Source: Allomuricauda sp. (GTDB taxonomy: Bacteria > Bacteroidota > Bacteroidia > Flavobacteriales > Flavobacteriaceae). From it: a DNA stretch of 32,741 nucleotides. Below are positions 1 through 32,741 of the stretch, one piece after another (the first letter of the stretch is position 1; each line of letters starts with the position of its first letter). The notes beneath the pieces are model-generated. The model was not told the DNA's origin and did no database searches. It saw only the letters and a list, made by a program, of their open reading frames with translations. The translations under genes were made by a program, and so were the position numbers. The DNA lies in contig JASBTS010000186.1 in assembly GCA_030148305.1 (NCBI GenBank), positions 1 to 32,741 on the forward strand. The letters run 5' to 3'.

Positions 1-68
1 AATGAAAACCATAGAACAGCAGAAATCAATCCGATTGCAATGAGTGCTATTTTTATTATTTTATTCAT
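1..68 (-). CDS. Partial small membrane protein, N-terminus only
   Basis: An ATG at 68 on the minus strand opens a frame that runs off the left edge. The 22 visible residues begin MNKIIKIALIAIGLISAVLW, one hydrophobic helix that could be a membrane anchor or signal peptide. It starts 27 bases after the stop of the ExbB/TolQ gene on the same strand, so it is probably the next gene of that transcript. In Bacteroidota an ExbB-type gene is commonly followed by a short membrane protein and then by ExbD-type genes; that this is such a protein is inference from position. Confidence 0.6.
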   Translation of the reverse strand, partial: MNKIIKIALIAIGLISAVLWFS

Positions 69-95
69 GTTTCCCGATAGTTTTTAATTCCGTAA

Positions 96-824
96 TTATT
101 TCTTGTGTGCCGCCAACATATCAATCAAGGATATAGAGGCATCTTCCATGTCGTTTACGATACTATCGATCTTGGCAATGATATAGTTATAGAAAATCTG
201 AAGGATGATGGCCACGATCAAACCGAATACCGTGGTCAACAAGGCCACCTGGATATCACCAGCGATCAAAGAGGCACTCAAGTTACCAACAGCGGCGATT
301 TTTTGGAAGGCCTGGATCATACCGATTACCGTACCCATGAACCCAAGCATCGGGGCCACAGCGATAAACAAGGACAACCAAGATACGTTTTTCTCCAATT
401 GGCCCATTTGTACACCTCCGTAGGCAACAACTGCTTTCTCAGCAGATTCCAAACCTTCGGAAGATCTGTCCAATCCTTGGTAGAAGATGGAAGCAACAGG
501 TCCTTTTGTGTTCCTGCAAACCTCTTTGGCCGCTTCTACACCTCCAGAAGCCAATGCATCTTCAACTTGTTGTTTCAATTTAGCAGTGTTGGTAGTTGCC
601 AAATTCAAATAGATAATTCTTTCGATGGCTACAGCCAATCCCAATATCAAACAAAGAAGTACAATACCCATGAAGGCAGGACCCCCTTGAATAAATTGTT
701 CTTTCAATACCTGGGTGAAACCTTTGCTGGCTTCAGCTTCTTCTTGCAACATTGCTGCAGATGCAGTTGTAGTTCCCATCACAAACATTCCGGCAACAGC
801 CAGAGTAAAGGATATTTTTTTCAT
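96..824 (-). CDS. ExbB/TolQ/MotA-family proton channel protein
   Basis: 242 residues. Members of this family form the pentameric inner-membrane channel that, with ExbD/TolR, turns the proton gradient into work for TonB- or Tol-dependent transport. Visible features are a hydrophobic N-terminal segment (residues 4-23) ending in an ASAA-like signal cleavage site, a second helix at about 50-72 ending in AIERIIYL, a cytoplasmic loop, and the paired C-terminal helices at about 147-172 (containing PMLGFMGTVIGM) and 190-216 (TTVFGLIVAII), which form the MotA/TolQ/ExbB signature. The extra N-terminal signal-like segment is common in Bacteroidota versions. A tRNA gene lies 79 bases upstream and a small membrane gene follows. 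Whether it serves TonB or Tol cannot be decided here, so no symbol is given. Confidence 0.9.
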   Translation of the reverse strand: MKKISFTLAVAGMFVMGTTTASAAMLQEEAEASKGFTQVLKEQFIQGGPAFMGIVLLCLILGLAVAIERIIYLNLATTNTAKLKQQVEDALASGGVEAAKEVCRNTKGPVASIFYQGLDRSSEGLESAEKAVVAYGGVQMGQLEKNVSWLSLFIAVAPMLGFMGTVIGMIQAFQKIAAVGNLSASLIAGDIQVALLTTVFGLIVAIILQIFYNYIIAKIDSIVNDMEDASISLIDMLAAHKK

Positions 825-903
825 TTTACTTAAAACTTAAATTTAGTTAGTTAATAATGTTAAAGATATAAAAATTTTGCAATTGAAAAACTAAAATACC
901 TTG

Positions 904-991
904 CAGAGAGGAAGGGATTCGAACCCTCGATACACTTTTGGTGTATACACACTTTCCAGGCGTGCGCCTTCGACCACTCGGCCACCTCTCT
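904..991 (-). tRNA. tRNA-Ser (GGA anticodon)
   Basis: The 88-nt cloverleaf on the minus strand has a 7-bp acceptor stem AGAGAGG/CCTCTCT and discriminator G at 904. The anticodon stem CACGC/GTGTG encloses loop CTGGAAA, giving anticodon GGA (plus-strand 955-957), which reads UCC and UCU. The long variable arm (stem TACAC/GTGTA) is the class II feature expected of serine tRNAs, and the T-arm has GGTTCGAATCC. The 3' CCA is not encoded (GCAA follows), so it would be added after transcription. Confidence 0.95.
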
Positions 992-1057
992 ATTCCTTCA
1001 TTTAGGCCGACCAATAAACGAAAAAATAATCAGTTATAGAAATTTGATGCGTTAATT

Positions 1058-2089
1058 TTACACCATTTCACCACGCAATGGTGTTTCGTAAATTGTCTTG
1101 AACAATGCATCGGGAACACCAGTGCCCAATAGGTACATGGCCTTGGTTATAGCGGCCTCTGTTGTAATATCCTTGCCGTTAATCAGTTGCATCTCCTTCA
1201 ACTTTTCACTGGTTTCGTAATGGCCCATAAAAACACTGCCTCCCGAGCACTGCGTCACGTTAATTATGTGCAAACCTTTTTTTACTGCCCATTTCAATTC
1301 TTGCAGAAACCAGTCGTCCATTGGGGCATTTCCTGCTCCGTAAGTTTCCAAAACAAGGGCCTTTAAATGGGGGATTTGGAGCATTGCCTTCATCACATCT
1401 TGATTGATTCCGGGAAACAATTTGAGAATTGCCACCCGATCATCCATCTTTTTATGTACCAAAAGAGACTTGTTCTTGACCGGTTTTTTCAACAAATAAT
1501 TGTGATGCACCTTTAAATGCACCCCCGATTCCACCAAAGGCGGGTAATTTAAGGAAGCAAAAGCTTCAAAATGCTCTGCATTGATCTTGGTGGTCCGGTT
1601 GCCACGGTACAACTTGTATTCAAAATAGAGCCCTACCTCCTGCACTACGGGCTTGCCATTTTGTTGAAGCGAAGCAATCTCAATAGAAGTGATCAAATTT
1701 TCCTTCGCATCGGTCCTGAGGTCCCCGATGGGCAATTGTGATCCTGTAAAAATGACCGGTTTGTCCAGATTCTCCAGCATAAAGCTCAACGCGGATGCCG
1801 AATAGCTCATCGTATCACTACCGTGGAGCACCACAAAACCGTCATGGTCCTCATAATGTTCCTCGATGATGGAAGCGATCAAAGACCAATAACTCGGGTT
1901 CATGTTGGATGAATCTATCGGATTTTTGAAGGACACCCCTTTTAAGGTACAATCCAATTGGTTCAGCTCCGGAATGTTCTTGATGAGTTCATCAAAATTG
2001 AAGGCCCGAAGGGCACCGGTCTCGTAATCTTTGACCATCCCGATGGTACCTCCGGTATAAATGAGCAATATGTTCGTTTTTCTTTTCAT
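1058..2089 (-). CDS. ansA: Type I (cytoplasmic) L-asparaginase
   Basis: 343 residues, the usual length for AnsA-type asparaginases, which hydrolyse asparagine to aspartate and ammonia. The first catalytic Thr lies in TGGTIG (residues 12-17). The second catalytic motif HGSDTM is at 89-94, GSQLP follows at 116-120 and the RTDAKEN segment at 125-131 carries the conserved Asp and Lys. There is no signal peptide, which fits the low-affinity cytoplasmic type rather than the periplasmic AnsB type. The start lies 3 bases after the tatD stop, so the two are almost certainly co-transcribed. No clear terminator hairpin is visible between its stop and the tRNA downstream. Confidence 0.93.
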   Translation of the reverse strand: MKRKTNILLIYTGGTIGMVKDYETGALRAFNFDELIKNIPELNQLDCTLKGVSFKNPIDSSNMNPSYWSLIASIIEEHYEDHDGFVVLHGSDTMSYSASALSFMLENLDKPVIFTGSQLPIGDLRTDAKENLITSIEIASLQQNGKPVVQEVGLYFEYKLYRGNRTTKINAEHFEAFASLNYPPLVESGVHLKVHHNYLLKKPVKNKSLLVHKKMDDRVAILKLFPGINQDVMKAMLQIPHLKALVLETYGAGNAPMDDWFLQELKWAVKKGLHIINVTQCSGGSVFMGHYETSEKLKEMQLINGKDITTEAAITKAMYLLGTGVPDALFKTIYETPLRGEMV

Positions 2090-2092
2090 GTG

Positions 2093-2860
2093 CTACACCC
2101 CGAATACGTGTTTGGAATTTTCCGTTGTGATGGCTGCAATTTCCTCTATGGGCATACCATATATATAGGAAAGCTTTTCCAACACCTGCACAATATAGGA
2201 ACTTTCATTGCGCTTACCGCGATAGGGAACCGGGGCCAAATAAGGTGAATCGGTCTCCAAAACGATGTGTTTTAAATTGATTTGATGCAAAAACTGGTCT
2301 ATTTTCCCATTTTTAAAAGTAGCCACTCCCCCAATGCCTAATTTCATGTTATAGGAAATGGCTTGATGGGCCTGTTCCAAGGTACCGGTAAAGCAATGGA
2401 AAATCCCAAAAAGGTCATCGCTTTTTTCTTGTTCCAAAACCTCAAAAATTTCATCAAAGGCATCCCTGCAATGGATCACAATGGGCAATTGGTGTTTTTT
2501 GGCCAACCGAATCTGGAACACAAAGGCCTCTTGCTGTTGTTTCAAAAAAGTCTTGTCCCAATACAGGTCGATACCGATTTCACCCACGGCAAAAAACCTT
2601 CGTTTGGACAACCATGCTTCCACCAAAGCCAGTTCTTCTTGATAGTTTTCCTTAACATGGGTAGGATGCAATCCCATCATCAAAAATACATTTTGGGGAT
2701 AGTTGGACTCCAAATCCAACATGGACTGGGTGTAGGTGGAATCGATGGCGGGGATAAAAAAACGCTCCACGCCAGCATCCAGTGCCCGTTGCATCATGGC
2801 ATCGCGGTCCTCTTCAAATGCTTCACTATATAAATGGGTATGGGTGTCTGATATAATCAT
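2093..2860 (-). CDS. tatD: TatD-family metal-dependent hydrolase
   Basis: 255 residues, typical for TatD/YcfH enzymes, which are TIM-barrel metal-dependent 3'-5' exonucleases/DNases of the amidohydrolase superfamily. The metal ligands are visible: H7 and H9 in DTHTHLY, E94 in VGEIGIDLYW, H130 in VIHCRDAF, H155 in FHCFTG and D204 in LETDSPYLAP. It sits between the zinc-ribbon protein (16 bases upstream) and ansA (3 bases downstream). Functional pairing with asparaginase is not obvious, but the three genes form a tight minus-strand operon. Paralogues in this family differ in substrate, so the exact substrate is unproven. Confidence 0.92.
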   Translation of the reverse strand: MIISDTHTHLYSEAFEEDRDAMMQRALDAGVERFFIPAIDSTYTQSMLDLESNYPQNVFLMMGLHPTHVKENYQEELALVEAWLSKRRFFAVGEIGIDLYWDKTFLKQQQEAFVFQIRLAKKHQLPIVIHCRDAFDEIFEVLEQEKSDDLFGIFHCFTGTLEQAHQAISYNMKLGIGGVATFKNGKIDQFLHQINLKHIVLETDSPYLAPVPYRGKRNESSYIVQVLEKLSYIYGMPIEEIAAITTENSKHVFGV

Positions 2861-2876
2861 TTTAATAGGTTCTAAT

Positions 2877-3242
2877 TTAGTGCCACGTATAAAAACAAAA
2901 TCTACACTGTTTTGCGGAAGGTGTCCTAGCTATTTTCTCACATTTTGGACAAACATTAAGGTTCAATTCGTCCTTGTGTACCTTATAAATACGAGTCGCT
3001 GTATTTTTCATGAATTCAGAATATCCATTTTCCAACAACTTTTTTACCTCCTGGTCCTCAGTAAAAAACCTACCTTTTGCATTCTCGATTGCTTCAAAAG
3101 TGTTATCCGGATATTTTCCAAACTTGGCCATTCCAAAATGATGGCGTTTTGCCTTAATCTCCAATTCTGAATAATACTTTAAGCAATATTCAAAAATATA
3201 GTCTATCAACTCTTGATAAATTTCATCAGGCTGCATATACAA
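2877..3242 (-). CDS. Conserved hypothetical protein with C-terminal zinc ribbon
   Basis: 121 residues, not assigned to a named family. The N-terminal 90 residues are predicted mostly helical and rich in charged and aromatic residues, for example YIFEYCLKYYSELEIK. The C-terminus has two cysteine pairs, CPKC (98, 101) and CRFC (113, 116), a spacing expected of a zinc ribbon, and ends in FYTWH. Met3 (3236) is an alternative start; it would lengthen the very short leader implied by the promoter just upstream. The gene is first in the operon with tatD and ansA. A nucleic-acid or protein-binding role is possible from the zinc ribbon, but nothing in the sequence proves it. Confidence 0.7.
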   Translation of the reverse strand: MYMQPDEIYQELIDYIFEYCLKYYSELEIKAKRHHFGMAKFGKYPDNTFEAIENAKGRFFTEDQEVKKLLENGYSEFMKNTATRIYKVHKDELNLNVCPKCEKIARTPSAKQCRFCFYTWH

Positions 3243-3254
3243 ATACTTCTAACA

Positions 3255-3284
3255 CAAAAATAGATTTATCTTAGTTGTCCCAAA
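3255..3284 (-). promoter_or_regulatory. Predicted housekeeping promoter of the zinc-ribbon/tatD/ansA operon
   Basis: In gene sense there is TTTG (3284-3281), an 18-nt spacer and TATTTTTG (3262-3255), a perfect match to the Bacteroidota -7 consensus TAnnTTTG with a -33 TTTG at almost the classical spacing. The -7 box ends 12 bases before the annotated start at 3242. Transcription start is inferred. Confidence 0.6.
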
Positions 3285-3312
3285 ACTTTCATATCCAATA
3301 AAACATTTTGAG

Positions 3313-3334
3313 ATGCTTCGATTGCGCTCAGCAT
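3313..3334. repeat. Short palindromic interspersed repeat, copy 1
   Basis: ATGCT and AGCAT (3313-3317 and 3330-3334) form a 5-bp stem around the 12-nt loop TCGATTGCGCTC. The loop matches copy 2 (3823-3846) at 9 of 12 positions while the stem sequence differs but stays paired. Copy 1 is followed by GACA. It lies between the promoter of the minus-strand tatD operon and the start of the plus-strand protease gene. It resembles the REP-like GCTTCGACT-CGCTCAGC elements common in Bacteroidota intergenic DNA (from memory). Confidence 0.6.
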
Positions 3335-3354
3335 GACATCACTCCATTAACAAT

Positions 3355-3792
3355 ATGACATCACTGAAAAAGTTCCTGAAATCCAAAGACTACATTAAGG
3401 TGCCGCTGGTGTTCACCGAAACCAACCATTTTGAAATCGTGGCCAAGATCAATGGGGTTTCGGGCAAGTTCATTTTGGATACCGGAGCTTCCAACACCTG
3501 TGTGGGCATGGACAAAATCGAGCTTTTTAAAATGGTTTCCGAAGCTACCGACATTAAAGCGGCCGGAGCAGGTGCCACGGAAATGGAAACCCTTATTTCC
3601 ACTAAAAACAAAATCCAAATCGGGGACTGGAAAAAGAACGAATTGAAGATTGTACTTTTTGACCTGGTACATGTGAACCAAGCCTTGGTTTCTCATAACG
3701 CTTTGCCCGTGGATGGCATCATCGGTGCCGATGTCCTTAAAAAAGGAAAAGCCGTGATCGACTACAATAAAAAATGCCTCTACTTAAAATAG
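3355..3792 (+). CDS. Retropepsin-like (clan AA) aspartic protease
   Basis: 145 residues. The catalytic loop FILDTGAS (DTG at 42-44) and the downstream GIIGADVLKKG (121-131) are the paired signatures of a single-lobe retropepsin fold, which would have to dimerise to complete the active site. There is no signal peptide or membrane segment, so it is predicted cytoplasmic. Similar one-lobe proteins occur widely in Bacteroidota, with unknown substrates. The gene stands alone on the plus strand, flanked on each side by a copy of the palindromic repeat, and converges on odhB. The start at 3355 (MTSLKKFLKS) is the most upstream in-frame ATG near repeat copy 1. Confidence 0.8.
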   Translation: MTSLKKFLKSKDYIKVPLVFTETNHFEIVAKINGVSGKFILDTGASNTCVGMDKIELFKMVSEATDIKAAGAGATEMETLISTKNKIQIGDWKKNELKIVLFDLVHVNQALVSHNALPVDGIIGADVLKKGKAVIDYNKKCLYLK

Positions 3793-3822
3793 TAAAGGCA
3801 TTTGTCAGTTCGAGCATTGAAT

Positions 3823-3846
3823 TACCCTTCAACTACGCTCAGGGTA
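3823..3846. repeat. Short palindromic interspersed repeat, copy 2
   Basis: TACCCT and AGGGTA (3823-3828 and 3841-3846) form a 6-bp stem around the 12-nt loop TCAACTACGCTC, the same architecture as copy 1 at 3313-3334. It is preceded by TTTGTCAGTTCGAGC (3801-3815), which resembles the opposite arm of longer flavobacterial REP-like elements. It sits in the 73-base gap between the convergent protease gene and odhB, so it could also help terminate transcription, though no T-tract is present. Confidence 0.6.
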
Positions 3847-3865
3847 CCAGCAACTACTCTTTATA

Positions 3866-5083
3866 TTATAGCTCCAAAGCTCTTTTCACGTTTCCGTCCA
3901 TCAACAATTCTTCTGGACTTTCCAAAGCTTCTTTCACAGCTACCAAGAACCCGACGGATTCTTTACCGTCAATGATTCGGTGGTCATAGGAAAGGGCCAC
4001 GTACATGATGGGTGCAATGGCAATGGCTCCATCCCTTACGATAGGACGCTCCACAATGTTGTGCATTCCCAAGATACCACTTTGCGGTGGGTTGATAATC
4101 GGTGTGCTCAGCATGGAACCGAAAACACCACCATTGGTGATGGTAAAGGTACCGCCTGTCATTTCATCCACAGTGATTTCCCCTTCCCTGGCACGGATAG
4201 CCAATCTCTTGATTTCAGCTTCAATTCCTCTAAAGGTCAAGTTTTCGGCATTTCGGATTACTGGCACCATTAGACCCTTGGGTCCTGATACGGCAATACT
4301 GATATCACAGAAATCATAGGAAATCATTTCCTTGCCATCGATCATGGAGTTTACGGCCGGGTACATTTGCAACGCCCTGATCACCGCCTTGGTGAAGAAG
4401 GACATAAAGCCAAGCCCCACATTATGCTTGTCCTTGAACTCATCTTTGTACTGATTCCTTAAATCGAAGATAGCGGTCATATCCACCTCGTTGAAGGTGG
4501 TCAACATGGCGGTCTCGTTTTTGGCAGCTACCAAACGTTCGGCCACTTTTCTACGCAACATGGACAACTTGGAACGGGTCTCACCACGGTTACCTCCTGT
4601 TGGGGTTCCCATGGATGGAACTGCCTGAACGGCATCTTCCTTGGTGATACGTCCATCCCTTCCTGTACCTGCTACAGATGAAGGGGCAATACCCTTTTCA
4701 TCCAATATCTTTTTGGCAGCTGGTGAAGGAGCACCAGAAGCGTAGGTTTCTTTTTTAGGTTCTTCCTTTTTTGGTTCCGCTTTGGGCTCTTCTTTTTTAG
4801 GTTCCTCTTTTTTCTCGGCTTGTGGAGTGGCACCATCAGGTCTTGGTGCACTGGTATCGATAAGGCAAACCACCTCACCAACGGCCACGGCATCTCCTAC
4901 CTCGGCCTTAAGGGTAATAATTCCGCTTTCCTCTGCAGGAAGCTCCAACGTTGCCTTGTCCGAGTCCACCTCGGCAATGGCCTGGTCCTTCTCTACGTAG
5001 TCACCATCGGCAACCAACCATTCGGCGATTTCAACCTCTGTAATGGATTCCCCTGGTGAGGGAACTTTCATTTCTAAAACCAT
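3866..5083 (-). CDS. odhB: 2-oxoglutarate dehydrogenase E2, dihydrolipoyl succinyltransferase
   Basis: 405 residues, the normal length for SucB/OdhB. It transfers the succinyl group from E1-bound thiamine diphosphate through lipoyl-lysine to CoA in the TCA cycle. The order is an N-terminal lipoyl domain (1-76, lipoyl Lys43 in VDSDKATLE), a charged linker of E/K/P repeats (about 89-113), a peripheral subunit-binding domain (about 117-155) and the catalytic domain with H368 and D372 in the YDHRIIDG motif. It lies 22 bases downstream of the E1 gene on the same strand. The E3 component (lpd) is not in the window. The single lipoyl domain and the E1 partner identify it as the 2-oxoglutarate rather than the pyruvate enzyme. 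Confidence 0.96.
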   Translation of the reverse strand: MVLEMKVPSPGESITEVEIAEWLVADGDYVEKDQAIAEVDSDKATLELPAEESGIITLKAEVGDAVAVGEVVCLIDTSAPRPDGATPQAEKKEEPKKEEPKAEPKKEEPKKETYASGAPSPAAKKILDEKGIAPSSVAGTGRDGRITKEDAVQAVPSMGTPTGGNRGETRSKLSMLRRKVAERLVAAKNETAMLTTFNEVDMTAIFDLRNQYKDEFKDKHNVGLGFMSFFTKAVIRALQMYPAVNSMIDGKEMISYDFCDISIAVSGPKGLMVPVIRNAENLTFRGIEAEIKRLAIRAREGEITVDEMTGGTFTITNGGVFGSMLSTPIINPPQSGILGMHNIVERPIVRDGAIAIAPIMYVALSYDHRIIDGKESVGFLVAVKEALESPEELLMDGNVKRALEL

Positions 5084-5105
5084 GCTGTTATAGTTTATAC
5101 TTGTA

Positions 5106-7904
5106 TTATCGAATTAACATATTGTCCTTACTCTTGTCGAAAACATACTCCAACACCTGGGCATGTCGTCTTTTGGAACGCACTGCGCTACCTGCTGCAG
5201 GAGCCCCATAAAATCTTCGGGATGCCACCCTGAATTGTTTGGCTTCGTCCAAATGCATCAGCATATGGCCCCAAGCCCCCATATTCCTAGGTTCTTCCTG
5301 CGCCCAAACAATGTCGTCCGCATTCTTGTATTTTTTGATGATGTCGCGCATTTCATCCGCTGGCAATGGGAACAATTGTTCCACTCGCACCAAGGCTACA
5401 TCGTCCCTGTTCAATTCCTCTTTTTTCTCCAAAAGATCATAGTAGAACTTACCGGTACAGAACACCAAGGTTTTTACTTTGGATACATTGGCTTCAGCAT
5501 CATCAATAACCATTTGGAAACTTCCGTTGGCCATTTCCTCCTTGGTGGAAACTACTTTTGGATGCCTTAACAAACTTTTCGGTGTGAACACAACCAAAGG
5601 TTTCCTAAAATTGGCCTTCATCTGTCTGCGCAACAAATGGAACAGGTTGGCAGGTGTGGTTACATCGGCAACAAACATATTATCCTTGGCACAAAGCTGA
5701 AGATAACGTTCCATACGGGCCGAAGAGTGCTCCGCTCCCTGACCTTCATAACCATGTGGCAACAATAATACCAATCCGTTCTGCAATTTCCATTTATCCT
5801 CTGCGGCGGATAAGTATTGGTCGATGATGATCTGGGCACCATTACTAAAGTCCCCAAACTGGGCTTCCCAAATGGTCAACGTTTTGGGACTAGCCATAGC
5901 ATATCCATAATCAAAGCCCATTACGGCATATTCGGAAAGCAGGGAATTGTATATATGGAACTTACCGTTTTGATTGGAACCCAATTCGTTCAACAAGGTA
6001 ATTTCCTCCTCATGCATTTCAGTCTTGATCACAGCGTGGCGGTGGGAGAATGTACCCCGTTCCACATCCTGACCGGACATGCGAACATCATACCCTTCTT
6101 GAATCAACGATCCGTAGGCCAAAAGTTCGCCCATGGCCCAATCCAGATTGTTATCCTTAAAGTACATGTCATGACGGGCTTCTACCAAACGCTCCAATTT
6201 TCTCAAGAACTTTTTCCCTTCGGGAAGTGCAGTGATGCTCTTGGCAATCTCATCCAACTTCTTAAGGTCGTAAGTGGTATCCATAGGAGAAAGCATCACC
6301 TCTTCGGTCACTTGCTCAAATCCTTCCCACTCATCTTGCATAAATGGTGTGATCCTGGTCTTTTCTATTTTGCGGGAATCCAAAAGGTTCTCTTCCAAGT
6401 TCGTTTTGTATTCCTCTTCCAATCGGCTTACATAATCCTTGTCGATAATACCTTCGGCCAACAATTTTTGCGCATAAATATCCCTTGGATTATCATGCTT
6501 GGAAATGGCCTTGTATAACAACGGCTGGGTGAATTTTGGCTCATCCCCTTCATTGTGACCATACTTACGATATCCCAAAAGATCAAGGAACACATCACGC
6601 TGGTATCTCATTCGATATTCCAAGGCAAAGGTAGCGGCGTGTACCACAGCCTCTGCATCATCTGCATTCACGTGAAGTACAGGTGACAAGGTCACTTTCC
6701 CCACATCGGTGCAATAGGTAGAGGAACGTGCATCCAAATAGTTGGTGGTAAACCCGATCTGGTTGTTTACCACTATATGAATGGTTCCACCGGTATGGTA
6801 ACCGTCCAAACGGGCCATTTGTACAACTTCGTACACCACACCTTGACCTGCAAATGCGGCATCCCCGTGTACCAAAATGGGCAGTACTTCGGAAACATTG
6901 TCAACGTGGTCATGGTCCTGTTTTGCTCTTGCGATACCTTCCACAACGGAATTTACGGTCTCCAAATGGGAAGGGTTGGGAGCAATGTTCATATTGACCA
7001 TTTTACCTGAATCGGTCTCACGCATGGAGGTCCAACCCAAGTGGTATTTCACGTCCCCATCAAAGATGGTTTCTTCGTAATCCTTACCATCGAACTCGCT
7101 AAAAATATCTTTTGGCGATTTCCCAAAGATGTTGGTCAATACGTTCAAACGTCCGCGGTGGGCCATACCCATCACAAACTGCTTCACCCCTTGATCGGCA
7201 GCTTTTTCAATGATCACATCCAAAGCAGGGATCAAGGTTTCGTTCCCTTCCAACGAAAAGCGCTTTTGCCCCACATATTTGGTATGCAAGAAGCTTTCAA
7301 AGGAAACGGCCTCGTTCAATTTACGTAGGATGTTCTTTTTCTCGTCCGCGGTGAATTTTGGATGGTTGTCGTTCACGTTCAACCAATCCTGGATCCATTG
7401 GATGCGTTCCGGGGTACGGATGTACATGTACTCCACCCCGATGGAATTGCAATAAATGCTCTCCAAGTGGGTAATGATCTCCTTCAATGTGGAAGGACCG
7501 ATGCCCAAAATCTTTCCGGCATCGAACACCGTGCCCATATCTTCTTGGGTAAGGCCAAAATTGCCGATTTCCAAGGTAGGCTCATATTTTCTACGTTCCC
7601 TTACCGGATTGGTCTTGGTAAAAAGGTGTCCTCGGGTACGGTAGCCGTCAATAAGGCGGATGACCTGAAACTCTTTCTGAAGGGTTTCGGGCATTTCCAC
7701 CTGCCTGCCATTGGCAAGCACGACCATACCGGATTTCTCAGATTCAATTCCCAAGTCGTCCAAGGAGCTTTCTAGACCGAAATCAAATCCTTGAAAAAAA
7801 GCCCTCCAACTGGGCTCAATACTATCGGGGTTCGTTAGATATTTATCGTACAGCTCCGCAAAAAACGAGGTATGCGCAGCATTTAAAAATGAATATTTGT
7901 CCAT
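5106..7904 (-). CDS. odhA: 2-oxoglutarate dehydrogenase E1 (thiamine diphosphate-dependent)
   Basis: 932 residues, close to the well-studied SucA. It decarboxylates 2-oxoglutarate and reductively succinylates the lipoyl group of OdhB. The N-terminus carries the E1o-specific segment (AELYDKYLTNPDSIEPSWRAF). The middle holds MGMAHRGRLNVL and HGDAAFAGQGVVYE, the thiamine-diphosphate region. The C-terminal transketolase-type domain contains LPHGYEGQGAEHSSARMERYL and ends with an EEPRNMGAWGH motif. The gene order E1-E2 with a 22-base gap is the usual operon. A good promoter lies 38 bases upstream. The start at 7904 (MDKYSFLNAAHTSF) fits the family N-terminus. Confidence 0.97.
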   Translation of the reverse strand: MDKYSFLNAAHTSFFAELYDKYLTNPDSIEPSWRAFFQGFDFGLESSLDDLGIESEKSGMVVLANGRQVEMPETLQKEFQVIRLIDGYRTRGHLFTKTNPVRERRKYEPTLEIGNFGLTQEDMGTVFDAGKILGIGPSTLKEIITHLESIYCNSIGVEYMYIRTPERIQWIQDWLNVNDNHPKFTADEKKNILRKLNEAVSFESFLHTKYVGQKRFSLEGNETLIPALDVIIEKAADQGVKQFVMGMAHRGRLNVLTNIFGKSPKDIFSEFDGKDYEETIFDGDVKYHLGWTSMRETDSGKMVNMNIAPNPSHLETVNSVVEGIARAKQDHDHVDNVSEVLPILVHGDAAFAGQGVVYEVVQMARLDGYHTGGTIHIVVNNQIGFTTNYLDARSSTYCTDVGKVTLSPVLHVNADDAEAVVHAATFALEYRMRYQRDVFLDLLGYRKYGHNEGDEPKFTQPLLYKAISKHDNPRDIYAQKLLAEGIIDKDYVSRLEEEYKTNLEENLLDSRKIEKTRITPFMQDEWEGFEQVTEEVMLSPMDTTYDLKKLDEIAKSITALPEGKKFLRKLERLVEARHDMYFKDNNLDWAMGELLAYGSLIQEGYDVRMSGQDVERGTFSHRHAVIKTEMHEEEITLLNELGSNQNGKFHIYNSLLSEYAVMGFDYGYAMASPKTLTIWEAQFGDFSNGAQIIIDQYLSAAEDKWKLQNGLVLLLPHGYEGQGAEHSSARMERYLQLCAKDNMFVADVTTPANLFHLLRRQMKANFRKPLVVFTPKSLLRHPKVVSTKEEMANGSFQMVIDDAEANVSKVKTLVFCTGKFYYDLLEKKEELNRDDVALVRVEQLFPLPADEMRDIIKKYKNADDIVWAQEEPRNMGAWGHMLMHLDEAKQFRVASRRFYGAPAAGSAVRSKRRHAQVLEYVFDKSKDNMLIR

Positions 7905-7941
7905 TCTTTCTGTTTCTCCAAAACTTTATGGAAAATTTTGT

Positions 7942-7971
7942 CAAAAATACGGGTTTTACCATTCATACAAA
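7942..7971 (-). promoter_or_regulatory. Predicted housekeeping promoter of odhA-odhB
   Basis: In gene sense there is TTTG (7971-7968), an 18-nt spacer and TATTTTTG (7949-7942). This is the same arrangement as the promoter at 3255-3284 and matches the Bacteroidota TTTG/TAnnTTTG consensus. It leaves an untranslated leader of about 30 bases before the odhA start. No Crp/Fnr-type box is seen nearby. The remaining 140 bases up to 8113 hold AT-rich sequence without a recognisable gene. Confidence 0.55.
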
Positions 7972-8113
7972 TGGCTTTTAACCAAATATTGTCCAAAAAT
8001 CACAACTCTGTTACAGAACCAACGGGAAAGCCTGAATAATGAAATTTTTAACTCAAAACAGCCCAATAAACTAAAAAAAACATAACTTGGTTTCACCTGA
8101 AAACCAACCTAAC

Positions 8114-9214
8114 ATGTCTGAACTTAAAAATCGGTATCTATCCCTCGATGTTTTTCGCGGGTTGGATGTTGCCCTGATGATTGTGGTCAATTCCCCTGGA
8201 AATGGCTCTACCACATTTGCTCCCTTAAATCATGCCAGCTGGAATGGCTTTACCCTGACCGACCTCGTATTTCCTACCTTTCTTTTTGTGGTGGGAAATT
8301 CCATGAGCTTTAGTATGAAAAAATACGAGAGCATGGGAAGCGGTGCCGTATTTAAAAAGGTATTCAAACGGACTGCCATCATTTTCTTGTTGGGATTTTT
8401 GATGTATTGGTTCCCTTTCTTTGATGACGGACATTTAAAACCATTTGCCGAGACCCGTATTTTTGGTGTGTTGCAGCGTATTGCCCTGTGCTATATGTTC
8501 GCTTCGATCATACTCCATTTTGTAAAGTCGAAGACCGCCATTTGGCTCAGCCTTATTTTTTTGGTGGCCTATCACCTCATTCTGATCGGTTTTGGGGATT
8601 TGACCCTAACCGGGAATGCAGTTTTAAAATTGGACGAGTGGCTCATCGGCCCTAACCATATGTACCATGGCGAAGGAATCGCTTTTGATCCCGAAGGACT
8701 CTTGAGTACTTTGCCGGCGATTGTGAATGTGATCATTGGTTTCCTTGCCGGGAAATTCATCCAAAAGAACGGCCAGAACTTTGAGACTATTTCCAAATTG
8801 ATGATGGTTGGTTTTGCGCTGGTCTTTGCCGGTTTGGCCTGGGATCTTTTACTGCCGATCAACAAAAAATTATGGACCAGTTCCTTTGTGTTGCTCACCT
8901 GCGGAATCGACCTGGTTGCCATTGCCACCTTGATCTATTTCCTCGACATGAAAAAAACGAAGGGTTGGAGTTACTTTTTTGAAGTGTTCGGCAAAAACAC
9001 CCTTTTCATTTATCTGTTATCGGAATTGTTCGTGATCAGCTTATTTTCCATTGACATAAATGGTTCCTCCCTGTACCGATGGATCGCTGACAATGTCTTT
9101 ATATCGTGGTCTGGAGGATATATGGGTTCCCTATTGTTTGCACTTTGGATCATGCTAACCTGTTGGGTAGTGGGGTATTTTATGGACAAAAAGGGGGTTT
9201 ACGTGAAAGTGTAA
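8114..9214 (+). CDS. HGSNAT/DUF5009-like polytopic acyltransferase-family protein
   Basis: 366 residues from the ATG at 8114 (MSELKNRYLSLDVFRGLDVA). A TTG at 8087 would add nine residues that do not look like the family start, so 8114 is preferred. The SLDVFRGLDVALMIVVNSPG opening and about ten hydrophobic helices match the bacterial relatives of heparan-alpha-glucosaminide N-acetyltransferase (DUF5009/COG4299). In that family the RGLD region and an NxPG segment are conserved and the protein moves acetyl groups across the membrane to sugars; the substrate here is unknown. It is a single plus-strand gene, divergent from odhA and convergent (5-base gap) with the next minus-strand gene. A Bacteroidota-specific role in glycan turnover is plausible but unproven. 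Confidence 0.82.
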   Translation: MSELKNRYLSLDVFRGLDVALMIVVNSPGNGSTTFAPLNHASWNGFTLTDLVFPTFLFVVGNSMSFSMKKYESMGSGAVFKKVFKRTAIIFLLGFLMYWFPFFDDGHLKPFAETRIFGVLQRIALCYMFASIILHFVKSKTAIWLSLIFLVAYHLILIGFGDLTLTGNAVLKLDEWLIGPNHMYHGEGIAFDPEGLLSTLPAIVNVIIGFLAGKFIQKNGQNFETISKLMMVGFALVFAGLAWDLLLPINKKLWTSSFVLLTCGIDLVAIATLIYFLDMKKTKGWSYFFEVFGKNTLFIYLLSELFVISLFSIDINGSSLYRWIADNVFISWSGGYMGSLLFALWIMLTCWVVGYFMDKKGVYVKV

Positions 9215-9219
9215 AAGGC

Positions 9220-9576
9220 TCAACCACTGTATTTGGCCTTGTACCAAACTTTTTGCCACTCCCTTTTCAACAATAGAAAAGCAACTTCGCCTGCAACATC
9301 CACTGCATCGGAAGGGGCAATCTTCTTTACTTCGTTTTCCGAAATATCGACCACATATAATAGGTTGAGATATTCGGAGAACTTTTCCACGATCAGAAAA
9401 TAGATTTTTTCATGGAGAAGGCTCTTCAATTCGGCGGGTTTCACATCCATTGTTATTTGGATGGGCACATTGGCAAGGTCAAAATCCTTTTTGAGCTGGA
9501 GCAATAATTTTTTGTACAATTGTTCCCGCTGGACCGCCTCGAGCAACTCCAAACTTGTATTGTAATTGGATAGCAT
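9220..9576 (-). CDS. Conserved hypothetical protein, 118 residues
   Basis: Not recognised. It is soluble, with no signal peptide or membrane helix, and mixed alpha/beta in appearance: an amphipathic N-terminal helix (SLELLEAVQREQLYKKLLLQ), a central strand-like PIQITMDV, and a helical C-terminus ending REWQKVWYKAKYSG. No cysteine or metal motif is present. The start lies 33 bases downstream of the amidohydrolase stop on the same strand, so co-transcription is likely, and its end is 5 bases from the end of the convergent acyltransferase gene. The clean open frame, start context and operon position support a real gene; the function is unknown. Confidence 0.7.
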   Translation of the reverse strand: MLSNYNTSLELLEAVQREQLYKKLLLQLKKDFDLANVPIQITMDVKPAELKSLLHEKIYFLIVEKFSEYLNLLYVVDISENEVKKIAPSDAVDVAGEVAFLLLKREWQKVWYKAKYSG

Positions 9577-9609
9577 GCCTTATTTACGTCCAAAAGGGAC
9601 GAATGGGAT

Positions 9610-10887
9610 TTATTGTCCCTTGAAAATTTGGCCTTCCTTCATTACGAATGAAACATTTTTCAAGGTATTTACATCCTCTTTCGGATTACCATCAACAGCG
9701 ATGATATCTGCCAAATACCCTTCCTTCAACTGTCCCAGGTTGTCCCCCATCCCCAATAAAGTGGCATTGGTGACAGTAGCAGATTTAATGGCTTCCATGA
9801 CGGGCATTCCAGCTTCCACCATATACACGAACTCTCTTGCATTTTCACCATGTGGGTAAACCCCTGCATCGGTACCAAAAGCGATTGGCACTCCCTTTTT
9901 GTAAGCCTTGGCAAACATGGCTTGGATCTGCGGACCAATTTCCCTAGCTTTTTTAGCCACTACTTCAGGATAATACCCTGGCTTGTTTCCATTCTCGGCT
10001 GCTTCTTTTCCAGCGGTAATGGTCGGAACCAAGTACGTATGGTGCTCCACCATCATATCCATGGTCTCCTCACTCATCAAAGTACCATGTTCAATGGTGT
10101 TGATCCCACCCAAAATGGCCCTTTTGATTCCTTCATCACCATGGGCATGGGCAGCGGTCAAGAAATTATAATCTTTGGCCGTTTCGGTTATTCCTTTTAT
10201 TTCCTCCAAGGTAAACTGTGGATTCTGCCCGCTTTTTGCCACACTCAAAACACCACCGGTTGCGGTAATCTTGATAACATCAGCTCCATCTTTATAGCGT
10301 TGCCTTACTGCTTTTCTTGCATCATCAACCGAATTGACCACACCTTCTTTTGGACCAGGGTCTTCCATCAATTCCTTTTTCATTCCGTTGGTAGGGTCGG
10401 CATGTCCACCAGTAGTACCGATGGCTTTACCGGCCGTAAAAATCCTTGGCCCTACAATGGCACCTTTGTTGATGGCGTTCCTAAGGGAAATATTCACTCC
10501 GCTTCCACCAAGGTCACGAACGGTGGTAAACCCTGCCATCAATGTTTTTTTTGCATAAATAGTTGAATTGAAGGCCACATCGGCTTCATTCAAGGTAAAT
10601 TTTTGGATATAAGCCCCAGGATTGGATTCGGACTCAATATGAACGTGCATATCGATAAAACCGGGCAGTACGGTTTTGTTTTTAAGGTCGACCACCATAT
10701 CTTTTGAACCTCCCGATTTGTATCCATTTTCAATAGCTTTTATGGAATTACCAAATATCACAATCGTTTTCTCCGTCAATATTTTTCCGGTCTGCACATC
10801 AACGATTTTACCACATTGCAAATAGGTTTCTTGTGCAAATAATACGGTTGTAAAAAGGGTAACGGAAAGGGCAATGAGTTTTTTCAC
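9610..10887 (-). CDS. Exported metal-dependent amidohydrolase (imidazolonepropionase/prolidase-like)
   Basis: 425 residues with a Sec signal peptide (residues 1-18, cleavage near LFA-QE), so it is predicted periplasmic. Metal ligands of the amidohydrolase superfamily are visible: H81 and H83 in GFIDMHVHIES, a candidate carboxylated Lys in DVIKITATGG, His in AAHAHGDEGIKRA, the TIEHGTLM motif and the catalytic Asp in FGTDAGVYPHG. This layout matches the Xaa-Pro dipeptidase/imidazolonepropionase-like group that is abundant in Flavobacteriia and thought to cleave dipeptides ending in proline or arginine. The substrate cannot be read from sequence. The hypothetical gene at 9220 follows in the same direction. 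The galE terminator lies just upstream, so this gene should have its own promoter. Confidence 0.87.
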   Translation of the reverse strand: MKKLIALSVTLFTTVLFAQETYLQCGKIVDVQTGKILTEKTIVIFGNSIKAIENGYKSGGSKDMVVDLKNKTVLPGFIDMHVHIESESNPGAYIQKFTLNEADVAFNSTIYAKKTLMAGFTTVRDLGGSGVNISLRNAINKGAIVGPRIFTAGKAIGTTGGHADPTNGMKKELMEDPGPKEGVVNSVDDARKAVRQRYKDGADVIKITATGGVLSVAKSGQNPQFTLEEIKGITETAKDYNFLTAAHAHGDEGIKRAILGGINTIEHGTLMSEETMDMMVEHHTYLVPTITAGKEAAENGNKPGYYPEVVAKKAREIGPQIQAMFAKAYKKGVPIAFGTDAGVYPHGENAREFVYMVEAGMPVMEAIKSATVTNATLLGMGDNLGQLKEGYLADIIAVDGNPKEDVNTLKNVSFVMKEGQIFKGQ

Positions 10888-10967
10888 GGTCGGGGGTTAT
10901 TTAAGTTTTCCCGAATGTACGCATTGCCTTCATAATTTTCATAAAATAATTGGGCGAACGACATAAA

Positions 10968-10991
10968 AAAGCCCGTCTACAGACGGGCTTT
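10968..10991 (-). terminator. Rho-independent terminator of the DegT-galE unit
   Basis: AAAGCCCGTC (10968-10977) and GACGGGCTTT (10982-10991) pair perfectly around the four-base loop TACA. On the minus strand the stem is followed by a run of six T (10970-10965). It starts 22 bases after the galE stop, so it ends the minus-strand transcript arriving from 13.2 kb. Confidence 0.85.
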
Positions 10992-11012
10992 CTTTTGTTT
11001 AAGTTATTTGTT

Positions 11013-12026
11013 TCAGCTTCTGATTTTCTTTTCCCAGTCCCAGGCAGTTTTCATGGCTTCATCCAAAGTGGCTTTAGCTTTCCAACCCAAAACTTGGTTG
11101 GCTTTAGTGGTATCGGCATATGCCTGAATCACATCTCCTGGTCTTCTGTCCACAACCTTGTAATTGAGTTTTTGTCCAGATACTTTTTCAAAACTTTGGA
11201 TTACTTCCAAAACAGAGCTTCCTTTACCCGTTCCCAAGTTGAACACTTCGTAGTTGGATGTATTTTTGCCATCCAACAAACGCTGCAATGCCTTCACATG
11301 GGCCTTGGCCAGATCTACCACATAAATGTAATCGCGGATACAGGTACCATCTTCCGTTGGGTAATCATCCCCAAACACCGAAAGTTGTTCCCTTAAACCT
11401 ATGCCGGTTTGGGTAATGAACGGAATCAGATTTTGAGGTATTCCAAGTGGCAATTCACCAATGTTAATAGATGGATGTGCGCCGAATGGGTTAAAATATC
11501 GGAGCGCTATTGCCTTTAAATCAGGGTTTACCCTACAGGTATCCCGAATAATCTCTTCACCTATCTGTTTGGTGTTGCCATAAGGAGATTCCGCAGGTTT
11601 AACGGGTGCATCTTCGGTAATGGGCATCTTATCAGCCTGTCCGTAAACCGTGCATGAAGAACTGAAGATAAAATTGCCCCCACCTTTTTTCTCCAATTCC
11701 TGAAGAATGTAGACCAAGACCCCCAAGTTGTTCTCATAATACAAAAGCGGCTTTTCCACACTTTCACCCACAGCTTTGGAGGCCGCAAAATGTATAACCC
11801 CTCCAATGTCATATTTTCCGAAAAATTCCTGGACCTTTAATTTATCCCGAAGGTCGAATTTTTCAAAAATGGGCTTTTTCCCGGTGATGGCCTCTATACC
11901 GTCCAAAACATCGATGGATGCGTTGGAAAGGTTGTCCACTACGATAACCTCAAAACCTTCGTTCTGTAATTCTACAACAGTATGTGAACCTATGAACCCT
12001 AGGCCACCCGTAACAAGTATTTTCAT
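11013..12026 (-). CDS. galE: UDP-glucose 4-epimerase
   Basis: 337 residues, the standard GalE length. It interconverts UDP-glucose and UDP-galactose using bound NAD. The dinucleotide-binding motif is GGLGFIGS (7-14), the catalytic Ser/Thr region is SSSCTVYG (122-129) and the catalytic pair is Y149 and K153 in YGNTK. The C-terminal GTGKGSSVLEV and RPGDV segments are typical. The start lies 1 base beyond the stop of the aminotransferase gene, so translation may be coupled. With that gene and the nearby Kdo transferase it suggests surface-polysaccharide or lipopolysaccharide sugar supply. The hairpin at 10968-10991 ends the unit. Confidence 0.95.
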   Translation of the reverse strand: MKILVTGGLGFIGSHTVVELQNEGFEVIVVDNLSNASIDVLDGIEAITGKKPIFEKFDLRDKLKVQEFFGKYDIGGVIHFAASKAVGESVEKPLLYYENNLGVLVYILQELEKKGGGNFIFSSSCTVYGQADKMPITEDAPVKPAESPYGNTKQIGEEIIRDTCRVNPDLKAIALRYFNPFGAHPSINIGELPLGIPQNLIPFITQTGIGLREQLSVFGDDYPTEDGTCIRDYIYVVDLAKAHVKALQRLLDGKNTSNYEVFNLGTGKGSSVLEVIQSFEKVSGQKLNYKVVDRRPGDVIQAYADTTKANQVLGWKAKATLDEAMKTAWDWEKKIRS

Positions 12027-12027
12027 T

Positions 12028-13182
12028 TTATTGGTTTACAAAGTCGATGACCAATTTGGTGATGAAGGCAATCTGCTCATCATCCAACTCGGTATGCATG
12101 GGTAAAGATATCACTTCCTTGACCAATTGGTTGGTCACAGGGAAATCCGCTTCATTATACCTACTATCCGCATAGGCTTTTTGCTTGTGAAGGGGAACAG
12201 GATAGTACACCCCACATGGAACACCATTTTCATTTAAATGTTTTATCAGGGCATCCCTTTTACCGTTCAAAATCTTTAAGGTATATTGATGGAAAACATG
12301 GCAATCGCAGGTGCTAGGCTGAATACCACAGGCGCATGAAATCTTGGGCGTCACTATATGTTCTTGCCCCTGGAAAGCCTTTGTGTATTTTGCCGCGGAT
12401 TGCCAACGTTGTTTATTGTACCCATCCAACTTGGGCAGTTTGGCCTTAAGCACTGCTGCCTGAATGGAATCCAATCGGGAGTTTACCCCAACTACATCAT
12501 GATAATACCGTTCATACATGCCGTGGTTCACAATACCACGAATGGCATGGGCCAAGTCATCATCATTGGTAAAAATGGCACCCCCATCTCCGTAACAACC
12601 TAAATTTTTGGAGGGGAAGAATGAAGTTGATGCGACATGACCAATGGTTCCCGCTTTTTGCTTTTCACCATTTTTGGAGGTGTACGTTGCCCCAATGGCC
12701 TGTGCATTGTCCTCGATAACATATAGATTATGCTTTTTGGCCAAGTCCATAATGGCATCCATATTGGCGCATTGCCCGAACAAGTGTACGGGAACAATGG
12801 CCTTGGTCTTCGGGGTGATGGCCCTTTCAATGGCCGCCACATCAATATTGAAGGTATCGGGCTCCACATCCACCAAAACAGGGGTCAGGTTCAGCAAGGC
12901 AATTACCTCAACCGTAGCGGCAAAGGTGAAATCGGCAGTGATGACCTCATCACCGGGCTCCAAACCCAGACCCATCATACAGATCTGAAGGGCATCCGTG
13001 CCATTGGCACAGGGAATCACATGTTTCACCCCCAAATAATCTTGGAGTTCCTTTTGGAATGCGTGTACATAGGGACCGTTGATAAATGCCGAGGTTTCCA
13101 TTATCTCCGCTAGGGAGTCGTTCACCTCTTTTTTTATGCCTTCGTATTGACCATTCAGGTCAACCATCTGTATTTTTTTCAT
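12028..13182 (-). CDS. DegT/DnrJ/EryC1/StrS-family PLP-dependent sugar aminotransferase
   Basis: 384 residues. The family transfers amino groups from glutamate to nucleotide keto-sugars, making amino sugars for O-antigen or capsule. K192 in FFPSKNLGCYGDGG is the PLP Schiff-base lysine, and D158 in VIEDNAQAIGA and the ANGTDALQ segment (59-66) also contact PLP. A cysteine cluster C-x-C-x6-C-x-C (283, 285, 292, 294) sits just before the VFHQYTLKI strand. It is unusual for the fold in general; I recall similar clusters in flavobacterial homologues. It is followed 1 base later by galE. A TAATTTTG sequence (13207-13200) 18 bases upstream of the start could be its -7 box, without a clear -33 element. 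The exact sugar substrate is unknown. Confidence 0.88.
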   Translation of the reverse strand: MKKIQMVDLNGQYEGIKKEVNDSLAEIMETSAFINGPYVHAFQKELQDYLGVKHVIPCANGTDALQICMMGLGLEPGDEVITADFTFAATVEVIALLNLTPVLVDVEPDTFNIDVAAIERAITPKTKAIVPVHLFGQCANMDAIMDLAKKHNLYVIEDNAQAIGATYTSKNGEKQKAGTIGHVASTSFFPSKNLGCYGDGGAIFTNDDDLAHAIRGIVNHGMYERYYHDVVGVNSRLDSIQAAVLKAKLPKLDGYNKQRWQSAAKYTKAFQGQEHIVTPKISCACGIQPSTCDCHVFHQYTLKILNGKRDALIKHLNENGVPCGVYYPVPLHKQKAYADSRYNEADFPVTNQLVKEVISLPMHTELDDEQIAFITKLVIDFVNQ

Positions 13183-13261
13183 CGGATTTGATTATGCGGC
13201 AAAATTAAGAAATTAAGATACCATAATGCCCTCTTGTGGAAAGAATGTATTTTAGCAAAAA

Positions 13262-14506
13262 ATGATGCCCTTGCGTTTTTTGTACAACATTTTGGTCAAT
13301 CTTGCCTGGACCGGGCTTCATATGCTTGCATTCTTCCAACCCAAGATAAAATTGTTTGTCTCTGGAAGAAAGAAGACATTTTCACTTCTTCAGGAAAAAC
13401 TTTCCCTAAACACCAAGACCATTTGGATGCACGTGGCCTCATTGGGCGAATTTGAACAGGGCCTTCCCATTCTGGAACGCCTTCGTTCCCAATACCCAAA
13501 TCATCAAATTGTCCTTACCTTTTTCTCCCCTTCCGGTTATGAGGTGAAAAAGAATACCCCAGCTGCGGATGTGGTGGCCTATCTGCCCATGGATACCCTT
13601 TCCAATGTAACAAGATTCCTGGACTTGATCAAACCGGAACTTGTCATTTTTGTGAAATATGAAATCTGGCCCAACTATCTGGCCCAATTGAAAAAGAGAG
13701 GCATTCCTACCTTTCTTGTCTCGGCCATATTTTCCAAAAGGCAAGTGTATTTTAAGTTTTATGGTGGGTTTATGCGAAACAGTCTAAGGACCTTTTCGCA
13801 CTTTTTTGTGCAGGACCAAAACTCCAAAGATCTGTTGCAATCCATCGGCTTTGAAAATGTAACCGTTGGAGGCGATACCCGACTGGACCGTGTTTCGGAA
13901 ATTTTGAAAGGGGACAACCGATTGGAATTCATGGAGCATTTCAAGAACGGACAATTTTGTTTAGTAGCCGGAAGCACATGGCCCGAAGATGAGGAAATAT
14001 TGATCAATTACATCAATTCGGTACAGGAAGCCATCAAATTTGTAATCGCGCCCCATGAGATCAGACCTGCCCATGTAGAAAAAATAACCAGTGCCCTTCA
14101 AAAAAAAGTGGTGCGTTATTCCGATAGGGAGGATAAAAATCTAAAAGATTTTGATGTGCTTATTATCGACACCATTGGCATCTTGACCAAAGTGTACAGC
14201 TATGCGGATGTCGCCTATGTTGGGGGCGGCTTTGCCACAGGGCTACACAACACCATGGAACCCGCCGTGTTCGGAATCCCCATCCTCATCGGTCCCCAGT
14301 ACCATGGCTTCAAGGAAGCGGAAGACTTGGTGGCCAAAGGCGGAATTGTTCCAATCTCCAATAACATAGCGTTCAATGAACTGATGCATTTACTTGTTGG
14401 TAATCCTGCAATCGCCAAAGAAAAAGGCGCCATCAATTCCAACTATATCATTTCCAATGTTGGGGCTGCCGATCGCATTCTGGATCATATTTCCGAATTT
14501 TTATAA
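13262..14506 (+). CDS. waaA: 3-deoxy-D-manno-octulosonic acid (Kdo) transferase
   Basis: 414 residues, typical of WaaA/KdtA (GT30), which adds Kdo from CMP-Kdo to lipid A precursor at the inner face of the cytoplasmic membrane. A hydrophobic N-terminal anchor (about 5-25) precedes the catalytic region WMHVASLGEFEQGLP, in which E63 is the expected catalytic base. Other family segments are FVKYEIWPNYL, a SAIFSKRQ block, VGGDTRLDRV, and the C-terminal YVGGGFATGLHNTMEPAVFGIPILIGP, which binds the nucleotide. ATG codons occur at 13262 and 13265; the first is used. It is divergent from the aminotransferase gene across a 79-base gap, and 32 bases separate it from the transporter downstream. Its presence means a Kdo-containing outer membrane. 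Confidence 0.95.
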   Translation: MMPLRFLYNILVNLAWTGLHMLAFFQPKIKLFVSGRKKTFSLLQEKLSLNTKTIWMHVASLGEFEQGLPILERLRSQYPNHQIVLTFFSPSGYEVKKNTPAADVVAYLPMDTLSNVTRFLDLIKPELVIFVKYEIWPNYLAQLKKRGIPTFLVSAIFSKRQVYFKFYGGFMRNSLRTFSHFFVQDQNSKDLLQSIGFENVTVGGDTRLDRVSEILKGDNRLEFMEHFKNGQFCLVAGSTWPEDEEILINYINSVQEAIKFVIAPHEIRPAHVEKITSALQKKVVRYSDREDKNLKDFDVLIIDTIGILTKVYSYADVAYVGGGFATGLHNTMEPAVFGIPILIGPQYHGFKEAEDLVAKGGIVPISNNIAFNELMHLLVGNPAIAKEKGAINSNYIISNVGAADRILDHISEFL

Positions 14507-14538
14507 ATTTTGGTTAGCTTTAACAAATTTCAACCAAC

Positions 14539-15930
14539 ATGGACAAACGCATTTTTAGAATTTCATTGACCGCTGCCCTTGCAGGTTTTTTGTTCGGTTT
14601 TGATACCGTGGTCATCTCCGGGGCCAACCAGCCCATCAAGGAACTTTGGAACACCAATTGGTTTTTGGGTGATTCCATTTTTACTTTTCACGGTATTTTC
14701 ATCATGTCCATGGCCCTTTGGGGTACGGTTTTGGGATCACTGTTTGGTGGAATTCCTACCGATCGCTTGGGAAGAAAAAACACCTTGTTCTGGATCGGGG
14801 TCCTCTATTTTGTATCGGCTGTAGGTTCTGCTTTGGCACCAGAGGCATACAGTTTTTCCCTATTCAGGTTTATTGGCGGTGTAGGCGTTGGTGCCTCGTC
14901 CGTTGCCGCACCGGTTTATATTTCGGAGATTTCCACTGCGGAAACAAGGGGAAGACTGACCGCCATGTATCAGTTTAATATTGTATTCGGGATATTGATC
15001 GCCTTCATCTCCAATTATCTTATCGGAATTGTTTTTGAAGAAAATGTGGCCTGGAGATGGATGCTCGGCGTGGAAGGCATACCCGCCTTGATCTACACGT
15101 TAATGGTTTTGAAAATCCCGAACAGCCCAAGATGGTTGTTGATGAAAGAACGTGCAGATCACATAGTGATGGAATCCATAACCCTTTTGGGCGTTGAGAA
15201 GGAGAGGGCCACCGTTTATCTTTCAGAAATAAAAGTGGCGCTTTACGATACCGCTGAAAAGCACAAGGAAAATCTATTTTCGGGCAAGTACAACAAACCT
15301 TTGATCTTGGCCTTTTTGATCGCTTTTTTCAATCAATTATCTGGGATCAACTTTGTTTTGTACTACGCTCCTGAAATTTTGGAGCGCGCCGGTCTTGCCT
15401 CTGGCGAATCCCTGTTCAGTTCTATTTCCATTGGGGTCATCAACCTAATTTTCACTTTTGTGGGCATTGCCCTGATCGACAAGTTAGGTCGCAAACAATT
15501 GATGTACATCGGGTCCATCGGTTACATTTTAAGCCTTTCCATGGTGGGGTGGTGTTTCTACTCTGGCGCCAGCTCTGTCTTGTTATTGATCTTTATCCTG
15601 ATTTTTATCGCATCCCATGCCATAGGGCAAGGGGCCGTAATCTGGGTATTCATTTCAGAGATTTTCCCCAACAAGGTGCGCTCTTATGGACAGGCATGGG
15701 GTACTGGGACCCATTGGGTATTTGCAGCCTTGATTACATTGATAACCCCTACTTTTCTAGATGCTGAAATTGGGGTTTTCAAAGACAATCCTTGGCCTAT
15801 TTTCATCTTCTTTGCCGTGATGATGGTACTGCAACTGTTGTGGGTCATGTTCATGATGCCAGAAACCAAAGGCATCAGCCTAGAGGAGTTGGGCAAATTG
15901 CTCAGTGGGAAGAAATCCAAATCCAATTGA
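14539..15930 (+). CDS. MFS sugar porter (sugar:H+ symporter-like)
   Basis: 463 residues with about 12 membrane helices, of the Sugar Porter family (XylE/GalP/GLUT type). Signatures are GFLFGFDTVVISGA in helix 1, DRLGRK after helix 2 (75-80), ETRGRL, the PNSPRWLL form of the usual PESPRWL, FNQLSGIN in helix 7, a second DKLGRK after helix 8 and PETKGISLEEL at the end of helix 12. The QLSGIN motif fits hexose or pentose transport by proton symport, but the sugar cannot be stated. It follows waaA by 32 bases on the same strand, which may be shared transcription or chance. No strong terminator is visible downstream. Confidence 0.92.
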   Translation: MDKRIFRISLTAALAGFLFGFDTVVISGANQPIKELWNTNWFLGDSIFTFHGIFIMSMALWGTVLGSLFGGIPTDRLGRKNTLFWIGVLYFVSAVGSALAPEAYSFSLFRFIGGVGVGASSVAAPVYISEISTAETRGRLTAMYQFNIVFGILIAFISNYLIGIVFEENVAWRWMLGVEGIPALIYTLMVLKIPNSPRWLLMKERADHIVMESITLLGVEKERATVYLSEIKVALYDTAEKHKENLFSGKYNKPLILAFLIAFFNQLSGINFVLYYAPEILERAGLASGESLFSSISIGVINLIFTFVGIALIDKLGRKQLMYIGSIGYILSLSMVGWCFYSGASSVLLLIFILIFIASHAIGQGAVIWVFISEIFPNKVRSYGQAWGTGTHWVFAALITLITPTFLDAEIGVFKDNPWPIFIFFAVMMVLQLLWVMFMMPETKGISLEELGKLLSGKKSKSN

Positions 15931-16035
15931 TTGGTTTACAGCACATGCCATAAAACCATCCTTTAATCGATTATTGGCAATAAAGCCGTGTAAAAACTGC
16001 AAATATTTGCGTACATTGATAGAAATAACACTATT

Positions 16036-16182
16036 ATGGCAAATGAAGTTTCTTTTGGGGATAAGCTTATGGTATCCTTTTTAAGGGTGATGGTCTTTGT
16101 ATTGATCATCATTTTGATAGCGATTCCCGTATGTATTCTGTTGGACTTTTTAGGGGTAATGGATGCATTGGGCTTCTCCTAG
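16036..16182 (+). CDS. Small single-helix membrane protein, 48 residues
   Basis: ATG at 16036 opens a 48-codon frame (MANEVSFGDKLMVSFLRVMV at its start) that ends in TAG at 16180-16182. A short polar N-terminus precedes a strong hydrophobic stretch (about residues 15-42, with VFVLIIILIAIPVCILLDFL), so it is a probable one-helix membrane protein. AATATTTG (16002-16009), 26 bases upstream, is close to a -7 box. Its stop overlaps the stop of the convergent lipoprotein gene: the four bases CTAG (16179-16182) supply both stop codons. Not recognised as a named family. It fills a gap otherwise left empty between the transporter and the lipoprotein. Confidence 0.5.
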   Translation: MANEVSFGDKLMVSFLRVMVFVLIIILIAIPVCILLDFLGVMDALGFS

Positions 16183-16805
16183 AAAATAACCTCTTGCTCA
16201 CCCATGGATTTAGTGATCAACTTGATATAGGAATCAATTGCTTTTTCAACATTTTGTGGTTCGGTGACATCCACTTCGCCACGCCAGATCAAATCCCTTT
16301 CCTTACCTACACAGATACAGTATAAGGAAGTTTCTGCATGGTATATGTTGAAGCTATCATAGTACTCGGGATCGTAGTAAATATCCTGGTGCTCCAAGTA
16401 ATCATTACTGAAGCGCACTAGCATTTTATCAATATTGTTGAGGTGTTCCTTAAAAGTGCTCCTATTTTCGGTACCGACCACCTTGGTGAACAAAATGGCA
16501 TCAAACCCTTTTTCCAATAATTGTTCTTCCACCTCCTCTATTTCCTTTTCAGACCTTTGGGAAGAAGTAAAATCCACATCAAATAGATCAATGCTGCGCA
16601 TGGCATCCACGCCTTGTTTTTTCAATTCGTCCACAAACTTGGTCTCGAATTCCATCCTAGCATGGTCATCCCTAAACATCCCCACCACCAAAACTTGGTA
16701 GGCATCAAAAAGGACAATATCAGGGTTCTTCCATGTGCCAACGAGCCTGGTAGAGGAACATCCCATAAGGAGTAAAAGGCCTATTATGAACGTTTTGAAT
16801 TTCAT
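16179..16805 (-). CDS. Predicted lipoprotein of unknown function
   Basis: 208 residues. A lipoprotein signal peptide is clear: MKFKTFIIGLLLLMGCSS with the lipobox ending at C16. The mature part begins with STRLVGTWKNPD and continues as mixed alpha/beta sequence with no catalytic motif I recognise. It lies 47 bases downstream of the RaiA/HPF-like gene on the same strand with no terminator hairpin between them, so it is probably in the transcript driven by the Crp/Fnr-type promoter at 17174-17216. Role unknown; the outer or inner membrane surface facing the periplasm is the likely location. The end overlaps the 48-residue membrane protein gene by 4 bases. Confidence 0.8.
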   Translation of the reverse strand: MKFKTFIIGLLLLMGCSSTRLVGTWKNPDIVLFDAYQVLVVGMFRDDHARMEFETKFVDELKKQGVDAMRSIDLFDVDFTSSQRSEKEIEEVEEQLLEKGFDAILFTKVVGTENRSTFKEHLNNIDKMLVRFSNDYLEHQDIYYDPEYYDSFNIYHAETSLYCICVGKERDLIWRGEVDVTEPQNVEKAIDSYIKLITKSMGEQEVIF

Positions 16806-16852
16806 TACTTTGGATTTAAGATGTCATACGCAGCAATAATCAATTTTCTACA

Positions 16853-17152
16853 TTAATGTGTGGCAAAAGTAGCCTGTCTTTTTTCAAGCTGCTTTCGCAA
16901 GTCTTCAATTGTATTGGCCATGGACTTTTCAAAATCATCAGAACTGGATTTGGCAAAGATTCTTGGACCCGGTGCGCTGTGCTCTATCTCACATACTTTG
17001 CCCTCTCCGGATTTATCGTTCTCTGTTTTAAAAAGCACATTGGCCTTGATCAACCAACTGTATTTTGTTTCCAAACCTTCCAGCTTTTTCATCAACAATT
17101 GGGTCAATGATTCACTGGTCATCATTTTCTGATATTGAACATGTACTTCCAT
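16853..17152 (-). CDS. HPF/RaiA-family ribosome-associated protein
   Basis: 99 residues, the size of short HPF/RaiA proteins, which bind the 30S decoding region and hold ribosomes inactive during starvation or hypoxia. The fold signature is present: an N-terminal strand (MEVHVQYQKM), a first helix (SLTQLLMKKLEGLETKYSW), central strands (ANVLFKTENDK; KVCEIEHSAPGPRIFAKSS) and a second helix (DDFEKSMANTIEDLRKQLEKRQ). No C-terminal dimerisation extension is present, so it is the short type. The gene is preceded by a Crp/Fnr-type promoter (17174-17216) and followed by a lipoprotein gene. The family call is by fold pattern and is less certain than for the enzymes nearby. Confidence 0.78.
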   Translation of the reverse strand: MEVHVQYQKMMTSESLTQLLMKKLEGLETKYSWLIKANVLFKTENDKSGEGKVCEIEHSAPGPRIFAKSSSDDFEKSMANTIEDLRKQLEKRQATFATH

Positions 17153-17173
17153 GATAATTGTTTTAATATATAC

Positions 17174-17216
17174 TAAAACTACTACTACAATAATTGGTAT
17201 TAAATGACAATTGTCA
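17174..17216 (-). promoter_or_regulatory. Crp/Fnr-type activated promoter of the RaiA/HPF gene
   Basis: In gene sense the box CTGACAATTGTCAT has the perfect palindromic core TGACAATTGTCA (17205-17216). Its centre is 33 bp upstream of the centre of TAGTTTTA (17181-17174), 7 of 8 matches to TAnnTTTG. No TTTG is present at -33. The predicted leader is about 18 bases. The spacing equals that of four other promoters in the window. Confidence 0.7.
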
Positions 17217-17233
17217 GTTCTAGTTCCATTCAG

Positions 17234-18556
17234 TTAGCCTAAGAAGAAAGGTTGCCCTGTACTTTGCAAAACCGAAAACCAAAACTCACCCTCAAGATCG
17301 ATTTTCTTTCTTTTTTTGGTGACTTCTGAAATAGGCACATAAACGTATTTATTGTTCACTTTGCTGGCCACGAACTTGGTCTTACCGGCCATGGCCCCAT
17401 GTACGGCATGGTAGGCCAGTACACTACAGTATACACTATCACTGGAATTGGCGGGGGCACACCTGATGATATAACTGGGGTCGATATACTTGATCGTCAC
17501 CGGGGTATTCCGTTCTTTAAAATAGTCCCCTATTTTTTCCTTTAGGAAAACACCTATATCCTCATGCTTAATGTTCCCTGAAGCATCTTTGACTTCCTTC
17601 CTGTTCTTGAACAATTGCTGACCGGCCCCTTCCGCAACTACAATGACGGCATGTTTTTTCTGTTCCAGACGTTGTTCCAAGGCTTTTAGAAATCCGTTAT
17701 TACCCTCAAGCGAAAAGTTCATTTCAGGCACTAGGACAAAATTTACCACAGGCATGGCCAAAGAGGCAGAAGCTGCAATGAAACCACTATCACGACCCAT
17801 CAACTTTATGATCGAAATGCCATTATAGGCCCCGGTTGCCTCGTTATGGGCATCCCGTAATATGGGACTGGCCACATCAAAAGCCGTTTCAAAACCGAAG
17901 GATTCATCAATGAGGTCGATATCATTGTCTATGGTCTTGGGAATACCTACCACGCTGATCTTGGCATTTCTTCGGGAGATTTCCTCACCGATGGCGTTTA
18001 CCCCTTTCAAGGTTCCATCCCCTCCAATGGCAAACAACATATCAACATTGTTATTCTGAAGGGTATCCACCATGACCCCAACATCCTGTCCACCTCTGGA
18101 AGAGCCTAAAAAGGTCCCCCCAAATTGATGAATGTCCCGCACTTTTTCAGGATTAAGTTCCACAAAACCATGCCCCTTTTCGGGGTTCAATCCTTCATAC
18201 CCGTATGGAATGCCAATAATCCTTTTCACTCCATAAAAATAATGGAGGGCCATGACCACTCCCCTAATCACATTGTTGATCCCTGGGCATAATCCCCCGC
18301 AGGTAACAATGGCCGCAGTAACTTCTTTTGAGTCAAAATAGATATGTTGTCTAGGGCCAGCCTGTTGCAAGCAGATAGGCGCCTCGCCTGTGTTGAGACA
18401 ATGGTTGTAATGAGCCAACGACAAGTCGAAAACCAACCGATCCGATTCACTTACAAAATTGAAAAGATGGTCTCCTTTAGTGGTGCTCAGTTTTAAGGGG
18501 GAATCGAATTGCGACTCCCCCAAATGTTCAATATTAAAACGATTTGTTACGCTCAC
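17234..18556 (-). CDS. ATP-dependent 6-phosphofructokinase, long PPi-type lineage
   Basis: 440 residues, longer than the 320-residue bacterial PfkA because of an N-terminal extension of about 80 residues. It phosphorylates fructose 6-phosphate. The phosphoryl-donor loop begins GGLCPGINN (87-95). GGDGT (178-182) carries the glycine that marks ATP use, whereas PKTIDND (206-212) has the lysine typical of PPi enzymes. This combination is known from the ATP-using long PFKs related to the trypanosome and plant enzymes. The usual allosteric architecture of PfkA is not expected in this group. It starts 11 bases after the stop of pckA, so glycolytic PFK and gluconeogenic PEPCK appear co-transcribed. 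Donor specificity is inferred from two residues only. Confidence 0.9.
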   Translation of the reverse strand: MSVTNRFNIEHLGESQFDSPLKLSTTKGDHLFNFVSESDRLVFDLSLAHYNHCLNTGEAPICLQQAGPRQHIYFDSKEVTAAIVTCGGLCPGINNVIRGVVMALHYFYGVKRIIGIPYGYEGLNPEKGHGFVELNPEKVRDIHQFGGTFLGSSRGGQDVGVMVDTLQNNNVDMLFAIGGDGTLKGVNAIGEEISRRNAKISVVGIPKTIDNDIDLIDESFGFETAFDVASPILRDAHNEATGAYNGISIIKLMGRDSGFIAASASLAMPVVNFVLVPEMNFSLEGNNGFLKALEQRLEQKKHAVIVVAEGAGQQLFKNRKEVKDASGNIKHEDIGVFLKEKIGDYFKERNTPVTIKYIDPSYIIRCAPANSSDSVYCSVLAYHAVHGAMAGKTKFVASKVNNKYVYVPISEVTKKRKKIDLEGEFWFSVLQSTGQPFFLG

Positions 18557-18567
18557 TTTACTCTTGT

Positions 18568-20184
18568 TTACAAGTGTTCGGTCAATGTATGATGGGAATC
18601 GATCAACGGTCCACCACTTAAAATTTCTTCGGAAGCTTGGCTAGCAAATTTGTCAAAGTTGATATGGAACGAATGTGCCAACTGGATTGCCTTGCTCACA
18701 TAGGCCCCTTTTTGCAACCAAGTGTTCATGGGATCCAAGATTTCGGTGGGTACTCCAGGACAATACTTGGGCATGTGCAATCCAAAGATAGGATGTGTTT
18801 CATAGTCCACGTCATCCAACTTGCCTTCGAGAATGGCAGAGATCATACCTCTGGTATATTTCAATTTGATCCTGGAACCTATACCATAAGGTCCACCGCT
18901 CCATCCTGTATTGAGCAACCAAACATTCACTCCGGCTTCTGTCATTTTGGTACTGAGCATCTCCGCATAAACGGTTGGATGCAAAGGCATGAACGGTTCG
19001 CCAAAACACGCCGAGAACGATGGTACAGGCTCATTGATGCCTGCTTCGGTTCCTGCTACCTTGGCCGTATACCCCGATATAAAGTGGTATGCCGCCTGAC
19101 CTGGGGTGAGCTTGGAAACTGGGGGCAACACCCCAAAGGCATCACAAGTTAAAAAGAATATGTTAGTTGGATTGGATGCGTAGGACGGCACCTGAATATT
19201 ATCAATATGGTCGATGGGATAACTAACCCTCGTGTTTTGGGTAATGGTGCTATCAAAATAATCCACTTCCTTGGTCCCTTTTTTAAAGACCACGTTTTCC
19301 AAAAGAGCCCCAGGGCGAATGGCCCTAAAAATATCGGGTTCCTTTTCTTCGGTCAGGTCGATGACCTTGGCGTAGCAACCACCCTCAAAATTGAAAATGG
19401 TATTCTCCTTGGTCCACCCATGTTCGTCGTCGCCAATCAATTTACGGTTGGGATCTGCGGAAAGGGTTGTTTTACCGGTTCCAGAAAGCCCGAAGAATAT
19501 TGCGGTATCACCATTTTCGCCTACGTTGGCGGAGCAGTGCATGGGGAGTACTTCTTTTTCCATGGGAAGAATAAGGTTCAGGGCCGAGAAAATCCCTTTC
19601 TTCATTTCCCCGGTGTATGCAGATCCAGCCACCAAGGCAATTTTCTTGGTAAAGTTCAAGATGGAAAAATTCCCGCTCAAGATACCAAATTCCGAAGGGT
19701 TTGGAGCCTCATACCCGGGGGCGCAGAGCACTAGCCATTCTTCTTCAAAACCTTCCAACTCACTCCCCTCCAACCTCAAAAACATATTCTTGATGAAATA
19801 GTTGGACCACGGATATTCCGTAATGGTCCTTACATTCATTCGATATTTAGGGTCGGCGCACACATAAGCATCCCTTATATATACCTCCTTACCTTCCAAA
19901 TATTTGGTGACCTCATCATACAGCTTATCGAAATTTTCGGGAGAGACAGGTTTATTGATCCTGCCCCACCAAACCTTATCTGTGGTATAATCATCCTTTA
20001 CCAAAAAGCGGTCTTTTGGGGAACGACCTGTAAATTTTCCCGTATTCACGCAGAGGGTACCATTTTCGGTCTCCACCCCCATACGTTGTTCCAAGGTCAG
20101 TTTTTGTAAGGTTTCTGCATCTAAATTCCAATGAGCCGTCACTTGATGCAATCCATACTTGCTTAGGTCTTTGGTTGTGTTCAT
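18568..20184 (-). CDS. pckA: Phosphoenolpyruvate carboxykinase (ATP)
   Basis: 538 residues, the normal length of ATP-type PEPCK, which converts oxaloacetate to PEP with ATP (gluconeogenesis) or runs in reverse as an anaplerotic, ATP-yielding step. The kinase P-loop GLSGTGKTT is at 232-240 and the metal-binding GDDEHGW at 251-257. The substrate loop FTGRSPKDRF (51-60) and AYTGEMKKG (189-197) are also present. A 5-bp inverted repeat, CTCCA/TGGAG (20211-20226), and T-rich sequence lie upstream, but I see no confident promoter or Crp/Fnr-type box. The phosphofructokinase gene follows after 11 bases. The upstream uspA unit ends at the hairpin 20254-20270. Confidence 0.97.
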   Translation of the reverse strand: MNTTKDLSKYGLHQVTAHWNLDAETLQKLTLEQRMGVETENGTLCVNTGKFTGRSPKDRFLVKDDYTTDKVWWGRINKPVSPENFDKLYDEVTKYLEGKEVYIRDAYVCADPKYRMNVRTITEYPWSNYFIKNMFLRLEGSELEGFEEEWLVLCAPGYEAPNPSEFGILSGNFSILNFTKKIALVAGSAYTGEMKKGIFSALNLILPMEKEVLPMHCSANVGENGDTAIFFGLSGTGKTTLSADPNRKLIGDDEHGWTKENTIFNFEGGCYAKVIDLTEEKEPDIFRAIRPGALLENVVFKKGTKEVDYFDSTITQNTRVSYPIDHIDNIQVPSYASNPTNIFFLTCDAFGVLPPVSKLTPGQAAYHFISGYTAKVAGTEAGINEPVPSFSACFGEPFMPLHPTVYAEMLSTKMTEAGVNVWLLNTGWSGGPYGIGSRIKLKYTRGMISAILEGKLDDVDYETHPIFGLHMPKYCPGVPTEILDPMNTWLQKGAYVSKAIQLAHSFHINFDKFASQASEEILSGGPLIDSHHTLTEHL

Positions 20185-20253
20185 GTTTTTGTTTTTTAGT
20201 GGTTTATAAACTCCAAACCAATGGAGTCAATATTAAGTTGTATTAAGAAAGAG

Positions 20254-20270
20254 AAGGGGCATTGCCCCTT
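20254..20270 (-). terminator. Probable terminator of the uspA transcript
   Basis: AAGGGGC (20254-20260) and GCCCCTT (20264-20270) form a perfect 7-bp stem with loop ATT. On the minus strand it is followed by the pyrimidine-rich tract TCTCTTTCTT, a weak T-tract. It lies about 100 bases after the uspA stop and before pckA, so it would separate the two transcripts. The plus strand also has TTCCTTT. Confidence 0.6.
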
Positions 20271-20284
20271 TTCCTTTAACTATG

Positions 20285-20353
20285 TTATGAACTTGTAACC
20301 TTTGGCCAATTGGCGGGACATTCATCAACACAAGAATGTTCTACCACACCCAT
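20285..20353 (-). CDS. Candidate 22-residue peptide gene behind uspA (speculative)
   Basis: A minus-strand ATG at 20353 opens 22 codons to TAA at 20287-20285. The peptide has two cysteines four residues apart (HSCVDECPANW) and no hydrophobic stretch. It lies 18 bases after the uspA stop, and its own stop is 14 bases before the terminator hairpin at 20270-20254, as expected for a last gene in a transcript. At this length a chance frame cannot be excluded, and I recognise no family. Confidence 0.2.
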   Translation of the reverse strand: MGVVEHSCVDECPANWPKVTSS

Positions 20354-20371
20354 TACCTTTACTAGATTGAC

Positions 20372-21163
20372 TTAATCCAAGGTCAGCACCGGAACTTCGG
20401 AATGTAGCGTCAACAGTTTGGTCAAACGTCCTTCGGATGGGGTACTCCTCATGGTATGGTTCCTAGGTAAAATGGCCAAAAGATCTATATTTTTCTCTTT
20501 GATATAGGTAAGGATACCCTCTTCCACATCTTGGTTTTTGTTGAAGGTATGTTCGGCATAAAAATGCTCCAAATAGTACTCCAACAGGTTTTCTGTCTGT
20601 TCTGTCACGGATTCTTCAGCATAAACGGATTCTTTGTAGATGGTCAACACGTGTACACGTGAGTCAAAGGTGCGGGCAATGTCCAAAAGGGTTTTTAGCA
20701 CATCTTTGTCATCAATTTTATCGCCTCCAAGAACCAAAGCGATATCCTTGGGTTCTTTAATGGCACATCCGTAAGGAATGGAAATTACAGGACAATTGGC
20801 CTGCAGTACCAATTTGGAGGTATTGGTGATGGCCTCATCCGTAATCTTATCGCCCATGGTGCCCATCATGATAAGATCTGCATCACTTTTCTTTTGGGCC
20901 GAAAGAATGGTAGTGATCACATTACCTGTCTCCGTGGCAAAAGTAGGGGACACTTTTAACCTTACACCAAGGGACTCCATTACTTTTGCAAAATCCGTTT
21001 TAAGTTTTTCCCCATCCCTATCATCAATGGGCATACTGCTCACATAAAGGGCGAAAATCTCAATGGTACGTTCTGTGCCAATAAAGTTGACAACGTACTC
21101 CAAGGCGTTCAAGGAAGCCTCTGAAAAATCAAAGGGAACCAATATTTTTTTAAATCTGCTCAT
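20372..21163 (-). CDS. Universal stress protein, two tandem UspA domains
   Basis: 263 residues made of two Usp domains (about 1-140 and 141-263). The N-terminal domain begins KKILVPFDFSEASLNALEYV, the standard first strand and helix. The nucleotide-binding GxxG-x9-G(S/T) motif is degenerate: MMGTMGDKIT is followed by NTSKL in place of GS. The C-terminal domain lacks the motif (AILPRNHTMRS), so this protein may bind ATP poorly or not at all, unlike the paralogue at 27808. UspA proteins are induced by growth arrest and oxygen limitation. The gene has its own Crp/Fnr-type promoter (21199-21241) and is followed by a possible tiny peptide frame and a terminator. Confidence 0.9.
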   Translation of the reverse strand: MSRFKKILVPFDFSEASLNALEYVVNFIGTERTIEIFALYVSSMPIDDRDGEKLKTDFAKVMESLGVRLKVSPTFATETGNVITTILSAQKKSDADLIMMGTMGDKITDEAITNTSKLVLQANCPVISIPYGCAIKEPKDIALVLGGDKIDDKDVLKTLLDIARTFDSRVHVLTIYKESVYAEESVTEQTENLLEYYLEHFYAEHTFNKNQDVEEGILTYIKEKNIDLLAILPRNHTMRSTPSEGRLTKLLTLHSEVPVLTLD

Positions 21164-21198
21164 ACCTATTATATTTAATTATTCCTTAACTCCTGATT

Positions 21199-21241
21199 CA
21201 AATGTAGAGTCAGCCCATGACCTAAAATATGACAGGTGTCA
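21199..21241 (-). promoter_or_regulatory. Crp/Fnr-type activated promoter of uspA
   Basis: Gene-sense box CTGACACCTGTCAT (core 21230-21241, both half-sites perfect) is centred 33 bp upstream of TACATTTG (21206-21199), an exact TAnnTTTG -7 box. There is no TTTG at -33. The predicted leader is about 30 bases. The box lies 67 bases from the uspA start and 119 from the divergent kinase start, so uspA is the more likely target. Confidence 0.75.
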
Positions 21242-21359
21242 GGTTTTAAACTTTTGCATGATATTAGCAAATATTCTTCCTTTTTAAAAGCAAGGCAGGT
21301 TATTTTTTTGTCTCCATATTGGTTATATTTAATTACTTCAAAATTTAGTACCCCCAATT

Positions 21360-22319
21360 ATGGATTTAGTAATAGGAATAGACATCGGTGGCACCCAAAC
21401 CAAAATGGGATTGGTGGACCAAAACGGAAAGTGTCATGACAAAACCGTTTTTAGGACCAAGGATTACCCCGATCTTGAAAAATATTTGGACCAGATCAAG
21501 GAGACTTCCGATAATCTTGTCAAAAATTTTGGGCAACCCGTCAACATCCTTGGATGTGGCATTGGGGCCCCTAATGCATCAAGTAAAAATGGCACCATTG
21601 AAAATGCGAGCAACCTGGTTTGGAAAGGTAGTGTTCCCTTGGTAAAGAAGCTTCAAGAACGTATGGATATGCCCATCCGGATCATGAACGATGCCAGTGC
21701 TGCAGCTTTGGGCGAATTACTCTTCGGATGCGCCAAGGATATGACGGATTTTATTGTGATCACTTTAGGAACCGGATTTGGTGCAGGTATTGTGGCCAAC
21801 GGTAAATTAATTGATGGCTTCGACGGCTTTGCCGGGGAGTTGGGTCATGTGGACATGACTTTGGGTGATGGCAGACTCACCGGACTGGGAGTTAAGGGTG
21901 GCTTGGAAGCCTATGTTTCGGCCACCGGGCTCAAAAGGACCATTATGTATATGCAAAGCAAATACTTGACTGAGAGTAGGTTTCGGGATATTGCCTATAA
22001 CGACCTTCATGGGGAAGATATCACCAAAGCTGCAGAAGAAGGGGATGAAATTGCCCTCATGGCTTTTGACTATACCGCACGCATCATGGGATTGGCGTTG
22101 GCCAACTTTACGGCCTTTACCCAACCGGAGGCTTTTGTACTTATGGGTGGACTCACCAATAGTGGAAAATGGATCATGGATCCGTTGAAGGACTATTTTG
22201 AAAAATCGTTGTTGGAAGTGTATAAAGGAAAGGTAAAATTGATCCTTTCGGGCATGGAAGGAAAAACAGCCGCCATCTGCGGCGCAGCGGCCTTAATTTG
22301 GGAAAATCATAAAAATTGA
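21360..22319 (+). CDS. ROK-family sugar kinase (glucokinase-like) lacking the zinc cysteines
   Basis: 319 residues. ROK proteins are ATP-dependent sugar kinases (glucokinase, fructokinase, N-acetylmannosamine kinase) or repressors. No helix-turn-helix precedes the domain, so an enzyme is expected. The phosphate loop is IGIDIGGTQTKMG (5-17), the catalytic Asp is D111 in MNDASAAALGE, and the second phosphate loop is LGTGFGAGI (136-144). Sugar ligands E160 and H163 are present in GELGHVD. The family zinc motif CxCGxxGCLE is replaced by TGLGVKGGLE (174-183), with all three cysteines lost, although the flanking GR and EAY are kept. Upstream is uspA in divergent orientation; tonB follows after 99 bases. 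Kinase class is well supported, sugar identity is not. Confidence 0.88.
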   Translation: MDLVIGIDIGGTQTKMGLVDQNGKCHDKTVFRTKDYPDLEKYLDQIKETSDNLVKNFGQPVNILGCGIGAPNASSKNGTIENASNLVWKGSVPLVKKLQERMDMPIRIMNDASAAALGELLFGCAKDMTDFIVITLGTGFGAGIVANGKLIDGFDGFAGELGHVDMTLGDGRLTGLGVKGGLEAYVSATGLKRTIMYMQSKYLTESRFRDIAYNDLHGEDITKAAEEGDEIALMAFDYTARIMGLALANFTAFTQPEAFVLMGGLTNSGKWIMDPLKDYFEKSLLEVYKGKVKLILSGMEGKTAAICGAAALIWENHKN

Positions 22320-22353
22320 TGGCTTCAAATCAATTATTGTCATTTTACTAACC

Positions 22354-22396
22354 TGATTATTATCATGTTTTTTGATTTTGGGCTAAGCTATCTTTA
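22354..22396 (+). promoter_or_regulatory. Crp/Fnr-type activated promoter of tonB
   Basis: Gene-sense box CTGATTATTATCAT (core 22354-22365) is centred 33 bp upstream of TATCTTTA (22389-22396), 7 of 8 matches to TAnnTTTG. The sequence between contains TTTTTTGATTTTG but no TTTG at the -33 spacing. The predicted leader is about 19 bases before the ATG at 22419. Confidence 0.65.
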
Positions 22397-22418
22397 ACCT
22401 AGTTAAATAGTAAAAGTC

Positions 22419-23147
22419 ATGAAACCAAAAAAGAACCCAAATGCCGAAATAGGACGCAATAGTAGTCTTTATTTCATGTTAGGCCTTACTTCGGTATTGT
22501 TAGTTACATGGCAATCCTTGGAAGTAAAGGTCTACGAAAAGGAAACCACTGCCTCAGAAATTGTTCAGGTAATGGATGACCTAAAAGAGGATGTTCCCAT
22601 CACAGAAATGATGAGAACCACCCCTCCGCCCCCACCACCCTCCGCACCAGATGTGATTGAAATCGTTGAAGATGTGGAAGAAGTGGAAGAATCCGTTATA
22701 GAGAGTACCGAAAGTAGCCAAGACACCTACATAGAAGACGCCATTGTAAAAGTGGACGATGTGGATGTGGAAGAAGTGGAAGAAGAAATAGTGGTACCCT
22801 TTGCCATAATTGAATACGTTCCCGTTTTTCCTGGATGCGAAATCTATCAAACCCAAGAGGAACGCAAGGAATGTTTTAACGAAAAGGTACAAGAGCACAT
22901 AAAACAAAACTTCAACTACCCCCCTGCTGCTTTGGAGATGCAAATAACAGGTAGAGTGTATGTTCAATTTGTGATCGATTCCCAAGGCAGGGTTAGCGGC
23001 ATAGAAAAAAGAGGTCCGGATAGGATGTTGGAAGAAGAAGCTGCCCGAATCATCTCTACCTTGCCCAAGGTAAAACCCGGACAACAACGTGGTAAGGCCG
23101 TAAGTGTTAAATACAGCATACCGATCAACTTCATCATGAAGCAATAA
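22419..23147 (+). CDS. TonB-family energy transducer
   Basis: 242 residues. TonB links the inner-membrane ExbB/ExbD motor to outer-membrane TonB-dependent receptors. A short cytoplasmic tail is followed by one membrane helix (about 16-32), a proline stretch (PPPPPPSAP, about 69-77), an acidic valine/glutamate-rich periplasmic linker (about 78-130), and a C-terminal TonB domain (about 150-242) with FNYPPAALEMQITGRVYVQF and VIDSQGRVSG. The segment VFPGCE with a second cysteine in KECFNE is typical of Bacteroidota TonB homologues. A Crp/Fnr-type promoter precedes it, and a strong bidirectional terminator follows. Bacteroidota carry several TonB genes, so this one may serve only certain receptors or conditions. 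Confidence 0.9.
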   Translation: MKPKKNPNAEIGRNSSLYFMLGLTSVLLVTWQSLEVKVYEKETTASEIVQVMDDLKEDVPITEMMRTTPPPPPPSAPDVIEIVEDVEEVEESVIESTESSQDTYIEDAIVKVDDVDVEEVEEEIVVPFAIIEYVPVFPGCEIYQTQEERKECFNEKVQEHIKQNFNYPPAALEMQITGRVYVQFVIDSQGRVSGIEKRGPDRMLEEEAARIISTLPKVKPGQQRGKAVSVKYSIPINFIMKQ

Positions 23148-23167
23148 GGTTAACAGCCGGATGAAGT

Positions 23168-23201
23168 AAAAAAGGTCCAAACCAAGGTTTGGACCTTTTT
23201 T
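23168..23201. terminator. Strong bidirectional terminator between tonB and the aspartoacylase-like gene
   Basis: A perfect 16-bp stem runs from AAAAAAGGTCCAAACC (23168-23183) through loop AA to GGTTTGGACCTTTTTT (23186-23201). The A-tract and T-tract make it work on both strands. It starts 21 bases after the tonB stop. The stop codon of the convergent minus-strand gene (23200-23202) lies within the far end of the stem. Confidence 0.92.
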
Positions 23202-24402
23202 ATGCGTTGTACCAAATCGTGGAATTGTAATCTTTGGATTTAGATGCTCGTTCCCTGTTCTTGGCCACTAAATGGGTCACATCATACTTGCGGGCCCTGT
23301 ACCCTAACAAATGCAAAAAGGATTTAGCAAAAAAACGCGCCACCCTTTGGTCCACCATCAACGTATCCTTGTCCTTGGATTTCCATTGAACACCTGGTAA
23401 TTTTACAAGCAAATGATCTACCTTGAATCTCCGCAGTTCCTTGGACATCCACAATAGAAATTTGGGAATGGGTCGGATGAAGTAAAATCCTTCGTTCCCC
23501 TGCACTTGGTAAAGGGGCATAAAGATCTGTCTTTTTTTTACCGTTTTCAATTCAATGCCATTTTCAATTGCAATACTTTTCCCTTTGGGAATATCTTGAA
23601 AGTTGACAAACCCAGGCAGCATTTTAAAGTGGTTATTGGGGGCGATCAAATGTTGATGGTAGATTTCGTAAAATTTATGGTTTTCCGCTCCTTCCTCTGA
23701 AATGGCTTTTCTTAATTTTTCCTCCTCTTCGGAAGAGACTAAAATAGTTTCCGTGAGCGCCATGGAGTACCGAATAAAGGCAATGCAGTTTTGAATAGCC
23801 TTGCCATCGTTGTGCTGACCACTTTCAAAACCTAAGGAAACGTAACCCAATTCGTTGATATAACTCAACAGGGCACCTTCCAAATATTCTTCAATCCCCA
23901 AAATAATAGGTAACGGATAATGGGAAGCATATTTTCTGTTCAACAAACTATCGTTCATGACCATGAATGGGATGGTATCACTGGAGGTGGTATGAAGATC
24001 TAAAAAATAAAAAGGAGGCTTTCCGTTTTCCAGTATTTCCTGTAACAACGTGTACAAATGTTTCAGTTCATCATCCTCCTGATGTTGAACCATATCCTTG
24101 TCCACTACAGAGGATATCCGTTCCGGGAACCAAATCCGGTTCAGATCTTCTTGTTGATACCTCAAGCTTTTGGCCAATGCCCCAAGATTTCCGGTAATGG
24201 CATATACTTCACCATGAATGGGGATATTTTTGGACCTGATTTCTTGAAAAACCTGTTTCAGCGCAAAAACCCCAGCAGGTTCATTTCCATGGATCCCCCC
24301 AAAGAAAACCAAAGTCGGGCCCCTCGATTCTCCTTGCAAATGATCGAGGACCCGATCCACCTCAACGGTTTCATTCAACGCTATGCTATGTACTTTGCAC
24401 AT
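23200..24402 (-). CDS. Succinylglutamate desuccinylase/aspartoacylase-family metalloenzyme
   Basis: 400 residues from the ATG at 24402 (MCKVHSIALNETVEVDRVLD). A longer frame starts at 24465 but overlaps the upstream gene, whereas 24402 gives a 2-base gap. Family members are zinc enzymes that remove acyl groups from N-acyl amino acids. The zinc ligands are H38 and E41 in GIHGNEPAG and H137 in FLDLHTTSS. DLNR (86-89) and E193 in GFESGQHNDG match the substrate and catalytic residues. The C-terminal 190 residues include a beta-rich lid region. No arginine-succinyltransferase genes are nearby, so arginine catabolism is unlikely; pairing with the GCS2-CBS gene points to an N-acylated or peptide-like substrate that is not identified. 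It probably shares the Crp/Fnr-type promoter of its partner. Confidence 0.87.
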   Translation of the reverse strand: MCKVHSIALNETVEVDRVLDHLQGESRGPTLVFFGGIHGNEPAGVFALKQVFQEIRSKNIPIHGEVYAITGNLGALAKSLRYQQEDLNRIWFPERISSVVDKDMVQHQEDDELKHLYTLLQEILENGKPPFYFLDLHTTSSDTIPFMVMNDSLLNRKYASHYPLPIILGIEEYLEGALLSYINELGYVSLGFESGQHNDGKAIQNCIAFIRYSMALTETILVSSEEEEKLRKAISEEGAENHKFYEIYHQHLIAPNNHFKMLPGFVNFQDIPKGKSIAIENGIELKTVKKRQIFMPLYQVQGNEGFYFIRPIPKFLLWMSKELRRFKVDHLLVKLPGVQWKSKDKDTLMVDQRVARFFAKSFLHLLGYRARKYDVTHLVAKNRERASKSKDYNSTIWYNA

Positions 24403-24404
24403 GA

Positions 24405-26249
24405 TTACAGATCCACTTTGCTGATGATACCTATTACATGATTGTCCACACAAACTGGAAGACAACCAATTTGATGATCTTTCATCAAATTCTTGGCTGT
24501 TATAATTTCCGTTTTAGGCTGAACCGTGATCACTTCTTTGATCATGATGTCCGACACCTTTGCTTCCTCCTTGTCCAGTCTTTCCAATTTTTCCATATGG
24601 CTCCAGGTAAGTAACCCTACCAATTCACCTTTGCCATTTTCAACCGGAAGATGATGTATGTTGTTCCATTTCATGATAGCTACCGCCAAATTCGCATAAT
24701 CATCTTCATAGAGCTTTATAAGTTTGGTACTCATTATCTGTCCCACCCAGTGGAAGGATTCAGCAGTCTCCGCCATTCCTTCAATTGGTTTCCATTCATG
24801 AACCGGCGATCGGGATTCCTGGTTTTGGTGCATGGCCTTGGTCAATTGCACAATAGCACTATCCAGCTTCATTTGACTCCTAAGACCCCTAAAGTTCTTG
24901 ATCTGCCATTCGGCCCCGGTTCCATTTTTGAGCCTTCCCTCAATTATGCCTAACAGTCGTGAAATATCGGCTTCATCAATTTTGAATTTTCGCAATCCTT
25001 CATAGGCAATGGGCAAGAGTTCTTCCCGCACCAACTTTTTAGCCGAAATGATCTTGCCCATCCATGAGAACATGGCCTGCCTACCATTCATGGCGGCCCG
25101 AAGAAAATTGAGTTTGGCTTCCCTAAAATCCATGACTGTGGGCATATCGTCAAACTGTGGAGTCCTGCCCGCCATTAACCCTACCCAGAATGCAAAATTG
25201 GCCATCTCATCCAATACTGTCGGGCCGGAAGGAATGAATCTACTCTCAATCCTGAGATGGGGTTTTCCGTTCCCAACGCCATAACACGGGCGGTTCCATC
25301 TGTAAATGGTACTGTTGAAAAGATTGAGGGCCTCCAACTTCGGTACTTTTCCATCATTCAAAAGTCCCAAGGAATTTTGAGTAATGGGTTTGGTAAGCAA
25401 AATGCGATGGGTAGAAATATCCTGTTTGAAAATTTCGGCTACGGAGTTCTGCTGCCATCGTTCCCCAAAACCTACCCGTGCCACTTGTTCCTTTACGGCC
25501 TTGGTCCATTTTCTGGTATCAAGACTTTGTTGGAATAGGGCAATTCGCGTTTCCCTCCAGAGTTCCTTGCCCAAAAGCAAGGGCGAATTACAACAAATGC
25601 CCAATACCGGACCTGAAATGGCCTGTGCCCAGTTGTAGCTTTTGGTAAAATCTTCCGGGGCAATCTGCAAATGCAACTGAAAACTGGTATTGCAAGCCTC
25701 AAACAGAACCGAATCATGGTGAAGAGACAATTCATCCGCGCCTTTGATCCTGACCGAAAAATCATCACCCCGCCATGTTTTTAAAATTTCATTGATCCGA
25801 TAATATCTCGGTATCGGGGTCATAAAATCCATCCCCAACTCATCTTTGCTTATGGTAGGCAAAATTCCTGTCAACAATATCTTCGCTCCGGATAAGGCCG
25901 CCTTATCATTGGCTTTCTTCAACAATCCTTCCAACTGGTTCTGCATGGAACGAAAACAATCCTGCTGAAGTATCAGAGGGTCCAGATTGGCCTCGAGATT
26001 GTAACTGGCCAGTTCAGTGGTAAAATGGGAATCGTCCAGTGCCGCAATCACTTCGAGCGATTTCGGCGCAGGTCTATAATCCTGATTGATCAGGCACATT
26101 TCCTGTTCGGCGCCGATTCGAACCTTATCGTTTTCAATAAGCCCTTCCCGAATCATACGTTCCAGGGCATTGATATCATCGATCAAATGGACCACAAAGG
26201 CTTTACGTTCCTTCTCATCGGATAGGCTTTCGGCTATATGTTCTCCCAT
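24405..26249 (-). CDS. GCS2-type carboxylate-amine ligase-like protein with CBS domain pair
   Basis: 614 residues. Residues about 45-430 resemble glutamate-cysteine ligase family 2 and YbdK-like carboxylate-amine ligases, starting with GAEQEMCLINQDYRPAP (46-62), which carries acidic metal ligands. Other family-like segments are LHLQIAPEDF, GNGKPHLRIESRFIPSGPT and FREAKLNFLRAAMNGRQA. Such enzymes use ATP to join an amine to a carboxylate. The C-terminus is a CBS pair: about 495-550 (IMSTKLIKL to LVGLLTWSHME) and 556-614 (VSDIMIKEVITVQP to GIISKVDL), usually an adenine-nucleotide sensor. The fusion suggests amide synthesis tuned by energy status. The partner 2 bases downstream could hydrolyse the product or a related one. 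A Crp/Fnr-type promoter lies upstream. The substrate is unknown, and a glutathione role is not supported. Confidence 0.82.
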   Translation of the reverse strand: MGEHIAESLSDEKERKAFVVHLIDDINALERMIREGLIENDKVRIGAEQEMCLINQDYRPAPKSLEVIAALDDSHFTTELASYNLEANLDPLILQQDCFRSMQNQLEGLLKKANDKAALSGAKILLTGILPTISKDELGMDFMTPIPRYYRINEILKTWRGDDFSVRIKGADELSLHHDSVLFEACNTSFQLHLQIAPEDFTKSYNWAQAISGPVLGICCNSPLLLGKELWRETRIALFQQSLDTRKWTKAVKEQVARVGFGERWQQNSVAEIFKQDISTHRILLTKPITQNSLGLLNDGKVPKLEALNLFNSTIYRWNRPCYGVGNGKPHLRIESRFIPSGPTVLDEMANFAFWVGLMAGRTPQFDDMPTVMDFREAKLNFLRAAMNGRQAMFSWMGKIISAKKLVREELLPIAYEGLRKFKIDEADISRLLGIIEGRLKNGTGAEWQIKNFRGLRSQMKLDSAIVQLTKAMHQNQESRSPVHEWKPIEGMAETAESFHWVGQIMSTKLIKLYEDDYANLAVAIMKWNNIHHLPVENGKGELVGLLTWSHMEKLERLDKEEAKVSDIMIKEVITVQPKTEIITAKNLMKDHQIGCLPVCVDNHVIGIISKVDL

Positions 26250-26281
26250 GAAATTGGCGTTTAAAAGCTACGGTAATTGGA

Positions 26282-26324
26282 TAAAGTTACTGTACTACAG
26301 CGCTTTAAAATATGATAGTTATCA
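26282..26324 (-). promoter_or_regulatory. Crp/Fnr-type activated promoter of the GCS2-CBS/aspartoacylase unit
   Basis: Gene-sense box CTGATAACTATCAT (core 26313-26324) is centred 33 bp upstream of TAACTTTA (26289-26282), 7 of 8 matches to TAnnTTTG. No TTTG is present at -33. The predicted leader is about 29 bases before the ATG at 26249. A second, separate box for hemN lies 51 bp away on the other side. Confidence 0.65.
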
Positions 26325-26363
26325 GCCAATCAAACCTTAAAATAGCCCCATATGGACCAATAC

Positions 26364-26406
26364 TGATATTTGTCATATTTTCTAAATGTCCACCAAGGTA
26401 ATTTTG
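26364..26406 (+). promoter_or_regulatory. Crp/Fnr-type activated promoter of hemN-uspA
   Basis: Gene-sense box CTGATATTTGTCAT (core 26364-26375) is centred 33 bp upstream of TAATTTTG (26399-26406), an exact TAnnTTTG. The -33 position has no TTTG. Transcription should start near 26410, which leaves about 20 bases before the ATG at 26432 but almost none before the ATG at 26414. Confidence 0.78.
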
Positions 26407-26431
26407 GATTATAATGTTAAGGTATGCAGTA

Positions 26432-27790
26432 ATGTGTGAATTAGTTCAAAAATACAATGTGCCTGGTCCTCGGTACACCAGTTACCCCACGGTACCCTAT
26501 TGGGAAGACGATAGTTTTTCAGGAAAACAATGGCAGTCTAGCATTTTGAGGGCCTCTGAGGAACATCCGGGTGAAGGTATCAGCCTTTATATACATCTAC
26601 CCTTTTGTGAGAGTATGTGCACCTTTTGTGGGTGTCATAAACGTATCACCAAACGGCATGAAGTGGAGGTCCCCTATATTAAAGCGGTTCTTAAGGAATG
26701 GGAATTATATGTGGGCCTTATGGACTCCAAACCTGTAATCAAAGAATTGCATTTGGGCGGTGGCACCCCTACCTTTTTTTCCCCAGAGCATTTAAAAATG
26801 CTGATCGAGGGTGTCTTACAATTGGGCAAAAAGGCCCATGACATCGAATTCAGTTTTGAAGGGCACCCCAACAATACTACCAAAGCCCATTTGCAGGCCT
26901 TGTACGAAGTAGGTTTCAGAAGAGTGTGCTTTGGTGTTCAGGATTACAACTTGACGGTACAGCGTGCCATAAACAGGATCCAGCCGTTCGAAAATGTGAA
27001 AAACGTTACGGAGTGGGCCAGACAGATCGGGTATACCTCCGTCGGGCACGACATCATTTACGGATTACCTTTTCAAAATTGTGATGATGTAGAGCAAACG
27101 ATCATGAAGACCAATGCACTAAAACCTGACCGTATCGCGTTTTATAGCTATGCCCATGTGCCATGGTTGAAAGGTAACGGGCAACGAGGGTATGATGAAT
27201 CCGACCTGCCATCCGCAGTGGAAAAAAAGGCCCAGTATGAAATGGGAAAAAGAATGCTTACTGAATTTGGTTACAAGGATGTGGGTATGGACCATTTTGC
27301 TTTGCCTACCGATAATTTATACTTGGCCTTGTTGAACGGTACCTTGCACCGAAATTTTATGGGTTATACCGCTTCCAAGACACAATTGATGATTGGCTTG
27401 GGCGTGTCCAGCATCAGTGATAGTTGGTACGGGTTTGCCCAAAATGTAAAGAATGTGGAAGAGTACGAAGATTTGGTAACACATGGAGTAATTCCTATTT
27501 TTAGGGGACATATTTTGAGTTCTGAAGATGAAGTGCTAAGGAAGCATATCCTCAACATCATGTGCCAATTTAAAACCACATGGACCGAGGAAGAAGAACA
27601 AGTGGCCGATTTTCAAAAAATACAGGAAAACCTCTCCGAGTTGCAATCCGATGGACTTGTTGAAATTGAGGAGAACTCCATTACCGTGACCGAAAAAGGA
27701 AGGCCATTTGTGAGGAATATCAGTATGGCATTCGATTTAAAATTGCATAGAAAAAAACCAGATACCCGAATATTTTCCATGACCGTTTAA
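26432..27790 (+). CDS. hemN: Oxygen-independent coproporphyrinogen III oxidase (radical SAM)
   Basis: 452 residues from the ATG at 26432. HemN makes protoporphyrinogen IX for haem without oxygen, using a 4Fe-4S cluster and S-adenosylmethionine. The cluster cysteines are C59, C63 and C66 in FCESMCTFC, followed by the C68 typical of true HemN. ELHLGGGTPTFFSPEHL, SFEGHPNN and GFRRVCFGVQDYN are further HemN segments. The C-terminal domain contains GYTASKTQLMIGLGVSSISD, where true HemN proteins differ from HemW. An ATG at 26414 would add six residues, but the family starts at MCELVQKYN and the promoter geometry also favours 26432. The uspA gene follows after 17 bases. Haem supply under low oxygen fits the nearby cbb3 genes. 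Confidence 0.94.
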   Translation: MCELVQKYNVPGPRYTSYPTVPYWEDDSFSGKQWQSSILRASEEHPGEGISLYIHLPFCESMCTFCGCHKRITKRHEVEVPYIKAVLKEWELYVGLMDSKPVIKELHLGGGTPTFFSPEHLKMLIEGVLQLGKKAHDIEFSFEGHPNNTTKAHLQALYEVGFRRVCFGVQDYNLTVQRAINRIQPFENVKNVTEWARQIGYTSVGHDIIYGLPFQNCDDVEQTIMKTNALKPDRIAFYSYAHVPWLKGNGQRGYDESDLPSAVEKKAQYEMGKRMLTEFGYKDVGMDHFALPTDNLYLALLNGTLHRNFMGYTASKTQLMIGLGVSSISDSWYGFAQNVKNVEEYEDLVTHGVIPIFRGHILSSEDEVLRKHILNIMCQFKTTWTEEEEQVADFQKIQENLSELQSDGLVEIEENSITVTEKGRPFVRNISMAFDLKLHRKKPDTRIFSMTV

Positions 27791-27807
27791 CCTAAAAAAA
27801 CAAAAAA

Positions 27808-28629
27808 ATGAAAAGTATAATCGTACCCGTTGATTTTTCAAATCAATCTGAAAAGGCACTTAAGGTGGCGGCCTCCTTGGCCAAAGACCATGGTGCCGAA
27901 CTATTGGTGCTACATATGTTGGAGCTTTCTCCCGCTATTATGGGCGAATCCGGCTATATTTCCCAAGAACAGGTGGTACATCTCCTTAAAATTGGGGAAA
28001 AGCGATTCACCGACTTTTTGAACAAACCCTATTTGAAGGATGTGAAGGTCACCCCTGTGATCAAACATTACAAAGTGTTCAGTGAAGTGAACGAAATTGC
28101 GGAAAAACACAAAGCCGACCTCATAGTTATGGGATCTCATGGTACCGATGGCCTGCAAGAAATCTTTATCGGGTCCAACACCGAAAGAGTGGTGAGAACT
28201 TCCGAAGTGCCCGTATTGGTCATCAAAGGTGAAGCTGAAGGATTTAAACCCAAAACCTTTGTATTTGCCAGTGATTTTGAGGAAGAAAACCTACCGGCGC
28301 TTAAAAAAGCCAAGGAAATGGCAGATCTGCTCAAGTCCAAATTCCATTTGGTATACATTAATACCCCTGGGGACGAATTTTTGAGCACCGGGGATGCCTA
28401 TACCAAGATTTCCAAATTCTTGGATGCAGCAGGTATGGGATTAGCTGTGGAAATTTACAATGATTACACTGTGGAAAAAGGTGTACTCAATTATAGCGAT
28501 AAGGTTTCTGCCGATTTGATCGGAATACCTACCCATGGTAGAAGGGGATTGTCCCACTTCTTTATGGGCAGTATTGGTGAGGACATCGCCAACCATTCCG
28601 AAGTACCGGTGATCACTTTTAAAATCTAG
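27808..28629 (+). CDS. Universal stress protein, two UspA domains with intact ATP motif
   Basis: 273 residues in two Usp domains (about 1-145 and 146-273). The first has the strand KSIIVPVDFSNQSEKALKVA and a perfect GxxG-x9-GS motif in MGSHGTDGLQEIFIGSNTER. The second also has a near-complete motif, IPTHGRRGLSHFFMGSIGED. Both domains therefore look able to bind nucleotide, in contrast to the paralogue at 20372. It starts 17 bases after hemN and so should be expressed from the hemN promoter; coupling of hemN and uspA is reminiscent of Fnr/FixK regulons in other bacteria. Transcription ends at the hairpin 28666-28701. Confidence 0.93.
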   Translation: MKSIIVPVDFSNQSEKALKVAASLAKDHGAELLVLHMLELSPAIMGESGYISQEQVVHLLKIGEKRFTDFLNKPYLKDVKVTPVIKHYKVFSEVNEIAEKHKADLIVMGSHGTDGLQEIFIGSNTERVVRTSEVPVLVIKGEAEGFKPKTFVFASDFEEENLPALKKAKEMADLLKSKFHLVYINTPGDEFLSTGDAYTKISKFLDAAGMGLAVEIYNDYTVEKGVLNYSDKVSADLIGIPTHGRRGLSHFFMGSIGEDIANHSEVPVITFKI

Positions 28630-28665
28630 TGGATTGCATTTTTGATTGGTTTCATGTAATTCAAG

Positions 28666-28701
28666 AAAGGGGACGATTCCGAAAAATTGTCCCCTTTTTT
28701 T
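28666..28701. terminator. Terminator between uspA and the acetyl-CoA hydrolase gene
   Basis: AAAGGGGACGATT (28666-28678) pairs with AATTGTCCCCTTT (28685-28697) with one G-T wobble, around loop CCGAAA, and is followed by four further T. It begins 36 bases after the uspA stop and 20 bases from the stop of the convergent minus-strand gene, so it may serve both. Confidence 0.85.
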
Positions 28702-28720
28702 ATGTTGTTATCAAGTTGTC

Positions 28721-29989
28721 CTAACCGTGAAACCTATCGTAGGCTGATTTTTCCAGGGCTTCCCTATGATCAGGATGTGCAATGGAAATAAGGGCTTTGG
28801 CCCTTTGCTGCAAATTCTTTCCGTATAAATCCACCACACCATGCTCCGTGGCTACATAATGTACGTGTGCCCTAGTGGTGGTCACCCCGGCACCTTGTTG
28901 CAAAAACGGTGTGATCTTGGAAACTCCCTTATTGGTAACAGATGGCATGGCAATAATGGGTTTGCCCCCCTTGGACAAGGATGCTCCTCGTATAAAATCC
29001 ATTTGGCCTCCAACACCCGAAAATTGTTTGAACCCGATCGTATCGGCACACACCTGGCCGGTAAGGTCAATTTCTATGGCACTGTTGATGGCCGTTACCT
29101 TTGGGTTCTTCCGGATAACTGCCGTATCGTTCGTGTAGGCCGCCTCCTTAAAGTCGCATAGCGGGTTGTCATCAATAAAATCGTAAAGTTTTCGGGAACC
29201 TACGGCAAAACAACTTACTATTTTGCCTTGTTTCACCCTTTTCTCTTCACCTGTGATCACTCCTTGTTCAATGAGTGGAAGGATACCGTCCGAGAACATT
29301 TCGGTGTGGATACCCAATCTTTTGTGATTGCTCAAGTTGGCAAGTACCGCATTCGGAATATTACCGATTCCCATTTGAAGAGTTGCCCCATCTTCGATCA
29401 GAGAAGCCACATGGTAACCAATCTGCTTTTCTACTTCGGAAATTTCAGTTGGCTCGTGCTCATGGATCGGATGGTCCACCTCAACAGCAAAATCTATCTT
29501 GTTGATGTGGATGATGCCATCGCCATGCGTTCTTGGCACCCTTGGATTGATTTGGGCCACCACTTTTTTGGCCTTTTCCAGAGCCGGCAACGTAACATCC
29601 ACAGAAACCCCTAAAGAGCAATAGCCATGTTTGTCCGGTGGTGAAACCTGAATAAAGGCCACATCCAAGGGAATAATGTCCCTTCGGAACAACAAATGGA
29701 TCTCACTCAAAAAAATGGGCACATAATCGCCTTTAAAACCGTTCACAAAACCCCGTACGTTGCCCCCAACGAATAAACTGTTCAAACAAAAACTTTCGTT
29801 ACAGGGAGCTTGGGTATATCTGGCTTCGCCCTCGGTGTGGATGGACACGATTTCAATGTCCTTGATATCGGTATGTCTGTCGCAAAGCGCATCGATGAGC
29901 ACGTTCGGGGTCATCGCCGCTCCTTGAAAAAATACTCTGTCTCCTGATTTTACTACACTTACCGCTTCTTGGGCCGTTGTTATTTTCAC
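28721..29989 (-). CDS. Acetyl-CoA hydrolase / 4-hydroxybutyrate-type CoA-transferase
   Basis: 422 residues, close to the 430 typical of the ACH1/cat1/AbfT family, which moves CoA between acyl-CoA and an acid acceptor such as acetate or succinate. Family signatures include QMGIGNIPNAVL, the HTEMFSDG segment with the candidate catalytic glutamate, FKQFSGVGGQMDFIRGASLSKGGK and the C-terminal ATEHGVVDLYGKNLQQRA followed by IAHPDHRE. No signal peptide is present. It follows the SafE-type gene by 15 bases, in line with ccoG and ccoH. A CoA-transferase role (acetate release with CoA kept on succinate or another acid) is more likely than wasteful hydrolysis, but this is inference. Confidence 0.9.
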   Translation of the reverse strand: MKITTAQEAVSVVKSGDRVFFQGAAMTPNVLIDALCDRHTDIKDIEIVSIHTEGEARYTQAPCNESFCLNSLFVGGNVRGFVNGFKGDYVPIFLSEIHLLFRRDIIPLDVAFIQVSPPDKHGYCSLGVSVDVTLPALEKAKKVVAQINPRVPRTHGDGIIHINKIDFAVEVDHPIHEHEPTEISEVEKQIGYHVASLIEDGATLQMGIGNIPNAVLANLSNHKRLGIHTEMFSDGILPLIEQGVITGEEKRVKQGKIVSCFAVGSRKLYDFIDDNPLCDFKEAAYTNDTAVIRKNPKVTAINSAIEIDLTGQVCADTIGFKQFSGVGGQMDFIRGASLSKGGKPIIAMPSVTNKGVSKITPFLQQGAGVTTTRAHVHYVATEHGVVDLYGKNLQQRAKALISIAHPDHREALEKSAYDRFHG

Positions 29990-30004
29990 TTTGGATATAT
30001 AGAT

Positions 30005-30715
30005 TTAGGGTTGATGGCATTCCATGGTAGCCGTTACTGCACCGGAAGACATCGGTTTTGGAGAAACATATGGAATCCCAAGACCAAGTCCCCTTACAAT
30101 AAACAAAATACCGATGAGCACCACAAATACGGGAATCAATTTTTGAAACTTCATTTTGATGGAATTACCCAGCATACCTTTGGAATAGACCACTAAAGAC
30201 ATTAAGGGAACGGTTCCCAATCCGAACAGCATCATGTAAAGTCCACCTTGCAATGGACCTCCCAATGCAATAGCTCCCAAAAGGGCCATGTACACCAATC
30301 CACAGGGTAAAAATCCGTTGAGGAACCCGATGGTTAAAAAGGCATCGGGGGTCTTTTTCTTTAGTTCTCCCCCAAGTTTGGACTTTACTTTTCCCAAGAT
30401 GGAATAAATGGGAGACAACACTTTATGTCCGTTCAAATATTTAGCAGGAATGAGCACCAACAAAATCATGAGTACGCCAATCCCAATAGATAGTTTTTGT
30501 TGCATCCCGAAAAGGGACAAACCCTTGCCAAGGAACCCGAACAACATACCGATGATGCCATAGGCCAACAATCTTCCGAAATGGTAAATGGATAGCTGGA
30601 CCGTTTTCTTTGCTACGTTATCATGGTCCAAGGGCAGCATAAATGCAATTGGGCCACACATGCCAAGACAGTGCAGGCTTCCTAATAATCCCAAGACCAA
30701 CGCGGAGGTTAACAT
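30005..30715 (-). CDS. Sulfite exporter TauE/SafE-family (CcoS-neighbourhood) membrane protein
   Basis: 236 residues with about six membrane helices. The start MLTSALVLGLLGSLHCLGMCGP carries H15, C16, M19 and C20, a cysteine/methionine/histidine cluster seen in SafE-type proteins next to cbb3 oxidase genes, where a copper-handling role has been suggested. A second family segment is GFLNGFLPCGLVYMALLGAIA. The gene lies 2 bases after ccoH and 15 before the acetyl-CoA hydrolase gene. True sulfite export is unlikely from this context; involvement in assembly of the oxidase or in metal handling is inferred. Confidence 0.85.
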   Translation of the reverse strand: MLTSALVLGLLGSLHCLGMCGPIAFMLPLDHDNVAKKTVQLSIYHFGRLLAYGIIGMLFGFLGKGLSLFGMQQKLSIGIGVLMILLVLIPAKYLNGHKVLSPIYSILGKVKSKLGGELKKKTPDAFLTIGFLNGFLPCGLVYMALLGAIALGGPLQGGLYMMLFGLGTVPLMSLVVYSKGMLGNSIKMKFQKLIPVFVVLIGILFIVRGLGLGIPYVSPKPMSSGAVTATMECHQP

Positions 30716-30717
30716 CG

Positions 30718-31164
30718 TTAATAGACTAGTTTTTGTTTATGCAAAAAGGGCTTACCTTCGTATTGCCACTGAACAGTAATGTCCCAGCGACCGTCTACCA
30801 AGCGATTGTCAGGTATGAGCAAATGTGTATTGGACAAACTTATAGGAAAGTTGGAATCCAAGTGCTTGTTAGACGGTCTATATAGGGACACTGTTCCTGT
30901 TATCTTTTTGGGGTCGAAGCGCTCCGGAAAGGAAATCACCAAACCTTCATCCTTTTTTTCAACCTTTAGGTTGGCGTTCATTTCGGTGGCCGATTCCGAG
31001 TCATCTATCTGCTTTTGATAGGATAGTTCTGCTTTGTAATATTCCTCGGTAACCAAATCGTGGTTGGCCCTGTCATCAGTGCTCATCCTCACCACAAAGT
31101 ATAGGATGAAACCGATAAAACCAATAAATGCCAACACTATGCCTGTTCCCCAATTTATTTTCAT
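30718..31164 (-). CDS. ccoH: FixH/CcoH-family cbb3 oxidase assembly protein
   Basis: 148 residues. One N-terminal membrane helix (about 7-27, INWGTGIVLAFIGFIGFILYFVV without its full extent quoted) is followed by a periplasmic domain containing TEEYYKAELSYQKQIDDSE, the pattern expected after the helix in FixH, and then by beta-rich sequence (SLYRPSNKHLDSNFPISL). FixH/CcoH binds cbb3-oxidase assembly intermediates. It starts 12 bases after ccoG and ends 2 bases before the SafE-type gene, in the usual Bacteroidota order. Confidence 0.88.
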   Translation of the reverse strand: MKINWGTGIVLAFIGFIGFILYFVVRMSTDDRANHDLVTEEYYKAELSYQKQIDDSESATEMNANLKVEKKDEGLVISFPERFDPKKITGTVSLYRPSNKHLDSNFPISLSNTHLLIPDNRLVDGRWDITVQWQYEGKPFLHKQKLVY

Positions 31165-31176
31165 TTCAATTTTCTT

Positions 31177-32586
31177 TTAGTTGTAACTGCGCGGTGCCAA
31201 AAACTGGGTCACCGTTGTTTCAATTAGTTTATCACCGCTGTACACCCCGATCTTCAATTTATCCTTATCGCCTGTGAGGGCCGATGCATTGATCTCGATG
31301 AACAAGGTACCTTCTGCCAATTGCTCTGCAGGAATGGTAAACTTGTCCTGGGACACCATTTTGATCTCGCCACTGTGCGACATCAATTTAAAGGACACAT
31401 CTGTAATATCCTTGGTAGTCTTGTTCACCAATTTATAGGTGTACACGTTGCTGATGATGTTGTTATCCTTTCTTTCATACAATTGACCGGGCAATCTCAA
31501 CACGTTGGCTTCCACTTCATTCCGAAGGAAAAGCATTCCGATCAAAATACCTGTCAATACCACAAGAACAGCGGTATACCCCTTCATACGGGCCGTGAAC
31601 TTGAACTTGTCCTTTTTGGTGATCTCGTCCTCACTGGCATAACGGATGAGCCCCCTAGGTTTGTTGATGCTGTCCATGATATGGTCGCACTCATCAATAC
31701 AAGCGGTACAGTTCACACATTCCAATTGTGTTCCGTTACGGATGTCGATACCGGTTGGGCACACGTGCACACACTGGAAGCAATCGATACAATCCCCAAA
31801 ACCTAAGGTTTCACGATCTTCATTTTTTCGGAATTTTTTACGTCCGTTTTCCGCTTCTCCACGTTTATGGTCATAAGCCACCACAATGGATTTGTTATCC
31901 AAAAGCACCCCTTGTAACCTTCCGTAGGGACAGGCAATGATACATACCTGCTCCCTGAACCACGCAAAGATGAAATAGAATACGCCTGTGAAGATCAACA
32001 ATGGCACCATGGTACTCAGGTGGGCCATGGGACCTTCGGTAATGTACGCGAGCAATTTATCGCTACCGATCAAGTACGCCAAAAATACATTAGCAATAAA
32101 AAAGGAAATGATGAAAAAAACAATCCATTTCAACACTCTTTTCCTGATTTTTTCAGCATTCCAAGGAGCTTTTGCCAATCGCATTTGGGCACCTCGGTCA
32201 CCATCGATCCAAAATTCGATGCGACGGAAGACCATTTCCAAAAAGATGGTCTGGGGACACATCCATCCGCAAAAAATACGGCCGTAGGCCACTGTGAACA
32301 GTGCGATGAAAATGACCCCGATGATCATGGAGATCACCACCAAATGAAAATCCTGTGGCCAGAATGGAAATCCAAAGATATTGAAGCGACGCTCCAACAC
32401 ATTGAACATCAAAAATTGATGGCCCTTAATTTTAACAAAGGGTGCGGCGATCAAAAAAATCAGCAAAAAGTAGCTTACGTACTTTCTGTAATCATAAAAT
32501 CGTCCGCTGGGTTTTTTGGGAAAAATCCACGCCCTTTTACCTTCTTCTGTGATTGTGCCTATGGAATCCCTAAAGTTTTCTTCCAT
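31177..32586 (-). CDS. ccoG: CcoG (RdxA/FixG-family) polyferredoxin, cbb3 oxidase maturation
   Basis: 469 residues. CcoG is an inner-membrane iron-sulfur protein linked to copper reduction during cbb3 oxidase assembly. Several membrane helices lie between 37 and 210, with the FCGWMCPQ motif (C106, C110). Two 4Fe-4S clusters are predicted from C266, C269, C272, C276 and C290, C293, C296, C300 (CIDCFQCVHVCP and CVNCTACIDEC). A last helix (about 330-350) is followed by a C-terminal immunoglobulin-like FixG domain. The start at 32586 lies 45 bases after the stop of the upstream partial gene, which fits CcoP. No Crp/Fnr-type box is seen in that 45-base gap, so transcription probably starts upstream of the window. 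Confidence 0.95.
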   Translation of the reverse strand: MEENFRDSIGTITEEGKRAWIFPKKPSGRFYDYRKYVSYFLLIFLIAAPFVKIKGHQFLMFNVLERRFNIFGFPFWPQDFHLVVISMIIGVIFIALFTVAYGRIFCGWMCPQTIFLEMVFRRIEFWIDGDRGAQMRLAKAPWNAEKIRKRVLKWIVFFIISFFIANVFLAYLIGSDKLLAYITEGPMAHLSTMVPLLIFTGVFYFIFAWFREQVCIIACPYGRLQGVLLDNKSIVVAYDHKRGEAENGRKKFRKNEDRETLGFGDCIDCFQCVHVCPTGIDIRNGTQLECVNCTACIDECDHIMDSINKPRGLIRYASEDEITKKDKFKFTARMKGYTAVLVVLTGILIGMLFLRNEVEANVLRLPGQLYERKDNNIISNVYTYKLVNKTTKDITDVSFKLMSHSGEIKMVSQDKFTIPAEQLAEGTLFIEINASALTGDKDKLKIGVYSGDKLIETTVTQFLAPRSYN

Positions 32587-32631
32587 TGCATGTGTGTTTT
32601 GTGAAAATTTGGCGGCAATGTCCTATGTGGA

Positions 32632-32741
32632 CTAGTCCATGGCCACTGTTGTTGAATCTATTACCTGCTCCATCGGTGGGGTTTCAGATTCGGTTCCCTC
32701 TGGTTGTTGTGGTGCGTTGGGATCCACCCAAAGGTCACCTT
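32632..32741 (-). CDS. C-terminal end of a gene upstream of ccoG, probably ccoP (partial)
   Basis: The frame ends in TAG at 32634-32632 and runs off the right edge, leaving 35 complete codons. The visible tail includes DLWVDPNAPQQPEGTESETP and is acidic and low in hydrophobic residues, like a disordered extension. It cannot be identified from sequence alone. Position immediately upstream of ccoG and ccoH on the same strand is where flavobacterial cbb3 loci usually have the dihaem cytochrome c subunit ccoP, so this is the favoured reading. Confidence 0.55.
   Translation of the reverse strand, partial: GDLWVDPNAPQQPEGTESETPPMEQVIDSTTVAMD

Follow-up and report, generated by a model that had tools for sequence, protein, structure and literature searches.

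The 32,741-nucleotide stretch of Allomuricauda sp. DNA analysed here (the window; its genome is G000 below) contains five promoters of one architecture, which precede genes for a ribosome hibernation factor (HPF), a universal stress protein, a TonB-like protein, a 614-residue CBS-domain protein and a HemN-like protein (Table 1). At all five, a Crp/Fnr-type box fitting TGAY-N4-RTCA is followed after exactly 23 bases (N23) by a -7 box fitting TAnnTTTR, which corresponds to 33 bp between the centres of the two boxes. The original prediction, made without database searches, had described these boxes, their shared orientation, the 33-bp distance and the absence of TTTG at -33. The positions, orientations and distance were confirmed in all five, and TTTG was absent from all five sites in the interval examined, 18–22 bases before TA, which we take to be the usual distance of the -33 element. 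The gene labels Usp, TonB_C, Ribosomal_S30AE, CBS and Radical_SAM were also upheld by Pfam, which at E 0.001 detected no GCS2 domain in the CBS-domain protein, although one had been assigned to it. The HemN-like protein has a Pfam HemN_C match below the cut-off, and ATG 26432 is possibly the true start of hemN. The PEPCK promoter in the window has no exact box; a box is present upstream of the PEPCK gene of another genome (G130).

Table 1 Features of the five promoters in the window and the two candidate regulator genes of the same genome
Feature	Position	Strand	Basis or remark
Crp/Fnr-type box CTGACAATTGTCAT, upstream of HPF	17204..17217	(-)	sequence scan
-7 box TAGTTTTA, HPF promoter	17174..17181	(-)	sequence scan
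HPF/RaiA-type ribosome hibernation factor	16853..17152	(-)	Pfam Ribosomal_S30AE, E 3.5e-12
Box CTGACACCTGTCAT, upstream of uspA	21229..21242	(-)	sequence scan
-7 box TACATTTG, uspA promoter	21199..21206	(-)	sequence scan
Universal stress protein (uspA)	20372..21163	(-)	Pfam Usp, two matched stretches
Box CTGATTATTATCAT, upstream of tonB	22353..22366	(+)	sequence scan
-7 box TATCTTTA, tonB promoter	22389..22396	(+)	sequence scan
TonB-like protein	22419..23147	(+)	Pfam TonB_C
Box CTGATAACTATCAT, upstream of CBS-domain protein gene	26312..26325	(-)	sequence scan
-7 box TAACTTTA, CBS-domain protein promoter	26282..26289	(-)	sequence scan
614-aa protein, CBS domains C-terminal	24405..26249	(-)	Pfam CBS
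Box CTGATATTTGTCAT, upstream of hemN	26363..26376	(+)	sequence scan
-7 box TAATTTTG, hemN promoter	26399..26406	(+)	sequence scan
HemN-like radical SAM protein, coproporphyrinogen dehydrogenase type	26414..27790	(+)	Pfam Radical_SAM
FNR-like regulator	G000:C99:8452-9141		box in own promoter (G000)
Fusion regulator, 348 aa: receiver, cNMP and HTH_Crp_2 (PF13545)	G000:C169:36195-37238		adjoins PAS kinase

When the window was resampled 400 times with a first-order Markov model, no resampling contained even a single copy of the exact motif with its spacing. In a looser test allowing two mismatches, the window had six matches against 2.17 expected, five of which were the exact sites, and 4 of 100 shuffles reached six. 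The five promoters proved to be part of a larger set, with 22 exact sites in G000 and none in the reversed control. When 27 spacings were allowed, 22 of 32 matches fell at exactly N23 (reversed control, five over all 27). Among the 30 best of 42 hemN matches in flavobacteria, the full box-N23-TAnnTTTR arrangement lies upstream of the gene at 27 loci and is absent from three. The predicted class II geometry, with a box at -41.5, is seen as a fixed spacing between box and -7 box, while transcription starts and activation are inferred. Homologues of HPF (46%) and the TonB-like protein (57%) in genome G103 also have the box. N23 sites rarely lay within ORFs of ≥150 aa (0/28 in the 22 G000 loci, 8/176 in 80 named loci, and 3/61, 0/38, 5/33 and 2/30 in four other sets), and such ORFs make up 74–86% of the DNA in these six, partly overlapping locus sets. 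The scan of this genome and its relatives that the original prediction had proposed therefore shows that motif and spacing are strongly enriched, mostly outside coding DNA, and the objection that they might be as frequent in coding DNA failed. The leading C of the predicted CTGAY-N4-RTCAT did not hold as a general rule, the base before TGA in the 22 G000 sites being C in nine, A in six, G in six and T in one; the trailing T mostly held (17/22). We infer, without binding data, an operator specificity of TGAY...RTCA(T), in which the outermost base need not be C.

The predicted Crp/Fnr-family regulator gene was found in G000, and its promoter itself contains the box. The encoded FNR-like protein has Pfam PF00027 and PF13545 above the cut-off, that is, a cNMP-like beta-roll and a Crp-type HTH, and matches A. 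fischeri FNR at E about 1e-31. All 26 tight orthologues have a box ≤400 bp upstream, and all are divergent from an ATPase gene. At 72 of 80 named fnr loci, a CcoI-type ATPase gene lies no more than 800 bp away in divergent orientation; the box is present in 71 of these 72, with the N23 arrangement pointing toward the ATPase gene in 68, and boxes facing this gene number 69 at N23 versus five at all other tested spacings. No box lies within 420 bp at 8 of the 80 loci, or within 400 bp at any of four distant FNR-like homologues (L108–L111). Toward fnr, an exact TAnnTTTR at N23 is found in 2 of 26 tight orthologues and 35 of 72 named loci. Judging from site positions, autoregulation is clear in G000 and not general. 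The box beside fnr in most orthologues serves the divergent ATPase gene and not fnr. Genomes with a tight orthologue contain many sites (434 in 26 genomes versus 20 in the control); still, 83 listed genomes without an FNR-like match at E 1e-25 have 195 sites versus 27. This comparison covers 158 of 296 genomes; the remaining 138 are devoid of sites and do not contribute to the control counts. Genomes of family f24 with an FNR-like homologue have 0–2 sites each.

In alignments of 16 and of 26 FNR-like sequences, C5, C8, C54 and C107 are invariant. Of these, C5, C8 and C107 align with the FNR cluster positions C20, C23 and C122, and C54 is an additional cysteine without a counterpart among FNR's four; we take E. 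coli FNR numbering (C20, C23, C29, C122) to apply to the aligned positions. Neither alignment has an invariant cysteine at the C29 position, and a C-x2-C-x4-7-C pattern is found in none of 80 FNR-like N-termini. The Glu and Arg of the FNR recognition helix, which in FNR contact TGA, are kept in the alignment. The A. profundi orthologue was modelled with AF2 (pLDDT 79.7, pTM 0.65), and the model matches 5e44 with a TM of 0.75.

A second candidate regulator, likely to use the same box, is the fusion protein of receiver, cNMP and Crp-type HTH domains; receiver motifs and the FNR-like recognition-helix Glu and Arg are present in 12 of 12 fusion proteins. A motif site lies within 10 kb of the fusion gene in 14 of 21 genomes, against 0.69 expected, and in seven there is none (13 of the 17 sites of G126 were entered, and G118 and G107 were excluded). 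Four of four further genomes with complete site lists also have such a site, as do 11 of 18 tested genomes from other families of the class. In G118, none of the 13 listed sites (of 21) lies within 10 kb of the fusion gene. Some of the 83 genomes without an FNR-like match carry the fusion, and in G130 (10 sites) and G234 (16 sites), whose sites cluster round the fusion gene, the fusion is the sole homologue of the FNR-like query at E 1e-8. We limit the fusion-only claim to these two genomes because a further candidate, G053, was rejected: it also encodes a Crp-like protein from a different subfamily. In G124 (six sites) and G294 (seven sites), a close FNR-like match and a full-length fusion are both missing. 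The predicted single activator is modified to what are probably two regulators on one box, a sharing that we infer without binding data. Box position 5 is G or C in 2 of 47 sites from three FNR-like-only genomes versus 11 of 26 from two fusion-only genomes (p 1e-4); in the window, this position is A or T at all five sites. Because the GC content of the compared DNA differs (33% versus 44%), a separate operator for each regulator is a lead only. A FixL-type heme sensor reading of the adjoining PAS kinase is not supported: in a by-eye alignment with FixL, the H200 position of the heme His holds Arg or Lys, and across seven kinase frames, of which that of G182 is divergent, the sole invariant His belongs to the SHE motif of the kinase.

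Targets in this genome or its relatives include HemN, the cbb3-type oxidase, COX1 of the CcoN type, the CcoI-type ATPase, a ScdA-type repair protein, ribonucleotide reductases, pyruvate formate-lyase, UspA, HPF and Dps, together with the carbon-related PEPCK, PPDK and biotin carboxyl carrier protein. By eye, an alpha-crystallin-like Hsp20 was named in the same cluster as the UspA family. Gene content thus fits oxygen limitation and survival, without oxygen-response data. The predicted Crp/Fnr activator under oxygen or redox control is supported through the targets and the regulator gene, its oxygen response being inferred.

The sequence itself shows the box and its spacing, their conservation, the site that precedes the regulator gene, the targets and the conserved cysteines. 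Our working hypothesis, which we consider likely, is that class II operators and two regulators drive low-oxygen and survival genes; binding, activation, the oxygen signal, the cluster and the sharing with a second regulator are inferred. Specifically, the five sites would be operators of class II activated promoters, at which a Crp/Fnr-family dimer would bind TGAY-N4-RTCA, centred about 40–41 bp before the expected start, and would stand in for the missing -33 element by bringing RNA polymerase to TAnnTTTR. The FNR-like protein would be one activator, probably gated by an oxygen-labile iron-sulphur cluster held by C5, C8, C107 and a fourth ligand, for which C54 is the candidate. The fusion protein, switched by phosphorylation, would probably use the same operators, and both regulators together would activate functions in microaerobic respiration, anaerobic metabolism and survival. 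In a bolder reading, which we can neither favour nor dismiss, flavobacteria and other families of the class would have one operator with two sensors for low-oxygen and dormancy genes, namely an FNR whose cluster site has been rearranged to C5, C8, C54 and C107, and a receiver-Crp fusion that is gated by phosphorylation and unites FixJ and FixK in a single protein, and some lineages would have kept the regulon with the fusion alone.

We considered that only the FNR-like protein acts on the boxes, sites near the fusion gene reflecting the clustering of stress genes. High site counts do accompany tight orthologues, and 8, 16 and 23 sites occur in three genus g2 genomes that yield no fusion at E 1e-30; the fusion-only genomes G130 and G234 and the recurrence of fusion proximity in other families argue against this explanation, and we find it unlikely. 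There is still less to be said for regulators that sense carbon or a cyclic nucleotide instead of oxygen. One study has suggested such sensing for MalR-like CRP/FNR homologues encoded in a Flavobacteriales genome (PMC8510549), although orthology to the FNR-like protein is not established, and the carbon-related targets would fit; however, the core targets are low-oxygen genes, and three of the cluster positions of FNR are matched by invariant cysteines.

It is harder still to sustain that the boxes are palindromes read by an unrelated factor, with a coincidental Crp/Fnr link. This view can point to the lack of protein-DNA data and to the box by fnr, which mostly serves the divergent ATPase gene, but must accommodate a box beside the Crp/Fnr gene in every tight orthologue, the Crp/Fnr half-site TGA and the conserved helix Glu and Arg. 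Chance or a compositional artefact, for which only the mildly raised two-mismatch count speaks, is practically ruled out by the resamplings, the genome-wide N23 peak and the hemN loci.

We conclude that the five promoters of the window are members of an extensive low-oxygen and stress regulon that flavobacteria share and that appears not to have been described before, with the oxygen signal inferred. Little seems to have been published on oxygen control in non-gut Bacteroidota, and no description of the regulon was found in titles and abstract openings of the open-access literature searched (most subscription journals and RegPrecise itself were outside the search). In marine and soil flavobacteria, the exact-spacing motif can be used at once to list candidate low-oxygen genes across the genome, and both the cysteine pattern and the sharing of the operator lend themselves to direct tests.

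Among known systems, FNR of E. coli and Aliivibrio fischeri resembles the FNR-like protein in sequence family, fold, the C20, C23 and C122 positions, the helix Glu and Arg, class II-like spacing and low-oxygen targets. Unlike FNR, the FNR-like protein lacks the C29 cysteine, has the invariant extra C54 and carries Ile in place of a helix Ser, which we take to be Ser212. Fnr and FixK proteins bind TTGAT-N4-ATCAA and activate class II promoters from about -41.5; the sites here have TGAY...RTCA(T) and a Bacteroidota -7 box, and the first T of the FNR consensus is not conserved in the G000 sequences (1 of 22 sites). The closest solved structure to the FNR-like protein by sequence and fold, Porphyromonas gingivalis 2GAU, differs in that its aligned helix has no Glu and its alignment begins after the CxxC. 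HcpR of delta-proteobacteria, with the motif wyTTGACnnnnGTCAArw and the targets hcp and frdX (PMC1274295), shares the core TGAC-N4-GTCA and differs in the flanking TT/AA, these targets and its lineage; no hcp family member was among the Pfam-scanned first downstream genes of the 22 G000 sites. The FixL-FixJ-FixK cascade of rhizobia consists of a PAS kinase, a separate receiver-LuxR protein FixJ and the Crp/Fnr protein FixK. It is similar in combining a PAS kinase, a receiver and a Crp/Fnr output with cbb3 and hemN targets, whereas here receiver and Crp/Fnr output are in a single protein and the kinase has no FixL heme His by alignment. The DosR dormancy regulon of mycobacteria likewise includes the UspA family, Hsp20, a ribonucleotide reductase and a hibernation factor; the output of DosR is of the NarL/LuxR type, whereas that of the fusion protein is PF13545 HTH_Crp_2.

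The regulon is real and conserved, and its architecture is class II-like. The original prediction held that five promoters of the window, preceding genes for HPF, UspA, a TonB-like protein, a CBS-domain protein and HemN, share a Crp/Fnr-type box, CTGAY-N4-RTCAT, at one fixed spacing. Inspection of the window confirmed the positions of all five boxes and their -7 boxes exactly, but the leading C did not hold: among 22 exact sites in the window's genome, TGA is preceded by C at 9, A at 6, G at 6 and T at 1, and T follows RTCA at 17 of the 22 and in 27 of 27 complete hemN promoters. We write the box as TGAY-N4-RTCA and the exact arrangement as this box, 23 bases (N23) and a -7 box TAnnTTTR; in F. 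psychrophilum, where transcription starts have been mapped, the sigma-A box is TAnnTTTG (PMC9723704).

None of 400 Markov resamplings of the window contained an exact copy; once two mismatches are permitted, the signal from the window by itself is weaker (6 matches versus 2.17 expected, with 4 of 100 shuffles reaching 6). In the genome assembly (G000; 3.1 Mb, 80% complete), exact copies number 22 versus 0 in the reversed control and, with one mismatch, matches number 52 in total versus 3. When the spacing was varied from 10 to 36, 22 of 32 matches fell at 23 while the other 26 spacings shared ten, one of them, at spacing 22, in the contig of the fusion regulator described below; the reversed control gave 5 matches. 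No N23 site lay within an ORF of at least 150 aa (0/28 for the 22 genomic loci, overlapping loci counted). As an independent check, 60 family genomes, one per genus, were surveyed for HemN (a homologue at E 1e-100 in 42), and among the best 30 loci, including the window's own, a box lies within 250 bp of hemN at 28 and is followed by N23 and TAnnTTTR at 27; by eye, the spacers vary among genera except for a T-rich start.

Besides the five window genes and the FNR-like regulator itself, the first genes downstream of sites in this genome encode, by Pfam, a Dps-like ferritin, biotin carboxyl carrier protein, four Usp proteins outside the window, the large chain and the ATP-cone-bearing small chain of ribonucleotide reductase, MlaE, FadL and OmpW outer-membrane proteins, DoxX, an ArsP_1 permease, a pyridine nucleotide-disulphide oxidoreductase, DUF6799 and one protein without a family. 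Most -7 boxes lie 0–46 bp from the start codon; FadL (86 bp), DoxX (91), the reductase small chain (140) and ArsP_1 (306) are less certain targets because of their longer distances. In relatives (90 loci, no frame at 4, about 33 first genes Pfam-scanned), targets include COX1 of CcoN type, HemN, cytochrome c and ScdA/hemerythrin; pyruvate formate-lyase, formate-tetrahydrofolate ligase, PPDK, PEPCK, PPK2 and NadA; and CBS proteins, rhodanese proteins and additional Usp proteins. Some of these genes lie 100–230 bp downstream of the site, and several downstream frames have no family.

Coordinates of the features discussed
Feature	Position	Observation
Solitary box	window 8177-8190	ATGATTGTGGTCAA, within an ORF and without promoter arrangement; regarded as chance
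Phosphofructokinase and ATP-type PEPCK genes	window 17234-20184	between the uspA and HPF promoters, same strand; the PEPCK gene of genome G130 has a boxed promoter
hemN start	window 26432	may be this ATG (in frame, residue 7), not 26414: the matches of most relatives start only at residues 5-10 of the query
FNR-like gene (fnr)	G000:C99:8452-9141	229-aa Crp/Fnr protein
Fusion regulator	G000:C169:36195-37238	receiver-cNMP-HTH_Crp
Cluster of the window's genome	L072:5656-18285	PAS kinase, fusion regulator, several Usp genes; by-eye ORF labels Hsp20-like, 2-hydroxyacid dehydrogenase-like, cardiolipin synthase-like; possibly resembles a dormancy island
ATPase-side -7 boxes	L073:9195-9261, L245-L324	initial base in 69 promoters: C 42, A 15, G 12, T 0

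The FNR-like protein is very likely one activator of the regulon. The promoter of its gene has the exact arrangement, and in all 26 tight orthologues (E 1e-70 or better in a 296-genome phylum sample, this genome included) a heavy-metal P-type ATPase gene of CcoI/FixI type is divergent from fnr and a box lies within 400 bp upstream of fnr, although the exact arrangement faces fnr in only 2 of the 26. Among 80 named fnr loci, the top-ranking ones of 577 (closest Allomuricauda profundi, 94%), the ATPase gene is present at 77 and divergent with its start within 800 bp at 72. A box is present at 71 of these 72, NAnnTTTR at N23 faces the ATPase at 68, and TAnnTTTR at N23 faces fnr at 35. Over all 80 loci, ATPase-facing boxes fall 69 times at N23 versus 5 at all remaining spacings from 10 to 36, and fnr-facing boxes 37 times versus 17. 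The non-T start of the ATPase-side -7 box is conserved and departs from TAnnTTTG; it may enforce dependence on an activator.

Could this one regulator explain every site? Genomes with a tight orthologue (n = 26) hold 434 sites versus 20 in the control, those with a middling homologue (n = 30) 142 versus 7 and those with a weak one (n = 19) 89 versus 2; yet 83 listed genomes without a match at E 1e-25 still hold 195 versus 27, and presence of the FNR-like gene alone does not account for all sites. The further 138 sampled genomes have zero sites. Within the window's family, no sampled genome (n = 30) has fewer than 5. Genomes of family f24 with distant homologues have 0–2 sites, and no upstream box was found at four distant homologues (L108–L111, 0/4); the link between regulator and box is therefore not phylum-wide. 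Separately, the distant genome G271 (family f46) has 28 exact sites and an FNR-like gene of 39% identity, with a second Crp-like gene directly downstream.

A second activator is likely to be the receiver-Crp fusion. Within the sampled part of the window's family, four genomes without a tight orthologue still hold 8–16 sites, and all four encode the fusion: in G130 and G234 nothing else matches the FNR-like query at E 1e-8, while G088 encodes, besides the fusion, a 34% FNR-like protein and others, and G053 another Crp-like protein. With 7 candidates scored per genome, 43 or more of the 296 genomes encode a full-length fusion, every one in the same class. In 14 of the 21 fusion genomes (of 43) entered in a proximity test, a site lies no more than 10 kb from the fusion gene, versus 0.69 expected under uniform placement, and in 11 of 18 when the three genomes of first sighting are left out. 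In four further genomes with complete site lists (G000, G103, G134, G182), a site lies within about 1 kb in 4/4, the chance of one within 10 kb being 0.10–0.22 each. A kinase homologue adjoins the fusion gene at 12 of 12 loci examined; next to the fusion gene of the window's genome lie genes for a two-PAS kinase (Pfam) and Usp proteins and an ORF labelled Hsp20-like by eye. All 12 fusion proteins have the receiver acceptor and TAK/SAK motifs and retain the Glu and Arg of the helix, and the FNR cysteine set is absent from these 12.

As to the signal, oxygen limitation raises cbb3 oxidase and heme genes in F. psychrophilum (PMC9723704; we found no mention of Crp in its main text), and Flavobacteriales CRP/FNR homologues are predicted to sense carbon (PMC8510549). 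Motifs of HcpR are given in PMC1274295. Oxygen sensing by the FNR-like protein, and a cluster in it, are inferred. Its cysteines C5, C8, C54 and C107 are invariant in two alignments (16/16 and 26/26). Compared with A. fischeri FNR, C29 has no counterpart in the FNR-like protein, whose C54 aligns with an alanine, and C5, C8 and C107 fall on the FNR cluster-ligand positions C20, C23 and C122 (E. coli numbering).
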